Both the position numbers and the translations under genes were made by a program. The notes beneath the pieces were generated by a model that was not told the DNA's origin, searched no databases, and was given only the letters and a program-made list of their open reading frames with translations. This document shows, piece by piece, positions 1-64,000 of a stretch of 64,000 bases of DNA. Source of the DNA: Curtobacterium sp. ZW137 (lineage in GTDB: Bacteria; Actinomycetota; Actinomycetes; Actinomycetales; Microbacteriaceae); assembly GCF_003762905.1 (NCBI RefSeq), contig NZ_RJKS01000002.1, positions 790,039-854,038 on the forward strand, read 5' to 3'. Position 1 is the first letter of the stretch. Each line of letters begins with the position of its first letter.

Positions 1-53
1 GGACCGCCGATCGTCGTGGGGTGCAGGGTGAACATCAGTACATCACATTTCTC

Positions 54-1232
54 TCACGCGTCGAACGGGGCGACGCCCCACACAGAGCGGTAGACGGCGA
101 GGAGCGCCGTCGCCTCGTGGTCCCAGCGGTAGCGGTCCGCAACGAGCGCGCGACCGGCGGCGGCGTGTGCGCGCAGGAGGTCCGGGTGCTCGGCGTACCG
201 GCGGACGGCGCGGGCAACGGCGTCCGGGTCATCCGCCGGCACCCACGTCGCACAGTCCGCGCCGGCCAGCAGTTCGCGCCAGAGCGGGACGTCCGTGGCG
301 ACGACGGCGGTGCCGGCGGCGAGGTACTCGAACAGCTTCGTCGGGATCGAGGCCGCGTACGCCGGGGTCGGCCGGAGCGGGAGGAGCCCGACCCGGGCCC
401 CGAGCAGCAGGTCGCGCGCGGCGTGCGGCGCGAGGGTCCCGCGGTGGTCGATCCGACCGGCCGCGACCAGCCCGTCGAAGCGGGACCGGTCGACGGCGGA
501 GTCGATACGCCCAGCCGTCACGACCCGCCAGGCATCGGGAAAGTCGGGCGACGACGCCGCACCGCTGATCACGTCGATCCCTCGGTCCCGGCTCAGCGCA
601 CCGAGGTACACCGCGACGAGGGGCCGATCGGTCACCGGTGGTGCGTCGAGGTCGGCGGGACGGAGTACCGGCAGGTTGCGCACGACGGTCGTCCGCGCCG
701 CGGGGAACCGAGCGGCGATCGTCGGCGTCGCAGCGACCACCGCGTCGGCGCGCCCGGCGACCAGGACGACGAGGTGCGCGAGCGCGACGGCCGCCCGCCG
801 CGCCCATCGACCGAGGTACTCCTTCCCCCGGACCTGGTCCGGCAGGTCCTCGTGCGCGTCGTAGACCACGACGCGTCCGACCGCACGGAGGAGCAGCACC
901 GCCCAGACGAGTTCCGGGTCGTGCAGGTGCACCACCGTGGCTCGGGACGACAGCGCGGCAGTGATCACCTGTGCGGACGAGCGGACCACCCGTGCCCGGC
1001 GACGGCGTGCGGGGACGCGGCGGACGAACACGCCGGTGGCGAGGTCCGGGCGCCCCCAGTCGGTGTCGCCCGTCGCAGCGACGTCGTCGCCGTCGACCGC
1101 CACCGCGACCAGCGCCGTGCGGTACCCGGCGGCTGCGGCGCTCGCAGCCGACCGGAGGTGCACCCGGTTGTCGGTCCACGGGTGCGCACTGGACACGTGC
1201 ACGATGTCGAACGGACGGGATCGGTGGCGCAT
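54..1232 (-). CDS. GT4-like glycosyltransferase
   Basis: A 392-residue protein with the two-domain look of GT-B enzymes. The N terminus reads like a donor-fold start (HVSSAHPWTDNRVHLRSA, about residues 12-29). The C-terminal half has the nucleotide-sugar site signature FEYLAAGTAVVATDVPLW near residue 305. No membrane segment is obvious. It lies 37 bases downstream of the nucleotide sugar dehydrogenase on the same strand, so it is probably the last gene of the uronic acid operon and may transfer that sugar to a surface glycan precursor. Donor and acceptor cannot be read from the sequence. The ATG at 1232 is the natural start. The 53 bases to its right-hand window edge (1-53) hold nothing recognisable. 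Confidence 0.85.
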   Translation of the reverse strand: MRHRSRPFDIVHVSSAHPWTDNRVHLRSAASAAAAGYRTALVAVAVDGDDVAATGDTDWGRPDLATGVFVRRVPARRRRARVVRSSAQVITAALSSRATVVHLHDPELVWAVLLLRAVGRVVVYDAHEDLPDQVRGKEYLGRWARRAAVALAHLVVLVAGRADAVVAATPTIAARFPAARTTVVRNLPVLRPADLDAPPVTDRPLVAVYLGALSRDRGIDVISGAASSPDFPDAWRVVTAGRIDSAVDRSRFDGLVAAGRIDHRGTLAPHAARDLLLGARVGLLPLRPTPAYAASIPTKLFEYLAAGTAVVATDVPLWRELLAGADCATWVPADDPDAVARAVRRYAEHPDLLRAHAAAGRALVADRYRWDHEATALLAVYRSVWGVAPFDA

Positions 1233-1269
1233 GCTGCGAAGCTATGTGCCGCCGAGCCGAGCGCGCGAG

Positions 1270-2580
1270 TTATTCACATCTTGTGTTTCGCAGCCCGCCG
1301 CCGAGGGCGATCACCGTCACCGACGGCCACCGCGCCGGGTCCAGGACCCGCCGCCCGTCGAGGATCGTCCGCACGCCGGGAAGGCGTTGCGGTCCCCACG
1401 AGGCGTACTCCGCGTGGTCGGCCTGCACCACGGCAGCGTCGACCGCTGCTCCGGCGACGGACGGCGCGAACCCGAGGGTCCGGAGCTCATCCGGCCCGTA
1501 GAGCGGGTCTGTGACGGTGACCACGGCACCCCGCGCTATGAGCGCCGCGACGGTGTCGAACACCCCGGAGAACGCGGTTTCCTTGACCCCACCGCGGTAC
1601 GCGGCGCCGAGCACCACGATCCGCTCACCCCGGAGGTCGCCGTGCACCCGGGCGAGCACGTCCACCGCGTGCGCGGGCATCGCGGCGTTCCGGGCACGAG
1701 CGGCCCGCACCACCGATGCATCCGGGTCGTTCCAGAGGTAGAGCTGCGGGTACACCGGGATGCAGTGCCCACCGACGGCGATGCCCGGACGGTGCAGGTG
1801 GCTGTACGGCTGGGAGTTGCACGCTTCGATGACCCGCTCGACGTCGATACCGGACCGGTCGGCGAACACCGCGAACTCGTTCGCCAGGGCGATGTTGACG
1901 TCGCGGTAGGTGGTCTCGGCGAGCTTCGCGAGTTCGGCGCCCTCGGCGGACCCGAGGTCCCAGACCCCGTTCGGCCGGTCGAGGTCCGGTCGGTCGTCGA
2001 ACTGCAGCACCGAATCGTAGAACCCCGCGGCGCGCTCCGCACCGCGTGGGGACAGCCCGCCGACCAGCTTCGGGTACCGTCGCAGGTCCGCGAACACCCG
2101 CCCGGTCAGCACCCGCTCAGGCGAGAACACCACGTCGAAGTCCCGCCCCTCGACGAGCCCCGAGCGGGCTTCGAGCCGGGGTGCCCACCGCGTCCGCGTC
2201 GTCCCGACCGGGAGCGTGGTCTCGTACGCGACGAGCATCCCCGGCCGCAGGTGCGCGCCGATCACGTCGGTCGCCGCGTCCATCCAGCCGAAGTCCGGCA
2301 CGCCGTCCGACGACACGAACAGCGGCACCACGACGACGACCACGTCCGCGACGGCGAGCGCCCGCTCGGGATCGGTCGTCGCTGTCAGCCCACCGGAGGC
2401 CACCACGGCCGACAGCTCCTCGTCGAGCCCGTGCTCCCCCGGGAACGGCGGGACCCCGGCGTTCACGGACTCCACGACCGCGTCCGCGACGTCGAGCCCG
2501 ACCACCGTGGCGCCCGACCGCGCGTACTGCACGGCGAGCGGCAGCCCGATCTTGCCGAGCCCGACCACCGCGACCCTCAC
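1270..2580 (-). CDS. UDP-sugar 6-dehydrogenase (nucleotide sugar dehydrogenase)
   Basis: A 436-residue member of the UDP-glucose/GDP-mannose dehydrogenase family, which oxidises C6 of a UDP-sugar to a uronate with two NAD+. The Rossmann motif VGLGKIGLP sits at about residues 5-13, and the catalytic-cysteine loop GGHCIPVYP at about residue 270. The GTG start at 2580 overlaps the stop of the upstream oxidoreductase (GTGA), giving the family length; a reading frame further upstream is a shadow. With the aminotransferase and acetyltransferase upstream, the likely substrate is UDP-GlcNAc or a close isomer (inference). This enzyme is of a different subtype from the second dehydrogenase at 22092-23360. 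Confidence 0.88.
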   Translation of the reverse strand: MRVAVVGLGKIGLPLAVQYARSGATVVGLDVADAVVESVNAGVPPFPGEHGLDEELSAVVASGGLTATTDPERALAVADVVVVVVPLFVSSDGVPDFGWMDAATDVIGAHLRPGMLVAYETTLPVGTTRTRWAPRLEARSGLVEGRDFDVVFSPERVLTGRVFADLRRYPKLVGGLSPRGAERAAGFYDSVLQFDDRPDLDRPNGVWDLGSAEGAELAKLAETTYRDVNIALANEFAVFADRSGIDVERVIEACNSQPYSHLHRPGIAVGGHCIPVYPQLYLWNDPDASVVRAARARNAAMPAHAVDVLARVHGDLRGERIVVLGAAYRGGVKETAFSGVFDTVAALIARGAVVTVTDPLYGPDELRTLGFAPSVAGAAVDAAVVQADHAEYASWGPQRLPGVRTILDGRRVLDPARWPSVTVIALGGGLRNTRCE

Positions 2581-3575
2581 GCTGCGACCCCGATGCGGAC
2601 GGTCTGCCGCGTGTGCGCCGACTCGAGCACGGCCTCGGCGACCTCGACGGTCCGCAGCCCGTCCCGCAGGGTGACGATGTCGGCCGGCAACCCGAGCACG
2701 GCGTCCCGGAACGCCTCGTGCTCCACGACGAGGGGCTCGCGTTTCGGGATCGCGAACCGCGTGCTCGCTCCCTCGGCGACCCCGCGGAACGCGGCGACGC
2801 GCTCCCAGCCCGTCGGGACCGTGCCGTTCTCGTGGAACGTCAGGTCCGCGCTGAGCGTGTCCGCGACGAACGTGCCGTGCTCTCCGGTCACGACGAAGAG
2901 CCGCTCCTTGAAGGGGGTGAGCCAGTTCACCAGGTGCGAGGTCAGCGTGCCGTCGGCGAGCTCGCCCGTGACGGTCACCAGGTCCTCGTGGGCACGCCCG
3001 CTCTTCGTGCACGCGAGCGCCCCGATGTGCACGTACTCCGACCGCGCGATCCACGCCGTGGCGTCGATGTCGTGGGTCGCGAGGTCCTTGACGACCCCGA
3101 CGTCCGCGATCCGCGACGGGAACGGACCCTGTCGCCGGGTGGCGATCTGGTGGACGGCACCGAGCTCGCCGGCGTCGAGCCGATGTCGGAGTGCCTGCAG
3201 CGCGGGGTTGTACCGCTCGATGTGCCCGACCGCTCCGACCAGCCCGGCGCCGTCGAACGCCGCGACGAGCCGCGCGGCGGCGCCGGCATCGGCCGCCACG
3301 GGCTTCTCGATGAGGGCGTGCACGCCGGCGGCGGCGAGGAGCAGGCCGACGGGTTCGTGGAGCCCGGTCGGGACGGCGACCACCGCGGCGTCGATCCCGA
3401 TCCCGATCAGGTCGGAGGCCGTCCGCACGACCGGCAGCCCGTCCGCGGCACCGCGGGGGTCGCCGAGCGCGTCGGCCGCCCCGACCAGGTCGACCCCGTC
3501 GAGCGACCGCAGCACGCGGACGTGGTGCGCCCCCATGACCCCGAGCCCGACCACGCCGATCCGCACGCCGCTCAC
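2577..3575 (-). CDS. Gfo/Idh/MocA oxidoreductase, WbpB-like
   Basis: A 332-residue NAD(P)-dependent oxidoreductase with an N-terminal Rossmann motif (GVVGLGVMGAHHVRVL) and the EKPVA motif typical of the Gfo/Idh/MocA family near residue 92. In the Pseudomonas Wbp pathway the equivalent enzyme (WbpB) oxidises C3 of UDP-GlcNAcA so that an aminotransferase can install the 3-amino group. The operon order here suggests the same role. The GTG start at 3575 overlaps the aminotransferase stop (GTGA), and the gene's stop overlaps the next GTG start, so the four sugar genes are tightly coupled. Confidence 0.85.
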   Translation of the reverse strand: MSGVRIGVVGLGVMGAHHVRVLRSLDGVDLVGAADALGDPRGAADGLPVVRTASDLIGIGIDAAVVAVPTGLHEPVGLLLAAAGVHALIEKPVAADAGAAARLVAAFDGAGLVGAVGHIERYNPALQALRHRLDAGELGAVHQIATRRQGPFPSRIADVGVVKDLATHDIDATAWIARSEYVHIGALACTKSGRAHEDLVTVTGELADGTLTSHLVNWLTPFKERLFVVTGEHGTFVADTLSADLTFHENGTVPTGWERVAAFRGVAEGASTRFAIPKREPLVVEHEAFRDAVLGLPADIVTLRDGLRTVEVAEAVLESAHTRQTVRIGVAA

Positions 3576-4675
3576 CGTCCTGCTCCGGCCAACGCGTTCA
3601 CGGCCGCGACGATCCGGTCGAGCTGCTGCAGTGTGAGCGTCGGGTACACGGGGAGCGCCAGCACCTCGGCGGCGGCCCGCTCCGTCTCCGGCAGGTCGCC
3701 GCACACCGGACCGCTCGACCCGACGAAGGAGGGCAGCCGGTGCACCGGCGTCGGGTAGTAGACACCGGCGCCGATGCCGTACTCCGCATCGAGCGCCGCG
3801 ACGAAGCCGTCCCGGTCGTCGGGGACCCGGACGACGTACTGGTGGAACACGTGCTCGGCGAGCGGGTGCACGGTCGGGATGGTCACACCCCGGAGCTCAC
3901 CGGTCAGGTACGCGGCGTTCGCGACCCGCTGCGCCGTCCAGCCGAGGACCTTCCGGAGCTGCGCTCGTCCGATGGCCGCGTGCACGTCCGACATCCGGGC
4001 GTTGAAGCCCACGATCTCGTTCTCGTAGCGGGTCGCCATCCCCTGGTTGCGGAGCAGGCGGACCGTCCGCTCGACGCCGGGCGACGGCGTCGAGACCATC
4101 CCGCCCTCCCCCGAGGTCATGTTCTTCGTCGGGTAGAGACTGAACGCCGCGGCGTCCCCGAGCGTCCCGACGCGCGCGCCGGACCACCGCGCACCGTGCG
4201 CCTGCGCCGCGTCCTCGAGCACGAGCAGGTCGTGCGACCGGGCCACGTCGACGAGCTCGTCCATGTCCGCGGGGTGCCCGTACAGGTGCACCGGGACGAC
4301 CGCCCGGGTGCGGGACGTCACCGCGGCGGCGACCGCGCACGGGTCGATGCAGAACGACGCGGGGTCGATGTCGACGAAGACCGGGACGGCCCCGACGAGC
4401 CGCACGGCGTTCGCGGTGGCGGCGAAGGTGAACGACGGCACGATGACCTCGTCGCCCTGGCCGATGCCGAGCGCGAGGAGCGCCAGGTGCAGCGCCGCGG
4501 TCCCGCTGTTCACGGCGACGACCGGTGACGCCTCGACGAGCAGACTGCCGAACTCGCGCTCGAACGCCGCGACCTCCGGGCCCTGCGCGAGTGCGCCGCT
4601 CGCCAGCACGGCATCGACCGCCCGGCGTTCCTCGACGCCGATGAGCGGCTTCGCCACCGGGATCGCATCGGCCAT
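3572..4675 (-). CDS. DegT/DnrJ/EryC1 aminotransferase, WbpE-like
   Basis: A 367-residue PLP-dependent sugar aminotransferase. Visible family features are the N terminus IPVAKPLIGVEE, the cofactor region NSGTAALHLAL, the VPVHLYGHPADMD segment, LEDAAQAHGA, and the Schiff-base lysine in SLYPTKNMTSGEGG near residue 185. In the WbpB/WbpE pair this enzyme aminates a 3-keto UDP-uronate. I chose ATG 4675 because the conserved IPVAKP motif begins five residues later. An in-frame GTG at 4687 that overlaps the acetyltransferase stop, with GAGGA upstream, is an equally plausible start and would give 371 residues. Confidence 0.9.
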   Translation of the reverse strand: MADAIPVAKPLIGVEERRAVDAVLASGALAQGPEVAAFEREFGSLLVEASPVVAVNSGTAALHLALLALGIGQGDEVIVPSFTFAATANAVRLVGAVPVFVDIDPASFCIDPCAVAAAVTSRTRAVVPVHLYGHPADMDELVDVARSHDLLVLEDAAQAHGARWSGARVGTLGDAAAFSLYPTKNMTSGEGGMVSTPSPGVERTVRLLRNQGMATRYENEIVGFNARMSDVHAAIGRAQLRKVLGWTAQRVANAAYLTGELRGVTIPTVHPLAEHVFHQYVVRVPDDRDGFVAALDAEYGIGAGVYYPTPVHRLPSFVGSSGPVCGDLPETERAAAEVLALPVYPTLTLQQLDRIVAAVNALAGAGR

Positions 4676-4683
4676 GACGGCTC

Positions 4684-5304
4684 TCACCGGAGTTCCTCGA
4701 GGAACGCACCGTCGTCCGTGAACCGGAACCGGTCCCCGGTGTCGGGACACACCAGGTGGTGGTGGTCGACACGGCCCAGGCGTGCACCGGTCCGGCCGAC
4801 CCAGCCGATCCGCCGGGCCGGCACGCCGGCGACGAGCGCGTGGTCCGGGACGTCGCGGTTCACGACGGCTCCTGCGGCGACCATCGCCCAGCTGCCGATG
4901 TGCACGGGTGCGACGCAGACCGCACCGGCTCCGATCGACGCCCCCTGCTCGACGACGACGGCCGAAGCCCGCCAGTCCCCCGCCCGCACCACGGACCCGT
5001 CCGGCGTGATCGCGCGCGGGACCGTGTCGTTCGTCAACACCACCCCGGGGCCGACGAAGACGCCGTCGCCGAGGACCGCGGGCCCGTAGACGAGCGCCGC
5101 GTTCTGGATCTTGCAGCGGGCCCCGATCCGGACACCGCCGCCGATGGTGACGTTCCGTCCGACCAGGGTCTCGGCGCCGATGACCGCGTCGGCTTCGACG
5201 TGGCTGTGGTCCCAGACGCGCACGCCCGGGTGGAGTCGTGCCGAGTCGGCGACGACGGCGGAGGGCGACACGAAGGGGTCGCCAGGAGCTGTGCGTGTGG
5301 TCAT
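4684..5304 (-). CDS. Left-handed beta-helix N-acetyltransferase, WbpD-like
   Basis: A 206-residue hexapeptide-repeat acetyltransferase. Degenerate [IVL]GxxxxI-type repeats run through about residues 15-165 (for example VIGAETLVGRNVTIGGGVRIG), followed by VVNRDVPDHALVAGVPARRIG, a signature shared with sugar N-acetyltransferases. The closest functional model is WbpD, which acetylates the 3-amino group of UDP-GlcNAc3NA. It is the first gene of the operon. The upstream 96 bases hold an AT-rich stretch with GATATC that probably contains the promoter. Confidence 0.85.
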   Translation of the reverse strand: MTTRTAPGDPFVSPSAVVADSARLHPGVRVWDHSHVEADAVIGAETLVGRNVTIGGGVRIGARCKIQNAALVYGPAVLGDGVFVGPGVVLTNDTVPRAITPDGSVVRAGDWRASAVVVEQGASIGAGAVCVAPVHIGSWAMVAAGAVVNRDVPDHALVAGVPARRIGWVGRTGARLGRVDHHHLVCPDTGDRFRFTDDGAFLEELR

Positions 5305-5329
5305 CGAGCCGCACGCTACACGAATCTGG

Positions 5330-5385
5330 AATACCGGTGCGAAGTATACACATTTCGCGGATATCGCACTATTCCGCGGGGTGAT
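5330..5385 (-). promoter_or_regulatory. AT-rich promoter region of the uronic acid operon
   Basis: This is the only AT-rich patch between hspR and the sugar operon. Read on the - strand it contains TGCGATATCC followed by GCGAAATGTGTATAC. The GATAT core and the GAAAT element recur upstream of other surface-glycan genes in the window. No good TTGACA/TATAAT pair is visible, so assignment as a promoter is by position and composition. Confidence 0.4.
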
Positions 5386-5400
5386 CGCCCAGCAGCAGGA

Positions 5401-5820
5401 TCAGTGCGGCGGCCGCCAGAGCACGATCTGCGTGTTCCGCTGCGGTCGAGCGCCAGCCCGCAGGGACACCGCAGCCCCGGTCGTCGTCGCCGCGAACACC
5501 CGCGCCCCGGGTCGACTGATGAGCTGGTCGGCCAGAGCCGTCTCGAGCTCACGGACGCGCTCACGGAGCGCGCGGGTCTCGTTCTCGAGTTCGAGCACCC
5601 GCCGGATCCCTTCCAGCGACACCCCCTCGGAGCCGAGTCGCGCGATCTCCCGCAGCTGCGCGACGTCGCGCATCGAGTACCGGCGGGACCCGCCACGGGT
5701 CCGCCCCGGCACGACCAGGCCGAGCCGGTCGTACTGCCGCAGGGTCTGCGGGTGCATCTCCGCCAGCTCCGCGGCGACCGCGATCGCGAAGACGGGCGAG
5801 TTCTCGTCCATGTCGGTCAT
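5401..5820 (-). CDS. hspR: HspR, MerR-family heat-shock repressor
   Basis: A 139-residue MerR-type regulator. The winged helix-turn-helix occupies about residues 10-75 (FAIAVAAELAEMHPQTLRQYDRLGL) with the SRRYSMRDVAQLREI segment typical of HspR. A leucine- and glutamate-rich coiled coil follows at about residues 80-105, then a short basic tail. HspR represses dnaK operons of actinobacteria by binding HAIR inverted repeats, usually together with DnaK as co-repressor. Two HAIR-like repeats are present upstream of dnaK here. It lies 191 bases after dnaJ on the same strand, so it probably ends the dnaK operon or has its own promoter in that gap. Confidence 0.93.
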   Translation of the reverse strand: MTDMDENSPVFAIAVAAELAEMHPQTLRQYDRLGLVVPGRTRGGSRRYSMRDVAQLREIARLGSEGVSLEGIRRVLELENETRALRERVRELETALADQLISRPGARVFAATTTGAAVSLRAGARPQRNTQIVLWRPPH

Positions 5821-5920
5821 GGCGTGTTCCTTTCCGTCGTTCGCGTGGATCGAAAACCAGCCTGGAGGCTCGGCGGGCGTCCGTCAGGAAGCCGCGCCGA
5901 GCCGCTCCCCACCGGCACGG

Positions 5921-5947
5921 CCGGCCCGCCGCTTCGCGACGGGCCGG
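5921..5947. other. Inverted repeat in the dnaJ-hspR gap
   Basis: CCGGCCCG at 5921-5928 pairs with CGGGCCGG at 5940-5947 around an 11-base loop. It lies in the 191-base gap between dnaJ and hspR. It could attenuate read-through into hspR. There is no T-run. Confidence 0.35.
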
Positions 5948-6011
5948 TACCGGCTGCGTGGGCCCAGGCTGGGTCTGTTGCTGATGGCGCGCGAGCGCAC
6001 CGGCGCGCGTT

Positions 6012-7016
6012 CTAGCTGCGCGCCTTGGCGAGGAGGTCCTCGCGCGGGTCTTCGTCGGGCAGGGCCGCCGCGAGTGCCTCGACGGCCTCCCGCGCCTTGT
6101 CCGACAGGTGCGACGGCACCGCGACCTGCACGGTGGCGAGCAGATCGCCCGTCCCGTTCTTGGTCGCGACCCCGCGCCCCTTGACGCGGAGGACACGACC
6201 GGAGGGCGTGCCGGGCGCGACCCGGAGCTTGACGGGTTCGCCGCCGAGGGTGGGCACCTGGATCGTCGCGCCGAGCGCCGCCTCGACGAACGTCACGGGG
6301 ACGTCCACACGGAGGTTCTGCCCGTCACGCTCGAACACCGGGTGCTTGCGGACGTGCACCGTGACCACCAGGTCACCCGCGTCGCCGCCGTCGGGCGATT
6401 GCTCGCCACGACCGCGCAGCCGGATCTTCTGGCCGTCGGCCACGCCTGCGGGGATGCGGACGTTCACCGGTCGGCCGTTGCCCTGGGAGAGCTTGACGGT
6501 GTCGCCGGCGATGGCCGTCGTGAAGTCGAGCGTCGTCGTCGCGGTGACGTCGCGCCCCTTCGTCGGGCCACCGAAGCCGCGGTAGCCGCCGGAGGGCTGG
6601 CCGAAACCAGCACCCCCGCCGCCACCGAACATGCCCCCGAGGATGTCCTCGAAGCCACCGCCGCCACCCTGGCCGAAGCGGACACGCTGCCCGCCACCGC
6701 CCTGCTGACCGAACATCCCGCCGAAGACGTCCTCGAACCCGCCACCCTGGCCTGCGCCACCCGCCGTGAAGCGAGCACCGGAGCCCATCGCGCGGACCTG
6801 GTCGTACTCGGCCCGCTGCTCCTTGTCGGAGAGCACCGAGTACGCCTCGCTGATCTCCTTGAAGCGGTTCTCCGCCGCGGTGTCACCCGGGTTGGAGTCC
6901 GGGTGGAACTGCCGCGCGAGCTTCCGGTACGTCTTCTTCAGCTCGGCGTCGGAGGCGTCCTTGGAGACCCCGAGGACCTTGTAGAAGTCCTTGTCGAACC
7001 AGTCTTGGCTGGCCAT
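6012..7016 (-). CDS. dnaJ: DnaJ, zinc-finger-less (type II, CbpA-like) co-chaperone
   Basis: A 334-residue Hsp40. The J-domain spans about residues 9-75 with the HPD tripeptide at 38-40. A Gly/Phe-rich linker follows at about 80-160 (repeated [11 protein letters not shown]), then two C-terminal peptide-binding domains. The four CxxCxGxG zinc motifs of type I DnaJ are absent, so this is the CbpA/DnaJ2-like architecture commonly found in the dnaK operon of many actinobacteria. It stimulates DnaK ATPase through the HPD motif. The gene begins 23 bases after the grpE stop, with AGGAGGT just upstream of ATG 7016. Confidence 0.93.
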
Positions 7017-7039
7017 GGATCACCTACCTCCTGTCCGGA

Positions 7040-7675
7040 TCAGGCCGGGACCGCCACCGCGACCTTGGCCGCACGGAGGACGCGCTCACCGAGCTTGTAG
7101 CCCGGCTCGACGACGTCCGCCACGGTCTGGCCGGTGGCGCCCGGGGTCGGGAGCTGCACGATCGCCTCGTGGATGTTCGGGTCGAAGGACTCGCCCTTCT
7201 CGCCGATCTGCACGAGCTTGAACCGCTCGAAGCCGCCACGGATCTTCTGGCCGATGACCTGCATGGGGCCCTCGGTCAGGTCGCCGTGGGCCTCGGCCCG
7301 GGTGAGGTCGTCGAGCGCCGGCAGGAGTGCGCGCACCACCTCGGCGATGGCGACCTCGCGGTTGGCTTCACGGTCGCGCTCGACGCGCTTCCGGAAGTTC
7401 ACCAGTTCGGCCTGCGCACGGAGCATGTCCGCGCGCATCTCGGCGACGAGGTCGCGGTCGGCCGTGGACAGCTTGTCCTCGGCCATGCCGCGCGCCGCAT
7501 CGGCCAGCAGTGCCTCGTCCTCAGGGCTGAGGTCGTTCGCTGCGTCGGTCGGCACCTCGACGTCGGGTCCCTCGGCCTCGATCAGGTCCTCGGGCTCCGC
7601 CGCGTTGGTGGCGTCACCCTCGACCTGGGGCTCCTCGTTGTCGTTGACGTTGTCGTCGTTCGTGGAGTCCGTCAT
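7040..7675 (-). CDS. grpE: GrpE nucleotide exchange factor
   Basis: A 211-residue GrpE. It has a long acidic N-terminal tail, a coiled-coil helix at about 75-125 (LRAQAELVNFRKRVERDRE), and the C-terminal beta domain with the family motif FDPNIHEAIVQLPTPG near residue 165. GrpE releases ADP from DnaK and thereby resets the chaperone cycle. The gene starts only 3 bases after the dnaK stop, so it is co-transcribed and likely translationally coupled. Confidence 0.95.
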   Translation of the reverse strand: MTDSTNDDNVNDNEEPQVEGDATNAAEPEDLIEAEGPDVEVPTDAANDLSPEDEALLADAARGMAEDKLSTADRDLVAEMRADMLRAQAELVNFRKRVERDREANREVAIAEVVRALLPALDDLTRAEAHGDLTEGPMQVIGQKIRGGFERFKLVQIGEKGESFDPNIHEAIVQLPTPGATGQTVADVVEPGYKLGERVLRAAKVAVAVPA

Positions 7676-7678
7676 CGG

Positions 7679-9613
<1,935 letters not shown>

Positions 9614-9615
<2 letters not shown>

Positions 9616-9641
9616 TCTACTCCGGACTGGAGGCTCGTCAA
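9614..9641 (-). promoter_or_regulatory. dnaK promoter
   Basis: Read on the - strand: TTGACG (9641-9636), a 16-base spacer, then TAGAGT (9619-9614). This is a good SigA-type promoter about 70 bases upstream of the dnaK ATG. The two HAIR-like repeats flank it. Confidence 0.65.
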
Positions 9642-9656
9642 CTCTGGGAGCTGAAA

Positions 9657-9677
9657 GTTGCGTCCAAATGGCTCAAG
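9657..9677. promoter_or_regulatory. HAIR-like HspR operator 2 (dnaK distal)
   Basis: GTTGCGT-N7-GCTCAAG, a near copy of operator 1 and again with the 7-base spacer of the HAIR consensus. Its centre lies 62 bases from that of operator 1, roughly six helical turns, so both could be bound on one DNA face. Confidence 0.65.
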
Positions 9678-9705
9678 TCCAAACCTTGCAGCCAATTCCG
9701 TTGGC

Positions 9706-9740
9706 GGCATACTGATATGTGTGTTTCATGTGTAGCGTTC
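9706..9740 (+). promoter_or_regulatory. GATAT-core upstream element of the 623-aa secreted protein gene
   Basis: GGCATACTGATATGTGTGT at 9706-9724 is a sharply AT-rich element 73 bases before the ATG. CATA/TATG arms around CTGA form a small palindrome. Nearly the same sequence (GGTATGTTGATATCTGTAT) precedes the second secreted protein gene at 11904, so the two probably share a regulator. Confidence 0.5.
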
Positions 9741-9791
9741 AGGTGTCGCGTGCCGTAGATCGCGGCCCGAACAACACAGGAGCACGGAACC

Positions 9792-11663
9792 ATGTCACAA
9801 CACGGAACGCTCAGGGCGCTCGGCGCGACCGCCCTCGCACTCGCCACCGTCATCACCGGCATCAGCGCAGGGCCGGCTGGCGCGAACGCAGCCCCGCACC
9901 TCCGCGCTTCGTACGCCTACACGCCATCCGGTGTCACCTCGTCGGTGAGCGAGAGCGGCATCACCTACCACGGCACCCCGTCGTGCGGTGGGACCTGGGA
10001 CACCTGCAGTCTCTACCTGTCGACGACGACGACCCACACCGTCGGGCTCGGCGACTTGTCGAACGGTGGCACCGTTCCCTGGCCGGCCTCGATCGCCCCG
10101 GGGGCGACGGCGACGCTGTACGTGATGAGCCGCAACTTCTGGCAGTCCCAGGGACACCTCTCTCCTGCCGTTCCCATCACCGTCACCCGCCCGGGCAGCG
10201 TGACCCCGCCGCCGGTACCCGGCGGTGGGCTCGTCACCACCCCCGGGTACGACTACACGATGGACGCGGGCACCACGAAGAAGAACCTGCTCGTGCCCGT
10301 GCAAGCGCGGGCCGACCTGAAGATCTCGGACGGCACGCTCGCGCTGACCGCGCCGTCCGGCACGACGTTCACGCCGGGCCAGACCACCCTGCAGGGCCGC
10401 TACACCACCGGTTCGAACTTCGAGTCCGCACCGTGGCTGAACGCGGTCGGCGAGGTCTCGGCCGACGGCAGGACCTTCATCGGAGTGACGAAGGGGGCGA
10501 AGGACACGACCATCGCCGAGAACGCCTACATCGCCTGGCAGGTCAGCGTCGACGCCGCACCCGCGACCGACGACGGCACCGGAACGCTCGGCCAGCGCTT
10601 CGTCGGCTCCTCGAACCTCGGCTCCTTCAACGTCGCCGGGACCTCCCGGGTGGCGATCACCGGTGTCACGCCGCCGACGCCGATCGACGGGTCCTTCGAC
10701 CCGGCCGGCGTCGGCACTCCGGCCACCGTCCCCGCTGGCACTGTCCAGCCCGTGCACTTCGGCGCCACGGTCACCGAGAAGGTCACCGGCATGCGGGACA
10801 CGAAGGTCGTCCTCACGGCGCCGCGCGGTACCGCGTTCCCCGAGGGCGCGACGACGCTCACCGGCGAGTACGCGTCGGGAGGAGGGTGGAAGCGCACCGA
10901 TTCCCTACGCGTCACCGGTTCGTTGAGCGCCGACCGCACGACGTTCACCGGCACCATGCCCGACTCCGGCCACGGCTTCGAGCTCCCCACGGGCTACAGC
11001 GTCCGCTGGAGCGTCCCCGTCGCCGCTCCCGACGACGCCACGAGCGGCGCCGGTGACCTCGGCTTCACCGTCACGACCACCGTCGGCGAGAAGCCCTTCC
11101 GGATCACCGGCGCATCCCGCGTCACCGTCGAGCAGTCCGTGCGCCCCATCACCGCGAAGGTGGACTCGGTCGACGACGCCGCGCGCACCGCAGCAGTCTC
11201 CGGGACCGCGACGAAGGAAGCCGAGGTCCGCGTCGGCAACACGATCATCGCGAAGGCGGACACCGACGGGAACTGGTCCGGCACGGTCACGAACCTGGTC
11301 GTCGGCAAGCAGGACGTCAGCTTCGCTCAGTACCTGCGCGGCGAGGAGGTCGACGACACCACGATCCCCGTCGAGGTGAAGCAGCTCGAGCTCGCCCCCG
11401 TCACGGTGACCACGCGGACGGTCAGTCCCGGGGAGCAGAACACCATCACCGGCACGGGTGAGCCGGGGGCGACCTTCCGGGTCCTCAAGGCCAACGGCAA
11501 GGAGATCGCCCCTGGGGCACACGTCGTCGGCATCGACGGAACGTGGTCGTTCGACCACGTGGTCGCTGCAGGCTCCAAGCGCTTCCGGTTCGTGATCGAG
11601 CAGTCGAAGTACGGGCAGACCGTCCCGAGCGAGCTCTTCACCGTGCCGGCCGACACGAAGTAG
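9792..11663 (+). CDS. Secreted cell-surface protein with two copies of a novel domain and Ig-like modules
   Basis: A 623-residue exported protein. A signal peptide (TLRALGATALALATVITGIS, cleavage near ANA-AP, about residue 34) is followed by a short N-terminal module containing CGGTWDTC. Two copies of a roughly 140-residue domain follow, at about residues 150-290 and 310-455. The domain is marked by LTAPxGTxFxxGxTTLxGxY, VSADGRTF and GSSNLGSFNVxGxSRV. Two Ig-like modules close the protein (PITAKVDSVDDAARTAAVSG and TVTTRTVSPGEQNTITGTGE). No LPXTG motif or membrane anchor is seen, so it is probably released or held by the glycan. ATG 9792 has AGGAG at 9778-9782. No enzymatic function can be assigned. 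Confidence 0.85.
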   Translation: MSQHGTLRALGATALALATVITGISAGPAGANAAPHLRASYAYTPSGVTSSVSESGITYHGTPSCGGTWDTCSLYLSTTTTHTVGLGDLSNGGTVPWPASIAPGATATLYVMSRNFWQSQGHLSPAVPITVTRPGSVTPPPVPGGGLVTTPGYDYTMDAGTTKKNLLVPVQARADLKISDGTLALTAPSGTTFTPGQTTLQGRYTTGSNFESAPWLNAVGEVSADGRTFIGVTKGAKDTTIAENAYIAWQVSVDAAPATDDGTGTLGQRFVGSSNLGSFNVAGTSRVAITGVTPPTPIDGSFDPAGVGTPATVPAGTVQPVHFGATVTEKVTGMRDTKVVLTAPRGTAFPEGATTLTGEYASGGGWKRTDSLRVTGSLSADRTTFTGTMPDSGHGFELPTGYSVRWSVPVAAPDDATSGAGDLGFTVTTTVGEKPFRITGASRVTVEQSVRPITAKVDSVDDAARTAAVSGTATKEAEVRVGNTIIAKADTDGNWSGTVTNLVVGKQDVSFAQYLRGEEVDDTTIPVEVKQLELAPVTVTTRTVSPGEQNTITGTGEPGATFRVLKANGKEIAPGAHVVGIDGTWSFDHVVAAGSKRFRFVIEQSKYGQTVPSELFTVPADTK

Positions 11664-11692
11664 CAGCACGCGGCGACGATGCCGCATCCACG

Positions 11693-11728
11693 AGGGCCTG
11701 GGGCCGGCGCGAGCCGGCCCCGGGCCCT
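11693..11728 (+). terminator. Hairpin terminator after the 623-aa gene
   Basis: A 16-base stem (11693-11708 with 11713-11728) containing one T/G pair, closed by a GCGA tetraloop, 30 bases after the stop codon. There is no T-run, as is common in high-G+C actinobacteria. Confidence 0.7.
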
Positions 11729-11768
11729 CTGCCGCGCACGGCCGCCTCGTGGAGACGATCGCACTCGG

Positions 11769-11806
11769 TATGTTGATATCTGTATGATGTGTGTGATATT
11801 TTCTTG
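11769..11806 (+). promoter_or_regulatory. GATAT-core upstream element of the 865-aa secreted protein gene
   Basis: GGTATGTTGATATCTGTAT (11767-11785) followed by GTGATATT (11793-11800). It aligns closely with the element at 9706-9724, so the two paralogous secreted-protein genes have related control regions. It lies 104-135 bases before ATG 11904. Confidence 0.5.
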
Positions 11807-11903
11807 GAACGCGGCAAGCCTCCCGGATGGGCCGCGTGTCTCCTGTTACCCGACCCGGCCACCCGACACCACGGCACCGGGCCATCACAGAAAGCACACA
11901 CCC

Positions 11904-14501
11904 ATGCGAAAGCACAAGACCCTCAAGGCGTTCGGCGCGACGGCGCTCGCCGCAGCCACCGTCGCCTCCGGCCTCAGTTTCGGCGCTACCGCCGCCTCCG
12001 CCTCCGCAGCCCCGACCTCGACCGCAGCCACGGAGCGATACGAACCGTTTGTGTACACAGCGAACAAGAATTGGTATGCCGGCGTCGTCCAGAAGAGCCC
12101 GGAATGGGCCCACGACTTCAAGTGGGTTAAGTACCCGACGGAAGCGGCCGCTCGTGCGGCTGCAGTCAAGATCAGCGTGCCGGCCATCGGCACCCCGAGC
12201 ACCCTCAAGGTCGAAGGCCAGGACCTCTGCCTCGCGCTGTCCAACACCGCGTTCGTGGGCTGCTCCAGTACGAGCAGCGACCAGAAGTTCGTCCTCTCCT
12301 CGAACGGCCAGCTGGCTCCGCAGAGTGCGCCTTCGAGACTCATGTACTCGGAAAGCACGGGCACGAACATCGAGTTCGCTGCGGTAGGGACCGCGGCTGC
12401 GGTCCTTTCGGCGGGATGGACGAATCCCGTCGACAATGGCGGATTCGAGCCCTCGCCGGGGTACGACCACGAACTCGAAGCAGGCAAGTCGATGGTCATG
12501 TCGGTACCGGTGTTCACCACGACCGCTGTCACGGTGGAGGGCGGTCTGCTCGCGCTCCAGGCACCCGAAGGAACCACGTTCGCCAAGGGGCAGACCCTCC
12601 TGAAGGGCCGCTCCGGCGACGGGGGACGTTGGTTTGACTACCCGGCACTCAATGTCACTGGTTCGGTCTCGGCCGACGGGAAGTCCTTCCGCGCGGCACT
12701 CCCCGAGAACGTCTCGCTGCCGACCACGATGGTCTTCTCGTGGCTGATCAACGTGACCGCTGACGCGGATGCACCGGACTCGCACGGCCAGCTCAAGCAG
12801 AGCTTCGTCGGCACCTCGAACCTCGGCACGTTCATCGTGAACGGGAACACGAGGGTCACCGTGAAGGCGAGCAAGAACGAGTTCACCGCGGTCGGCGCCT
12901 TCGCGGACGACGTGACGAAGAAGGCCACGATCAGCGGCACCGGCGTGGACGGTTCGACGATGAAGCTCTACGCACCGAACGGTGACGAGATCGACTCGCA
13001 GACCGTGTCCGACGGGAAGTACTCCTTCTCCGTGACTGCGCCGGGCTCCGGTGTCCAGACGTTCAAGGTGTCCCAGACCACGGACGGCGTCGAGTCGCCG
13101 CAGAAGGACGCCCCCCTGGACTACGGCAACGCCGTGGCGATCACGGGTCCGGCCACGGGCAGTGTGACCCCGGGTGATGTCACCGTCACCGGAACCGGTG
13201 TCTCCGGGTCGAAGGTCACCATCACCGGTGGCGCGAAGACGGTCACCACCACCGTCGGCACGGACAACACGTTCTCCGCTCCGGTCGAGATCGCCCCGTC
13301 CAGCTCGATCACGAACATCACCGTGTCGCAGCAGTCCAAGGGCAACCTGACGACGACCGCAGCGGTGAAGGTCACCGCGGACGGCAAGCAGGAGGCCACC
13401 GGCACGGCCATCACCGGCCCCGCGGACGGCGTCTACGAGCCGATGAAGACCACCACCGTCACCGGCACTGCGACCCCGTACGCGACGGTCGTCATCACGA
13501 ACCAGTGGAACGTGTCGATCGCGACGGTCACCGCGGGCAAGGACGGCACGTGGTCCTTCGACCGTGTCTACGGTCCGGCTGCGGAGTACCAGCTCACCGC
13601 CACGCAGACCCGTCTGGACGGCAGCGGGAGCAAGTCCGCCGCGTTCGCGCTCGCACCGCTGGGTTCCTTCAAGAACCTCACGATCGACAACGAAGCACCC
13701 GCGACCTACACCGCCGGCAAGGACTACACCTTCACCGGTACCGCGACCCCGGGCGCCACGATCACGGCCACGAACCAGTGGGGCACGAAGGTCTTCGAGA
13801 CCCGCGCGAACCAGTCCAACGGCACGTGGACCTCGACCCGCCAGTACGGTCCGACCGCCGAGTACACCTTGACGTTCGTCCAGAAGGCTCTCGACGGCAA
13901 GACCGACAAGCGTGAGGGCTTCGTCCTCAAGCCGCTCGTCACCGAGACCCCGATGACGATCACCAGCCACAAGGACGGCGACTCCTACCGCCCGGGCTCG
14001 AACACCTTCACCGGCGTCGGCGCGCCAGGCGCCACCGTCACCGCCCGGAACCAGTGGAACACCGTGATGGGCTCCGCGACCGTGAAGGAGAACGGCGACT
14101 GGGCATTCGAGCGCACCATGGGCCCCTCGGCGCCCTACACGCTCACCTTCACCCAGACCAAGGACGGCAAGACCATCAACACGGTCCCGCTGAACCTCGC
14201 CGCCCCCGTCGTCCAGGACTTCGCCCTCACCAGCCCTGCCGCCGGTGACACCTACACGCCCATGAAGGCCACCACCTTCACCGGCAAGGCATCCGCGTTC
14301 TCGAAGATCACCGTCACGACCACCCTCGGCACCAAGGTCTTCGAGACCGAAGCCGACCAGAAGGGCGATTGGTCGTACACCCGCGCCTACGGCCCGACGA
14401 ACACCTACACGCTCAACTTCGACGAGACCACCACCAACGGCACCACCACCCGCGTCCTGAAGAACTTCATCTTCGCCCCCGACGCACCCGCCACGAAGTA
14501 A
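11904..14501 (+). CDS. Large secreted matrix/adhesin-like protein with tandem Ig-like repeats
   Basis: An 865-residue exported protein. A signal peptide (about residues 1-35) precedes a region with a ricin-lectin-like segment (GQDLCLALSNTAFVGCSS). One copy of the roughly 140-residue domain shared with the upstream protein follows (LLALQAPEGTTFAKGQTLLKG, VSADGKSF, FVGTSNLGTFIVNGNTRVTV). After two divergent Ig-like modules come four closely related repeats of about 80-90 residues from about 13400 to 14490. Each has TFTGxAxPxAxxxxxNQWxT, GxWxxxRxYGP and YTLTFxQ. The ATG at 11904 was chosen because it opens the signal peptide. Such arrays usually form extended stalks. No sortase motif is present. 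Confidence 0.85.
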   Translation: MRKHKTLKAFGATALAAATVASGLSFGATAASASAAPTSTAATERYEPFVYTANKNWYAGVVQKSPEWAHDFKWVKYPTEAAARAAAVKISVPAIGTPSTLKVEGQDLCLALSNTAFVGCSSTSSDQKFVLSSNGQLAPQSAPSRLMYSESTGTNIEFAAVGTAAAVLSAGWTNPVDNGGFEPSPGYDHELEAGKSMVMSVPVFTTTAVTVEGGLLALQAPEGTTFAKGQTLLKGRSGDGGRWFDYPALNVTGSVSADGKSFRAALPENVSLPTTMVFSWLINVTADADAPDSHGQLKQSFVGTSNLGTFIVNGNTRVTVKASKNEFTAVGAFADDVTKKATISGTGVDGSTMKLYAPNGDEIDSQTVSDGKYSFSVTAPGSGVQTFKVSQTTDGVESPQKDAPLDYGNAVAITGPATGSVTPGDVTVTGTGVSGSKVTITGGAKTVTTTVGTDNTFSAPVEIAPSSSITNITVSQQSKGNLTTTAAVKVTADGKQEATGTAITGPADGVYEPMKTTTVTGTATPYATVVITNQWNVSIATVTAGKDGTWSFDRVYGPAAEYQLTATQTRLDGSGSKSAAFALAPLGSFKNLTIDNEAPATYTAGKDYTFTGTATPGATITATNQWGTKVFETRANQSNGTWTSTRQYGPTAEYTLTFVQKALDGKTDKREGFVLKPLVTETPMTITSHKDGDSYRPGSNTFTGVGAPGATVTARNQWNTVMGSATVKENGDWAFERTMGPSAPYTLTFTQTKDGKTINTVPLNLAAPVVQDFALTSPAAGDTYTPMKATTFTGKASAFSKITVTTTLGTKVFETEADQKGDWSYTRAYGPTNTYTLNFDETTTNGTTTRVLKNFIFAPDAPATK
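13400..14490 (+). repeat. Four coding repeats of an Ig-like module
   Basis: Within the 865-residue protein, four units begin at about 13400, 13675, 13950 and 14215. Shared landmarks are TFTG or TVTGTA, then NQW or an equivalent, then G-D/N-W/T plus YGP, then YxLxF/A-Q. The repeats are similar at DNA level, so copy number could vary between strains by recombination. Confidence 0.75.
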
Positions 14502-14530
14502 CACCCACCACCAGCACCACCCAGCACCAC

Positions 14531-14570
14531 CCGATGGGCGGCAGAGCACACCAGCCCTGCCGCCCATCGG
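14531..14570 (+). terminator. Hairpin terminator after the 865-aa gene
   Basis: A perfect 14-base stem, CCGATGGGCGGCAG (14531-14544) with its complement at 14557-14570, and a 12-base loop. It lies 30 bases after the stop and 33 bases before the glycosyltransferase ATG. Confidence 0.65.
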
Positions 14571-14602
14571 CACGACCACACCTCCCGAACGCAAGGAACC
14601 CG

Positions 14603-15754
14603 ATGTCCCAGCAGCAGCAGCACACCCCCTGGTCCGGCGCCGTCCTGGCCTACCCGATGCACGGCCAGCGGAAGCTGTCCGACGAGGGCTACCGGACCCG
14701 CGACGGCCACGTCATCGAATGGCTCGGCCGCTCGTTCGGGTCCCACGGCGGCGTCGACGTCGTCTCCCGACCCGAGCCCGCGATCGCCCGACGCCCCCGG
14801 TCGGACCGCAGCCTCGCTCCGGGAACCCACCCGCACGAGACCCGCACATTCCGCTTCCCCAATCCCTTCTCCCGCCGACGCTGGTGGGTCACCGCCACCG
14901 CCGCGTACCCACGGATCGAACACATCGCGGATGCGACGCCGGCGATCGTCTGGAACCCGTTCACCGCGCTCGCGCCAGCAGGAGCGACACCGTTCGCCGA
15001 CTCCCGCGTGACGGTCCTCGACCTGCTCGACGACTGGTCGAAGCACTACGCCTTCGCGCCGATCGCGGCGCACGTCGAACGCGCCTACGCCGCGGCGTTC
15101 GAGCGCGCCACCCACGTCACGGCCAACGCCGAGGGCACCGCGGAACTCGCACGACGCTTCGGCCGGGACGACGTCATCCTGGTCCCGAACGGCTGCGATC
15201 CCGAGCGCTTCTCCCCGAACCACACCGCGACGGGCCCCACGACGGTCGGCTACGTCGGCAAGATCGGCCGTCGCCTGGACCTCCCCGGCATCGTCGCCAC
15301 CATCACGGCGCTGCCGCACGTGCGCTTCGTCTTCGCAGGACCGATCCTCGACGCCGAGTACCGGGCACCGCTCGCCGCACTCGGCAACGTCGAACTCCTC
15401 GGCGACGTGCACTACTCCGACGTCCCAGAACTCCTCGAGGGCTTCGACGTCGGCTGGGTCCCGCACCGGGTCGGAGCGGGAGAGGTCGGCGGCGACATCA
15501 TCAAGACGTACGAGTACCGCGCCGCCGGGCTCCCCACGCTGACCACCCCGGTGGCCGGAGCCGGCACCCGTGGCATCGACGGCGTCACCACCACGCGCAT
15601 CCACGAGCACGCCGAGGTCATCGGCGACTGGACCCGGAGCGCCACACGCGTCCCCCGCACCCCGACCACCATCCCGGTGGGTGCGACGTGGCGGGACAAG
15701 ACCGATCTCATCACCGACCTCCTCGTCGGCAGCTCCGTCGGCGTCTCCCGATGA
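14603..15754 (+). CDS. Glycosyltransferase (GT-B fold, WcaK/TuaH-like)
   Basis: A 383-residue glycosyltransferase. The middle reads RATHVTANAEGTAELARRFG and VLVPNGCDPERFSP, then YVGKIGRRLDLPGIV, and the C-terminal donor site has IIKTYEYRAAGLPTLTTPVAG. This pattern is seen in teichuronic acid and exopolysaccharide glycosyltransferases such as TuaH. The ATG at 14603 follows AAGGAA. It overlaps the next glycosyltransferase by ATGA, so the two are one translation unit and likely add consecutive sugars. Sugar specificity is unknown. Confidence 0.87.
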   Translation: MSQQQQHTPWSGAVLAYPMHGQRKLSDEGYRTRDGHVIEWLGRSFGSHGGVDVVSRPEPAIARRPRSDRSLAPGTHPHETRTFRFPNPFSRRRWWVTATAAYPRIEHIADATPAIVWNPFTALAPAGATPFADSRVTVLDLLDDWSKHYAFAPIAAHVERAYAAAFERATHVTANAEGTAELARRFGRDDVILVPNGCDPERFSPNHTATGPTTVGYVGKIGRRLDLPGIVATITALPHVRFVFAGPILDAEYRAPLAALGNVELLGDVHYSDVPELLEGFDVGWVPHRVGAGEVGGDIIKTYEYRAAGLPTLTTPVAGAGTRGIDGVTTTRIHEHAEVIGDWTRSATRVPRTPTTIPVGATWRDKTDLITDLLVGSSVGVSR

Positions 15755-16785
15755 GGGTCACGCTCGTCGCCGCCCCGCTGATGGCCCGGAGCGGCGTGTA
15801 CCGCTCCGCGGTCGACCTCGTCACGACGGCGCGCGCGGCCGGCCACGACTGGCATGCGGTGCTCGGCGTCCGCCCGGAGGCCGCCGGCATCCCCGTCGAG
15901 GACGACCGGCTCACCGAGCGCGTCGTCACGGAGCACGGGCGGCACCTCCTGCCCGCGGTCGACCGACTACTCGACTCCGACGCCGTCCGGTCCGCCGACG
16001 TGATCGTCTCGCTGATCCCGCAGTCCGACATGGTGATCGCCCGGCGGCAGGACCTCCTCGCGAAGCGCCGCGTGGCGTGGGTCCGTGGGCTCCCGTGGCC
16101 CGCGGTCGGGGAACAGCACGGTGCGCGCCGGGTCCTGCTGTCCGCGATGGAGCGCCGCGCCCTCGCCCGGTTCGACGACGTCTGGTCCACCACGCCGCTC
16201 CTCGAGGCCCAGCTCGGGCACTCGGGCCGCGGCAGCATCGTGCCGGCCGGTGTCCCGCTCCTCGCTCGCGGTCGCTCCCGCGCGGAGGCGCCGATCGTCT
16301 TCGCCGGGCGACTCTCCACCGAGAAGGGCGCCGACCTGTTCATGCAGATCGCCGCGCGCACGGGGGTGGACGCACGCATCCACGGGACCGGCGCGCTGGA
16401 GGCGGAACTGCACCGGGCCTCCCCACCGAACCTCGCCTGGGGCGGATGGCGAGCCGCTGGCGACATCTGGGCCGACGCCGGGGTGTGCGTGGTCCCGTCG
16501 CACCGCGACGCCTTCGGTCGCACCCCGGTGGAGGCGGCGAGCGCCGGGGTGCCCGTCGTGATGAGCGACCAGGTCGGGGTGGCACCGCTGCTGTACACGG
16601 ATACCGAGCTCCGCGACCAGCTGGTGTTGCCGATCGGCGAACCGGATCGGTGGGACGCCGCGATCCGACGGCTTCGGCAGGACGACCTGTTCCGGAGGCG
16701 AGTGGTCGAGCACGGGTGGGCGAACGCGCAGCACCTCACCATCGAGGCGTCGTTCCATGCGGCCGTCTCGGCCATGCAGAATTGA
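15751..16785 (+). CDS. Glycosyltransferase family 4
   Basis: A 344-residue GT4 enzyme. It starts MRVTLVAAPLMARSGVYRSAVDLV, typical of the acceptor domain. The C-terminal domain has IVFAGRLSTEKGADLFMQIA and VVPSHRDAFGRTPVEAASAGVPVV, the EX7E-type donor motif, near residue 265. The start at 15751 overlaps the previous stop (ATGA). Two nearby units, upstream (secreted proteins) and downstream (BY-kinase), are in the same orientation and probably share the polysaccharide programme. Confidence 0.9.
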   Translation: MRVTLVAAPLMARSGVYRSAVDLVTTARAAGHDWHAVLGVRPEAAGIPVEDDRLTERVVTEHGRHLLPAVDRLLDSDAVRSADVIVSLIPQSDMVIARRQDLLAKRRVAWVRGLPWPAVGEQHGARRVLLSAMERRALARFDDVWSTTPLLEAQLGHSGRGSIVPAGVPLLARGRSRAEAPIVFAGRLSTEKGADLFMQIAARTGVDARIHGTGALEAELHRASPPNLAWGGWRAAGDIWADAGVCVVPSHRDAFGRTPVEAASAGVPVVMSDQVGVAPLLYTDTELRDQLVLPIGEPDRWDAAIRRLRQDDLFRRRVVEHGWANAQHLTIEASFHAAVSAMQN

Positions 16786-16806
16786 CATATCAGGTGTTAG
16801 AATAAC
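16781..16806 (+). promoter_or_regulatory. GATAT-core upstream element of the BY-kinase gene
   Basis: ATTGACATATCAGGTGTTAG includes CATATCAG (16786-16793), the reverse complement of the CTGATATG found at 9712. It lies just after the preceding glycosyltransferase stop and 59 bases before GTG 16852. TTGACA (16782-16787) and TAGAAT (16798-16803) are only 10 bases apart, so they cannot form one sigma-70 promoter. Confidence 0.5.
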
Positions 16807-16851
16807 AAACGCAGTGACTCACACCCGACCGACGACCCGAGCGAGGCAACA

Positions 16852-18327
16852 GTGACCATCCAGGACTTCATCCGCATCCTCCGACGATCCTGGTTGCTCG
16901 TGACCGCGTTCGTCGTGATGGCGATCGGGCTCAGCGGCGGCCTTGCGGTCCTCACCACGCCGATGTACAGCACCTCGACGAAGCTCTTCGTCTCCGTGCA
17001 GTCGCAGGGCGCGACGGCCAGCGACCTCGTGCAGGGCAACAGCGCCGCGCAGGGCAAGGTCCAGAGCTACGTCGACATCGTCACCAGCGCCAGCGTGCTG
17101 CAGCCGGTGATCGACGAACTCGGGTTGAAGACCTCGGTGCCGTCGCTGGCGAGCCGGATCAACGCCAGCTCCCCCGTCAACACCGTGCTCATCACGATCA
17201 CCGTGACCGATTCCGACCCCGCTCAGGCGGTGAAGACCGCGACCGCGGTGGGCGAGAGCTTCAAGGACGTCGTCGGCAACGACCTCGAGGTCCCCACTGC
17301 CGGCGGCCCCAGCCTGGTCAAGATCGGGACGGTGCAGCCACCCGTCGAACCGTCGAAGCCGTCCTCCCCCAAGCTCTCGATCAACCTCGCTGTCGGGCTC
17401 CTCGCCGGCATCCTGCTCGGCACCGGCGCAGCGGTGCTCCGCGCGACGCTCGACACGAAGATCCGCCGCCAGGACGACGTCGAGGCCGTCACCGATGCGC
17501 CGATCCTCGGCGGCATCCAGTTCGACCCGGGCGCACCGAAGCGACCGCTCATCGTGCAGGTCGACCCGCGGAGCCCCCGTGCAGAATCGTTCCGCACCCT
17601 CCGGACGAACGTGCAGTTCATCGACCTCGACGAGTCCACGCGGAGCTTCGTCGTGACCTCGGCGGTGCCCTCGGAGGGCAAGTCGACGACCGGGGCGAAC
17701 CTCGCGATCGCGATGGCCGAGAACGGCGCACGCGTGGCGATCATCGACGCCGACCTCCGCCGTCCGCGCCTCGCGGAGATCCTCGGTGTCGAAGGCGCTG
17801 TCGGGCTCACCGACGTGCTCATCGGGCAGGCGGAGATCACCGAGGTCCTGCAGCCCTGGGGCCACGGCGGCCTGCACGTGATCCCCGCCGGGCGGATCCC
17901 CCCGAACCCCAGCGAACTGCTCGGCAGCGCGCGCATGCGGGTCCTGCTCGAAGAACTGACCACCGAGTTCGACTACGTCATCATCGACGCGCCACCGCTC
18001 CTGCCGGTCACGGATGCGGCCATCCTCAGCCGCCTGACCGGCGGTGCGCTCGTCATCTCCGCAGCCGGACGCTCGACCCGCAACCAGCTCCGTGTCGCGA
18101 TCGACGCGCTCTCGAGCGTCGGCAGCCGGACCCTCGGCATCGTCATGACGATGCTGCCGGCGAAGGGCGCGGGGTCCTACGGGTACGGCACCTACTACGC
18201 GTACTACGGCGAGCGCGCCGGCGACGACGCACTCGACCCGAGCGAACTCGTCCCGCGACGCGGGCGGCGTGCAGCGCCGGCGATGCCGAGGAGCGAGCGC
18301 CGGCTCGCCAGGCAGGATGCCGGGTGA
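16852..18327 (+). CDS. Wzz-domain tyrosine autokinase (BY-kinase), polysaccharide co-polymerase
   Basis: A 491-residue fused chain-length determinant and tyrosine kinase. A Wzz domain is bounded by membrane segments at about residues 14-35 and 175-197. The cytoplasmic BY-kinase domain has Walker A SEGKSTTGANLA (about 273-284), Walker A-prime IIDADLRRP (about 297-306) and Walker B YVIIDAPPLLPVTDA (about 375-389). A C-terminal tyrosine cluster (YGYGTYYAYYGE, about 443-455) is the autophosphorylation site. Such proteins set polymer length in Wzy-dependent export. GTG 16852 has GAGG at 16841-16844. No partner phosphatase is present in the window. Confidence 0.93.
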   Translation: MTIQDFIRILRRSWLLVTAFVVMAIGLSGGLAVLTTPMYSTSTKLFVSVQSQGATASDLVQGNSAAQGKVQSYVDIVTSASVLQPVIDELGLKTSVPSLASRINASSPVNTVLITITVTDSDPAQAVKTATAVGESFKDVVGNDLEVPTAGGPSLVKIGTVQPPVEPSKPSSPKLSINLAVGLLAGILLGTGAAVLRATLDTKIRRQDDVEAVTDAPILGGIQFDPGAPKRPLIVQVDPRSPRAESFRTLRTNVQFIDLDESTRSFVVTSAVPSEGKSTTGANLAIAMAENGARVAIIDADLRRPRLAEILGVEGAVGLTDVLIGQAEITEVLQPWGHGGLHVIPAGRIPPNPSELLGSARMRVLLEELTTEFDYVIIDAPPLLPVTDAAILSRLTGGALVISAAGRSTRNQLRVAIDALSSVGSRTLGIVMTMLPAKGAGSYGYGTYYAYYGERAGDDALDPSELVPRRGRRAAPAMPRSERRLARQDAG

Positions 18328-18386
18328 CCACCGGACTGGAGGTCCGGCGCGGCCCCGCAGCGCCCGGTGCGTCCGCGGTCTGACGA

Positions 18387-18431
18387 CACGACAGAGCCCC
18401 ACCCGCTTCTCGCGGGTGGGGCTCTGTCGTG
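18387..18431. terminator. Bidirectional terminator, 20-base perfect stem
   Basis: Bases 18387-18406 pair perfectly with 18412-18431 around a 5-base loop. It lies between the convergent BY-kinase gene and the polymerase/ligase gene and can serve both strands. It is one of the strongest hairpins in the window. Confidence 0.9.
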
Positions 18432-18446
18432 CGCCGGGCAGGCGCG

Positions 18447-19718
18447 TCAGGCGTTCTGGACGGTGCGCTCCGCCTCGGCGGGCCGCTCCACGTCGCGTGC
18501 GGTGGGCAGCGCGAGCACGACCATCAGGAGGAAGAAGACGACCGTCCACCCGAAGTAGTCGAACGAGAACAGCGTGACGAACAGGATCAGCAGGAACGCC
18601 CGCCGGGTGCGGTCGCCCCGGAGGAACGACGTCACGAGGAACCCGACGACGAGCAACAGCCCGATGAGTCCTTCCGTCCCGAGGGTCGTGACGAGCTGGT
18701 TGTCGATGATCCAGAACCCGTTCTGCGGGAAGAGCCCCCGCTGGTACAGCAGCATGTCCGTGCCGTAGCCGCTCCCGAACAACATCTCGAGCGGATCGCG
18801 TCCGAGGAGCGCCGGGACCGCTTCGAACGCACCGGCGCGGTTCGTGTAGGACCCGGAGCCGAGGAGCCGGTCCACCGACGCGCCGAGTGCCGGCCAGAAG
18901 ACCACCAACCCGAGGAGCACCCCGACCGTCACGATGAGGATGCGGACGGCCCGCCCTGTCGCGTCAGAGGTCCAGAGGAGGAACCCGAGCGCCAGGGCGA
19001 GTGCGATCAGGGTGGTACGGCTGCCGGAGAGGAGGACCCCGGCGGACAGCGCCGCACCGATCGTCACGGACAGCAGTCGCGGCCGCTGTCGTGCCGTCGC
19101 GATCAGTGCCACGAAGGCCAGCCCGAGGACGATCGAGTACGGGATGGGGTGGCCGAGCGTGCCGGAGACGCGCAGCAGTGATCCGGGGAGCACGGGGTTC
19201 CGCAGGGACGGTTCGGACCCGTCGGCGTAGAGCCGGTTCCCCCACGGGATCGGGCGGTGCGTCACCGCGAACTCGACGAGTCCGAGGCCGGCCTCGACGA
19301 CGCCGATGGTGATGAATGCGGTGAGGAGCATCCGGCGTTCCCGGGCGGTGAAGCCGCTGACCGCGACGAGTGCCAGCACGGCGAGGACGGCGAGTCGGGT
19401 GAACTGCAGGGTCGCGAAGGACGCGTTCAGGATCGTCACGGTCTGCACGACGACGAGGAACACGACCGCGATGGCGATCACCGGGCCGCCGCGGGCGGGG
19501 CGGCGTCCGCCGGCGAGCAGCCCGATCAGGAGCACCGCCGCGCTCCCGAAGACCACGGCGTCCCGGACGATGGCCGGTGCGGCGGAACCGGCACCGACGA
19601 GGAGCAGGACCAGCGCGAGGACGACCGCGGCCCCGCGACGTGCGTCCACCGGGACGAGCACGATGCCGGTGGCGACTGCGGCGAGCGCTGCGAGGCCGAC
19701 CAGCGCCGCGAGGATCAC
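18447..19718 (-). CDS. O-antigen ligase/polymerase (Wzy/WaaL-like) membrane protein
   Basis: A 423-residue polytopic membrane protein with roughly 11-12 hydrophobic segments and a large periplasm-facing loop in its second half (SGTLGHPIPYSIV, then SGSRTTLIAL, then the NRAGAFEAVPALLGRDPLEMLFGSGYGT loop). This layout and the LSGSRT motif are typical of the O-antigen ligase/polymerase family. The GTG start at 19718 overlaps the flippase stop. With the flippase, BY-kinase and glycosyltransferases it completes a Wzx/Wzy-type system. Polymerase is likelier than ligase in a Gram-positive organism, but sequence alone does not decide. Confidence 0.85.
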   Translation of the reverse strand: MILAALVGLAALAAVATGIVLVPVDARRGAAVVLALVLLLVGAGSAAPAIVRDAVVFGSAAVLLIGLLAGGRRPARGGPVIAIAVVFLVVVQTVTILNASFATLQFTRLAVLAVLALVAVSGFTARERRMLLTAFITIGVVEAGLGLVEFAVTHRPIPWGNRLYADGSEPSLRNPVLPGSLLRVSGTLGHPIPYSIVLGLAFVALIATARQRPRLLSVTIGAALSAGVLLSGSRTTLIALALALGFLLWTSDATGRAVRILIVTVGVLLGLVVFWPALGASVDRLLGSGSYTNRAGAFEAVPALLGRDPLEMLFGSGYGTDMLLYQRGLFPQNGFWIIDNQLVTTLGTEGLIGLLLVVGFLVTSFLRGDRTRRAFLLILFVTLFSFDYFGWTVVFFLLMVVLALPTARDVERPAEAERTVQNA

Positions 19719-20992
19719 GACCGGAGCCGTTCGGCGTCGGTGCAGCCCCTGGCGCTCTGCGCGGTTCCGCTGCCGGCGCCGCTCGGCGCCCGGACGGCCC
19801 GTGCGAGGATGCCCCACTGCAGGACGAGTCCGACGAACTCCGCGATCACGAGCGCTGCCATCGTTCCCTCCGCACCGGCGAGCACGCCACCGAGGACCGC
19901 ACCCGGGATCCCGACGACCGCCGAGGACGCGGCAGCCCAGGTCGAGGCGTCCGCGCGGCCGAGTGCGACCAGCGCGAGGCCGAAGCCGCGTGCTGCGCAG
20001 ACTACCGCGACGAGCAGCCCGGCGATCGCTGCCAGGGCGCCGTCGACGGCGACCACGCCGGTGAAGAGCACGGCGACGAAGGTCGGCATCGCGGCGAGCA
20101 CGAGGACACCGGCTGCTGCCCCGAGACCGATGTTCATCAGCACGACTTGGACGGCCCGTCGCCGTGCGATCACCTGGTCTTCGACACCGACCCACGTCTG
20201 GAGGCGCTGCGGGACGACGGCGAGGAACTGGAGCCCCATCCGGAGCGGCCGGTCCACGGCACTGAAGGTCGCGACGGCCCCGGGGGCGACTCCGGCGAGG
20301 AGCGCTGCCGGGAGCGCGCGGTAGAGGGTGCTGATCGTCCGTCCGAGCATCACGACCGACTGGGAGCGGGCGGTCGACGGTGCCGCGCGGAACGCCGCAC
20401 GAGACGGCCAGGCACGGACGCCGGCAGTCCGAGCGGACAGCAGCACGGTGAGCGCCGCCGCCGCACAGAGTGCGGCTCCGTAGGACTCGAGCGGAGCGCC
20501 GAGCGCGATCGCACCGGCGGCCGAGAGCGCGAGGGTCATGCGCGGGAGCGCCTCCACCAGGAGGATGGTCGCCGGTCGGCCGAGTCCGGTCCAGTACCAG
20601 GACGGACTGAGCGCACCGCCGAGGATGCCGAGCCCGAGCAGGACCGCGGCCGTCCGGTGCTCGTGCGCAAGCGTGCCGCTCGCGACGGCGACCGGCAGGG
20701 CGAGGACCCCGACGGCGACGAGCCGGGAGGCGAGGGCGCGCTCGTAGAGGCCGCTCGCTGCCGCGCGGTCCCTCGACACCTTCTGGGGGCCGACGACGAC
20801 CCAGCCGAGCTCGCCGATGACCGCACCGGCGAGCCCGACGGACAGCGCGACGGCGACGCTCGCCCACCCGGCGGCGCCGTACTGCGACGTGACCGCGGGG
20901 ATGACGACGAGCGGGGCGAGCGAACCGAGGAGTGGGGCTCCGACGTACAGCGCGAGCTGGGCGCCGATCCGGGTGACGCGACGGGCGTTCAC
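19715..20992 (-). CDS. Polysaccharide flippase (Wzx/MOP superfamily)
   Basis: A 425-residue membrane protein with about 12 hydrophobic helices and short polar loops. It starts VNARRVTRIGAQLALYVGAPLLGSLAPLVVIPAV, characteristic of the lipopolysaccharide flippase branch of the MOP exporters. GTG 20992 overlaps the upstream glycosyltransferase stop, and its own stop overlaps the polymerase start. Expected role: moving lipid-linked repeat units across the cytoplasmic membrane. Confidence 0.85.
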   Translation of the reverse strand: MNARRVTRIGAQLALYVGAPLLGSLAPLVVIPAVTSQYGAAGWASVAVALSVGLAGAVIGELGWVVVGPQKVSRDRAAASGLYERALASRLVAVGVLALPVAVASGTLAHEHRTAAVLLGLGILGGALSPSWYWTGLGRPATILLVEALPRMTLALSAAGAIALGAPLESYGAALCAAAALTVLLSARTAGVRAWPSRAAFRAAPSTARSQSVVMLGRTISTLYRALPAALLAGVAPGAVATFSAVDRPLRMGLQFLAVVPQRLQTWVGVEDQVIARRRAVQVVLMNIGLGAAAGVLVLAAMPTFVAVLFTGVVAVDGALAAIAGLLVAVVCAARGFGLALVALGRADASTWAAASSAVVGIPGAVLGGVLAGAEGTMAALVIAEFVGLVLQWGILARAVRAPSGAGSGTAQSARGCTDAERLRS

Positions 20993-22074
20993 CGGGGGCC
21001 GCCCGCGACGAGTGCGGCGAGTCGTCGGGAGAACCGGTCGAACCGCACGGCGACGAAGTCCTCGAGCCGTGCCGCGAGCTGCGCGGTGTGCGCCCGGGCG
21101 CTGTCGGTGGTGAGCGCGTCGAGCTCGATGTCTGCGAGCGCGCTCGTGATCGCGTGTGCCGAACCCGGATCCGTCTGCACCAGCAGCGGGCCGGCGATGC
21201 GCGCGAGTTCCTCCACCGCGGCTGAACGCTGCGTGACGACGACCCGTCCGGCGGCGAGTCCCTGCCAGACCTTGTTCGCGACGACGCTCGTCGCCTTCGT
21301 GGACGACCCGAACACCCCGAGGACGACGTGGTGGCGCTCGACGAGTTCGGCGAGCTCGGACTCGGACACGGCGTCGAGGAACGTGATGCGTCCGCGCAGG
21401 CCGAGCTCTGCGGCGCGCTGTTCGATCGCGGCGCGCCGCACACCGTTGCCGACGAACGTCGCGGTGAAGCGACGGGTGGCGGTGAGCTCGGCGAGGGCGT
21501 CGACGACGAGCTCGGTGCCGTGCAGCGGGATGTAGTTCCCGTAGTAGAGCACGCGGAGCCGGGAGCCCGGTCGGATCGGAGCCGTCGAGCCCGCCCAGGC
21601 AGGCGCGCCGACGGGGAGGTCGAGCACTTCCCGGCCGGTGACCGCGGAGAGCGCGCGCGCTCGGACCGCCGTGTCGGTGACGACGAGGTCCCCGAGTCCG
21701 GTGGCGATCGCGTCCTGCAACGCGAACCGACGGGCACGGGTGCTTCCGGCGGCGACCGACCCCCAGTCCTCGACCGCGGTCTCGTGCAGACCGATGAACC
21801 GGTCGATCACGACCACCGCGCGGCGGAGTCGTCCGACCAGCCAGACGAGCGGCGCGTGCGTCAACCGCATCTCGGCGAGCATGACCACGTCCGCTCCGGC
21901 CGAGGCACGCCACAGCCCGTGGAGGTCCTGCCGGATCCGCCGCAGCCGCGATGACGCCCGGGACTGCGTGACGACCACGACCTCGGCGTCGAACCGGTCC
22001 TGGAACGCGGCGCGCACGCGGGCGTTCCGCGGGTAGGTGACGTCGTGGACGCCGTACTGCACGATCTTCAGCAT
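20989..22074 (-). CDS. Glycosyltransferase (GT4-like)
   Basis: A 361-residue GT-B enzyme starting MLKIVQYGVHDVTYPRN. The donor half has LRVLYYGNYIPLHGTELVVDAL, TFVGNGVRRAAIEQRA and the signature VANKVWQGLAAGRVVVTQRSAAVEE. It is in the same operon as the dehydrogenase upstream (17 bases away) and the flippase downstream (GTGA overlap). It probably adds one residue of the repeat unit. Confidence 0.88.
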   Translation of the reverse strand: MLKIVQYGVHDVTYPRNARVRAAFQDRFDAEVVVVTQSRASSRLRRIRQDLHGLWRASAGADVVMLAEMRLTHAPLVWLVGRLRRAVVVIDRFIGLHETAVEDWGSVAAGSTRARRFALQDAIATGLGDLVVTDTAVRARALSAVTGREVLDLPVGAPAWAGSTAPIRPGSRLRVLYYGNYIPLHGTELVVDALAELTATRRFTATFVGNGVRRAAIEQRAAELGLRGRITFLDAVSESELAELVERHHVVLGVFGSSTKATSVVANKVWQGLAAGRVVVTQRSAAVEELARIAGPLLVQTDPGSAHAITSALADIELDALTTDSARAHTAQLAARLEDFVAVRFDRFSRRLAALVAGGPR

Positions 22075-22091
22075 GGTGATCGGGTCCCGCG

Positions 22092-23360
22092 TCAGAGGAC
22101 GACGACGGAGCCGCCGGCGCCGAGCGTGTTCCGGGTGTCGAGCGTCGGGATGCCGCGGAGCAGCTCGAGGTCGACGCCCTCGTGTTCGGTGAGCACGATC
22201 GCAGCGTGGATCGTCGGGATCAGCGCCGGTGTGAGGTCGGCGCGGATGACCGACGTCGGCCAGCGGTGGTCCTCGACGTGCGCATCGACACCGACGAGCT
22301 CTGCCCCCATGCACGTGAGCAACTCGATCACCCGGGCGGACGGTGCTTCGCGCGTGTCCCCGGAGTTCTTCTTGTACGCGAGTCCCGCGAGCAGGATCCG
22401 CGATCCTCGGACGGGGCGGCCGGCGTCGTTGAGCATGCCCGCGATCCGCTCGACCACGTGGTCGGGCATGTGGTCGTTGACGTCGTTCGCCAGCTCGACG
22501 AACCGGAAGGTGCGTCCGAGCGAGCGCTTGACCTGCCACGACAGGTAGCTCGGGTCCACCGGGAGGCAGTGACCGCCGACGCCGGGTCCTGGCGTGAACT
22601 TCATGAACCCGAACGGCTTCGTCGCGGCCGCGTCGATGGACTCCCAGACGTCGACACCGAGCAGGTCGGCGAACACGGCCAGCTCGTTCACGAGGGCGAT
22701 GTTGACGTGGCGGAAGGTGTTCTCGAGGAGCTTCGTGAGCTCCGCCTCACGCGTGCCGGACACCGGGACGGTCGTGTCGACGAGCGCGCCGTAGAAGTCC
22801 TGCACTCGCTCGAGCGAGGCGGCGTCGATCCCGGAGACGACCTTCGGCGTCTCGACGAACCCCCACGTCGCGTTGCCCGGGTCGATCCGCTCCGGGCTGT
22901 ACCCGAGGTGGAAGTCCCGACCGGCGGTGAGCCCGGAGACGCGCTCGAGGATCGGCAGCACGAGCTCGTCCGTGGTGCCGGGGTAGGTGGTGGACTCGAG
23001 GATGATCGTGCCGCCCGGCCGGAGGTGCTCGGCCAGCGACGCCGCGGACTGCTCGACGTAGCTGAGGTCGGGTGCGGCGTCCCGGAGCGGGGTGGGGACC
23101 GTGATCACGGCGATGTCGAAGCCCTCGACGAGCGAGTCGTAGCAGTCCGTGGCGACGTACTGCCCGGATGCGAGCGCCCTCCGGACCTGGGCATCGGGGA
23201 CGTCCTCGACGTAGGACCGGCCCTCCTGCAGCGCTGAGGACCGGCGGACGTCGACGTCGATGCCGATCACGTCGTAGCCGACCTCGACCGCACGCATGGC
23301 GACGGGCAGTCCGACGTACCCCTGTCCGACGATCACGACGGTCTGGTTGCGAGCTGACAT
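22092..23360 (-). CDS. UDP-N-acetylglucosamine 6-dehydrogenase, WbpA-type
   Basis: A 422-residue nucleotide sugar dehydrogenase. The Rossmann motif VGQGYVGLPVAMRA is near residue 10. The catalytic loop PGPGVGGHCLPVDPSYLSW, the upstream TKPFGFMKF and the C-terminal KKNSGDTREAPS match the WbpA/CapL branch better than UDP-glucose dehydrogenase. It could supply the GlcNAc uronate that the operon at 54-5304 modifies further. ATG 23360 is preceded by AGGAGCC. It is the first gene of the four-gene operon running down to 18447. Confidence 0.87.
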   Translation of the reverse strand: MSARNQTVVIVGQGYVGLPVAMRAVEVGYDVIGIDVDVRRSSALQEGRSYVEDVPDAQVRRALASGQYVATDCYDSLVEGFDIAVITVPTPLRDAAPDLSYVEQSAASLAEHLRPGGTIILESTTYPGTTDELVLPILERVSGLTAGRDFHLGYSPERIDPGNATWGFVETPKVVSGIDAASLERVQDFYGALVDTTVPVSGTREAELTKLLENTFRHVNIALVNELAVFADLLGVDVWESIDAAATKPFGFMKFTPGPGVGGHCLPVDPSYLSWQVKRSLGRTFRFVELANDVNDHMPDHVVERIAGMLNDAGRPVRGSRILLAGLAYKKNSGDTREAPSARVIELLTCMGAELVGVDAHVEDHRWPTSVIRADLTPALIPTIHAAIVLTEHEGVDLELLRGIPTLDTRNTLGAGGSVVVL

Positions 23361-23417
23361 GGGGGCTCCTTCTGAGCGCATCGGGTGGTGCACCGCAAGC
23401 ACGGCCACATCCCCAAT

Positions 23418-23482
23418 CTAATTTCACATGCGAGATATTGCAATGCTTGACACTGAATATTGACATGTTGGACACTGATGAG
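23418..23482. promoter_or_regulatory. AT-rich divergent regulatory region with GATAT-type elements
   Basis: The 172-base gap between the divergent dehydrogenase operon and the lipoprotein gene contains AATTTCACATGCGAGATATTG (23420-23440, split here as AATTTCACATGC and GAGATATTG) and two TTGACA boxes 13 bases apart (23447 and 23460). On the - strand, GCATGTGAAATT resembles GCATGCGAAATT at the start of the 36864-38189 gene. No clean -10 is seen, suggesting activator control. Confidence 0.45.
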
Positions 23483-23532
23483 GCGCGTGCCCCATCGAGC
23501 CGCGCCGATCACACCCGAACCAAGGAGCCCTC

Positions 23533-23958
23533 ATGCGTGCCCGTACCGTCATCGCCGCCCTCGCCGCCACCGTCGCCCTCGCCGGCCTGACCGGCTGCGC
23601 CGCGAGCCAGCCCGACACCGCGAAGCCGACCTCGAGCACCTCGACCGCGCCGAGCGTCGCGAAGACCGTCTACGACGAGTGCGTCGACGGGCAGGCCACC
23701 GTCCTCGCCTCGAAGCTCACGGGCGACTTCTCGCTCGAGGGCGACTGCAAGACCGTGAGCATCGTCGGTGCGGCCAAGAAGGGCACGACGATCACCCTCC
23801 CGGCGCTCGACCTCCTCGTCATCGAGGGCAACGCCACGAAGGTCACTGCGGACTCCGCTGCGAAGATCGTGTTCGCCGGCAACGACAACGTCGTCCAGCA
23901 CGGCGGTCACGCCGAGGTCGAGGACCACGGCACGGGCAACTCCGCGACCGAGCGGTAG
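23533..23958 (+). CDS. DUF3060-like lipoprotein
   Basis: A 141-residue lipoprotein. The signal peptide ends in the lipobox LTGC (Cys22), followed by a Ser/Thr/Pro linker and a compact beta-rich domain (GDFSLEGDCKTVSIVGAAKKGTTITL, FAGNDNVVQHGG) resembling DUF3060. The role is unknown. DUF3060 proteins are abundant in actinobacterial envelopes. It is divergent from the glycan operon and shares its AT-rich control region. An ATG preceded by AAGGAG fixes the start. Confidence 0.8.
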   Translation: MRARTVIAALAATVALAGLTGCAASQPDTAKPTSSTSTAPSVAKTVYDECVDGQATVLASKLTGDFSLEGDCKTVSIVGAAKKGTTITLPALDLLVIEGNATKVTADSAAKIVFAGNDNVVQHGGHAEVEDHGTGNSATER

Positions 23959-23978
23959 GCCCCGGTAGTCTCGACCCC

Positions 23979-25151
23979 ATGCGTTGGTCCCGAGTGAACT
24001 GGCCCGCGGTGGGCTACGTGTCGCTCGAGGACTTCGACGGCCACGCCGAACACCTCGCCCGCCTCCTGGAGGACGCCCCGCCCCCGATCGCCGCTCTCGC
24101 GACGGTCCGGTGGAGCGACTCCCGGATCGCGAAGTGGACCGTCGAGCCGGCGCACCGGCACGCAGCGGCCGAGACCGACGACACCGCTGCACTCCCGGAC
24201 CACGGCGAGCCCGACCCGGTGGTCCTGCACGCGCAGGTCATGGTCCGGAACGACGAGGTGCTCGACACCGCAGAGGGTCTCTGGCGGCGCTGGAACCACG
24301 CGCGCGTCGCACTGCGGTTCGAGGACGCCGTGATCGATCCGACAGTGCTCGAGCCGGAGGCGCTGCTCGCCGGGGACGCACACATCGCCCGTGGAGAGAT
24401 CGAGCACGTCGGTCGGGACGGCTGGGAGCTCCGGCTCCTCGTCTCCCCCGTCGGCGAGGTCGCGATCCGCTTCACCGACGTCACCGTCGAGGTCCGGAGC
24501 GTCAACGAGGAGGACTTCACCGACCTCGAAGCACGACCGGCACGCGGGTGGCACGGCCCGGTGCCGGACGGCTGGGTGGAGTGGGCGGACGAGGTGGTCC
24601 GTGCCGCGGCGTACGGCGACCTCGGCGGCCTGCACCTGGCCGACGACGCGAGCGACGTCGACGACCTCGACCCGCGCTGGGGCTTCGCCCCGCTGCACGC
24701 CGCCGCGTGGTTCGACCGCCCCGAGATGCTCTCCGAGCTGCTCGGCCGCGGCGCATCGATCGACCTGCCGGACTCCGAGGGGCGGACGCCGCTCACGTTG
24801 GCGATCGACCGGGACGCACGGGCTGCGGTCGACGTCCTGGTCGCGTCGGGCGCCGGCCTGGAGGCCCGGGACAGCGACGGCAACACGCCGATCGTCCGCG
24901 CTGCTTGGGGTGGGCACGCGGCGATCGTGCGCAGCCTCGCCGAGGCGGGCGCGGACACCACGACACGGGGGTCACGTGGCGCGACGGTGCTGATCGCCGC
25001 GGTGGACTCCGGGGACGTCGACACGGTGCGCGCCGCGCTCGAGCTCGACGTGGACCGGGACGCCCGGGACGACGAGGGCTCGACCGCCGCGGACCGCGCA
25101 GATCTCCTGCGCGAACCGGCGACGGCCGAGCTGCTGGCGTCGGGTTCCTAG
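23979..25151 (+). CDS. Ankyrin-repeat protein with unknown N-terminal domain
   Basis: A 390-residue soluble protein without a signal peptide. The first 220 residues form an acidic domain I do not recognise. About residues 220-385 hold four ankyrin repeats (GFAPLHAAAWFDRPEMLSELL, GRTPLTLAIDRDARAAVDVL, GNTPIVRAAWGGHAAIVRSL, GATVLIAAVDSGDVDTVRAAL). Ankyrin arrays bind protein partners. The N-terminal part could be an immunity or sensor module, but nothing shows this. The stop overlaps the convergent GH1 stop (CTAG). Confidence 0.8.
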   Translation: MRWSRVNWPAVGYVSLEDFDGHAEHLARLLEDAPPPIAALATVRWSDSRIAKWTVEPAHRHAAAETDDTAALPDHGEPDPVVLHAQVMVRNDEVLDTAEGLWRRWNHARVALRFEDAVIDPTVLEPEALLAGDAHIARGEIEHVGRDGWELRLLVSPVGEVAIRFTDVTVEVRSVNEEDFTDLEARPARGWHGPVPDGWVEWADEVVRAAAYGDLGGLHLADDASDVDDLDPRWGFAPLHAAAWFDRPEMLSELLGRGASIDLPDSEGRTPLTLAIDRDARAAVDVLVASGAGLEARDSDGNTPIVRAAWGGHAAIVRSLAEAGADTTTRGSRGATVLIAAVDSGDVDTVRAALELDVDRDARDDEGSTAADRADLLREPATAELLASGS

Positions 25152-26341
25152 TCGGCCTGGGACTCGAGGGCGTTCGCCGTCGCGACACCGCCATACCAGT
25201 GCGCGGACGGCTTCGGGGTGCGCTCGAACGTCACCGGGTCCCAGGACACCAGCCCGAAGGTCGGCCGGAAGCCGGACGCCCACTCGTAGTTGTCGAGGAG
25301 GGACCAGTGCTGGTAGCCGAGCACGTCGATGCCGTCCTCGATGCAGCGGTGGATCCCCTCGAGGGCACCCTGCGTGTAGGCCTGGCGGCGGGTGTCGTCG
25401 GCGGTGGCGATGCCGTTCTCGGTGATCATCAGCGGCACGTGGCCGGAGAGTTCCCACGCGCTGCGGAGACCGTCGGCCGAGGCTTCCGGGTAGAACTCCC
25501 AGCCCGTGAGGGTGGTCTCGACGTCGTCCCGGACGGGGAGCGGACCGTTGGGGCCGATGAACGTCCGGGTGTACGCCTGGACACCGAGGAAGTCGTCACC
25601 CGCGGCGTTCTCCAGGTACCAGTCGTCGCGCGGGTAGCCGTACTCGCGGAGCATCTCCTCGGAGCCGGGCTCACCCGACGCCTTGAACGCCTGCGTCGCG
25701 ATGGTCCAGCCCGACTTGATGCCGTCCACCTGCGACAGGACCTCGCGGGAGCGCTTGTGCGACGCGAGGAGTGCGTCGGCCACCCCGAGGTCCGGGTTCG
25801 GCAGGCCGAAGGCGACCAGGTTCGCGGCGTCCTCGCCACCCGCGAGCATCGCCGCGATGTTCGGCTCGTTGATCGTGCAGACGTAGCGGACGCCGTCCTG
25901 GACGACGGGGAGCGCGGCTTCGGTGTACCGGGCGAACAGGTCCGCCGCGTCGGGGGCGCGCCAGAAGCCGTCGCGCTCGAACCAGCGCGGCACGGTGAAG
26001 TGCATGAGCGTGACGATCGGCTCGATGCCGAACTCGTGGCACGTCTCCACCATGCGCCGGTAGTGGTCGACCTCGGCGCGGCTGACGAACCCGCGCTCGG
26101 GCTCGATGCGCGCCCACTCGATGCTGAAGCGGTAGGAGTTCAGCCCGAGCTCGGCCGCGATGCGGATGTCCTCGCGGTAGCGGTGGTAGCTGTCCGCGGC
26201 GTCGCCGGACGGCTCGACGATCGTGGTGTCCGGCTCGTGCTCGTGCACCCACCAGTTGCTGTTGACGTTGTTGCCCTCGATCTGGTGGGCAGCGGTGGCC
26301 GCGCCCCAGAGGAAACCGTCGGGGAAGCTGAGCGTGGTGAT
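25148..26341 (-). CDS. GH1 beta-glucosidase with apparent ATC start
   Basis: A GH1 glycosidase of about 397 residues. The conserved N terminus (SFPDGFLWGAATAAHQIEG), the acid/base TINEPN (Glu near 154) and the nucleophile ITENG (Glu near 307) are intact, as is DNYEW. It hydrolyses beta-linked glucosides or related sugars in the cytoplasm. There is no ATG, GTG or TTG in frame near the N terminus. Two ATC codons (26344 and 26341) follow AGGA at spacings of 3 and 6. I place the start at ATC 26341. A CTG at 26356 is the alternative. Last gene of the LacI-controlled operon. Confidence 0.85.
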   Translation of the reverse strand: MTTLSFPDGFLWGAATAAHQIEGNNVNSNWWVHEHEPDTTIVEPSGDAADSYHRYREDIRIAAELGLNSYRFSIEWARIEPERGFVSRAEVDHYRRMVETCHEFGIEPIVTLMHFTVPRWFERDGFWRAPDAADLFARYTEAALPVVQDGVRYVCTINEPNIAAMLAGGEDAANLVAFGLPNPDLGVADALLASHKRSREVLSQVDGIKSGWTIATQAFKASGEPGSEEMLREYGYPRDDWYLENAAGDDFLGVQAYTRTFIGPNGPLPVRDDVETTLTGWEFYPEASADGLRSAWELSGHVPLMITENGIATADDTRRQAYTQGALEGIHRCIEDGIDVLGYQHWSLLDNYEWASGFRPTFGLVSWDPVTFERTPKPSAHWYGGVATANALESQAD

Positions 26342-26352
26342 GATGGGTCCTT

Positions 26353-27225
26353 TCAGTGCTTCGCCAAGAACGCATCGAAGACGGCGACCGTCCCGAGCGG
26401 GTTCTCGACCTGGGGGCCGTGGTAGCTCTCCGGGATCACGACGTACTCGGCGCCGGTGTCCTCGGCCATCGCGCGTTGCCACGGGATCGGCCAGGCGCCG
26501 TCCCACTCGCCGTGCGTGACGAGCACCGGGAGGCCGGTGGCGCGGAGTTCGGCGGACGCGTCGGTGTGGTCCTCGAGGATGTGGCCGCCGGCGGTGACGC
26601 TGAGCGGGCTCGTGGCGTCGAACCGCTCACGGACCATGCGGACGTCGTCCGGGAGCTCCTCGTCCGGGCGTCCGGCCCAGAGCGGGTTCGTCGCGTCGAA
26701 CAGGGTGCGGTTGTTCCCGCCGGTGTCGTGCATGATCGTCAGCTCGGTGACCTTGCGGTACGGCCAGCCGTACGGGCCGGAGCAGAACTGCACGACGTCG
26801 CGGAAGGCGCTCGGGTCCTGGATCGCAGCCGCACGGACGATGACGCCGCCGAGGGAGTGCCCGATGAGGTGCACGGGCGCCCCGTCGTCGAGCAGCCGTG
26901 CGACGCGCACGACGTCGGCGGCCTCTGCCTCGAGCGCGTAGTCCCGCGGCTCCGCCGGAGCTGCCGAATCGGCCTGACCGCGACGGCTGATCGCCACCGC
27001 GGTCCAGCCGGCATCGCGGAGGAGCGGCATGAACGTGCGCCAGTCCTCCTTCGAGCCGGTGTACCCGGGGACGATCAGCACGGTGCCCTTGCTCGCGCCG
27101 TCCGGGACGACGCGGTACGCGGTCAGCCGACCGATCGGCAGGTCGATGCCGACGACGTCGACGCCGTCCGGGGTGGGCAGGTGCCCGAAGGACGGGACCG
27201 CCTCGAAGTCGTGCAGCGTGGTCAA
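26353..27225 (-). CDS. Alpha/beta hydrolase
   Basis: A 290-residue alpha/beta hydrolase. The nucleophile elbow GHSLGG (near residue 126) and oxyanion region VPGYTGSKEDW are clear, and the late segments THGEWDGAWPI and SYHGPQ fit the acid and histidine loops. No signal peptide is present. It starts with TTG 27225, overlapping the ABC ATPase stop (TTGA) after GGAGGG. Located between a transporter and a glucosidase, it may deacylate imported acylated glycosides. That role is inferred from context. Confidence 0.85.
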   Translation of the reverse strand: MTTLHDFEAVPSFGHLPTPDGVDVVGIDLPIGRLTAYRVVPDGASKGTVLIVPGYTGSKEDWRTFMPLLRDAGWTAVAISRRGQADSAAPAEPRDYALEAEAADVVRVARLLDDGAPVHLIGHSLGGVIVRAAAIQDPSAFRDVVQFCSGPYGWPYRKVTELTIMHDTGGNNRTLFDATNPLWAGRPDEELPDDVRMVRERFDATSPLSVTAGGHILEDHTDASAELRATGLPVLVTHGEWDGAWPIPWQRAMAEDTGAEYVVIPESYHGPQVENPLGTVAVFDAFLAKH

Positions 27226-28976
27226 ATCAGTCCCTCCGCGAGCCGTCGGCGCGGGTTCGGGACCGCGTCGAGCAGGTCGATCGTGTAGCTGTCCTGCGGG
27301 TGCTGCAGCACGTCGGCGGTCCGGCCGCGCTCCACCACGGCGCCGTCGTGCAGCACCATGATGTCGTCGGTGATGAGCCGGGCACTCAGCAGGTCGTGCG
27401 TGATGTAGAGGAGCGAGACGCCCCACTGCTCGCGCAGGTCCTCGAGGAGTGCGAGCACACCGGCGCGGAGCGTGACGTCGAGCATCGACACCGGCTCGTC
27501 CGCGATGATCACCTGCGGGTCGCTCGCGAGCGCCCGGGCGATCACCACACGCTGCCGCTGCCCGCCGGAGAGCTGGTGCGGGAGCTTCTGCGCGAACTGC
27601 TCCACCGGGGACAGCCCCACGGTCTCGAGGAGCTCGAGCACCCGACGACGGGCGTCCTTGCCGCGGAGCCCGGTGTAGTTCACGACCGGACGGGTGAGCG
27701 TGTACTCCACGGTGTGCAGCGGGTTCAGGGCCGCGTACGGGTCCTGGAACACCATCTGCACCTCGGAGCGCAGGTCGCGCAGGCCTCGGCGTCCGAGCTT
27801 CGCGACGTCGAGGTCACCGAAGCGGACGGTGCCCGAGGTGGGCTTCTCGACGCCGGTGAGCATCTTCGCGATCGTCGACTTGCCGGAACCCGACTGGCCG
27901 ACGAGCGCGAGGGACTGCCCCGGCTCGAGCGTGAACGAGACGTCGCGGACGGCGCGGACCGGGTCCTCACCGCGACGCGGCGGGGCGTAGGTCTTCACCA
28001 GGCCCTCGACGACGATCGGGTTCTTCGCGGCACTGCGCTCGCGGGAACCGACGGTCGCGTGCGAGGTCGTCGTCTCCTGGCGGCTGGCACCGGACTCCCC
28101 CCGGAGGGAGCGGTCCGGGAAACCGGGCAGCGAGACGACCTCGGCGCGCGGGTCCGCGTAGTGCGAGAGCAGCATCTGCGTGTACTCGTCCTGCGGGTCG
28201 CGGAGGATCTCGCGGGAGCCGCCGTCCTCGACGATCCGGCCCTCGTGCATCACGAGGACGCGCTCCGTGGCCTCGAGCACGATGCCGAGGTCGTGGGAGA
28301 TCAGCACGGCGGTGAAGCCCTCGGACCGCTGCAGCTCGATGATCGTGTCCATCACCGCGTGCTGCACCAGGACGTCGAGCGCCGTGGTCGGCTCGTCGAA
28401 CACCATCAGCTGCGGCTCGAGGGACAGCGCCAGCGCGATCGAGACGCGCTGTCGCATGCCGCCGGAGAGTTCGCCCGGGAACCGGGCGAGCATCGAGTCC
28501 GGCAGCTTCACCTTGCCGACGAGCTCCCGCATCCGGCTGTCCCAGCGCTCGCGCGGGACGTGGCCGTGGGCCTTGAAGATGTCGATGAAGTGGTTCCGGA
28601 TGGTGCGCACCGGGTTCAGCGCGTTCATGCCGGACTGCAGCACCATGGCGAACCCGCCCTGGCGCTGCTGCCGGAGCGCCTCCTCGTCGAGGTCGCGGAT
28701 GTCCTTGCCCGCGAAGACGATGCTGCCGCCGTTCGTGCGCGCCGGCGGCTTCTGCAGACGGGTCAGCGCGTAGCCGAGCGTCGACTTGCCGGAACCGGAC
28801 TCACCGACCAGGCCGACGAACTCGCCCTTCCGCAGCGAGAACGACACGTGGTCGACCGCTTGGACCGCGGTCTGTCCGGCCGATTCGTAGACCACCGACA
28901 GGTCACGGACGTCGAGCAGGACGTCCGCAGCCCGCGGGGCGGAGTCGGGCCGAGCCTCCAGGGTGGATTCAGGCAT
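27222..28976 (-). CDS. Opp/Dpp-type ABC transporter ATPase, two fused nucleotide-binding domains
   Basis: A 584-residue protein with two complete ABC domains (DppD and DppF equivalents fused). Domain 1 has Walker A GESGSGKST, signature LSGGMRQR and Walker B LMVFDEPTTALD. Domain 2 has GQSGSGKST, LSGGQRQRV and VIIADEPVSMLD. Each is followed by the oligopeptide-type C-terminal extension with a plausible DPRAE/PQDSY region. It energises uptake by the two permeases encoded upstream, with which it overlaps by 8 bases. Confidence 0.93.
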   Translation of the reverse strand: MPESTLEARPDSAPRAADVLLDVRDLSVVYESAGQTAVQAVDHVSFSLRKGEFVGLVGESGSGKSTLGYALTRLQKPPARTNGGSIVFAGKDIRDLDEEALRQQRQGGFAMVLQSGMNALNPVRTIRNHFIDIFKAHGHVPRERWDSRMRELVGKVKLPDSMLARFPGELSGGMRQRVSIALALSLEPQLMVFDEPTTALDVLVQHAVMDTIIELQRSEGFTAVLISHDLGIVLEATERVLVMHEGRIVEDGGSREILRDPQDEYTQMLLSHYADPRAEVVSLPGFPDRSLRGESGASRQETTTSHATVGSRERSAAKNPIVVEGLVKTYAPPRRGEDPVRAVRDVSFTLEPGQSLALVGQSGSGKSTIAKMLTGVEKPTSGTVRFGDLDVAKLGRRGLRDLRSEVQMVFQDPYAALNPLHTVEYTLTRPVVNYTGLRGKDARRRVLELLETVGLSPVEQFAQKLPHQLSGGQRQRVVIARALASDPQVIIADEPVSMLDVTLRAGVLALLEDLREQWGVSLLYITHDLLSARLITDDIMVLHDGAVVERGRTADVLQHPQDSYTIDLLDAVPNPRRRLAEGLI

Positions 28977-29904
28977 TCTTTCGCTCCTTACGGGGCCGCG
29001 CACCCTCGCGCAGTCGCGGGTTGGACACGGCGTCGACGCCGAAGTTGATCAGGGTCAGGCTCATCGCGAGGAGCGCGATGCAGAGACCCGGGGCGAACAG
29101 CAGGATCCACTGACCGGTGAGCAGCGCGTTGGAGTTCTGCGCCCAGTAGAGGATCGTGCCCCAGCTGACGATCGAGGAGTCGCCGAGGCCGAGGAACTCC
29201 AGGCCGGCCTCCGCGAGGATCGCGCTCGTCGCGGCACCGAAGAACGAGCCGACGATGAGCGAGGTCATGTTCGGCAGGATCTCGCGGAAGACGATGCGGG
29301 TCGCACCCTCACCGGAGAACTGCGCCGCCGTCACGAAGTCGCGACCGCGGAGCGACTGCGTCTGGGAGCGGAGCACGCGAGCACCCCACGCCCAGCCGGT
29401 CACCACGATGACCGCGATGATGACCGCGATCCCGCCGTTCTGCAGGTAGGCCGCGATGACGATCATCAGGGGCAGCCCCGGGATGACGAGGAACAGGTTC
29501 ACGATGAACCCGATGACCTCGGCGATCCAGCCGCGGACGTAGCCCCAGCTGAGACCGATCGCGACGGCGACGAGCGTGGACAGGATGCCCGCGACCGCAC
29601 CGACCATCACGGAGATGCGTGCGCCGTAGATGATCTGGGAGAGGACGTCCTCACCGGCTGCGGTCGTGCCCATCCAGTGCGCCCACGTCGCGTCGGCGGA
29701 ACGGGCGAAGCCGTTCTGGGACGCGCCGTACGGGGCGAGGAGGGGTGCTGCGAGCGCCACGACGACGAACACGGCGAGGATGATGATCCCGATCCGGGCC
29801 TTCGTGTTGCCCCAGACGACGCCGAACTGGCGGGCTGCACTCTTCCATCGGGACGGAGCCTGCTGCTCCGGTGCGTCTTGCGTGCGTACTGCGACAGTGC
29901 TCAT
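28969..29904 (-). CDS. ABC transporter permease, DppC/OppC type
   Basis: A 311-residue permease with an N-terminal cytoplasmic stretch, a first membrane helix at about 33-55 and five further helices. It has the OppC-type loop GRDFVTAAQFSGEGATRIVFREILPN (EAA-like), contacting the ATPase. It pairs with the DppB-type permease immediately upstream, with an ATGA overlap at 29901-29904. Confidence 0.92.
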   Translation of the reverse strand: MSTVAVRTQDAPEQQAPSRWKSAARQFGVVWGNTKARIGIIILAVFVVVALAAPLLAPYGASQNGFARSADATWAHWMGTTAAGEDVLSQIIYGARISVMVGAVAGILSTLVAVAIGLSWGYVRGWIAEVIGFIVNLFLVIPGLPLMIVIAAYLQNGGIAVIIAVIVVTGWAWGARVLRSQTQSLRGRDFVTAAQFSGEGATRIVFREILPNMTSLIVGSFFGAATSAILAEAGLEFLGLGDSSIVSWGTILYWAQNSNALLTGQWILLFAPGLCIALLAMSLTLINFGVDAVSNPRLREGARPRKERKNA

Positions 29905-30881
29905 CGTCGAGTCCTCGGGTCCAGGACGCCGTACAGGACGTCCACGATGAAGTTGGCGATGAGCACCGACACGGTGATCATCAGGAACAGTGCCTGCATG
30001 AGCGGGTAGTCCTGCCCGATGACGGCGTTGAAGAGCAGGTAGCCGATGCCCGGGTAGCCGAACACCTGCTCGACCAGCACCGAACCGCCGACGACACCAC
30101 CGAGTGCCAGACCGAAGCCGGTCAGGTTCGGCAGGATCGCGTTGCGGGCGGCGTAGCGGATCGCGACCGTGCGGCCACGGAGACCGTTCGCCTCGGCGAA
30201 GGTGACGTAGTCGTCGCCGAGGGTGTTGATCATCGCGTTGCGCATGCCGATGATCCAGCCGCCGAGGCTCGTCACGAGGATCGTCACGGCCGGCAGGATC
30301 GCGTGCTGCAGGGCGTCACCGACGAAGGCGCCGCTGAGGCCCGGTGTCGTCGTCGCCGAGTACGCGCCCGTGGTCGGGAACCAGTGCAGGACGTAGCCGA
30401 GGAAGAACAGCAGCAGGAGCGCGGTCCAGAAGTACGGGAACGTCGACATGAAGCTCCCCGACAGGGTCGGGAGGGAGTCGAGCCAGGTGCCGCGCTTCCA
30501 CGCTGCGCCGACACCGATCAGGGTGCCGAGCACGAACGCGATGATCGTGACCAGGCCGACGAGGATCAGCGTGTACGGCAGCGCGCGGGCCACCAGCGAC
30601 CCCACGTCCTGCGGGTAGAACGTGTAGCTCACACCGAAGTCGAGCGTCACGACCTGGTGCAGGTAGCTGACGTACTGGTCCCACAGGTTGCCGGTCGGGA
30701 CGCCGAGCTGGGCCTCGATGGCCTTCTTGGTGGCGTCGGTGACCGGGCCGTTCTGGCTGAGCTTCGCCAGGGCCGCGTCGGTCGGGCTGCCCGGCATGAG
30801 TCGCGGGAGCACGAAGTTCAGCGTGACCGCGGCCCAGAGGGTCAGGACGAAGAGGACGAGTTTCTGGAGGATGTACTTCAC
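29901..30881 (-). CDS. ABC transporter permease, DppB/OppB type
   Basis: A 326-residue permease beginning MKYILQKLVLFVLTLWAAVTLNFVLPRLMPG, the standard OppB N terminus, with six membrane segments. The EAA-like loop reads DDYVTFAEANGLRGRTVAIRYAARNAILP. The GTG at 30881 overlaps the binding-protein stop by GTGA, so all transporter subunits are translationally linked. Confidence 0.92.
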   Translation of the reverse strand: MKYILQKLVLFVLTLWAAVTLNFVLPRLMPGSPTDAALAKLSQNGPVTDATKKAIEAQLGVPTGNLWDQYVSYLHQVVTLDFGVSYTFYPQDVGSLVARALPYTLILVGLVTIIAFVLGTLIGVGAAWKRGTWLDSLPTLSGSFMSTFPYFWTALLLLFFLGYVLHWFPTTGAYSATTTPGLSGAFVGDALQHAILPAVTILVTSLGGWIIGMRNAMINTLGDDYVTFAEANGLRGRTVAIRYAARNAILPNLTGFGLALGGVVGGSVLVEQVFGYPGIGYLLFNAVIGQDYPLMQALFLMITVSVLIANFIVDVLYGVLDPRTRR

Positions 30882-32602
30882 TTCTGCTCCTGGAGGATCT
30901 TGCGTCCCGCGGCGCTGTCGCGCAGTCGGAGCTTGGAGAAGATGAGCAGCGGAGCCGAGTCGTAGTTCTGCGGCGCCATGTACGGGTCGTCCGCACTCGG
31001 CCACCCGACGAACTTCGACGTGTTGAACAGGCCCCAGAGGCCGCCGTAGTACATCCCGATCACGGGCAGGTCGTTGTACACGACCTCCTGCAGCTGATCG
31101 AGGATCTCCTGCTGCTTCGCGGTGTCGGTCGTCGCCTTGTACTCGTCGAGGAGCTTCTGCGTGTCGGCGTTCTTGTAGCGCTCGTAGTTGTTCACCGTCG
31201 ACTTGCCGACGGGCTGGTAGAAGTCGGAGCTCAGCAGGGAGTTGAACGCCTGGTAGACGTCGCCGTTGCCCATGCCGCCCATCGCCATGTCGAAGGTGCC
31301 GTTGTTGATGTTCGACTGGTACCCGGCGGGCTGCGGCGCGCTGATCGTGACCTTGATGCCGATGGCGGTCAGGTTGCGGCGGACCTCCTGTGCGGCGCGG
31401 AGCCAGTCGGAGTAGCCGTTCGCGGTCATGATGTTGATCTCGAGCTGCTTGCCGTCCTTGACGATCTTGCCGTCCTGGACCGTGTAGCCGGACTTCTCGA
31501 AGCTCGCGATCGCGGCCTTCGTGTCCTGCGTGACGACACCCTTGTCCGGGATGCTGTCGTTCACGTACTGCTCCTGGTTCGGCAGGATCAGGCCGGTCTG
31601 CGCCGCCGCCTTGAGGTTGCCCTCGGTCGCGGTCTCGGCGATGTCGTCACGGTTCAGTGCGAGCGAGATGCCCCGGCGGACGTTGACGTCGTTGTACGGC
31701 GCCTTCGTCAGGTTCGGGATCAGGCCGATCACACCCCCCGGCGGGAACCAGTACGTGTTCGTCTTGGAGGCTGCACCCCACGTGCCCTGGACGTCGGAGA
31801 TGAACGCGTACGCCCAGTCGTAGCCACGCGTGACGGTGTCGAGCTGCGTGTTCGTCGCCGGCAGGATCAGGTGCTTGATGGCGATCTTGTCGGCCTGCCA
31901 GTAGGACTTGTTCTTGTCCATCGAGTACTGCTGGTCGGTGTAGTTGCCGAGCACGAACGGGCCGGTGCCGACCGGGTTCGGGTCGCGGAACGTCGTCGGG
32001 TCCTTGACGTCCTTCCAGTGCTGTTCACCGAGGATGTACGTCTGCCCGATGATCGTCAGGCTCGGGACGTCCTCCGACTTCAGGTGGAAGATGACGTGCT
32101 GGCCCTGCTGCTCGATGCTCGCGATGTGCTGCCAGGCACCCTTGAGGTCCATCGCCGGGAACTTCTTCAGCAGGTCGAACGTGAAGACCACGTCCTTCGC
32201 GCTGAAGGCGTCACCGTTGGACCACTTGACGCCGCTGCGGATCGTCATGTCGATCGTCTTGGCGTCCGGCTGCGTCCAGGAGCTCGCGAGCCACGGGTTG
32301 CGCTTGCCGTCGAGGGGGTTCACCTCGATGAGGGGCTCGTACATCCACTTCGACGCGGTACGGGCGTTCGCGATGTACGGGTTGAAGTTGCGGTCGAACA
32401 GCGGGTTGCCGTGGTCCGCGTTGATGAGCATCGTGTCCTTGCCGATGCTCGGGTCCGGCTGGGACCGGACCTGGATGCTGCAGCCGGTGGCGGTGAGGGC
32501 CACGATGGCGAGCCCGGCGAGGGCCGCCATCAGGCGTCCGCGCCGGCCACGGCGTGCGCCGGGGACGCGCGGGGAGCGCGTGCGCTGTGGGGGAAGCGTC
32601 AT
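30878..32602 (-). CDS. Solute-binding lipoprotein, family 5
   Basis: A 574-residue SBP family 5 lipoprotein. A basic N terminus and hydrophobic stretch end in the lipobox TATGC (Cys41). The mature protein has the family features YEPLIEVNP, SGVKWSNGDAFSAKDVVFTFD and NLTKAPYNDVNVRRGISLALNRDDI. Family 5 proteins bind peptides or, in several bacteria, beta-glucosides and oligosaccharides. The linked GH1 enzyme favours a glucoside. ATG 32602 follows GGAGGT by 10 bases. A LacI-type operator lies 40 bases upstream. Confidence 0.9.
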   Translation of the reverse strand: MTLPPQRTRSPRVPGARRGRRGRLMAALAGLAIVALTATGCSIQVRSQPDPSIGKDTMLINADHGNPLFDRNFNPYIANARTASKWMYEPLIEVNPLDGKRNPWLASSWTQPDAKTIDMTIRSGVKWSNGDAFSAKDVVFTFDLLKKFPAMDLKGAWQHIASIEQQGQHVIFHLKSEDVPSLTIIGQTYILGEQHWKDVKDPTTFRDPNPVGTGPFVLGNYTDQQYSMDKNKSYWQADKIAIKHLILPATNTQLDTVTRGYDWAYAFISDVQGTWGAASKTNTYWFPPGGVIGLIPNLTKAPYNDVNVRRGISLALNRDDIAETATEGNLKAAAQTGLILPNQEQYVNDSIPDKGVVTQDTKAAIASFEKSGYTVQDGKIVKDGKQLEINIMTANGYSDWLRAAQEVRRNLTAIGIKVTISAPQPAGYQSNINNGTFDMAMGGMGNGDVYQAFNSLLSSDFYQPVGKSTVNNYERYKNADTQKLLDEYKATTDTAKQQEILDQLQEVVYNDLPVIGMYYGGLWGLFNTSKFVGWPSADDPYMAPQNYDSAPLLIFSKLRLRDSAAGRKILQEQK

Positions 32603-32641
32603 TGCTCGGTCGACCTCCGTGTCGAGTGGGTACCGGGACAA

Positions 32642-32655
32642 TGTATGCGCTTACA
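32642..32655. promoter_or_regulatory. LacI-family operator
   Basis: TGTATGCGCTTACA differs by one base from the ideal LacI/GalR palindrome TGTAAGCGCTTACA, including the central CG step. It sits 40-53 bases upstream of the binding-protein ATG. The LacI-family regulator encoded at 33166-34266 is the obvious candidate to bind it. Confidence 0.75.
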
Positions 32656-32744
32656 TCGCGCTTTGCAACCGGGGGTTTGTGGTGCACCCCGGAACGCCGC
32701 GTGCTCGGCGTGCGCCGGCTCCGCGCACGCGGCCCTCGAGCGGC

Positions 32745-32826
32745 CACGGCGTGCCGCCGACGGCCGCCGACGGGCGCTGAGATCGCACGGCGTGCCGCCG
32801 ACGGCCGCCGAGGGGCGCTGAGATCG
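32745..32826. repeat. Two direct repeats of 41 bp
   Basis: Two near-identical 41-base units (32745-32785 and 32786-32826) containing GCCGCCGACGGCCGCCGA and GCGCTGAGATCGCA. They lie in the noncoding 563-base gap between the lacI-type gene and the transporter operon. Confidence 0.8.
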
Positions 32827-32877
32827 CACCTTGTGTCGCGTCAGGCGCACCGATGCGACAGTTCGTGCGATCTCGGC
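32817..32877. other. Long imperfect hairpin in the lacI-SBP gap
   Basis: GCTGAGATCGCAC (32817-32829) pairs with GTGCGATCTCGGC (32865-32877) except one G/T pair, and inside it TGTCGC (32834-32839) pairs with GCGACA (32855-32860). It could be a terminator for the LacI gene or a structured RNA. The rest of 32656-33060 shows no convincing coding potential. Confidence 0.45.
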
Positions 32878-33060
32878 GGGCAGCGGGCGGGTGGTGCTGC
32901 CGCTCAGCGGGACTGCCGGGAGGCTCGGCTCGGCCCCGCCACGGAACACGCGCGATCCGTCCCATCTCGGCCGCTCTGGGAAGAGGAAACGCGCGTTGGT
33001 GGTGGGAAGTTCCGACCCCCCACGCGCGAAACGACTCACCACGCACGGAACGACCCAGGG

Positions 33061-33150
33061 GCGCGGCAGCGGCGCGGCAGCGCCGCGGCGGCGCGGCAGC
33101 GGCGCGGCAGCGCCGCGGCGGCGCGGCAGCGGCGCGGCAGCGCCGCGGCG
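33061..33150. repeat. Three exact 30-bp tandem repeats
   Basis: Three identical 30-base units built from GCGCGGCAGC-GGCGCGGCAG-CGCCGCGGCG, ending 15 bases beyond the stop codon of the LacI-type gene. The array is extremely G+C-rich and self-complementary in places (CGCCGCGGCG). Confidence 0.95.
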
Positions 33151-33165
33151 GCGCGGCGCGCGGCG

Positions 33166-34266
33166 CTAGAGCGCCGGGGGGCAGCTCTCGCGGAGGAGCA
33201 CCTCGACGGGGAGGCGCACCGACCGCGGCGGCCCCTCGGTACGCTCGAGCCGGTCGACGATCGCCGCCACGGCAGCCCGCCCGAGCTCGCCCATGGGCTG
33301 GTGCACCGTCGTCAGGCGCGGGGACGAGAACCGTCCGGCGTCGATGCCGTCGAACCCGGTCACGACGACGTCCTCCGGCACGCGCAGCCCCCGCGCCGCG
33401 ACGGCGTCGAGCACGCCGAGCGCCGACTGGTCGTTCGAGCAGACGATCGCCCGCGGGGCTGCATCGGCGAGCAGGGCCGCCGCGAGCTCCCGCGCGCGGG
33501 CCCGGCCGAAGTCGCCGTGGACGGTCCGCACCGACTCGACGGGGAGGCCGTGGTCGGCGAGCGCCGCCCGGAACCCGGTCCACCGCTCCATGTCGTCCGG
33601 GGAGTCGATGGGACCGGCGACGTACGCGATCGAGTCGATCCCGAGCCGGCCGATCACGTGCGAGGCCACGGTGCGCATGCCGGCGGCGTTGTCGACGCTC
33701 ACCGAGTCGAACCCGTGCGAGCGGCGGTCGTCGGCGAGCACCACGACGGGGATCCGGCGGGCGACGTGCTCGAGCAGCTCGTCCGGCACGGTCTGCGCCA
33801 GGACCGCGAGTCCGTCGACGCGGCCGGCGACGTCGTTGACGATCACGTCGCGCGAGGGTCCACGTCCCGCCGCCACCATGAGGGCGAGGCCACGCTGCCA
33901 GGCCTCGGTCTCGGCGCCGCGGAGGACCTCGTCGAAGTACAGGTTGGACGCGAAGGGCTGCGTCACGTGACGGCGGTCGTCGACCACGCGGACCCCGCCG
34001 TCGGTCACGAGCCCCGGTCGCTCGTCCGGGACCACGTCGAACCCGGGCAGCAGCAGCCCGATCACCCCGGTGCGCTTGCCCGCGAGCGCCCTGGCGTTGC
34101 CCGACGGCACGTACCCGAGCGTCCGGATCGCTGCCTGCACGCGGTCACGGGTGCCCTCCCGGACGGCGTCCGGGGTGCGGAGCACACGCGAGACGGTGGC
34201 GATGGACACACCCGCCGCGGAGGCGACGTCGTAGACCGTGGGAGGTGCGGTGCGCTGCTCGCTCAA
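33166..34266 (-). CDS. LacI-family transcriptional regulator
   Basis: A 366-residue LacI/GalR regulator. The N-terminal HTH reads TVYDVASAAGVSIATVSRVLRTPDAVREGTRDRV (about residues 9-43), with the hinge helix near SGNARALAGKRT, then a periplasmic-binding-protein-like ligand domain (DGLAVLAQTVPDELL, SNDQSALGVLDA). It starts with TTG 34266 preceded by GGGAGG. It likely represses the transporter-hydrolase-glucosidase operon through the operator at 32642-32655 and is induced by the imported sugar. Confidence 0.92.
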   Translation of the reverse strand: MSEQRTAPPTVYDVASAAGVSIATVSRVLRTPDAVREGTRDRVQAAIRTLGYVPSGNARALAGKRTGVIGLLLPGFDVVPDERPGLVTDGGVRVVDDRRHVTQPFASNLYFDEVLRGAETEAWQRGLALMVAAGRGPSRDVIVNDVAGRVDGLAVLAQTVPDELLEHVARRIPVVVLADDRRSHGFDSVSVDNAAGMRTVASHVIGRLGIDSIAYVAGPIDSPDDMERWTGFRAALADHGLPVESVRTVHGDFGRARARELAAALLADAAPRAIVCSNDQSALGVLDAVAARGLRVPEDVVVTGFDGIDAGRFSSPRLTTVHQPMGELGRAAVAAIVDRLERTEGPPRSVRLPVEVLLRESCPPAL

Positions 34267-34501
34267 CCCGTGCCTCCCGTCCGTCCGTTCGTCGACGCCG
34301 GGAGTGAGCCGCCCCGACAGCGGACCATCCTAGGCACCGGTCCCCGACACACTTCTCCACAGCGCGGTGTGGACCCTTGCGTTCCGCGGACGCAGCGGAC
34401 CACACTGGGGCGACCTCAGTACGTCCCGTGGGGAAGCGCAACCAGCGGACGGTGTCCGCGTCATCGCGGGCCTCGGCCCGCCTTCGGGAAGGACGATCCA
34501 G
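34267..34501. other. Noncoding region upstream of the lacI-type gene and small ORF
   Basis: This gap between the lacI-type start and the small + strand ORF holds small hairpins (for example GCGGGC/GCCCGC near 34467-34482) and must contain the lacI promoter. I see no convincing sigma-70 hexamers. Confidence 0.4.
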
Positions 34502-34639
34502 ATGTCACAGTCGACCCATTCAGGACGCCGCGACGCGATCCGCGTGAGCCGCGATGAAGCAGAGGTGCGCGAGGCGCTCCTCGAACACACGGGCGCGATC
34601 GCGCTCGACGACACCGACGACGGAGCGCGGCTCGAGTAG
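34502..34639 (+). CDS. Small hypothetical protein, 45 aa
   Basis: A short frame with a good ribosome-binding site (GGAAGGA at about 34487-34493, 8 bases before ATG). The product is charged and hydrophilic (MSQSTHSGRRDAIRVSRD, EVREALLEHTGAIALDDTDD) with no signal or membrane segment. The neighbours are on the opposite strand. The stop codon falls inside a 27-bp tandem repeat. I do not recognise it, and it may not be translated. Confidence 0.45.
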   Translation: MSQSTHSGRRDAIRVSRDEAEVREALLEHTGAIALDDTDDGARLE

Positions 34640-34681
34640 CCGCTGACGCGGTCTCGGCTCGAGTAGCCGCTGACGCGGTCT
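34628..34681. repeat. Two 27-bp tandem repeats at the small ORF 3-prime end
   Basis: CGGCTCGAGTAGCC-GCTGACGCGGTCT occurs twice in a row (34628-34654 and 34655-34681). The TAG in each unit is the stop codon of the small ORF in the first copy. Confidence 0.95.
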
Positions 34682-34781
34682 CGGGCAGGAGGCCCGGGTC
34701 GACTCCGTCACGCGCGCTCGGCTCAGCGGTGGGTCACGTCGGCGAGCGCAGCAGGGCCGGTGATCGCCGCCGCCGTGCTGC

Positions 34782-35486
34782 TCAGCGGTCGGTCGCGCCG
34801 ACGATCGCCATGCCCGCTCCGCGCAGACGGCGACGCTCCTGCGCGATCCACGCGAGCAGGCGGTCGTTGGTGCCGGCGACGTGCGCGGCGAGCAGTTCGG
34901 CGGCGCGGTCCGCGTCGCCGGACTGCACCGCATCGATGATCTCGCTGTGCTCCGCCCAGGCGGCGTCGCGGGCCTCGGGCGTGCGGACCTCGATCCATCG
35001 GGTGCGCTCGAGCCGGGTGAGCGCGTCGGCGATGGCCTCCGTGATGAACCGGTTGCCGCCGAGTGCGGCCAGGTCCAGGTGGAACGTCGAGCCCATCCGG
35101 ATGCCGGACTGCTGGTCGGGTGTCGGACGGAGGGTGTGGAGGTGCGCCCGGACCTCGGCGAGCTGCTCCGCGGAAGCACGCGAGACCGCCAGCCGGGCGG
35201 CGGCGGGCTCCAGGACGCCACGCAGTTCCGCGAGTGAGGCGATCTCGTCGAGGTCGATCGGGGTGACCGTCCACGAGCGGCCCTCGTGCAGGATGAGCCC
35301 CTCGCGCTCCAGCCGGGACAGCGCGGCGCGGACGGGGGTGCGTGACGCGTGGAACCGGGCCTCGAGCCCGCGCTCCGAGATGCGCTCACCCGGCGCGATT
35401 TCGAGCGTGAGGATCGCGGCTCGGAGGTTGTCGTAGAGCTGCGCCGTCTGCGACACCGGTGCTGCTGCGTCGATCGATTCGGTCAC
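34782..35486 (-). CDS. GntR-family regulator (FadR/FCD type)
   Basis: A 234-residue GntR regulator. The winged helix (LYDNLRAAILTLEIAPGERISERGLEARFHASRTPVRAALSRLEREGL) spans about residues 16-65, and a C-terminal all-helical FCD domain carries the metal-binding pattern (D/H residues in FHLDLAALGGNRFI, HSEII, HVAGTNDRL). It starts with GTG 35486. It is divergent from an MFS transporter, with a near-perfect operator between them, so it most likely controls both genes in response to a small acid. The ligand is unknown. Confidence 0.92.
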   Translation of the reverse strand: MTESIDAAAPVSQTAQLYDNLRAAILTLEIAPGERISERGLEARFHASRTPVRAALSRLEREGLILHEGRSWTVTPIDLDEIASLAELRGVLEPAAARLAVSRASAEQLAEVRAHLHTLRPTPDQQSGIRMGSTFHLDLAALGGNRFITEAIADALTRLERTRWIEVRTPEARDAAWAEHSEIIDAVQSGDADRAAELLAAHVAGTNDRLLAWIAQERRRLRGAGMAIVGATDR

Positions 35487-35518
35487 GGCCAACCACCCTA
35501 GCGGCGGGCAGCCTCGGA

Positions 35519-35541
35519 TGGTATACCGTTTTGGTATACCA
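35519..35541. promoter_or_regulatory. Palindromic GntR operator
   Basis: TGGTATACC-GTTTT-GGTATACCA, two perfect 9-base arms around a 5-base spacer. It lies midway between the divergent GntR and MFS genes, and its TATACC steps could overlap -10 elements in both directions. Confidence 0.85.
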
Positions 35542-35567
35542 ATCAGTTCCGAGACGAAACGATTCCC

Positions 35568-36767
35568 GTGACCACGACTGCTCCCGCCCCCGTCCCCACG
35601 ATCAGCGCCCGCGCCTGGACGATGCTCGCGCTCGGCGTGGCGGCGCAGGCAGCGGGCACCCTCGTCGTCTCCGCTCCGGCGCTGCTCATCCCCTACCTGC
35701 ACGCACAGGGGACGTCGCTCACCCTCGCGGGTGTCCTCGCCGCAGCACCCACCTTCGGCATGGTCCTGACGCTCATCGCCTGGGGCGCGATCACCGACCG
35801 CTTCGGCGAGCGCATCGTGATCGCCGGCGGGCTCGTGCTCACCACGCTGGCGGTCCTCGCCGCGTGGGCCGCGGCCGGCAACCCGGTGCTCCTCGGGCTG
35901 GCGTTCCTCGCAGGCGGCATGACGAGCGCCTCGACGAACGCGGCCAGCGGTCGCGTGGTCGTGGGGTGGTTCCCGAAGGAGCGTCGTGGGCTCGCGATGG
36001 GGATCCGGCAGATGTCGCAGCCGCTCGGGGTGACACTCGCGGCGGTGACCGTGCCGCAGCTCGCCGAGGTGTCGGGCATCCGGGCAGCACTCGTGCTGCC
36101 GATCGTGCTGTGCGCGGTGCTCGCGGTGCTGTGTGCGATCGGGATCGCGAACCCGCCGCGTCCGGCACGGTCGGCCGCGCCGGAGACCGTCACGGCGAAC
36201 CCGTACCGGGCGAACGGCTTCCTGTGGCGGATCCACGCGGTGTCGATCCTGCTCGTGGTGCCGCAGTTCACGCTCTCCACCTACGGCTTGGTGTGGCTCG
36301 TCGGCCTGGGGTGGTCGACACCGGCGGCCGGGCTCCTCGTCGGGGCGTCGCAGTTCGTCGGGGCGATCGGGCGGATCCTCGTCGGCGTCTGGAGCGACCG
36401 CGCGGGCTCGCGGGTCGGCCCGCTGCGGATCGTCGCCGTGAGTGCCGCCGTGGTGATGGCCGTGCTGGCGCTGGTCGACGTGTCGCACCTGGCCGGCGCC
36501 GCGGTGTTCCTGGTCATCGCGACGAGCGTCACGGTGGCGGACAACGGCCTGGCGTACACGTCGGTCGCCGAGGCGGCCGGGCCGTTCTGGTCCGGCCGGG
36601 CACTCGGCGCGCAGAACACGGGGCAGTTCATCGCGGCGAGCGCCGTGGGCCCGGGCATCGGCGCCCTGGTCGGGGCACTCGGCTTCGCGGCGTCGTTCGG
36701 GATCGTCGCGGTGCTGCCCCTCCTGGCACTGCCGCTGGTCCCGCGCGCGGACCGCTCGCACGACTGA
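35568..36767 (+). CDS. MFS transporter (CynX/OxlT-like)
   Basis: A 399-residue major facilitator protein with about 12 membrane helices. The loop 2-3 motif AWGAITDRFGERIVIAGG is the MFS signature, and LVGVWSDRAGSRVGPLR is its counterpart in the second half. It is divergently transcribed from the GntR regulator and is probably its target. Substrate unknown; small organic anions are typical for FadR-linked MFS pairs. GTG 35568 is the start. Partial copies of this or a related gene occur at 38329-38566. Confidence 0.87.
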   Translation: MTTTAPAPVPTISARAWTMLALGVAAQAAGTLVVSAPALLIPYLHAQGTSLTLAGVLAAAPTFGMVLTLIAWGAITDRFGERIVIAGGLVLTTLAVLAAWAAAGNPVLLGLAFLAGGMTSASTNAASGRVVVGWFPKERRGLAMGIRQMSQPLGVTLAAVTVPQLAEVSGIRAALVLPIVLCAVLAVLCAIGIANPPRPARSAAPETVTANPYRANGFLWRIHAVSILLVVPQFTLSTYGLVWLVGLGWSTPAAGLLVGASQFVGAIGRILVGVWSDRAGSRVGPLRIVAVSAAVVMAVLALVDVSHLAGAAVFLVIATSVTVADNGLAYTSVAEAAGPFWSGRALGAQNTGQFIAASAVGPGIGALVGALGFAASFGIVAVLPLLALPLVPRADRSHD

Positions 36768-36790
36768 CCCGGGCGGGACGCCCCGGGCGC

Positions 36791-36878
36791 GCGCGGCTCA
36801 GCGCAGGCGGCTGCGCGGCTCAGCGCAGGCGGCTGCGCGGCTCAACGCAGGCGGCCACACGGCTCAACGCAGGCGGAC
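36791..36878. repeat. Four 22-bp tandem repeats at a gene 3-prime end
   Basis: GCGCGGCTCA-GCGCAGGCGGCT is repeated four times with drift (36791, 36813, 36835, 36857). The last unit contains the C-terminal codons and stop of the WsaF-like gene. Every unit carries the TCA that reads as TGA on the - strand, so the array is a serial duplication of the gene end. Confidence 0.95.
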
Positions 36879-38189
36879 GCCCGGCTCGACACTCATGGCG
36901 AGTTCGTCGAGCACATCGGTGAGCGGGCGCCCGAGGTCGCTCCGGCTCGCGACGCGCTCGGCGGCCGCGGGGGCACCCTCGCTCGTCATCCCGAGCCCCG
37001 CGAGCACAGCGCGAGCGACCGCGGTCCCGAGCGTCGCCGGATCCGCCGGCACTGCGCCGATGCTGGGGTGGAGGCCCGCCCGCGCGCCGCCGAGGTCGTT
37101 GGTGACCACCCGGGCGCCCGACTCGGCCGCATCGAGCGGCGGATGGCTCGGGTGCGGACTCTGCTGGAGGGACAGCACGACGTCGGTTTCACCGAGGACC
37201 TCGAAGTAGCTGTTCCAGTCGAGCGTCCCGAGCGACCTGAGGACGTCGCCGGTGCCGAGCTCCACGGCCTCGTGCTGCTCGCCCGCGGAGACGAACTCGG
37301 CGATGACGCCGGCGTCCCGGAGCTGTGCAGCGGCGGCCGCGAGTGCGGCGACCCCGAGGACGTACATGTTCCTCGGCTTCGACGGGCGCGCGTAGAACAG
37401 CACCCGGGCGGCGGTCCTCGTCGATGCTGCGCGGACGGCCGCCGCACGGTCGATGCCGGCACGGTCGAGTTCGGGTGCGAAGACGAGGCCGGACGCGACG
37501 GCGACGCCCTCGGTCTGCCGGAGCGCGGCGGCGACCGGCTCCGAGTTGACGCAGAGCGTGAAGCCTGCGCGGTAGGTCGACGAGGCGACGGCGAACGCGG
37601 TCGACCACGGCTGGAACCCCGGCTCGTGGTCCTGCACGAGGTAGACCACCCGGCGCGGGTCGACGACCCCGGCACGAGCGGCGACGTCGAGGGCGTGAGC
37701 GGTCTTCCAGTAGGTCGCGATCCACACGGTGTCGGCTGCGAAGACCGCTGCCGGGATCGACTCCCTCGTCACGACCTCGACCGGTCCGCGCCCGGCGAAG
37801 CGCCCGGGGAAGCGCTCGGCGATGAGTGCCGCCGCCCGTTCGGCGCTGTTCCCACGAGACGTCGAGCGCGTCATGACGACACGCAGGTCTCGTCCGGTCC
37901 GGTCGGCGTACCCGATCGCTGCTGCAAGTGCGGTCTGGACGCCCGCGAACGCCGCTCCTCGTCGGACCTCGTCGATGACGAGGACGACTTCCGGGTGGCG
38001 TTCGCCGACCTCGATCCCGGCGAGGACGAGGCTCCGATCGGTCACCCCGTCGTAGACGAGTGCCGCCCGCGGGGCCCGGGAACGTTCGGCGTCGGCAGCC
38101 CTCCGGTCGTCGCGACGTGCGCGGACGCGATCCGCGACGACACCGGCCAGGCGGGCCACCCGGCGCGCATGGGTGATTGAATTTCGCAT
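36864..38189 (-). CDS. WsaF-like rhamnosyltransferase (GT-B)
   Basis: A 441-residue glycosyltransferase. YLVQDHEPGFQPWSTAFAVASSTYRAG near residue 185 resembles the QDYEPxFYPWS-type motif of the WsaF rhamnosyltransferase group. The donor half has RVLFYARPSKPRNMYVLGV and HPSHPPLDAAESGARVVTNDL. ATG 38189 has no Shine-Dalgarno sequence and lies 8 bases after the palindromic AATATCAG-N3-CTGATATT, so the mRNA could be leaderless. Rhamnose specificity is inferred from family resemblance only. Confidence 0.83.
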   Translation of the reverse strand: MRNSITHARRVARLAGVVADRVRARRDDRRAADAERSRAPRAALVYDGVTDRSLVLAGIEVGERHPEVVLVIDEVRRGAAFAGVQTALAAAIGYADRTGRDLRVVMTRSTSRGNSAERAAALIAERFPGRFAGRGPVEVVTRESIPAAVFAADTVWIATYWKTAHALDVAARAGVVDPRRVVYLVQDHEPGFQPWSTAFAVASSTYRAGFTLCVNSEPVAAALRQTEGVAVASGLVFAPELDRAGIDRAAAVRAASTRTAARVLFYARPSKPRNMYVLGVAALAAAAAQLRDAGVIAEFVSAGEQHEAVELGTGDVLRSLGTLDWNSYFEVLGETDVVLSLQQSPHPSHPPLDAAESGARVVTNDLGGARAGLHPSIGAVPADPATLGTAVARAVLAGLGMTSEGAPAAAERVASRSDLGRPLTDVLDELAMSVEPGVRLR

Positions 38190-38197
38190 GCAATCAC

Positions 38198-38216
38198 AAT
38201 ATCAGCATCTGATATT
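38198..38216. promoter_or_regulatory. Perfect palindrome AATATCAG-N3-CTGATATT
   Basis: Two perfect 8-base arms separated by CAT, just upstream of the WsaF-like gene start (38189, - strand). The half-site CTGATAT(T/G) is the clearest version of the motif seen upstream of the secreted protein and BY-kinase genes. It is likely a regulator-binding site overlapping the -10 region. Confidence 0.6.
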
Positions 38217-38240
38217 CATGAACAGGGGAGCCGCGCTCCG

Positions 38241-38566
38241 GCCGGTTGCTCGGGTGCCGTCGCCACCCACGGCGCCGCGCCGAGTGCGAGCAGGGTCCGG
38301 TCACCGATCGCGACGGCATCGAGCGCAGCGTGATCGCCGGCGGGCTCGTGCTCACCACATTGCCGGACCTCGCCGCGTGCGCCGCAGCCAGCAATCCGGT
38401 GCCCCTCTGGCTGGTGATCCTCGCGAGCGGCGGACGCCGCCGCGATCGCCGCCGGCCCGGGCATCGGCGCCCTGGTCGGCGGCGCTCGGCTTCGCAGCGT
38501 CGTTCGGGATCGTCGCGCTGGCGCTGCCGCTGGTCCCGCGTGGACCGTTCGCACGACTGCGTTGGA
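38241..38566. pseudogene. Mosaic remnant of a baeRF-like gene and an MFS gene
   Basis: 38241-38326 matches 39877-39962 (inside the baeRF-like gene) at about 93%. 38329-38432 matches 35816-35919 (inside the MFS gene) at roughly 85%. About 38450-38566 matches the MFS 3-prime end (near 36642-36764), with frame-breaking indels. No frame is open across it. The order baeRF fragment then MFS fragment is what a tandem duplication of an MFS-baeRF pair would leave after decay. Confidence 0.85.
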
Positions 38567-38582
38567 TCCTTGAAAACATGTC

Positions 38583-38595
38583 GTATGTCACATAC
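38583..38595 (+). promoter_or_regulatory. Palindrome upstream of the acyltransferase gene
   Basis: GTATG-TCA-CATAC, a perfect 5-base inverted repeat in an AT-rich patch (38570-38600), ends 9 bases before ATG 38605. The gene has no clear Shine-Dalgarno sequence, so transcription may begin close to the ATG. Confidence 0.4.
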
Positions 38596-38604
38596 TCTTG
38601 TAGG

Positions 38605-39651
38605 ATGCGACGAATCGGATGGCTCGACTCTGCCAAGGGCATCGCCATCATCGGCATCGTGCTCATCCACGCGGTCTCGTGGAGCCCGGCCGCATCGGCT
38701 CCGGCGACCTGGGTCCTCGACCGCCTCGTGGTCTCCCTGCCGGTCTTCTTCCTCGTCTCCGGGATCGTCTCCGGGCCGGCATTGCTCGACGCTGCGGCCG
38801 GTCGACGGCGTCTTGCCGATCGGGTGCTCCCGTTGCTCTGGCTCTACCTGCTCTGGCAACCGGTCGTCCTCGGTTACCGGATCCTCGGCAGCCTGACCAC
38901 CGACGGTGCCGTCGACCTCGTCGGCGAACTCGCCAGGGTCGCCGTCGCTGTCGTCCGGCCGAACGGCGAGATCTGGTACCTGTGGGCGCTCGCCATCCAC
39001 CTCACGCTGGCATGGGCCACACGCCGGCTCCCCACCGCCGCGGTCCTCGCGTCGACCTTCGTGCTTGCCGCCGCCGTGATCGGTTGGGGTCGTGAGATGA
39101 CCGGAGAGGCGACTTGGCACGTTCTCGGGCCCGGCTTGCAAGGACTCCCGGGGTACGCGTTCTTCACCCTGGCAGGAGCTCGCCTCGCACCATGGATCAT
39201 CGCTCGTGTACAGCTGGCGTCACCGGTCGTCGTGATCATCGCCGTCCTCCTGTGGCTCGGGATCGGTGAACTGCACGCGACCGCGGACCCGAGCGTCGCG
39301 TCGCCGCTCGGAGTCGTCCAGGTGTTCGTCGGCACCGCTGCGACCGTCCTCGCTGCTCGGGCAGTGACGCGATGGGCTGCTCCTCTCGCCTGGCTCGGGA
39401 AGTGGTCGGTCGTCCCCTACCTCACCCACACACCAGTCATCGTCGTGCTGCTCGCGATCAGCACGGATGCGGGCTTGCTGCCGCTCCTCTGCGCAAACCC
39501 CACCTGCACGGTGCTCGTGCTGACGACCACCGCCTCCCTCCTCGGCCTTGCCGTGTTCTGGTCGTTCCGCCACACGCCGGCGCGCTTCCTGTTCGAGATG
39601 CCCCCTCGCGCCCGGCGCCTCCTGGCGAGCAGAACGCCCGTTTCCGACTGA
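38605..39651 (+). CDS. Acyltransferase 3 (OafA-like) membrane protein
   Basis: A 348-residue integral membrane acyltransferase with about ten hydrophobic helices. It starts with RIGWLDSAKGIAIIGIVLIHAV, the family hallmark (D-x-x-KG-I-x-I-x-x-V-x-x-H). NGEIWYLWAL and GKWSVVPYLTHTPVI also fit. Such enzymes acylate sugars of surface polysaccharides or antibiotics. Its location among glycan genes, with a similar AT-rich upstream region, suggests it decorates the same polymer. It appears somewhat less G+C-rich than its neighbours, which would fit acquisition. Confidence 0.85.
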   Translation: MRRIGWLDSAKGIAIIGIVLIHAVSWSPAASAPATWVLDRLVVSLPVFFLVSGIVSGPALLDAAAGRRRLADRVLPLLWLYLLWQPVVLGYRILGSLTTDGAVDLVGELARVAVAVVRPNGEIWYLWALAIHLTLAWATRRLPTAAVLASTFVLAAAVIGWGREMTGEATWHVLGPGLQGLPGYAFFTLAGARLAPWIIARVQLASPVVVIIAVLLWLGIGELHATADPSVASPLGVVQVFVGTAATVLAARAVTRWAAPLAWLGKWSVVPYLTHTPVIVVLLAISTDAGLLPLLCANPTCTVLVLTTTASLLGLAVFWSFRHTPARFLFEMPPRARRLLASRTPVSD

Positions 39652-39679
39652 GACGCCACCGAGTTCGGTGGCGTCTCAG
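39648..39679. terminator. Bidirectional terminator, 15-base perfect stem
   Basis: 39648-39662 pairs perfectly with 39665-39679 around 2 bases. It begins on the acyltransferase stop codon and sits 34 bases before the end of the convergent baeRF-like gene, so it can stop both transcripts. Confidence 0.85.
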
Positions 39680-39713
39680 CAGGAGAGCAGCGTGGCGGGG
39701 CGTACCCGCGGGC

Positions 39714-40862
39714 TCAGGCCGGGACGGTCGGGCCGACGGGCCAGCGCAGGAGCGCCGCCGCCGCGGCACCGCCGGGCAACGACGCAGCGTTGACGAGCAC
39801 GAGCTCCGCATCCGTCAGCACCGCGGCGCGCACGAGCGCGCACACCGCCGGCACAGGGCCGATCACCGGCGCGCCGGCCGCCTGCTCGGGTGCCGTGGCC
39901 ACCCACGGAGCCGTGCCGAGCGCGAGCAGGGTCCGGTCACCGATCGCGACGGCATCGAGCGCGATCGTCGAGCCCTGCGCCTGCTGCAGCGCCTCGACGA
40001 CGGGGCCGAGCCCGGTCACCGCCTGGTTGTCGCCGCGCCCGACGTGGGTGCGGAGCGAGTCCTCGAGGTCGTGTCGGTGCCCGGCGATGACCCGGGCCAG
40101 TGCGACGCGCACGTGGTCGCCGACGACGGTCTCGTCGAAGCCGCCGCCTGGCACCTCGCTGACGAGACGGCGCGCATCGGACGAGAGCCGCTCGATGAGC
40201 ATCGGACGTGCCTGCAGGTCGCCGGACACCACGATGAGCGCGGGGCTCAGCCGTTCCACCGCCTTGTCGATCGCGGTCGCCACCTCGGCGGTGTTCTGCC
40301 GCCAGATCTCCTCGGTGCGGCCCTGCCATCGGGGCTGCTTCCAGTCGCCGAAGCCGCCCTTCACCTTGTGCTGGTCGAAGGTCTCCCCCTGGATGCGTTG
40401 CTCGTCGTCGGAGTTCCCGGGGTGCCCGAGCTTGTAGGCGCGGTACCCGCCGCCGTCCTTCCCGATCTGGACCACCAGGAACGGCAGGTCGATCGGGCGG
40501 TGGGCGACGAGCGGCACGAGGTCGGGGACGGCTCCGGCGCCGATCGACTCCGCCGCGTGCATCGGACCGGGGAGCACCTCGCTCAACACGAGTTCGCCGT
40601 CGTGCACGAGCACGTACCGAGCCACCGGGGCCGGGATCCCCGGGGTGTCCTCGAGCTCACCGGCGATGACGTCGACCGCGTCGAGATCGGAGCCCTGCGC
40701 GCGGAGCGCCTCCTCGACGGCACGGAGCTTCAGCGCGGCCTGGCGGCGCGGATCCTCGACGTTGGCGGAGGCGTCGACGTAGGCCCACGCCCACGTCCCA
40801 CCACCTTCCAGCCGCTGTCCCAGTACCCGGTGCAGTTCGTTCGTGACGTTGGTCGACGTCAT
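39714..40862 (-). CDS. baeRF family protein (Rv2629-like, eRF1/Vms1-type domain)
   Basis: A 382-residue soluble protein resembling the bacterial/archaeal release-factor-like (baeRF) family that includes mycobacterial Rv2629. The central region has YRAYKLGHP, QRIQGETFDQHKVKGGFGDWKQPRWQGRTEEIWRQN, then LIVVSGDLQARPMLIERL, similar to domain 2 of eRF1/Vms1. Its cellular role is not established; ribosome-associated peptidyl-tRNA release or stress functions have been proposed for relatives. ATG 40862 is preceded by GAGGAG. A fragment of a copy lies at 38241-38326. Confidence 0.8.
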   Translation of the reverse strand: MTSTNVTNELHRVLGQRLEGGGTWAWAYVDASANVEDPRRQAALKLRAVEEALRAQGSDLDAVDVIAGELEDTPGIPAPVARYVLVHDGELVLSEVLPGPMHAAESIGAGAVPDLVPLVAHRPIDLPFLVVQIGKDGGGYRAYKLGHPGNSDDEQRIQGETFDQHKVKGGFGDWKQPRWQGRTEEIWRQNTAEVATAIDKAVERLSPALIVVSGDLQARPMLIERLSSDARRLVSEVPGGGFDETVVGDHVRVALARVIAGHRHDLEDSLRTHVGRGDNQAVTGLGPVVEALQQAQGSTIALDAVAIGDRTLLALGTAPWVATAPEQAAGAPVIGPVPAVCALVRAAVLTDAELVLVNAASLPGGAAAAALLRWPVGPTVPA

Positions 40863-41059
40863 GGCAGCTCCTCTCGGAAGGCGAATCACCGGAGCTCGGT
40901 CGAGCCCCTGCGCTCTCACGTGGTCCCCACCATTCACCGCCACCGCGGATCGCGTTCGCAGATCGGAGCGAACGCCCAGAACGCGAAAGTGCACCGACGC
41001 TCGGTTTTGTGGTTGGCTGAACCGCAACCCCGATCCAACGACGAACCGGAGTGCAGGCA

Positions 41060-42424
41060 ATGACGCCCCCATCACCACGACGCCCCATCACACGACGCCA
41101 GCTGTTCGGCTTCGGGATCGGCGCGGCAGCCACCGGCCTCCTCGCTGGCTGCGCGGTCCCCGGTTCCACGAACGTGAACCGCGCCGCCGTCATCCCCGCC
41201 GCTGCGAGCGGTGAGACCATCACGCTGACGTACTGGGCCTGGCTGAAGGACCTCCAGAAGGTCTGCGACATCTGGAACGCGAAGAACCCGAAGGTCCAGG
41301 TGCAGGCGAACTGGATCCCCGGCGGCAACAGCGGCGGGTACCAGAAGATGTACTCCGCGCTCGCGGCCGGCGGCGGCCCGGACATCGGGCAGGTCGAGCT
41401 CCGGCAGATCCCCGAGTTCATGCTCGCGAACGGCCTGGTCGACCTCGCCCGGTACGGCGCGAAGGACTTCGAGGCGAAGTACGACGAGGCCGCGTGGGCG
41501 CAGGTGTCGTTCGTCGACGGCATCTACGGGATCCCGCAGGACACCGGCCCGATGGGCTTCTACTACCAGACCGCGCTCCTCGAGCAGGCGGGCGGCGAAC
41601 CGCCGAAGACCTGGGACGAGTGGAAGGAGCTCGCCGAGAAGGTCCGGAAGACCGGCAAGCAGAACTACCTCGAGGTGTTCCCCGTCGCCGATGCCTCCCC
41701 GTTCGCCGCGTACGCGCAGCAGGCCGGCGCCCGCTGGTTCAAGGTCGACGGTGACGAGTGGGTCGTGGACATGACCGACGACAAGACGATGATGGTCGCC
41801 GACTTCTTCGACGGCTGCATCGACGACAAGCTCGTCGACACCAGCGCCGGCGCCTACACGCCCGGCTGGTACGCGTCGGCGGCGAGCGGCAAGATCGCCG
41901 CCGTCACGAGTGCGAGCTGGGGCGACGCCCTCATCGAGTCCGTGCAGGGCGGCGAGGGCAAGTGGAAGGTCGCCCAGATGCAGACCTGGGGCGACACGGG
42001 CTTCGGTTCGAGCGCGATCGGCGGCTCGACGGCCGCGGTCCTCGCGAACGCGAAGCACCCGAAGGAGGCGCTCGACTTCATCACGTGGATGACCACCTCC
42101 AAGGAGGGCATCGACGCGATGATCAAGTACTGCGGCATCGGCTGGTCGCCGGCGAAGGACTACATCGGCAAGCAGCGTCAGCAGCCGTCGAAGTGGTTCT
42201 CCGGCCAGAACTACAACGAGGACGTCTTCGTCCCCGCGTCGCAGGAGCAGAACGTCGACTGGTCCTGGTCCCCCGTCACGCAGTCGGCGTTCACGTCGCT
42301 GCAGAACCAGTTCCGCCGCAAGATCACCGGCAACCTCAAGCTGAGCGACGCCGTCGAGCTCGCGCAGCGGGAGATCGTCCAGTCCTTCAAGGACAAGGGC
42401 CTCAGCGTCAGGACGGCACGATGA
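41060..42424 (+). CDS. CUT1 sugar-binding lipoprotein (SBP family 1), Tat signal
   Basis: A 454-residue extracellular solute-binding protein. TRRQLFGFGIGAAATGLLAGC is a twin-arginine lipoprotein signal (Arg12-Arg13, Cys31). The mature part starts TITLTYWAWLKDLQKVCDIWNAKNP and has the family feature GPDIGQVELRQIPEFMLANGLVDL. It delivers a sugar to the two permeases downstream, probably a galactoside given the linked GH2 enzyme. ATG 41060 (GGAG at 41047) is preferred to GTG 41051. The upstream 197 bases hold its promoter, but I see no clear operator. Confidence 0.92.
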   Translation: MTPPSPRRPITRRQLFGFGIGAAATGLLAGCAVPGSTNVNRAAVIPAAASGETITLTYWAWLKDLQKVCDIWNAKNPKVQVQANWIPGGNSGGYQKMYSALAAGGGPDIGQVELRQIPEFMLANGLVDLARYGAKDFEAKYDEAAWAQVSFVDGIYGIPQDTGPMGFYYQTALLEQAGGEPPKTWDEWKELAEKVRKTGKQNYLEVFPVADASPFAAYAQQAGARWFKVDGDEWVVDMTDDKTMMVADFFDGCIDDKLVDTSAGAYTPGWYASAASGKIAAVTSASWGDALIESVQGGEGKWKVAQMQTWGDTGFGSSAIGGSTAAVLANAKHPKEALDFITWMTTSKEGIDAMIKYCGIGWSPAKDYIGKQRQQPSKWFSGQNYNEDVFVPASQEQNVDWSWSPVTQSAFTSLQNQFRRKITGNLKLSDAVELAQREIVQSFKDKGLSVRTAR

Positions 42425-43497
42425 CCCAGCAGACACCGACCTTCCGCACGAGCACGAAGGCCACCCGGGCGCAGAAGCGCGCCCCGTGGATCCTGCTCGC
42501 GCCGTTCCTGGCGCTCTTCGTGCTGACGTTCATCATCCCGATCATCAGCGCGCTGTTCCAGAGCTTCACCACGGTCGACCGTGCCGGGCTCTTCGGCGAG
42601 GACGGCGTCACCGGCCGGTTCGCCGGCTTCGACAACTACGTCACGGCCCTGAGCGACAACGGCTTCGTGGCGTCGATCGGCCGAATGCTGCTCTTCGGCA
42701 TCGTCCAGGTGCCGGTGATGATCATCGCCTGCACGATCCTCGCGCTCCTGCTGGAGTCGGCGAGCGCCCGCTGGCCGGGCTTCTTCCGGGCGATCTACTT
42801 CATGCCCTACGGCGTCCCCGGCGTCATCGCGACGATCCTCTGGTCGTTCCTGTACGTCCCGGGGCTCTCGCCGATCGTGTCGCTGCTGCAGTCGATGGGG
42901 CTGCAGCCGGACTTCCTCGGCGCGAACAGCGTGCTCTGGTCGATCGCGAACATCGTCACGTGGACCTACACGGGCTACAACATGCTCATCATCGTGGCGC
43001 AGCTGAAGTCGATCCCCGGTGAGATCTACGAGGCGGCGAAGATGGACGGCGCCGGACCCTTCCAGGTGGCGTGGCGGATCCAGATCCCGCTCATCGCGCC
43101 CGCCCTGGTGCTCACGACGGTCTTCTCGATCATCGGCACGCTGCAGCTGTTCGCGGAGCCGCAGATCCTGTCGACGGTCGCCCCCGCCATCGACACCGAG
43201 TACACGCCGAACTACGCCGCCTACACGAACGCGTTCGCGTTCAACGAGTACGGCGTCGCGAGTGCGCAGGCGGTCATCATCGCGTTGGCCGCGTTCATCC
43301 TGTCGTTCGCGTTCCTCGCGCTGACGAACCGGCCGCCGAAGAACGAGCGCGACCAGCGCAAGCGGGCCAAGAAGGACGGCCTGGAGGCACGACGCACGCT
43401 CCAGACGCGCGCATCCGCCGTCCGCGCGGTCACCACCCAAGCCGACCCGGGCCTGGCGTCCGGTCGCGTCGCGACCACCGAAGGGACCGACCGATGA
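42421..43497 (+). CDS. CUT1 ABC sugar permease, MalF type
   Basis: A 358-residue permease with six membrane segments and the EAA loop EIYEAAKMDGAGPFQVAWRIQIPLIAPAL near residue 205. The C-terminal tail after residue 300 is long, charged and probably cytoplasmic (RDQRKRAKKDGLEARR), unusual but not unique. ATGA overlap with the binding protein and with the next permease. Confidence 0.92.
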   Translation: MTQQTPTFRTSTKATRAQKRAPWILLAPFLALFVLTFIIPIISALFQSFTTVDRAGLFGEDGVTGRFAGFDNYVTALSDNGFVASIGRMLLFGIVQVPVMIIACTILALLLESASARWPGFFRAIYFMPYGVPGVIATILWSFLYVPGLSPIVSLLQSMGLQPDFLGANSVLWSIANIVTWTYTGYNMLIIVAQLKSIPGEIYEAAKMDGAGPFQVAWRIQIPLIAPALVLTTVFSIIGTLQLFAEPQILSTVAPAIDTEYTPNYAAYTNAFAFNEYGVASAQAVIIALAAFILSFAFLALTNRPPKNERDQRKRAKKDGLEARRTLQTRASAVRAVTTQADPGLASGRVATTEGTDR

Positions 43498-44429
43498 CCA
43501 GCGAAGCCATCGAAGCGTCGACCACGGCGAAGTCCGCCGTCCCGGTGGACACCACGTCGATCTCGGCGCACCAGCGCCGCAAGCTCGACCGCTCCCCGAA
43601 GTCGCAGATCGTGGTGACCGGGATCCTGGTCATCGTCGCGGTCTACTTCCTCGTCCCGCTGTACTGGGTCGTGATCGCCGCGACGAAGACCACCGGTGCG
43701 CTGTTCTCCACGAACGGGTTCTGGTTCGGCGGGGACTTCTCGCTGTTCTCCAACATCGGGGACGTCTTCACCTACGACGGCGGGATCTTCGTCCGCTGGA
43801 TCGCGAACAGCGTGCTGTACTCCGGCGTCGGCGCGGTGCTCGCGACGTACTTCGCCGCTGCCGGCGGGTACGCGCTCGCGAAGTACGAGTTCCGCGGACG
43901 CCAGCTGGTGTTCGGGACGATCCTCGGCGGCGTGCTGGTGCCTGGCACCGCGACGGCCCTGCCGCTGTTCCTGCTGTTCTCGACGCTCGGGTTGACCGAC
44001 ACGTACTGGAGCGTGCTCATCCCGAGCCTCGTCTCCCCGTTCGGTCTGTTCCTCTGCCGGGTCTACGCGGCGGCGTCGATCGACACGGCGCTGATGGAGT
44101 CCGCACGACTCGACGGCGCCAGCGAACTGCGGATCTTCCACACCATCGCGCTCCGGCAGATGACGCCGGCGCTCGTCACGGTGTTCCTGTTCCAGGTCGT
44201 CGGCATCTGGAACAACTTCTTCCTGCCGCTGATCATGCTGGCCGACCAGAAGCTCTACCCGATCACGCTCGGGCTGAACAACTGGCGCGCGCAGGTCGAC
44301 CGGCTGCCGGAGTTCTACCAGCTCACCACCGGCGGGGTGCTCGTCTCGGTCATCCCGCTCGTCATCGCCATCATCGTCCTGCAGCGCTTCTGGCGCGGGG
44401 GCCTCACGGAAGGATCGGTCAAGGGTTGA
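43494..44429 (+). CDS. CUT1 ABC sugar permease, MalG type
   Basis: A 311-residue permease with six helices and the MalG-type EAA loop DTALMESARLDGASELRIFHTIALRQMTPAL near residue 195. It forms the membrane channel with the MalF-type partner. No ATPase gene is present in the operon, so a shared MsiK-like ATPase elsewhere is expected, as is normal for actinobacterial CUT1 systems. Confidence 0.92.
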   Translation: MTSEAIEASTTAKSAVPVDTTSISAHQRRKLDRSPKSQIVVTGILVIVAVYFLVPLYWVVIAATKTTGALFSTNGFWFGGDFSLFSNIGDVFTYDGGIFVRWIANSVLYSGVGAVLATYFAAAGGYALAKYEFRGRQLVFGTILGGVLVPGTATALPLFLLFSTLGLTDTYWSVLIPSLVSPFGLFLCRVYAAASIDTALMESARLDGASELRIFHTIALRQMTPALVTVFLFQVVGIWNNFFLPLIMLADQKLYPITLGLNNWRAQVDRLPEFYQLTTGGVLVSVIPLVIAIIVLQRFWRGGLTEGSVKG

Positions 44430-47400
44430 CCACCACCGCCATCGACGACCTGCACTCCGAAACGCCGGGTTCGGCGTCCCGCCTGGCGCCCCGCGCGTGG
44501 CTGCACACCGATGCACCCGCGGTGTCGCTCAACGGGGAGTGGGACTTCCGCTGGTCGCCGGTGGCGGCGGCTGCGTCCTTCGAGGACCAGGACGGGTGGG
44601 GCACGCTGCCGGTCCCGGCGCACTGGGTCCTGTACGGGCACGGAGCGCCGAGCTACACGAACCTGCAGTACCCGTTCCCGATCGACCCGCCGCACCCGCC
44701 GGAGGAGAACCCGACGGGCGACTACCGGCGCAGCTTCTCGGTGCCGTCGTCGTTCGACGCTGCGGCCCGGGTGCTGCTGCGCTTCGACGGCGTCGAGTCG
44801 CACTTCCGGGTGTGGGTGAACGACTCGCTCATCGGGTGGTCGACCGGGTCCCGGCTCGCGACGGAGTTCGACGTCACGAGCGTGCTCCGTCCGGGACCGA
44901 ACGAGATCCGGGTGCGGGTGCACCAGTGGTCCGCCGCCTCGTACCTGGAGGACCAGGACCAGTGGTGGCTGCCCGGCATCTTCCGCGACGTGACGCTGCT
45001 CGCACGGCCCACAGCACCGGTCGACGACGTGTTCGTCCGCGCCTCGTGGGCGCCCTCGCTCGGGAGCGCGGCGACCGCCGGGACGGCGGCGTCCGGCCGC
45101 CCGTCCACCGGTACGGGGACGATCTCGTTCCCCACGCTCGAGGCGGCGTTCCCGCTGCGGTTCGCCGTGCCGGACCTGGGCGTCGACGTGGTGTGGGCCT
45201 CGGCGGCCGACGTCGCGCCGATCGACGTCGAGGGCGTCGAACCGTGGAGCGCCGAACTCCCCCGCCTGTACGACGCGACGGTGTCCACCGGGACCGACGC
45301 CGGCGGCACGACCGGCGGCGAGACGGTGTCGCTCCGCCTCGGGTTCCGAACGGTCGCGATCGACGGTGACCGGTTCCTCGTCAACGGCGAGCGCGTCGTG
45401 TTCCACGGGGTGAACCGGCACGAGACGCACCCCACCCGGGGACGGGTCTTCGACGAAGCCCATGCCCGCGCGGACATGGCGCTCATGAAACGCCACAACG
45501 TCAACGCGATCAGGACCTCGCACTACCCGCCGCACCCCCGCGTGCTGGACCTGGCCGACGAGCTCGGCTTCTGGGTGATCCTGGAGAGCGACCTCGAGAC
45601 CCACGGGTTCTTCTTCCTCGACTGGCAGGGCAACCCGTCCGACGACCCGGCGTGGGAGGACGCGTACCTCGACCGCATCGCGCGGACCGTCGAGCGCGAC
45701 AAGAACCACCCGTCGATCGTGATGTGGTCGCTCGGCAACGAGTCGGGCACCGGTCGGAACCTCGCCGCGATGTCCACCTGGGTGCACGCCCGCGACCCGG
45801 AGCGCCCGGTGCACTACGAGGGCGACTACACGGGCGAGTACACCGACGTGTACTCGCGGATGTACCCGACGCTGCAGGAGACCGAGTCGATCGGCGGCGG
45901 CACCCCCACGCCACTGCTCGGCTGCGGCCCCGCCGAGGCGGCCCGGCAGCGTTCGAAGCCGTTCATCCACTGCGAGTACGTGCACGCGATGGGCAACGGC
46001 CCCGGCCAGATCGCCGAGTACGAGGCGCTCGTCGACCGCTTCCCACGCCTGCACGGTGGGTTCGTGTGGGAGTGGCGCGACCACGGGTTGCTCGCGCACA
46101 CCCCCGACGGCACCCCGTACTACGCGTACGGCGGGGACTTCCACGAGGTCGTGCACGACGGCAACTTCGTGATGGACGGCCTGGTGCTGCCCGACGACAT
46201 CCCCACCCCGGGGCTCGCGGAGTTCGCGGCCGTGGTCGCGCCGGTCCGCCTGTCGGCGTCCGTCGGCTCCGGCGGCGGCACCGTGCTCGTCGAGAACCGG
46301 TTCCACTCGGCCTCGACCGCGGGGATCCGGTTCACCTGGACCCTGACGCGGAACGGCGTCCCCGCGGCCACCGGGCGACTCGCCCCCGGGGTCATCGCCG
46401 CGCGGGAGTCCGCGACCGTGCCGGTGCCGAAGGAGGTCCTCGAAGCCGCGGCCGGTCCGATCGCCCCCGGCGAGGAACTCTGGCTCGACATCGTGGCGGA
46501 ACTCGCCGGGCCGACCGCGTGGGCGGACACCGGCCACGTCGTCGCACGCACCCAGACGCTCGTCGCGGCGCGACCGGCGGAGGCGATCCGAGCCTCCCGT
46601 CAGGGGTGGGAGGGCGACCGGCTCGGGGAGGCGACCTTCACCGAGCGCGGAGACCTGTCCAGCTGGAAGGGACTGCCCGTCGCCGGGCCGCGGCTGGAGC
46701 TGTGGCGCGCACCGACCGACAACGACCGGCTCGCATCGCAGGGCGGCTACGAGACGGCCGACCCGGTGCTCACCCACGGGGTCGGTGACCCGGACGCCCC
46801 GGCGTCGGCATCGAAGTGGGAGCGAGCGGGCCTCGACCGGCTGACGCACCGGCTGGTCGACCTCGAGCGGACGTCGCACGGACTCGTGCAGCGGGTCCGG
46901 GTCGCGGCGGCCAACAGCGGCGCCGGCGTGGAGGTCACGCACCGCTGGACACTGACCGAGGCCGGGCTGCAGCTCGACACCACGGCGATCCCCTTCGGCG
47001 CCTGGGACGTGACCTGGCCGCGGATCGGGGTGCGGATCGACCTGCCCGCCTCGCTCCTGTCCGAGTCCGTGGAGTGGTTCGGGACCGGGCCGCTGGAGTC
47101 CTACGCGGACTCGTCGCACGCGGCGCACGTCGGACGCTTCGGCTCCCCGGTGTCCCTGCTGAACGTGAACTACTCGCGGCCACAGGAGACCGGGCACCGT
47201 CCCGAGCTCCGGACGCTGACGGTGGGGCCGTTCACGGTGTCGTCCGTCGGTGCCAGGCGGACCGGGTTCACCCTGACGCCGTGGACCGCGCAGCAGGTCG
47301 GGCGTGCCGGGCACCCGTACGAGCTCCCGACGCCGGAGGCGACGTACCTGTACCTCGACGCGGCGCAGCACGGCCTCGGTTCGCGCGCCTGCGGGCTCGA

Positions 47401-47461
47401 CGTGCTGCCGGAGCACCAGCTGTGGCCGGCGACGACCGCGTGGTCGGTGCTGCTCTCGTAG
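44426..47461 (+). CDS. GH2 beta-galactosidase (LacZ type)
   Basis: A 1011-residue five-domain beta-galactosidase. The sugar-binding jelly roll comes first, then two Ig-like domains flanking a TIM barrel with FHGVNRHETHP, RTSHYPP, acid/base GNES (Glu near 439) and nucleophile HCEYVH (Glu near 516), then the C-terminal beta-sandwich (small chain). No signal peptide, so it acts on imported galactosides. TTG 44426 overlaps the permease stop (TTGA) after AAGG. An internal stretch of Ala/Thr/Gly-rich codons at about 45060-45120 is a loop, not a frameshift. Confidence 0.94.
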   Translation: MTTTAIDDLHSETPGSASRLAPRAWLHTDAPAVSLNGEWDFRWSPVAAAASFEDQDGWGTLPVPAHWVLYGHGAPSYTNLQYPFPIDPPHPPEENPTGDYRRSFSVPSSFDAAARVLLRFDGVESHFRVWVNDSLIGWSTGSRLATEFDVTSVLRPGPNEIRVRVHQWSAASYLEDQDQWWLPGIFRDVTLLARPTAPVDDVFVRASWAPSLGSAATAGTAASGRPSTGTGTISFPTLEAAFPLRFAVPDLGVDVVWASAADVAPIDVEGVEPWSAELPRLYDATVSTGTDAGGTTGGETVSLRLGFRTVAIDGDRFLVNGERVVFHGVNRHETHPTRGRVFDEAHARADMALMKRHNVNAIRTSHYPPHPRVLDLADELGFWVILESDLETHGFFFLDWQGNPSDDPAWEDAYLDRIARTVERDKNHPSIVMWSLGNESGTGRNLAAMSTWVHARDPERPVHYEGDYTGEYTDVYSRMYPTLQETESIGGGTPTPLLGCGPAEAARQRSKPFIHCEYVHAMGNGPGQIAEYEALVDRFPRLHGGFVWEWRDHGLLAHTPDGTPYYAYGGDFHEVVHDGNFVMDGLVLPDDIPTPGLAEFAAVVAPVRLSASVGSGGGTVLVENRFHSASTAGIRFTWTLTRNGVPAATGRLAPGVIAARESATVPVPKEVLEAAAGPIAPGEELWLDIVAELAGPTAWADTGHVVARTQTLVAARPAEAIRASRQGWEGDRLGEATFTERGDLSSWKGLPVAGPRLELWRAPTDNDRLASQGGYETADPVLTHGVGDPDAPASASKWERAGLDRLTHRLVDLERTSHGLVQRVRVAAANSGAGVEVTHRWTLTEAGLQLDTTAIPFGAWDVTWPRIGVRIDLPASLLSESVEWFGTGPLESYADSSHAAHVGRFGSPVSLLNVNYSRPQETGHRPELRTLTVGPFTVSSVGARRTGFTLTPWTAQQVGRAGHPYELPTPEATYLYLDAAQHGLGSRACGLDVLPEHQLWPATTAWSVLLS

Positions 47462-47511
47462 CGGGTTGCGGGCGCCGGGCGGCGTCGCCGGGCGGCGGTG
47501 CCGATCGGCGT

Positions 47512-47573
47512 CGCACAACGGAAACCGGCTCGCACCACGGAAATCCGTGGTGCGAGCCGGTTTCGGTTGTGCG
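47512..47573. terminator. Very long hairpin, 30-base stem, after the beta-galactosidase
   Basis: 47512-47541 pairs with 47544-47573 with one mismatch and a 2-base loop. It lies 50 bases after the GH2 stop and before the convergent DUF3151 gene. It is the longest inverted repeat in the window and probably a bidirectional terminator. Confidence 0.85.
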
Positions 47574-47587
47574 GTGCCGGGGCCCGG

Positions 47588-47632
47588 GTCGGCGGGCGCC
47601 GCGTCGGCGGGCCCCGCGTCGGCGGGCGCCGC
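47588..47632. repeat. Three 15-bp tandem repeats at the DUF3151 gene end
   Basis: GTCGGCGGGCGCCGC repeated three times (one base change in the middle unit), ending one base before the stop codon of the DUF3151 gene on the - strand. Confidence 0.95.
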
Positions 47633-47633
47633 G

Positions 47634-48053
47634 CTACGCCTCGAGCGCGGGGATCGCCGCGGGGTCCGCGCCGTTCAGGAACTCGGTGAGGCGCTCGGGC
47701 TCGCCCGGCTCGTCGATCGCCTGGGCAGCGCGACGGAGCGCGAACAGGGACCGCAGCACCCCGCGGTTCGGCTCGTGCGACCACGGCACCGGCCCGGCAC
47801 CCCGCCAGCCGGCCTTCCGGAGCGAGTCGAGCCCGCGGTGGTACCCGACACGGGCGTACGCGTAGGACTCCAGCGTCGCGCCGCGGTCCCAGGCCTCGTC
47901 AGCGAGGAGAGCCCACGCCAGGCTCGAGGCCGGATGGGCGACGACGACACTCGCGACGGGAGCGTCAGCGGCGAGCGCCGCGTCCACCTCCGGGTCGGCG
48001 GGGAGCAAGGTCTCGGGGTTCGCGGACGGGGTCGGCAGCAGGTTCTCGGGCAT
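47634..48053 (-). CDS. DUF3151 family protein
   Basis: A 139-residue soluble protein. The central segment ASSLAWALLADEAWDRGATLESYAYARVGYHRGLDSLRKAGWRGAGPVPWSHEPNRGVLRSL matches the DUF3151 family found widely in actinobacteria. Function unknown. It is 13 bases downstream of an MFS gene on the same strand but has a strong start of its own (ATG 48053). Confidence 0.85.
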   Translation of the reverse strand: MPENLLPTPSANPETLLPADPEVDAALAADAPVASVVVAHPASSLAWALLADEAWDRGATLESYAYARVGYHRGLDSLRKAGWRGAGPVPWSHEPNRGVLRSLFALRRAAQAIDEPGEPERLTEFLNGADPAAIPALEA

Positions 48054-48066
48054 GTCTCCAAGCCTG

Positions 48067-49266
48067 TCATGGCGACACTGGGTCGGACCGCATCGGGGTG
48101 GTGGTGTGGTCCTGGCGCAGCACTCGGGCGCCGGCAACCACCGCGACGAGGAGCGCCGCCGGCACGAGGAGCGCGATGCGGAGTCCGGTGAGCGTGCTCA
48201 CGAACCCGATGACCGCCGGCCCGCAGAGGAACCCCACGTACCCGGTCCCGACGACCACGGACATCAGTCGCGCGCTCGCCCCGACGGCGCCGTAGACGGT
48301 GGGCACGATCGCGGCCAGGCCGACGCCGAGTCCCGCGAACCCGACGAGTGCCAGGACAGGAGAGCCGCCCGAGACCGCGAGCACGAGCGCGCCGATCGCG
48401 ACGACGGCGCTCCAGCGGACGGTGCGGACCGGTCCGGCACGAGCGCCGACACGGTCGACGACGAGACGGGTGCCCGTCATCGCGACCGCGAACGCCGAGT
48501 ACGCGAGCGCCGCGACACTCGCCGGCGCACCGAGCGCGTCCCGCAGGTACACGGCACCCCAGTCACCGACGGCGCCCTCCGCGACCATCGCCGCCAGCGC
48601 GAGGGCGCCGAGCAGCACGACGATCCGGACGGGAGGCACGTGGCCGTCCCGGACGACGGCACCGGACCCGCGGCGGTCGGCCGGGGTCGGGGACCACCGC
48701 CGTGCCCACCCGGCGCACGCTGCCAGCGCACACGCGAGCGCCGCGACGAGGAAGGTCACCCCGGCTCCGCCACCGAATCCGGCGACGGCGCCACCGATGC
48801 CGGCGCCGACGAACCCGCCGATGCTGAACCGGGCGTGCAGCCCGCCGAGCACCGGACGCCCGAGTGTGCGTTGCAGCGCGGCGCCGTGAGCGTTCATCGT
48901 GACGTTGCAGGTGCCCTGGACGAGGCCGACCAGCACGAGGACCGCGCACAGTGCGGGCAGCGACGACACCACGGCGGTCAGGGGCAGGACCACGCCGAGC
49001 AGGAGCACCGCGACCGGCATGAGCACGCCGGACCGGGCGCGGTCGACGAACCGGCCGAGCACGACCATCCCGAGCACGCAGCCGGCGGCGAGGCACACGA
49101 GTGCGATGCCGAGCTCCCCGTGGTCGGCTCCGACCCTGTGAGCCACGGCGGGCAGCCGTGCCGACCACGTGCCGACGACGATCCCGAACGCCGCGAACAC
49201 CAGCCCCGTGGCCACCCGGGCTCCTTCGACGCGTGCACGATCGGTCTCAGGCACGATCGGTCTCAC
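48067..49266 (-). CDS. MFS transporter
   Basis: A 399-residue major facilitator with about 12 membrane helices. It starts VRPIVPETDRARVEGARVATGLVFAAFG and carries LVCLAAGCVLGMVVLGRFVDRARSG, the loop 2-3 motif. It is distantly similar to fucose/YbjJ-type MFS proteins (WSARLPAV). GTG 49266 overlaps the stop of the upstream glycosyltransferase (GTGA), so the two are coupled. Substrate unknown; export of a product of that operon is possible. Confidence 0.83.
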   Translation of the reverse strand: MRPIVPETDRARVEGARVATGLVFAAFGIVVGTWSARLPAVAHRVGADHGELGIALVCLAAGCVLGMVVLGRFVDRARSGVLMPVAVLLLGVVLPLTAVVSSLPALCAVLVLVGLVQGTCNVTMNAHGAALQRTLGRPVLGGLHARFSIGGFVGAGIGGAVAGFGGGAGVTFLVAALACALAACAGWARRWSPTPADRRGSGAVVRDGHVPPVRIVVLLGALALAAMVAEGAVGDWGAVYLRDALGAPASVAALAYSAFAVAMTGTRLVVDRVGARAGPVRTVRWSAVVAIGALVLAVSGGSPVLALVGFAGLGVGLAAIVPTVYGAVGASARLMSVVVGTGYVGFLCGPAVIGFVSTLTGLRIALLVPAALLVAVVAGARVLRQDHTTTPMRSDPVSP

Positions 49267-50459
49267 GCACGGTGACGGCTGCCGCTCAGCAGTTCGGCGA
49301 CCTGGCGAGCGATGCGCGCGGGTTCCCACTCCCTGGTCCGTGCGCGAGCCCGCGCTCCGGCTGCCCGGCGGAGGTCCGGGTCGTCGATCAGGGCAGCGAG
49401 CAGGTCGAGGAACTCGTCGCGACCGCCGTGCAGCATCGACGGGTCACCGACGATCTCCGGGAACGCTCCGCGGTCGTACGCGACGACCGGGGCACCGTGG
49501 GCCATCGCATCGACGATCGCCATGTTCCACAGCGCGTTCTCGCGGAGCGGTCCGAGGGCGATGTCGGTCCGGGCGAGGACCCGCTCGTAGGTGGCTCGGT
49601 CGGCGGCGGTGACGACCTCGACGAAGGGCAGCGTCCGCAGGCGGTCGAGCGCGCGGTCGATGCTCGGGTCGAGGCGGCGGCGCTCCGCCGAACGCTCGCC
49701 GGTGGGGTTCGTCACGACGACCCGGAACGCCCCGGGTCGTCGCGCGGCGAGCGCCTCCAGCCGGTCGGTGAGCTCCGCCGTGCCGTAGTGCGCGTAGAGC
49801 CGGTGGTTGTAGAGCAGCGTCACGGGTTCGTCGGGGTCCGCCGGCACCGCGGGATCGGTGTGGTGCTCGTCGCCGGCCGTCCGCGGTGGTGGCACGATCG
49901 CGAAGCGGTCCGCGAGGCGCCACGGCTCGGTCGTCGCGGCGAGGAACAGGTCACGGCCGTACGTGCTGCCGATCATCGCGACGTCGGCGAAGCAGGCCGC
50001 CTCGACCTGGCGTGTCCAGATGCTCGCCGCGAGCCCGTCGTCGTCGAGGCTGGGGTCGAACGTGACCACACCGTCGGACGCGGCCTGGACGGGGACGTAG
50101 TGGAAGTACACCCCCATCGGGACGCGGTGGCCGGCGGCGCGCGACACGAGGGCGAGCAGCGGCACCGCGAGCTCCGGCTGGTTGACGAGCAGGGCGTCCG
50201 GGGGCGACGGGAGCGCCGCGAGCTCGGCGTCGAGCGTGTCCCACGGCATGCCGTACCGCACGCCGTACTTGGACTGCGGGACCGGGATCTCGATCGTGCG
50301 CGAGGCCGAGACGGCACCGATCCCGGGTGGACCGACGAGCACCGTGTCCCAGCCGAGTTCCCGGAGCTCCGCGAGCAGGGACTCCTGGAACACGAAGCCG
50401 CTGTCCGCCTGCAGGTTCGAGGCGTTGCTGACGTTGAGGTACGAGAGGAGCGTCGGCAT
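49263..50459 (-). CDS. Glycosyltransferase-like protein, GT-B fold
   Basis: A 398-residue protein with a glycosyltransferase-like C-terminal half: VTLLYNHRLYAHYGTAELTDRL, then GPLRENALWNMAIVDAMAHGAPVVAYDRGAFPEIVGD with the Glu spacing of GT4 enzymes. The N-terminal half (SYLNVSNASNLQADSGFVFQESLLAEL) is less typical. It lies one base after the LOG gene stop and overlaps an MFS transporter. The acceptor may therefore be a small molecule rather than a polysaccharide; that is an inference from neighbours. Confidence 0.78.
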   Translation of the reverse strand: MPTLLSYLNVSNASNLQADSGFVFQESLLAELRELGWDTVLVGPPGIGAVSASRTIEIPVPQSKYGVRYGMPWDTLDAELAALPSPPDALLVNQPELAVPLLALVSRAAGHRVPMGVYFHYVPVQAASDGVVTFDPSLDDDGLAASIWTRQVEAACFADVAMIGSTYGRDLFLAATTEPWRLADRFAIVPPPRTAGDEHHTDPAVPADPDEPVTLLYNHRLYAHYGTAELTDRLEALAARRPGAFRVVVTNPTGERSAERRRLDPSIDRALDRLRTLPFVEVVTAADRATYERVLARTDIALGPLRENALWNMAIVDAMAHGAPVVAYDRGAFPEIVGDPSMLHGGRDEFLDLLAALIDDPDLRRAAGARARARTREWEPARIARQVAELLSGSRHRA

Positions 50460-50460
50460 C

Positions 50461-51027
50461 TCAGGCCACCGCCGTCGGGGTGCCGGCGAACGCGAGCGCC
50501 AGCGCGTCGTCGACCGTCCGGGCGAAGCAGATCTCGCGATCCAGCGCGATGAAGCCCGAGCGGCGGAGGTGCTCCAGCAGCACGCGGAGCGTCTGCCAGA
50601 ACCCGTCCACGTCGACGAAGACCACCGGCAGGTCGTGCAGCCCCAGCTGGGCGCCGGTGAGGGCGTCGAACGCTTCGTCGAGGGTGCCGATGCCACCGGG
50701 CAGCACGAGGACCGCGTCCGTGCAGTCCAGGAACCGCTGCTTGCGCTCGGCCATCGTGTCGACGTGGACGAGGTCGATGCCGGACGCCGGTGGTTCGATC
50801 GCCGCCAGGTGGTGCGGCGTCACACCGGTCACGGCGCAGCCCTCGGCGTGCGCGGTCCGGACGATCCGCCCCATCAGGCCGACGTCCGAGCCGCCGTGCA
50901 CGATGCGGATGCCGCGGGCCGCGCAGACCCGGACGAGTTCGTCCGCCACGAGCGCCGGCCCCGCGCCGGTTCCGTCGCTCGAGCCGCAGAACACCGCGAT
51001 CGCTGGCTCGGTCCGTGTCGAGTCCAT
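50461..51027 (-). CDS. LOG family cytokinin riboside monophosphate phosphoribohydrolase
   Basis: A 188-residue LOG protein (TIGR00730 type). It has the nucleotide-binding start IAVFCGSSDG, HGGSDVGLMG, the MAERK motif (Arg95-Lys96) and the catalytic PGGIGTLDE (110-118). LOG enzymes cleave the N-glycosidic bond of cytokinin nucleotides or AMP-like nucleotides to release the free base. For a plant-associated bacterium this could produce active cytokinins, though many LOG proteins have housekeeping roles. It is the first gene of a LOG-glycosyltransferase-MFS operon. Confidence 0.88.
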   Translation of the reverse strand: MDSTRTEPAIAVFCGSSDGTGAGPALVADELVRVCAARGIRIVHGGSDVGLMGRIVRTAHAEGCAVTGVTPHHLAAIEPPASGIDLVHVDTMAERKQRFLDCTDAVLVLPGGIGTLDEAFDALTGAQLGLHDLPVVFVDVDGFWQTLRVLLEHLRRSGFIALDREICFARTVDDALALAFAGTPTAVA

Positions 51028-51264
51028 CGTGCCTCCATCGTCCCCGCGGTCGGCGCCTCCGGCCCGTCGTGAAATGCAATGTATCGACGGACGGCTCCGG
51101 CGTCCAGTGGTTCCGCCGTCCATGCAGCATCGCTTGCGCACACCACGTTCCCGGGCTTAGCGTGGTCCCACTCCGTCGTGACCGCGGAGCAGCGGGGCGG
51201 GAGACCGACCGCCGGCTCGGGTCACGGACACGGGGGTGAACCGACGGAAGAAGCCGCCTTGCGC

Positions 51265-51309
51265 GTGATCACCGGTACTGCGTCCTCGCAGCAGCTGCCC
51301 CTGCGCTGA
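51265..51309 (+). CDS. Putative leader peptide of the ABC-F gene
   Basis: A 14-codon frame, MITGTASSQQLPLR, starting GTG 51265. A TTG at 51259 with GGAAGAAG 5 bases upstream would add two residues. It ends 93 bases before the ABC-F start and is followed by a hairpin that would cover the ABC-F ribosome-binding site. This is the layout of translational attenuators for ribosome-protection genes. Translation is not proven. Confidence 0.4.
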   Translation: MITGTASSQQLPLR

Positions 51310-51360
51310 CACCGTGATCACGCCCGCCGTCGAGTGGGCACCTGCCGCTCCCGCGGCGGT

Positions 51361-51391
51361 CCGGTGTCGTGCGCCCGCACGATCACACCGG
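51361..51391 (+). promoter_or_regulatory. Hairpin beside the ABC-F ribosome-binding site
   Basis: CCGGTGTCGTGCG (51361-51373) pairs with CGCACG and ACACCGG (51376-51391) with a three-base bulge ATC. The stem ends at the first G of the Shine-Dalgarno run GGAAGG (51390-51395), 7 bases before ATG 51403. It could close the start until a stalled ribosome on the leader opens it. Confidence 0.5.
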
Positions 51392-51402
51392 AAGGCACCA
51401 CC

Positions 51403-52971
51403 ATGCCCGCGAACCCCTCGGTCGTCCTGCACGACCTCACCTTCACCTGGCCCGACGGCACCGTCGCGCTCGACCACCTGACCGCCGCCTTCGGGTCCGG
51501 CCGGACCGGCCTGGTCGGGAGGAACGGGGCCGGCAAGTCCACGCTGGTCCGGCTGGTCACCGGCCGGCTCTCCCCCACGTCGGGCACGATCACGACGTCG
51601 GGGCCCGTCGACCACCTGCCGCAACGGCTGCAGACCGGGGCCGACGACACGGTCGCCGACCTGCTCGGTGTCGGCGACGCGCTGACGGCCCTGCGCGCGA
51701 TCCTCGGTGGTGACCCGTCCCCGGCGCACTTCGACGTCCTCGGAGACGACTGGGACGTCGAGGAGCGCGCCACCGCTGCCGTCGACCCCCTCGGACTCGA
51801 GCTCGACCGTCCCGTCGGCACACTGTCGGGTGGCCAGGCCGTCCTCGCCGCGGTCGCCGGGATCCGCTTGCGCGGACTGCCGATCGCGTTCCTGGACGAG
51901 CCGACGAACAACCTGGACCGCCGTGCTCGCGCGATGCTCCTCGACATGGTGGACACCTGGCGCGGGACCCTGGTGGTCGTCAGCCACGACCGGGAACTCC
52001 TCGAACACGTGGACGAGGTGGCCGAACTCCGTGCCGGTGCGATGACCGTCTTCGGTGGCACGTTCTCGGCGTACGAGGAGTACCTCGGCGTGCAGCAGGC
52101 CGCGGTGGAGCGTGAGGTCCGCGTCGCGGAACAACGGCACCGCACCGAGAAGCGGCAGCGCATCGAGGCGGAGACGAAGATCGCGCGGCGGGCGAAGGCG
52201 GGCGAGAAGGCCGGCCGGTCGATGCCGAAGATCCTGGCGAACGAGCAGCGCAAGAAGGCGCAGGAGACCGCCGGGCGGCTCCGCGTCGCGCACGGGTCCG
52301 CGGAGGAGGCCGCGCTCGCGACCGCGCGCGAGGCCGAGTTGCGACTCCGGGACGACGAGTCCATCCACGTCGAGCTCCCTGACCCGCGCGTGCCCGCATC
52401 CCGGCGCATCGCCACGATCACCGTCAGGGGGCGCGAAACGGTCGTGCAGGGGCCGGAGCGCGTCGCCGTCGGCGGGGACAACGGCGTCGGCAAGACGACC
52501 CTGCTCGAGCACCTGGTCCGGGTCCCCGGCGCGCGCGAGCACCCCCTGCCGGACACGGGTGCCGTCCCGCACGTGGAGCACATCGCGTACCTGCCGCAGC
52601 GGAAGGACGGACTCGACGACGACGCCACGGTGCTCGAGAACGTCCGCCGCGGGGCACCACATGTGCCGGAGGCGGAACTCCGCAACCGGCTCGCTCGGTT
52701 CCTCGTCCGCGGGAGCACGGTGGACCGGCCCGCGGGATCGCTCTCCGGCGGGGAGCGGTTCCGGGTCGCGCTCGCGAGCCTCGTGCTGGCGGATCCGGCG
52801 CCGCAGCTCCTGGTGCTGGACGAGCCGACGAACGACCTCGACATCACGAGCGTCGACCAGCTCGTCGATGCCCTGCAGGCCTACCGCGGCGCGGTCGTCG
52901 TGGTCAGCCACGACGAGACGTTCCTGGATCGTCTGGGGCTGGACGTGCGCTTGGACCTGACCGCGGGTTAG
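51403..52971 (+). CDS. ABC-F protein (ribosome-protection type)
   Basis: A 522-residue soluble protein with two ABC domains and no membrane part. Domain 1 has Walker [15 protein letters not shown] and [10 protein letters not shown]. Domain 2 has [18 protein letters not shown] and [10 protein letters not shown]. Between them is a charged helical linker (about residues 225-310). These are hallmarks of ABC-F proteins, some of which dislodge macrolides, lincosamides or pleuromutilins from ribosomes. Its upstream leader suggests antibiotic induction. Convergent with the SDR gene, stops overlapping by 2 bases. Confidence 0.9.
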
Positions 52972-53663
52972 CGCTTCCGGGTGGGACGGATCGAGAGCGT
53001 CTCGATCGTTCCGCGCTCCGGCAGGTCGACGACGGTGCGGACGGCGTCGGCGACGTCCTGCGGGGCGAGGAAGTACGCCGTGTCGTAGGACTCCCCGAGC
53101 TTCTCGGTCAGGGCCCGCTGCATGTCGGAGTCCGTGCGGCCCGGGTGCACGCTCGACACCCGGACGCCGTTGCCTCGTTCTTCTTCCCGCAGGGCATCGG
53201 TGAACGCACGGAGCGCGAACTTGGACGCGCCGTACACGCCGCCGCCGGGGCCGGAGAGGAAGCCCGAACCGGAGTTGATCGTCACGACCAGACCGTGCGA
53301 CGCCCGGAGCTCCGGCAGCGCCAGCCGGGTGAGCTCGGCGACCGCGAACACGTTCGTCGCGAACACGGCTTCCCACGTGGCACGCGGGGTGTCCGCGATC
53401 CGGTTGCCCTGCTCCACGCCCGCGGAGTGCACGAGCACGTCGAGGCGATCCGGCAGGTCGGGGACGTCCCCCGCGCCGAGGTCGCCCACGAAGGGTCCGG
53501 CACTCGGCAGGTCGGCCACGACGGCCGCGACCGCGTCGGCCGAGCGGCCGCCGACGAGCACGTGGTGGGTGCGGCCGAGGTCGGCCGCGATCGCGCGGCC
53601 GATGCCGCGGGTGGCTCCGGTCACCAGGGCGACCGGACGATCTGCAGGGAGGGAAGTCGTCAC
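52968..53663 (-). CDS. Short-chain dehydrogenase/reductase
   Basis: A 231-residue classical SDR. The cofactor motif TGATRGIG (about 15-22), HSAG near residue 80, catalytic Ser near INSGSG and the YGASK active site (about residue 144) are all intact. The HPGRTDSDM segment follows. The substrate cannot be predicted. GTG 53663 follows GGGAGG. Confidence 0.88.
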
Positions 53664-53673
53664 GCGAGCCAGC

Positions 53674-54165
53674 CTACGGAAGCCGAGCCGAGCCTCCAGG
53701 CCGGTTGCGGCGGTTGTGGAGAACTGCCACCGTCCCCACCAGCAGGACCACCAGGGCCACGACCGCGGCCATCCCCCACGGCGAGCCGGCGAGTGCGGCG
53801 ACGACGGCCCAGAACACGGCGAGGCCGACGGTGGCGTAGAGGAACGCCCACGCGACGCAGCCCGGGACCATCGCGACGAGGTACCGCCACCACGGCACCC
53901 GGGCGAGGCCGGCGGCGGCGTTCATCACCGTCTGGAGCACCACCGTCACGAAGCTCACCGTGAGCACCGGCAGGCCGAACCGGTCGAGCAGAGCCGAACC
54001 CCGACGGACCGCAGCCGAGTCGAGCCAGCGCCCCCACCGCGAACGCGATGCTCCGGCGACGGCACCGCGCGCGATCCAGTACGTGGCCTGCGCGCGGCAG
54101 AACACGATCACGAAGAGCGCGAGGACGAGCCACCAGAACGGGAGCCCCTCGAGGAAGTCGGGCAC
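53674..54165 (-). CDS. DedA/VTT-like small membrane protein
   Basis: A 163-residue protein with about four hydrophobic helices. It has features of the SNARE-associated/DedA (VTT) fold, such as the hinge RFGLPVLTVSFVTVVLQTVMNAAAGLARVPWWRYL and a positively charged C terminus (HNRRNRPGG). DedA relatives are lipid carriers or scramblases. GTG 54165 is the start and lies inside a 12-base-pair hairpin. Length is shorter than typical DedA proteins (about 200). Confidence 0.7.
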   Translation of the reverse strand: MPDFLEGLPFWWLVLALFVIVFCRAQATYWIARGAVAGASRSRWGRWLDSAAVRRGSALLDRFGLPVLTVSFVTVVLQTVMNAAAGLARVPWWRYLVAMVPGCVAWAFLYATVGLAVFWAVVAALAGSPWGMAAVVALVVLLVGTVAVLHNRRNRPGGSARLP

Positions 54166-54190
54166 GTCCGAACCGTAGCGGACGTGCCCG
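54159..54190. terminator. Hairpin overlapping a start codon
   Basis: CGGGCACGTCCG (54159-54170) pairs perfectly with CGGACGTGCCCG (54179-54190), 8-base loop, between the YihY-type gene stop (54205) and the next gene. It contains the GTG start (54165-54163) of the VTT-like gene, so it may also restrict its translation. Confidence 0.65.
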
Positions 54191-54204
54191 GGAGTCGTCG
54201 GCGG

Positions 54205-55236
54205 CTACTCGCGGCCGGCGCTGTCGCGGATCTTGATCCCCTCGAGGACGTCCTGCGCGTGCTTCTCGTCCTGCTTCGCGATCTGCCGGGTGTCGCGTTC
54301 GGGCAGCTGGATGTCCTCCTCGGCACGGATGCCCGCCTGCAGCTGCCGGCTCCGCTCGAGCTCGGCGTCGAACTCCGCACCGAACAACAGCGCGTTGTTC
54401 GTGATCCAGATCCACAGCAGGAAGACGATCACACCACCGAGGGACCCGTACGTCGCGTTGTAGTTCGAGAAGTTCCCGACGTAGAACCCGAAGCCGACGC
54501 TCGCGATGATCCAGATGAGGAGCGCGAGGATCGAGCCACCGCTCACCCAGGTGAACTTCGGCTGCTTGATGTTCGGCGACCAGTAGTAGAGCACCGCGAC
54601 GACGACGATCGCGATGACCAGCAGGATCGGCCACTGGACGATCGACAGCACGGTCACCGCGACGTCACCGAGGCCGATGACGTCGCCGAAGCTGCGGGCC
54701 AGCGGGCCGCTCACGAGGACCAGGAGACCGAGCACCAGCAGGATCACGGTGAAGAGCGTGACGCCGAGCATGGTCGGACGGAGCTTCCAGATCGGACGGC
54801 CCTCACGCACGTTGTAGACGCGGTTCATCGCCCGACCGAACGCCCCGACGTACCCGGAGGCGGACCAGATCGCGCCGACGATACCGACGATGAACGTGAC
54901 CGGGGCGGCAGGCGACCGGACGAGGTTCTCGATCGGGCCGCGGATCAGCTCGACGACCTGCGGCGAGCCGATGTTCCCGACGATGTCGAGGAGCGTCTTG
55001 ATCGTCGTGTCCGCCTGGCCGACGAGGCCGAGGATCGACACCACGGCCAGCAGGCCGGGGAACAGTGCCAGGACCGAGTAGTAGGTCAGGCTGGCGGCGA
55101 GGTCGGTGCACTGGTCGCTCGAGAACTCGCGGAGGGTCTTCTTGAGCGTGTACATCAGCGACGGCTTCGTGAGGTCCGTCGGGCTGTCCGGCTTCCTGGG
55201 GTCGTCCGGCGCGGGCTTCTGCTGGTCGCGTGCCAT
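54205..55236 (-). CDS. YihY/virulence factor BrkB family membrane protein
   Basis: A 343-residue membrane protein with about six helices, matching the YihY family (formerly annotated ribonuclease BN). Conserved features include LAASLTYYSVLALFPGLLAVVSILG, SASGYVGAFGRAMNRVYNV and the late YGSLGGVIVFLLWIWITNNALLFGAEFDAEL. The N and C termini are charged and cytoplasmic. Function in bacteria is not settled. ATG 55236 lies two bases after the upstream gene stop. Confidence 0.9.
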   Translation of the reverse strand: MARDQQKPAPDDPRKPDSPTDLTKPSLMYTLKKTLREFSSDQCTDLAASLTYYSVLALFPGLLAVVSILGLVGQADTTIKTLLDIVGNIGSPQVVELIRGPIENLVRSPAAPVTFIVGIVGAIWSASGYVGAFGRAMNRVYNVREGRPIWKLRPTMLGVTLFTVILLVLGLLVLVSGPLARSFGDVIGLGDVAVTVLSIVQWPILLVIAIVVVAVLYYWSPNIKQPKFTWVSGGSILALLIWIIASVGFGFYVGNFSNYNATYGSLGGVIVFLLWIWITNNALLFGAEFDAELERSRQLQAGIRAEEDIQLPERDTRQIAKQDEKHAQDVLEGIKIRDSAGRE

Positions 55237-55238
55237 GC

Positions 55239-55703
55239 TCAGATCCTCCTCGCGCGCTTGGCGGCCTGCTTGCCGGCCTTCTTCGCCTGCTTCTGGACCT
55301 TCTTGCGGCGCTTCGCAGCGGCCTGCTGGTCCTGCAGCACGGGGTTGTGCTTGTCGTCCTTGCGCGAGAACGCCGGGACGCCCTTCGACTTGCCGTCCTT
55401 GCCCACCTTCACCGGCTTGAACACGGGGACCGGTGCCGGGGTGCGGAGCGCGTCCAGACGCGCCCCCGGCGAGTGCCGGATGCGGACGCCCACGACGATC
55501 GCCGCGATGCCGGCGGCAGCGGTGGCCGCCAGCGCGACGAGCGGGGTCGGGTCGCGGTGCCAGCGCTGCTTCGTCTTCGCGACGGCGAGACGGGTGCGCG
55601 CGGGCACGTCGACCTTCTGCCGGATCCGCTCGACGGTGTCGGTGATGCGCTCGCGGGTGCGGACGTTCGCGAGCTCGAGCTCGGGGAGACTGTCGTTCGC
55701 CAT
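55239..55703 (-). CDS. DUF3618-like small membrane protein
   Basis: A 154-residue protein with an N-terminal acidic helix (PELELANVRTRERITDTVERIRQKVD), a single membrane helix (about residues 58-75) and a long lysine-rich tail (KRRKKVQKQAKKAGKQAAKRARRI). This is the layout of DUF3618-type proteins often next to YihY. Tail charge suggests binding to the membrane surface or nucleic acid. Co-transcribed with the YihY gene. Confidence 0.75.
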   Translation of the reverse strand: MANDSLPELELANVRTRERITDTVERIRQKVDVPARTRLAVAKTKQRWHRDPTPLVALAATAAAGIAAIVVGVRIRHSPGARLDALRTPAPVPVFKPVKVGKDGKSKGVPAFSRKDDKHNPVLQDQQAAAKRRKKVQKQAKKAGKQAAKRARRI

Positions 55704-55778
55704 ACATCGTTCGTACACGCTCGCGGCCCGACACACACCCGGAAGGACGCCCAGAGACGGACGGCTAGCGTCCCGCGC

Positions 55779-56519
55779 ATGCTGTACCGAGACGTCGCCG
55801 AGGGGATCCACCGCCTCGAGATCGCACACACGAACCAGTACCTCGTCGAGACCGGGGACCGGTTGCTCGTCGTCGACGCAGGGCTCCCCGCCGCGTGGCC
55901 GCACCTGCTGCTGGCCGTGCACGACCTCGGGTACACGCCGTCCCGGGTCGAGGGGATCCTGCTCACGCACGGGCACTTCGACCACGTCGGCACCGCGGCG
56001 CGGGCACACCGGGAGTGGGGCACGCCGGTGTTCGTGCACCCCGGGGACACGGCGCTGGCCGCACACCCGTACTCGTACCGGCCGCAGACGAACCGGCTCG
56101 GGTTCGTGCTCGGCCACCCCGGAGGGTTGCTGCCGCTCGGGCAGATGCTCCTCGCCGGGGCGGCGAACGTCGACGGGATCGAGGACACCGAGCCGCTCGA
56201 GTCCCGCGCCGACGTCCCGGGCTCGCCGTGGATCATCGAGACCCCGGGGCACACCGACGGGCACGTCGCGCTGCACTTCGCGGACCGGGACGCGGTGATC
56301 GTCGGGGACGCGCTGGTCACCTTCGACCCGTACACCGGCGGGATCGGGCCGCGGGTGGTGGCTCCGGCGGCGACGGCCGACATGGACACCGCGGTCGCGT
56401 CGCTGTCCCGGCTGGAGGACACCGAGGCGCGCCACGTCCTGCCGGGGCACGGCCCGCAGTGGTCCACGGGCGTGCGGGCCGCGGTCGCGCAGGCGCGGCG
56501 GACGGCCGGCGCGGCCTGA
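55779..56519 (+). CDS. Metallo-beta-lactamase-fold hydrolase
   Basis: A 246-residue MBL-fold protein. The metal motif THGHFDH (His64, His66, Asp68, His69), a later histidine in PGHTDGH (near residue 157), the aspartate in IVGDAL and a final histidine in PGHGPQW are all present. Members include glyoxalase II-like and quorum-quenching lactonases; the exact substrate is unknown. No signal peptide, so cytoplasmic. Confidence 0.88.
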   Translation: MLYRDVAEGIHRLEIAHTNQYLVETGDRLLVVDAGLPAAWPHLLLAVHDLGYTPSRVEGILLTHGHFDHVGTAARAHREWGTPVFVHPGDTALAAHPYSYRPQTNRLGFVLGHPGGLLPLGQMLLAGAANVDGIEDTEPLESRADVPGSPWIIETPGHTDGHVALHFADRDAVIVGDALVTFDPYTGGIGPRVVAPAATADMDTAVASLSRLEDTEARHVLPGHGPQWSTGVRAAVAQARRTAGAA

Positions 56520-56690
56520 CGCGCTCCTGCGGGTCCGGCCCGGGCCCTGGTCGCGACCACGGCCGGACGGGAGGCACGGTGCCGGTCCGCCACGGGCCTC
56601 CCGGGCGCCGAGCGCGCACGAACGGACGCCTGCTCGCGCGCGAGGCGACCGTTGGTGACCACTCGGCACGCGACAGCCGCGCGCCGACCG

Positions 56691-57734
56691 TCAGGACGGC
56701 ACGACGACGTCCTCGGGGAAGCCGGACGCCGCGGAGCGGGTCGCCGCCTCCATCAGGGCGAGGCTCCGCAGGTTGTCGCGCCCGCTCGTCTCCGGTGCCG
56801 GACCGCCCGCCACCGCCCGGGCGAAGGCCTGCAGCCCGCCCTGCCGGTCGTGGTGCTCCGCGGTCGGCAGCTCGACGGGCGCCGCACTCGTGTCGCCCGG
56901 ACGGCGGACCGTGACGAGGTCCCAGCTGACGTCCCCGGGCTCGCCGCCGCGGCTGGTGAACTGGAGCTCACCGTCCTCCCCCTGGATGCTCCACTCCCCG
57001 GCCCAGGGCGTGTGCTCCCCACGGCTCAGCCAGCTGCCGCGGTAGCTGACGACCAGGCCGTCCTCCATCTCGATCAGCATCGACGCGACCGCCTCGTCCT
57101 GGTACTTGCTGAAGGACGGGTAGGTGGCCTTCGCGAAGACCCGGACGGCTTCCTTGCCGGTGACCATCCGGAGCAGGTCGAAGTGGTGGATCGCCATGTC
57201 GTTGATCATCGCGTGCGGGAACCGGTAGTGCGGGTGGTCCTCGAACGCACGGTCGTTGTCCCACTGGCGGAAGTCGATGTTGATCGCCGAGAGCTCCCCC
57301 ACGGCGTCCGCGGCGAGGAGGTCCTGCACCACCCGGGGCGCCGGGTAGAAGCGGTAGTTCTGGCTGACCTGCAGCACGAGACCGAGTTCCTCGGCACGGT
57401 GCACGGCCTCAGCGGCTTCGACCGCGGAGTTCGCGAACGGCTTCTCGACGAGGACGTGCTTGCCGGCGTCCAGCGCCTCGAGCGCGAGTGGCACGTGGGT
57501 GACCGCGGGTGCGGTGATGACGACGGCATCGGCCTCGACGCCGGCGAGCGCATCGGTCAGCGAGGGGAACGCAGCGCTGGTGGGGAGCCCGAGGTCCGTC
57601 CGGACGGCCTCGAGCGTCGTGGCACTCGGGTCGGCGATGCCGACCACCTCGACCTCCGACACCGCGGGGAGCGCGACGCGTGCCCAGCTGCCGCCCCACC
57701 CTCCGAGACCGACGTGGATGATGCGGACCGTCAT
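56691..57734 (-). CDS. Gfo/Idh/MocA oxidoreductase
   Basis: A 347-residue NAD(P)-dependent sugar oxidoreductase: HVGLGGWGGSWARVALPAV at the N terminus, LVEKPFANS near residue 102, and a C-terminal beta-sheet domain. Homologues act on myo-inositol, glucose or sugar lactones; substrate unknown. It lies 88 bases after the crtEb gene in the same direction. The 171 bases downstream (56520-56690) hold only G+C-rich inverted repeats. Confidence 0.87.
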   Translation of the reverse strand: MTVRIIHVGLGGWGGSWARVALPAVSEVEVVGIADPSATTLEAVRTDLGLPTSAAFPSLTDALAGVEADAVVITAPAVTHVPLALEALDAGKHVLVEKPFANSAVEAAEAVHRAEELGLVLQVSQNYRFYPAPRVVQDLLAADAVGELSAINIDFRQWDNDRAFEDHPHYRFPHAMINDMAIHHFDLLRMVTGKEAVRVFAKATYPSFSKYQDEAVASMLIEMEDGLVVSYRGSWLSRGEHTPWAGEWSIQGEDGELQFTSRGGEPGDVSWDLVTVRRPGDTSAAPVELPTAEHHDRQGGLQAFARAVAGGPAPETSGRDNLRSLALMEAATRSAASGFPEDVVVPS

Positions 57735-57822
57735 GCGTGCACTCCTTCGTGTTCGAGCGACGCCGACGACGACGTCCCGTCCATCCTGTCAGGGACCGGT
57801 GACGCCGTGGGCACGTGCGGGG

Positions 57823-58734
57823 TCAGTGTGTGAAGGCGTACGCGATCAGCGCCATCGTGACGATGAAGCCCGCCAGGTAGTTGATCCAGAGGAAGCGCTT
57901 CCACCCGGCGTTCGCCGACTCCGCGCCTGCGTCGGTCACGTTCCACCACGGCAGCACGTTGAGCGCGTACGGGATCACCACGACGGCGGCGATCGGCCCG
58001 GGGAACGCGGAGAACAGCAGCGCGACGCCGGCGACGACGTACGCGACGAAGGCCAGCCGGACCGTGGCACGTGCGCCGATGACGGTGGCGACGGAGCCGA
58101 TGCCGCCGGCCCGGTCGGCGAGGACGTCCTGCACGGCGCCGAACGCGTGCGATGCGACGCCCCAGAGGAAGAACGCGATGCACACCGCGACGAGCTGGCC
58201 CGTCCAGTGCGGCCCGGAGAGCGCGAGGCCGTAGACCGCGGGCGACACGAAGTGGGTGCTCGAGGTGAGCGAGTCGAGGAAGGGCTTCTCCTTGAAGCGG
58301 AGCCCGGGTGCCGAGTACGCGATGACCGCGAACACGCTGATCGCGAGGACGAGCCACGACCACGGTCCGCCGAGGAGCACCAGCGCGATCAGGAAGGGCA
58401 CGTTCGTGACGACGACCGCCCAGAGCGTCGTGCGGTGCACGCTCTTGTCGAGCAGCGCACCTTCGACCCCGCCCTTCCGCGGGTTCACCAGGTCCGACTC
58501 GTAGTCGAAGACGTCGTTGATGCCGTACATCGCCAGGTTGTAGGGCACCAGGAAGTACACGACGCCGATGAGGAACGCGGCGATCGAGAACCCGCCACCG
58601 CCGTCGACGCCGACGCCGCTGCCGAGCAGGTACGCGGCGCCGAACGGGTAGGCGGTGTTCACCCAGCTGATGGGTCGGGACGACACGAAGAGCGCGCCCA
58701 GTGTCGACTGCCGGGAGGCAGGGGTCGCCGTCAT
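57823..58734 (-). CDS. crtEb: Lycopene elongase (UbiA-type prenyltransferase), CrtEb
   Basis: A 303-residue UbiA-family membrane prenyltransferase with about eight helices. The first Asp motif is NDVFDYESD (73-81) and the second region AVQDVLADRAGGI carries another Asp pair. With the heterodimeric cyclase genes upstream it adds C5 units to lycopene, giving C50 carotenoids such as decaprenoxanthin or C.p.450. ATGA overlap with crtYf. Confidence 0.9.
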   Translation of the reverse strand: MTATPASRQSTLGALFVSSRPISWVNTAYPFGAAYLLGSGVGVDGGGGFSIAAFLIGVVYFLVPYNLAMYGINDVFDYESDLVNPRKGGVEGALLDKSVHRTTLWAVVVTNVPFLIALVLLGGPWSWLVLAISVFAVIAYSAPGLRFKEKPFLDSLTSSTHFVSPAVYGLALSGPHWTGQLVAVCIAFFLWGVASHAFGAVQDVLADRAGGIGSVATVIGARATVRLAFVAYVVAGVALLFSAFPGPIAAVVVIPYALNVLPWWNVTDAGAESANAGWKRFLWINYLAGFIVTMALIAYAFTH

Positions 58735-59156
58735 CGCGGATCCTCCGGTCGGGGTCGTGGCCGGTTCTCGGGCACGGGGCTGGTCGCGCGGTCGGGTCCC
58801 GACCGCGCGTGGTCGCGGCTGAGCAGGACCCAGAGCGCGGGGAGCAGGACGACCGCGGCGATCGAGTACGCGAGGTCCTCGACCGGGATCGCGCCGATCT
58901 TCGCGCCGCTGATCAACGACGGGTCGTAGGCCACGATCCGCAGCGAGACGATCACGTTGTCGAACACGATCGTCATCGCCAGGAGCGCGATCCCGGTGAC
59001 GAGGCCCGTGACGAGCCCGATCCGGCGGGTGCGGTGCACCGAGCGGCCGGTGCGCCGGGCCCGGCGCGCGCCGACCACCGCGGCGACGACACCGACGACG
59101 GCCACGATCGCGAAGAACGGCAGGGCGAGGAGCGCGTACGCGCCTGAGCCCGTCAC
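58731..59156 (-). CDS. crtYf: C50 carotenoid epsilon/beta cyclase subunit, CrtYf-like
   Basis: A 141-residue membrane protein with three helices and the lycopene cyclase domain motif AIPVEDLAYSI, whose PxE(D/E) core is catalytic in this family. It works as a heterodimer with CrtYe. GTG 59156 overlaps the crtYe stop (GTGA). The C-terminal tail is Pro/Arg-rich and probably cytoplasmic. Confidence 0.88.
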   Translation of the reverse strand: MTGSGAYALLALPFFAIVAVVGVVAAVVGARRARRTGRSVHRTRRIGLVTGLVTGIALLAMTIVFDNVIVSLRIVAYDPSLISGAKIGAIPVEDLAYSIAAVVLLPALWVLLSRDHARSGPDRATSPVPENRPRPRPEDPR

Positions 59157-59497
59157 CGGTCGGCTCGTTCCGCGGCGGCGTCGGCCGACCGGGCGACCCG
59201 AGGACGGACGAACCCGAACAGGTTCATCGTCGTGTAGCAGAGCAGCAGCAGGAAGAAGAGCTCCTCGAGCGGGACGTCCGGCGCGAGCAGCACCCCCGTG
59301 AGCAGGTGCTGCTCGCCGATGAAGAAGATGCCGAGCCCCACGCCGACGGCGTCCCAGACGAGGAAGAACGCGACGCCGATCACCGTCACGGCGCACGCCC
59401 GCCACGGTGCTCGCCAGAAGAACAGCGTGAACCGGCGGTCCAGGACCACCATGCCGGTCAGGGCGACGAGCAGCCCGAGCAGGTACAGCCCCGGCAT
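59153..59497 (-). CDS. crtYe: C50 carotenoid cyclase subunit, CrtYe-like
   Basis: A 114-residue membrane protein with three helices and the motif DVPLEELFFLLLL, the partner PxEE motif of the heterodimeric lycopene cyclase. Its ATG shares one base with the crtI stop (TGATG). CrtYe and CrtYf together form the ring ends after or during chain elongation by CrtEb. Confidence 0.88.
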   Translation of the reverse strand: MPGLYLLGLLVALTGMVVLDRRFTLFFWRAPWRACAVTVIGVAFFLVWDAVGVGLGIFFIGEQHLLTGVLLAPDVPLEELFFLLLLCYTTMNLFGFVRPRVARSADAAAERADR

Positions 59498-61173
59498 CAG
59501 CCTGCGGCCGCGGTCGTCCGCCGTGGCGCACGCTTCGTCGGCCGCGGCGGTGCGTCCGCGGCGCGTTCGAGCGGCGTCGGGAGCGGCTCGGTCGACGTGT
59601 CGCCGTGGATGCGCTTCAGCAGCACCTCCGCGGAGATCAGGCACATCGGCAGACCGATGCCCGGGATCGTCGAGGACCCGGCGTAGTAGAGCCCGTCGAC
59701 CTTCTCGGATGCGTTGCCCTCACGGAAGAAGGCGCTCTGCTTCAGCGTGTGCGCCGGCCCGAGCATGGACCCGCTCCAGGCGTTGAAGTCGTCCGCGAAG
59801 TCCCGGGGACCGACCGTGCGCCGGACCCGGATGCGGTCGCGGAGGTCGGGGACGCCGGCACGCTCGGCCACGACGTCGATCGCCCGGTCGGCGATGCGCT
59901 CGACCTCCCAGTCACCGGCGCCGTCGACGCCGCCCTTGCCGATGCCGACGTCGGCGGGCAACGGCACGAGGATGAACACGTTGCTCGAGCCGGGCGGGGC
60001 GACCGTCGGGTCCGTCTCGGAGGGGGCGCAGACGTAGATCGACGCCGGGTCGGGCACGTGCCGGTCGTCGCCGAAGACCGCGCCGAAGTTCGCCTTCCAG
60101 TCCGCGGTGAAGACGAGGGTGTGGTGGAGGAGCCCGGGCACCGGGCCGTCGACCCCGAGGTACACGAGCACGGCGGAGGGGCCCGGGTCGCGCTTCTTCC
60201 AGTGCGACTCGCCGTGCGTCCGGTGCTCCCGGTCGAGGAGCTGCATCTCGGTGTGCCGGAGGTCCGCCGCGCTGACGACGACGTCGGCCGGCGCGACGTG
60301 CTGGACGCCCCGGCGGTCCCGGTGCACGACGCCCGTGACGTGGTCGCCCTCGACGACGATCCGCTCGACCTTCGCTCCGGCGATGATCTGGGCGCCCTCG
60401 GCCCGGGCGACCCGCTCGACGGCGTTGATCACCTCGGTGATGCCGCCCTTCGGGTAGAGCACGCCGTCGGCGAGGTCGAGGTGGCTCATCAGGTGGTACA
60501 TGCTCGGAGCGGCATACGGGCTCGTGCCGAGGAAGACGGCGGGGTAGCCGAGGACCTGCCAGAGCCGGCGGTCCCGCACGGCACTCTCCGCGAAGGTCGA
60601 CAGCGGCTCGATCAGGAGCCGGGCGAGCTTGCCCATCCGGAGCAGCACGTCCGGTGCGGCGAGCTTCCGGAAGTCCTGGAACGTGCCGTACAGGAACCGG
60701 CGGACGGCCATGTCGTAGGTCTCCGCCGCGGAGTCCAGGTACTTCGCCATCCGCTTGCCGGCGCCCGGCTCGATCGACTCGAACAGGGCGAGGTTGTCCT
60801 CCCGCGATGCCCGGAGGTCGATCGGCTCGTCGTAGCCCTCGCTGTAGACGCGGTACCCGGGGTCGAGCTTGACGAGGTCGAGCTGCTCGTCGGCGCTGGT
60901 GCCGAGCAGCCGGAAGAAGTGGTCGAACACCTCGGGCATCAGGTACCACGACGGGCCGGTGTCGAACCGGAAGCCGTCCCGCTCCCACGACCCGGCGCGG
61001 CCGCCGAGCTGGTTCCGCTGCTCGAGCACCGTGACGGCGAAGCCGTCCCGTGCGAGGAGCGCGGCGGACGCGAGCCCGCTGATGCCACCGCCGATCACGA
61101 CGGCGCGACGGACGGGCACCTTGCGGGCAGTGGACGGCTGGGTCGTCGGACCGGAGGCACGGGTCGGGCTCAT
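59497..61173 (-). CDS. crtI: Phytoene desaturase, CrtI
   Basis: A 558-residue FAD-dependent desaturase. The N-terminal FAD motif VVIGGGISGLASAALLARDG and LEQRNQLGGRAGSWERDGFRFDTGPSW are family hallmarks, as are YPKGGITEVINAV and the C-terminal LYYAGSSTIPGIGLPMCLISAE. It converts phytoene to lycopene in four desaturation steps. A poorly conserved tail of about 40 residues is Pro/Arg-rich. ATG 61173 overlaps the crtB stop. Confidence 0.95.
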   Translation of the reverse strand: MSPTRASGPTTQPSTARKVPVRRAVVIGGGISGLASAALLARDGFAVTVLEQRNQLGGRAGSWERDGFRFDTGPSWYLMPEVFDHFFRLLGTSADEQLDLVKLDPGYRVYSEGYDEPIDLRASREDNLALFESIEPGAGKRMAKYLDSAAETYDMAVRRFLYGTFQDFRKLAAPDVLLRMGKLARLLIEPLSTFAESAVRDRRLWQVLGYPAVFLGTSPYAAPSMYHLMSHLDLADGVLYPKGGITEVINAVERVARAEGAQIIAGAKVERIVVEGDHVTGVVHRDRRGVQHVAPADVVVSAADLRHTEMQLLDREHRTHGESHWKKRDPGPSAVLVYLGVDGPVPGLLHHTLVFTADWKANFGAVFGDDRHVPDPASIYVCAPSETDPTVAPPGSSNVFILVPLPADVGIGKGGVDGAGDWEVERIADRAIDVVAERAGVPDLRDRIRVRRTVGPRDFADDFNAWSGSMLGPAHTLKQSAFFREGNASEKVDGLYYAGSSTIPGIGLPMCLISAEVLLKRIHGDTSTEPLPTPLERAADAPPRPTKRAPRRTTAAAG

Positions 61174-62105
61174 GACGGGCCTCCTGTCTGTCTGGTGGGG
61201 ACGGTGCGGGATCGCAGCGGCGCGCGGCCGGCGAGCACCTGTGCGGCCAGCTTCGCCTTCACCGGGTTCGGCACGCGGACGCGCGTGGTGATGAGCCGGC
61301 TGGCGGGGGTGGCCGCGATGCGGTCGTTGAGTTCCTGGAAGAGCGCGTGCGCGAGGCCCACCGCGTGGCGGGCGTCCTTCGGCAGCAGCGGGACCGTCCG
61401 GGCTGCGGTGTCGAGGTCCGCCTGGACGTCGGCGACCAGGCGGTCCTTCGTCGCCTCGTCGAAGCTCCGGACGTCGACGCCCGGGAAGTACGAGCGACCG
61501 AGGACCTCGAAGTCCGCGTGCAGGTCGCGGAGGAAGTTCACCTTCTGGAACGCGGCACCGAGCGCCCGGGCACCGTCGACCAGCACGGAGTCGTCGAAGG
61601 TCGGGCGGCCTGCGCGGTACACGAACGCGCGGAGGCACATCAGACCGACGACCTCCGCGGAGCCGTAGACGTACGTGTCGAACGAGGCGTCGTCGTGCTC
61701 GGTCTGCTCGAGGTCCATCCGCATCGACGCGAAGAACGGCCGCGTCAGTTCAGCGCCGAAGTCCGTCGTCCGCGCGGTCCGGGCGAAGGCGTGCACGACC
61801 GGGTTCACCGAGAAGCCGTGCGCCATCGCCCGCTCGGTGTCCTGCTCGAGCTCGTCGAGCACCGTGCGTGCGAGCGCGGGGTCGAGGCCGGCTTCGGTCG
61901 CCGGGCCGTCCACGACCTCGTCGGCGACGCGCACCAGGGCGTAGACGTTCCGGATGTGCTCTCGGGTGTCCTTGGTGAGCAGGCGGCTCGCCATCCCGAA
62001 CGACGTCGAGTACCGGTCGATGACGACCGAGGACGCGGCTTCCGCGGTGGCGTCGTAGAGCGGGAGCCGCGCGGTGTGCGTGCTCCCCGAGTTGCTGGAG
62101 CTCAC
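61170..62105 (-). CDS. crtB: Phytoene synthase, CrtB
   Basis: A 311-residue squalene/phytoene synthase. The first Asp-rich region is NVYALVRVADEVVDG and the second FQKVNFLRDLHADFEVLGRSYFP, and YVYGSAEVVGLMCLR is typical. It joins two GGPP to phytoene. GTG 62105 overlaps the crtE stop (GTGA). Confidence 0.95.
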   Translation of the reverse strand: MSSSNSGSTHTARLPLYDATAEAASSVVIDRYSTSFGMASRLLTKDTREHIRNVYALVRVADEVVDGPATEAGLDPALARTVLDELEQDTERAMAHGFSVNPVVHAFARTARTTDFGAELTRPFFASMRMDLEQTEHDDASFDTYVYGSAEVVGLMCLRAFVYRAGRPTFDDSVLVDGARALGAAFQKVNFLRDLHADFEVLGRSYFPGVDVRSFDEATKDRLVADVQADLDTAARTVPLLPKDARHAVGLAHALFQELNDRIAATPASRLITTRVRVPNPVKAKLAAQVLAGRAPLRSRTVPTRQTGGPS

Positions 62106-63160
62106 CGGACGCGCTCCACCAGCTCGGACACGAGCGTCTCCAGCCGGTCCGCGAGTTCGTACGGCAGCGCGGCGAGTTCGGCGCGGGCGAGGGCGGTGTG
62201 TTCCCGGACACGGGCGAGTGCCGCATCGTGGGCGCCGCACTCGACGAGCAGGCGACGCATCTCCGCGGCGCGCTCCTCGGTCAGGTGCGGGTCGCCGAGG
62301 TACGGCGCAAGCTCTGGCCAGCACGCCGTGGTCGCCGCGTAGGCGATGAGCATGGTGCGCTTGCCCTCGCGCAGGTCACCGATCGCGGTCTTGCCCGTCG
62401 CGGCTTCGTCCCCGAACACGCCGAGCAGGTCGTCCACCACCTGGTAGGCGATCCCGATCTCGCGGCCGAAGGCACCGAGTGCCGCGACCACGGTCTCGGG
62501 CGCCCCCGCGAGCACGGCACCGGACTGCAGCGGTGCTTCGAACGAGTAGACGCTGGTCTTCGCACGCTCCATCGCCAGCACTTCGTCCACGGTCGGCATC
62601 ACGCCGTGGGTCAGGTCGACGTCCGCCATCTCACCGGCGGCGCTGGCGAACACCGCGTCGTCGAACAGGTCCAGCAAGCGGGTGCGGCGGTCTCCGTCGA
62701 CCCCGCTCGACTCGATGAACCGCGGTGCCCCGGACAGCGCGAGGTCCCCCGCGATCACCGCGGCGCTCATCCCCCGGTGCTCGGCGGTCGGCAGCGGCAG
62801 CCCACCCGTCGTGCCGGTGTCGCGGAACGACCCGGCGACGTTCGGCATCCCGCGGCGCGACCAGTCGCGGTCGATGACGTCGTCGTGCACGACGAGTGCG
62901 GTGTGCAGCAGTTCGTACGCGGCCGCGACGTTGGCGGCGGCGTGGACGTCGGTGCCGCCGAGCCCGGCGTACGCCGTGATGACCATGCGCGGACGGAACC
63001 GCTTGCCGCCCATGCTCGCCTTGCGGAGCACACGCCAGAGTTCTTCCGAGGGGCGTCCGAACGCCTGCGCCCGGGCCGAGGACACGGCGAAGAACCGCTC
63101 GAGGCACTCGTCGACCAGGGCGAGGTCGATGTGCGCCACGGTGGCCGCTTCGTCCGTCAT
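62102..63160 (-). CDS. crtE: Geranylgeranyl diphosphate synthase, CrtE
   Basis: A 352-residue trans-prenyl diphosphate synthase. GGKRFRPRMV (51-60) binds substrate, DDVID (93-97) is the first Asp-rich motif and DDLLGVFGD the second, near residue 240. It makes the C20 precursor from IPP and DMAPP. It is the first carotenoid gene, divergent from idi with only 21 bases between, and no Shine-Dalgarno sequence upstream. Confidence 0.94.
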   Translation of the reverse strand: MTDEAATVAHIDLALVDECLERFFAVSSARAQAFGRPSEELWRVLRKASMGGKRFRPRMVITAYAGLGGTDVHAAANVAAAYELLHTALVVHDDVIDRDWSRRGMPNVAGSFRDTGTTGGLPLPTAEHRGMSAAVIAGDLALSGAPRFIESSGVDGDRRTRLLDLFDDAVFASAAGEMADVDLTHGVMPTVDEVLAMERAKTSVYSFEAPLQSGAVLAGAPETVVAALGAFGREIGIAYQVVDDLLGVFGDEAATGKTAIGDLREGKRTMLIAYAATTACWPELAPYLGDPHLTEERAAEMRRLLVECGAHDAALARVREHTALARAELAALPYELADRLETLVSELVERVR

Positions 63161-63181
63161 TGGCCTAATCTATCGAGACAG
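63161..63181. promoter_or_regulatory. 21-bp divergent crtE-idi promoter region
   Basis: The whole gap reads TGGCCTAATCTATCGAGACAG. TAATCT (+) and GATAGATTAG (-) are the only candidate -10 elements. TCT-ATCG-AGA forms a small palindrome. With no room for leaders, both transcripts are probably leaderless and may be controlled by one bound regulator. Confidence 0.55.
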
Positions 63182-63715
63182 ATGAGCCAATTCCCGGAAA
63201 CCGTGGTGCTTCTGGCCGATGACCGTACCCCGATCGGTACAGCGGACAAGTTCACGGTGCACACAGACCACACGCCCCTGCACCTGGCGTTCAGCTGCCA
63301 CGTGACGAACGCCGCCGGCGAGATCCTCGTGACCCGTCGGGCGCTCGCGAAGAAGACCTGGCCCGGTGTCTGGACGAACTCGTTCTGCGGCCACCCCGGC
63401 CCGGACGAGTCGTTCGCGGACGCCATCGCCCGCCGTGCCGCACGCGAGCTCGGCCTTACCGTGCACAGCATCGAAGAGGTCCTGCCCGACTTCCGGTACC
63501 GCGCCGTCGACGCGTCCGGCATCGTCGAGAACGAGGTCTGCCCGGTGTTCCGCGCCGTGGCCGACCACGACCCGGAACCCGCCGCCGACGAGGTCTCCGA
63601 GTGGGTGTGGCTCTCCGAGGAGAAGCTGCGCGCCGCGGTCTCGGCGGCACCGTTCGCCTTCAGCCCCTGGCTGGGGTGGCAGCTCACCGAGCTCCCGGTC
63701 CGGGCGCTGGACTGA
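63182..63715 (+). CDS. idi: Isopentenyl diphosphate isomerase type I, Idi
   Basis: A 177-residue Nudix-fold IPP isomerase. The catalytic cysteine sits in NSFCGHP (Cys69) and the catalytic glutamate in IVENEVC (Glu118), with the Nudix-like RRAARELGL between them. It supplies DMAPP for CrtE. ATG 63182 is the first base after the 21-base gap. Confidence 0.95.
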   Translation: MSQFPETVVLLADDRTPIGTADKFTVHTDHTPLHLAFSCHVTNAAGEILVTRRALAKKTWPGVWTNSFCGHPGPDESFADAIARRAARELGLTVHSIEEVLPDFRYRAVDASGIVENEVCPVFRAVADHDPEPAADEVSEWVWLSEEKLRAAVSAAPFAFSPWLGWQLTELPVRALD

Positions 63716-63725
63716 GCTGCTCCGA

Positions 63726-63766
63726 AGCGACAGTGCTCGCGGGTCCGCCCAACGAGCACTGTCGCT
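63726..63766. terminator. Bidirectional terminator after idi
   Basis: AGCGACAGTGCTCG (63726-63739) pairs perfectly with CGAGCACTGTCGCT (63753-63766), 13-base loop, between idi and the convergent partial gene at the window edge. Confidence 0.85.
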
Positions 63767-63797
63767 CTCCTGCATCAGTCGGCGCTCGGTCGCCCCG

Positions 63798-64000
63798 TCA
63801 GAGCCACTTGGAGGCGGCGCACTGCGGGTAGGTCGGGAACCCCGCGTACACGAACGTGAACGCGTGCTCGATCGCCGCATCGCTCGCGGCGGTGGTCGTC
63901 GCGGTGGCGCCCAGTGCATGCCAGCCTCCGTCCGCGGTCAGGCTCTTCTTCCAGACCGAATCGCCACCCGTCAAGCGGAGGAGCACCTCGCCGTTCTGGT
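63798..64000 (-). CDS. C-terminal part of an unrecognised protein (runs off the window)
   Basis: The open frame continues through the right edge. The last 67 residues include QNGEVLLRLTGGDSVWKKSL and HAFTFVYAGFPTYPQCAASKWL. No domain is recognisable. The two cues EVLLRL and the Cys near the C terminus hint at an exported protein, but this is weak. Confidence 0.5.
   Translation of the reverse strand, partial: QNGEVLLRLTGGDSVWKKSLTADGGWHALGATATTTAASDAAIEHAFTFVYAGFPTYPQCAASKWL

Follow-up and report, generated by a model that had tools for sequence, protein, structure and literature searches.

The short tract between two divergent glycan genes in this part of the Curtobacterium sp. ZW137 genome is probably the seam of a decayed tandem duplication. 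A unit with the order MFS>, acyltransferase>, <wsaF, <baeRF would have been doubled and then reduced by reciprocal loss, all within a block that appears to be exchangeable as a cassette. The window, i.e. the whole 64-kb stretch analysed, is G000:C2:790039-854038 in a 3.9-Mb genome, G000 being the window's own genome. Homology searches covered 66 Curtobacterium genomes, this one included, and the fragments in the seam were compared with aligned MFS genes from 62 relatives and aligned baeRF genes from 59.

Results

Features of the region

35568..36767, + strand, MFS transporter gene, intact (Pfam MFS_1, E 2e-41)
36790..36887, 4.5 copies of a 22-bp tandem repeat, where MFS and wsaF converge (Tandem Repeats Finder)
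36864..38189, - strand, WsaF-like glycosyltransferase gene (Pfam WsaF_C, E 7e-36; WsaF_N, E 4.5e-15)
38198..38216, 19-bp inverted repeat AATATCAGCATCTGATATT, immediately upstream of wsaF (found by script)
38233..38326, - strand, baeRF fragment, copy of 39869-39962, 87/94 identical (93%), E 2e-33
38298..38326, homeologous sequence spanning the join, baeRF CGGTCACCGATCGCGACGGCATCGAGCGC versus MFS CGATCACCGACCGCTTCGGCGAGCGC, with 7 bp of exact microhomology
38327..38431, + strand, MFS fragment 1, copy of 35814-35918, 105 bp, 84%
38438..38559, + strand, MFS fragment 2, copy of 36632-36766, 122 bp, 82%, E 4e-33
38583..38595, inverted repeat GTATGTCACATAC; a -10-like TACTCT, 6 bases upstream of the acyltransferase ATG, overlaps it
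38605..39651, + strand, Acyl_transf_3 (OafA-like) gene (Pfam, E 3e-14)
39714..40862, - strand, baeRF, intact (Rv2629-like ribosome hibernation factor family; Pfam baeRF_family2, E 3.5e-30)
41051..42424, + strand, ABC sugar-transporter binding protein, SBP1 (synteny, trees, identity profiles)

Both the WsaF_N and the WsaF_C domain are present in the WsaF-like gene (Pfam), which has a relative at 58-59% at the corresponding junction of the genome G005. The intact baeRF gene matches baeRF_family2/10 in Pfam and scores 159 bits against NCBIfam NF052289, under the cut-off of 320. The name SBP1 was taken from gene context and a reading of the sequence. The 22-bp tandem repeat at 36790-36887 spans the end of the MFS/wsaF intergenic region, the last wsaF codons and the stop.

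The seam and the origin of its fragments

The original prediction described six elements: MFS, WsaF-like gene, baeRF fragment, MFS fragments, acyltransferase and baeRF. Alignment shows their order and strands to be exactly as described, and the scar, placed at 38241-38566, measures 38233-38559, a few bases off. In the seam the right end of the unit is fused to its left end, as in the remnant of a tandem duplication: intact MFS lies to the left, intact baeRF to the right, and between them a baeRF fragment is followed by the MFS fragments. The MFS portions copied into the scar are 35814-35918 and 36632-36766 in the fragment alignment, with 713 bp of MFS missing between them; the alignment of fragment 1 extends back to 38298 through the homeologous stretch, and that of fragment 2, with 15 gap positions, extends to the original MFS 3ʹ end. 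Matches with E near 1e-33 are far beyond chance, and an assembly echo is excluded by the 7-18% divergence between copies and sources.

When the fragments were aligned to the intact genes, as had been proposed, the best matches were this genome's own. The two MFS fragments together differ from the own MFS at 25/224 sites in the alignment of 62 relatives, and by at least 39 from every relative with all 224 sites; G010 differs at 40/181. The baeRF fragment differs from its own gene at 7/94 sites and from the 59 relatives at 16 or more. Taken alone, MFS fragment 1 is clear (15/105 for the own gene versus 24/105 for relatives) and fragment 2 is narrow (10/119 versus 12/113 in G033, G053 and G059). 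The own MFS gene differs from the genus majority at 24 of the compared sites, and at 18 of these the fragment has the own base. Since the fragments are closest to their own genes among the relatives aligned, the duplication took place within this lineage. A horizontal transfer that brought in fragments and cargo together from another species could be argued from the inter-species exchange of the block that is supported elsewhere in the genus; since no searched or aligned genome offers any fragment a closer match than its own gene, we consider this explanation very improbable, and a foreign origin of the fragments themselves was rejected.

The MFS copy has decayed neutrally, without selection. 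Polarised by the relatives, 20 of the MFS differences are derived in the fragments and 5 in the own gene; the differences fall at codon positions 1/2/3 as 6/7/12, compared with 4/5/27 between intact MFS and G011. The baeRF fragment has 4 derived differences versus 3 in its own gene and is too short to be informative on decay. Overall, ~24/318 fragment sites have changed (7.5%), roughly one third of dS/2 to G062, the synonymous distance dS being 0.46-0.47 for MFS and baeRF. By this rough estimate, the event seems younger than the split from the nearest relatives in the set.

At the join, baeRF up to 39962 continues as MFS from 35814. The two source sites have 7 exact bases in common and are locally similar over 29 bases; the local score of 23 was attained in 82/20000 random baeRF/MFS position pairs, and the probability of a microhomology of at least 6 is 0.004 for this join. 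Such a junction fits illegitimate recombination, which PMC11111574 describes as a route for bacterial tandem duplications. The GC-rich microhomology of under 10 bp, the lack of long repeats, and a duplicate holding genes that look horizontally acquired are features that the seam shares with those duplications; unlike them, the seam duplicate is natural, old and decayed, with no evidence of promoter capture. The original claim that this is the scar of a tandem MFS-baeRF duplication is upheld, and neither outcome named as refuting it was seen: the two genes are adjacent in relatives, and the fragments match no other source better. Comparison of inserts with their own flanks in each of 12 relatives (blastn) returned matches of at most 53 bases with E of at least 1e-4, which we take as chance rather than as similar seams.

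The seam would now carry two divergent promoter regions and has otherwise no evident function. The 19-bp inverted repeat at 38198..38216 is a possible operator or promoter; it is absent upstream of wsaF in G005. The TACTCT that overlaps the inverted repeat at 38583..38595, read by eye, may have a promoter role for the acyltransferase, and a comparable TACTCT or TACTTT precedes the acyltransferase gene in G014 and G057. An open frame (38173-39651) runs through the seam into the acyltransferase, but a start at 38605 is favoured by the promoter-like sequence and by comparison with relatives.

Proposed history of the duplication and its cargo

The unit MFS>, acyltransferase>, <wsaF, <baeRF would have sat between conserved neighbours until illegitimate recombination duplicated it, joining the baeRF site at 39962 to the MFS site at 35808-35814. 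The left copy would then have retained wsaF and lost the acyltransferase, the right copy would have retained the acyltransferase and lost wsaF, and the baeRF::MFS seam decayed to three fragments between two divergent glycan genes. With MFS and the ABC-transporter gene as fixed flanks, the cargo and baeRF between them would be replaced blockwise between species.

Relatives of the acyltransferase suggest that both cargo genes were probably inside the unit before the duplication. In the 65 other genomes, three relatives reach at least 52% (G005, G057 and G014) and two reach 39-40%. All three of the former lie at the MFS-baeRF junction, directly behind intact MFS, by 57, 26 and 38 bp in G005, G014 and G057, respectively; the window's acyltransferase is 45 bp behind the MFS remnant. 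G005, with the order MFS>, acyltransferase>, <wsaF, secreted-type protein, <baeRF, is the only relative with both cargo genes in the proposed ancestral order, and its flanks belong to a different clade from the window's. Doubling a G005-like unit and then losing the acyltransferase from the left copy and wsaF from the right would reproduce the arrangement seen here exactly; the unit thus probably contained the cargo already, and the event changed the gene order. The original prediction placed a glycan gene inside each copy. The order agrees with that part; the two genes need not have been acquired separately, one per copy, both having probably been in the unit beforehand.

Across the family, 17 acyltransferases, the window's included, match at E of 1e-20 or below in 398 sampled genomes, the others being far weaker. 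The two at 39-40% (G039, L159, C1:407702; G041, L160, C1:454880) lie 12-14 kb from the same junction. Away from the junction, wsaF has relatives at 50% or more in 20 of the other genomes, and the own genome has one further copy. In the wsaF tree, the two junction copies (G000 and G005) fall outside the clade of 20 non-junction copies with support 100/100, as does a non-junction copy of G010. Branches in this tree are long, and whether the two junction copies are sisters is uncertain.

An unlikely alternative, the original prediction in its simplest form, is that an empty MFS-baeRF pair was duplicated and wsaF and the acyltransferase were gained separately, one per copy. A junction with no large insert is the commonest state (46/58 relatives), and the nearest relatives, G011 and G062, have no cargo there. 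Against this, the acyltransferase lies as far behind the MFS remnant as its relatives lie behind intact MFS (45 bp versus 26-57 bp), and the G005 junction also combines these two cargo families; the chance of both seems low.

Stacking of two alleles in trans is an explanation that we regard as possible, though improbable. A strain with MFS-wsaF-baeRF would have met DNA of a strain with MFS-acyltransferase-baeRF, and the incoming DNA, joined by homology on one side and by the baeRF::MFS microhomology on the other, would have brought both cargo genes together at once. The same final order would follow without later loss of whole genes. This fits the missing traces of the lost copies: where the lost acyltransferase and wsaF would have been, the gaps of 96 bp and 62 bp gave no remnant of either, just repeats and matches no longer than 14 bases. 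Junctions with an acyltransferase alone do exist (G014 and G057), and cassette exchange occurs at this locus. However, the fragments carry uncommon bases of their own lineage, so both alleles would have to be conspecific or nearly so, and no junction with wsaF alone was found among the loci of 63 relatives examined. Of the proposed history, the duplication within this lineage, the join and the decay of the MFS copy are shown; that the unit already held both cargo genes, and that it was duplicated in cis rather than by the stacking of two conspecific alleles, we infer.

Inserts at the junction across the genus

The MFS-baeRF adjacency that the original prediction relied on is general in the genus: the two genes are convergent neighbours in 59/59 relatives with both on one contig. 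In G064 the contig is cut before MFS, G002 has no baeRF match, and in four relatives MFS without baeRF is followed directly by sugar-transporter genes or LacZ. Outside the genus, no MFS-baeRF adjacency was seen at 14 loci with ~1.5 kb of flank each; of the 299 genomes sampled in the family, 40 from outside the genus had a baeRF relative, and the loci come from these.

Inserts of 1-3.5 kb, defined as spacers exceeding the median by more than 700 bp, occupy this junction in 12/58 relatives. The idea that it is a hot spot for glycan genes thus stands in part: it is an insertion site, and it is not specific for glycan genes, which make up the cargo in 6/12. Glycan-related cargo comprises acyltransferase, wsaF and a secreted protein in G005; acyltransferase alone in G014 and G057; another Acyl_transf_3 in G010; a Wzz/tyrosine-kinase-like protein in G061, with a membrane protein that has no Pfam match and is polymerase-like by eye; and an epimerase in G017, with a weak polysaccharide-synthesis C-terminal match just below the cut-off. 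The other six hold a formate/nitrite channel in four genomes (G008 by Pfam; G003, G007 and G015 near-identical by eye), an MFS exporter with a TetR-like regulator in G055 (named by eye), and a secreted protein with a sub-threshold Ig-like match in G034. The Pfam scan covered nine insert proteins from seven inserts, the others being named by homology or by eye, and no integrase or transposase was seen among the genes called in the 12 inserts. On the MFS tree, the junction requires a minimum of 9 gains or losses, or 11 counting insert type. At the G010 locus (L125, G010:C1:1147679-1148834), baeRF is in three pieces; this genome is 65% complete and sequencing errors are possible.

Other spacers served as controls, four neighbouring pairs (g36-g40) being left out for want of a relative with both genes in place. 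Non-convergent spacers in the block hold 0-3 inserts each, from 0/56 upward, with at most 3/57 left of MFS and 2/26 and 3/39 to the right. Other convergent spacers hold 9/58 (LacZ to the next gene), 5/54 and 0/29. The LacZ junction, ~8 kb from the MFS-baeRF junction, thus receives inserts almost as frequently (9/58 versus 12/58). Tree changes number 9 at the MFS-baeRF junction compared with 7 and 5 at the 9/58 and 5/54 spacers, counting unmeasured genomes as empty for the latter two. Two convergent junctions thus have a clear excess of inserts and a third a weak one, which suggests that inserts tend toward sites where two genes end, away from promoters.

Glycan cargo unique to the MFS-baeRF junction was considered and rejected, as other convergent junctions also receive polysaccharide genes. 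In G026 (L179), a glycosyltransferase and an Alg14-like gene lie at the LacZ junction (Pfam), with a gene set of similar appearance by eye in G034 (L222), and an OafA-like gene was seen by eye in another convergent spacer of G057. Flippase- and polymerase-like genes were also noticed by eye at the LacZ junction in some genomes. The hotspot is real, but it seems to be a property that several convergent ends share in this region, which includes a polysaccharide cluster. That cluster occupies 0-5 kb and 14.6-22 kb in the left part of the window, and 8/10 of its proteins scanned have glycosyltransferase, sugar-modifying or Wzz-type domains. Adjoining it, at 9792-14501 of the window, are two large putative secreted proteins, the second with an N terminus that resembles, by eye, the extra junction gene of G005.

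Tree conflict around baeRF

The baeRF tree conflicts with the MFS and SBP1 trees at points where those two agree with each other. Between G016 and G008, identity is 93-100% up to the end of MFS and again from SBP1, with 85% solely in the last window, at the locus end; across the junction and baeRF it is 65-82%, and G016 lacks the channel gene of G008. In AU tests on groups picked after seeing the trees, the baeRF data reject the MFS/SBP1 groupings of G016 with its clade (p-AU 2e-99), G034/G009 (4e-33) and G005/G027/G028 (5e-28). The MFS tree holds all three groups (support 99, 99 and 92); SBP1 holds two, the five-genome G016 clade being neither recovered nor rejected (p-AU 0.186). The G016/G008 profile and the AU tests indicate recombination tracts bounded by the flanking genes. 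One crossover seems to lie inside baeRF in G005, where the 5ʹ part is G028-like (86-92%) and the remainder is at 72-77%.

In these three tested cases, everything from the end of MFS to the ABC sugar transporter, with baeRF, has been swapped between species as a cassette, most likely by homologous recombination. MFS is the conserved left flank of the exchangeable block and SBP1 its right flank. The baeRF tree was divided into four deep classes; on the MFS, SBP1 and LacI trees, class changes 12, 9 and 10 times, respectively, against a minimum of 3, counts that are inflated by errors in single-gene trees. Fast evolution of baeRF as the source of the variability is unsupported: within-class dN/dS is 0.02-0.12, versus 0.02-0.19 for the flanks (10 pairs).

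Five genomes inspected at this point have an extra small conserved frame (with ELAHEAQSIVQGHGSN or near) just upstream of baeRF and in the same orientation (L098, L114, L107, L104 and L103; ~10100-10760, with MFS on +, between baeRF and SBP1). These genomes come from two of the four baeRF classes, and the frame is a possible partner gene. G052, of the same baeRF class, has a short spacer and seems to be without it.

Discussion

Tandem duplication followed by random loss is a model for gene-order change that is best known from animal mitochondria. The region resembles it in its duplication, its probable reciprocal loss, its new gene order and the remnants at its seam; it differs in lying on a bacterial chromosome and in involving two cargo genes. 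Literature searches on gene order produced by duplication and loss in prokaryotes, and on hotspots at convergent genes, returned nothing relevant by title or start of abstract, and we make no claim of absence. With the seam still readable, this is a clean natural case of gene-order change by duplication and reciprocal loss. The same locus shows small-block exchange through conserved flanks with no mobile element recognised, and two processes that are usually inferred separately are here together.

The hotspot is of a known kind and a clear example of it. Cassette exchange at this locus matches the double-recombination hotspot model of PMC5635113: variable genes lie between conserved flanks with no mobile element recognised, and tree conflict and sharp drops in identity are consistent with exchange through those flanks. 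Unlike in those hotspots, a gene present in most species, baeRF, is swapped here together with cargo genes. The main text of PMC5635113 nowhere uses the word "convergent".

What is the functional significance of the block? Proteins of the Acyl_transf_3 family acylate glycans, among other things. WsaF-like proteins are glycosyltransferases, and the WsaF of Geobacillus is a rhamnosyltransferase (PMC3898925). By their similarity to such proteins, the products of the cargo genes probably decorate a polysaccharide of the cell surface, perhaps the one made by the nearby cluster. We tentatively raise the further idea, which we think rather unlikely, that baeRF itself is the selected item: its four allele classes would be swapped like serotype alleles, and the glycan genes would hitchhike, or both would form one phage-response module. 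Swapping might then perhaps answer ribosome-targeting toxins or phages; a conflict origin has been proposed for baeRF-1 pathways in PMC6514570. As a ribosome-associated factor and surface-glycan genes share one block, the spread of glycan genes through ordinary recombination is testable here.

A repeat family was seen in passing. A 19-bp unit, GACCTCCTACGCGCGATTC, occurs singly and in tandem throughout G000 (e.g. C2:387955-388032 and C1:481851-481909) and also at 4180-4216 of L067; it is absent from the 64-kb window. A 21-mer of the unit, with at most 1 mismatch, has 25 matches in G000, 9 in G052, 2 in G053 and 1 in G005, and none in the other 35 of the 39 genomes searched; a reversed control gave 0. 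The unit looks like a REP-type or terminator repeat, and it is also found in the MFS-baeRF gap of G011 and G062.
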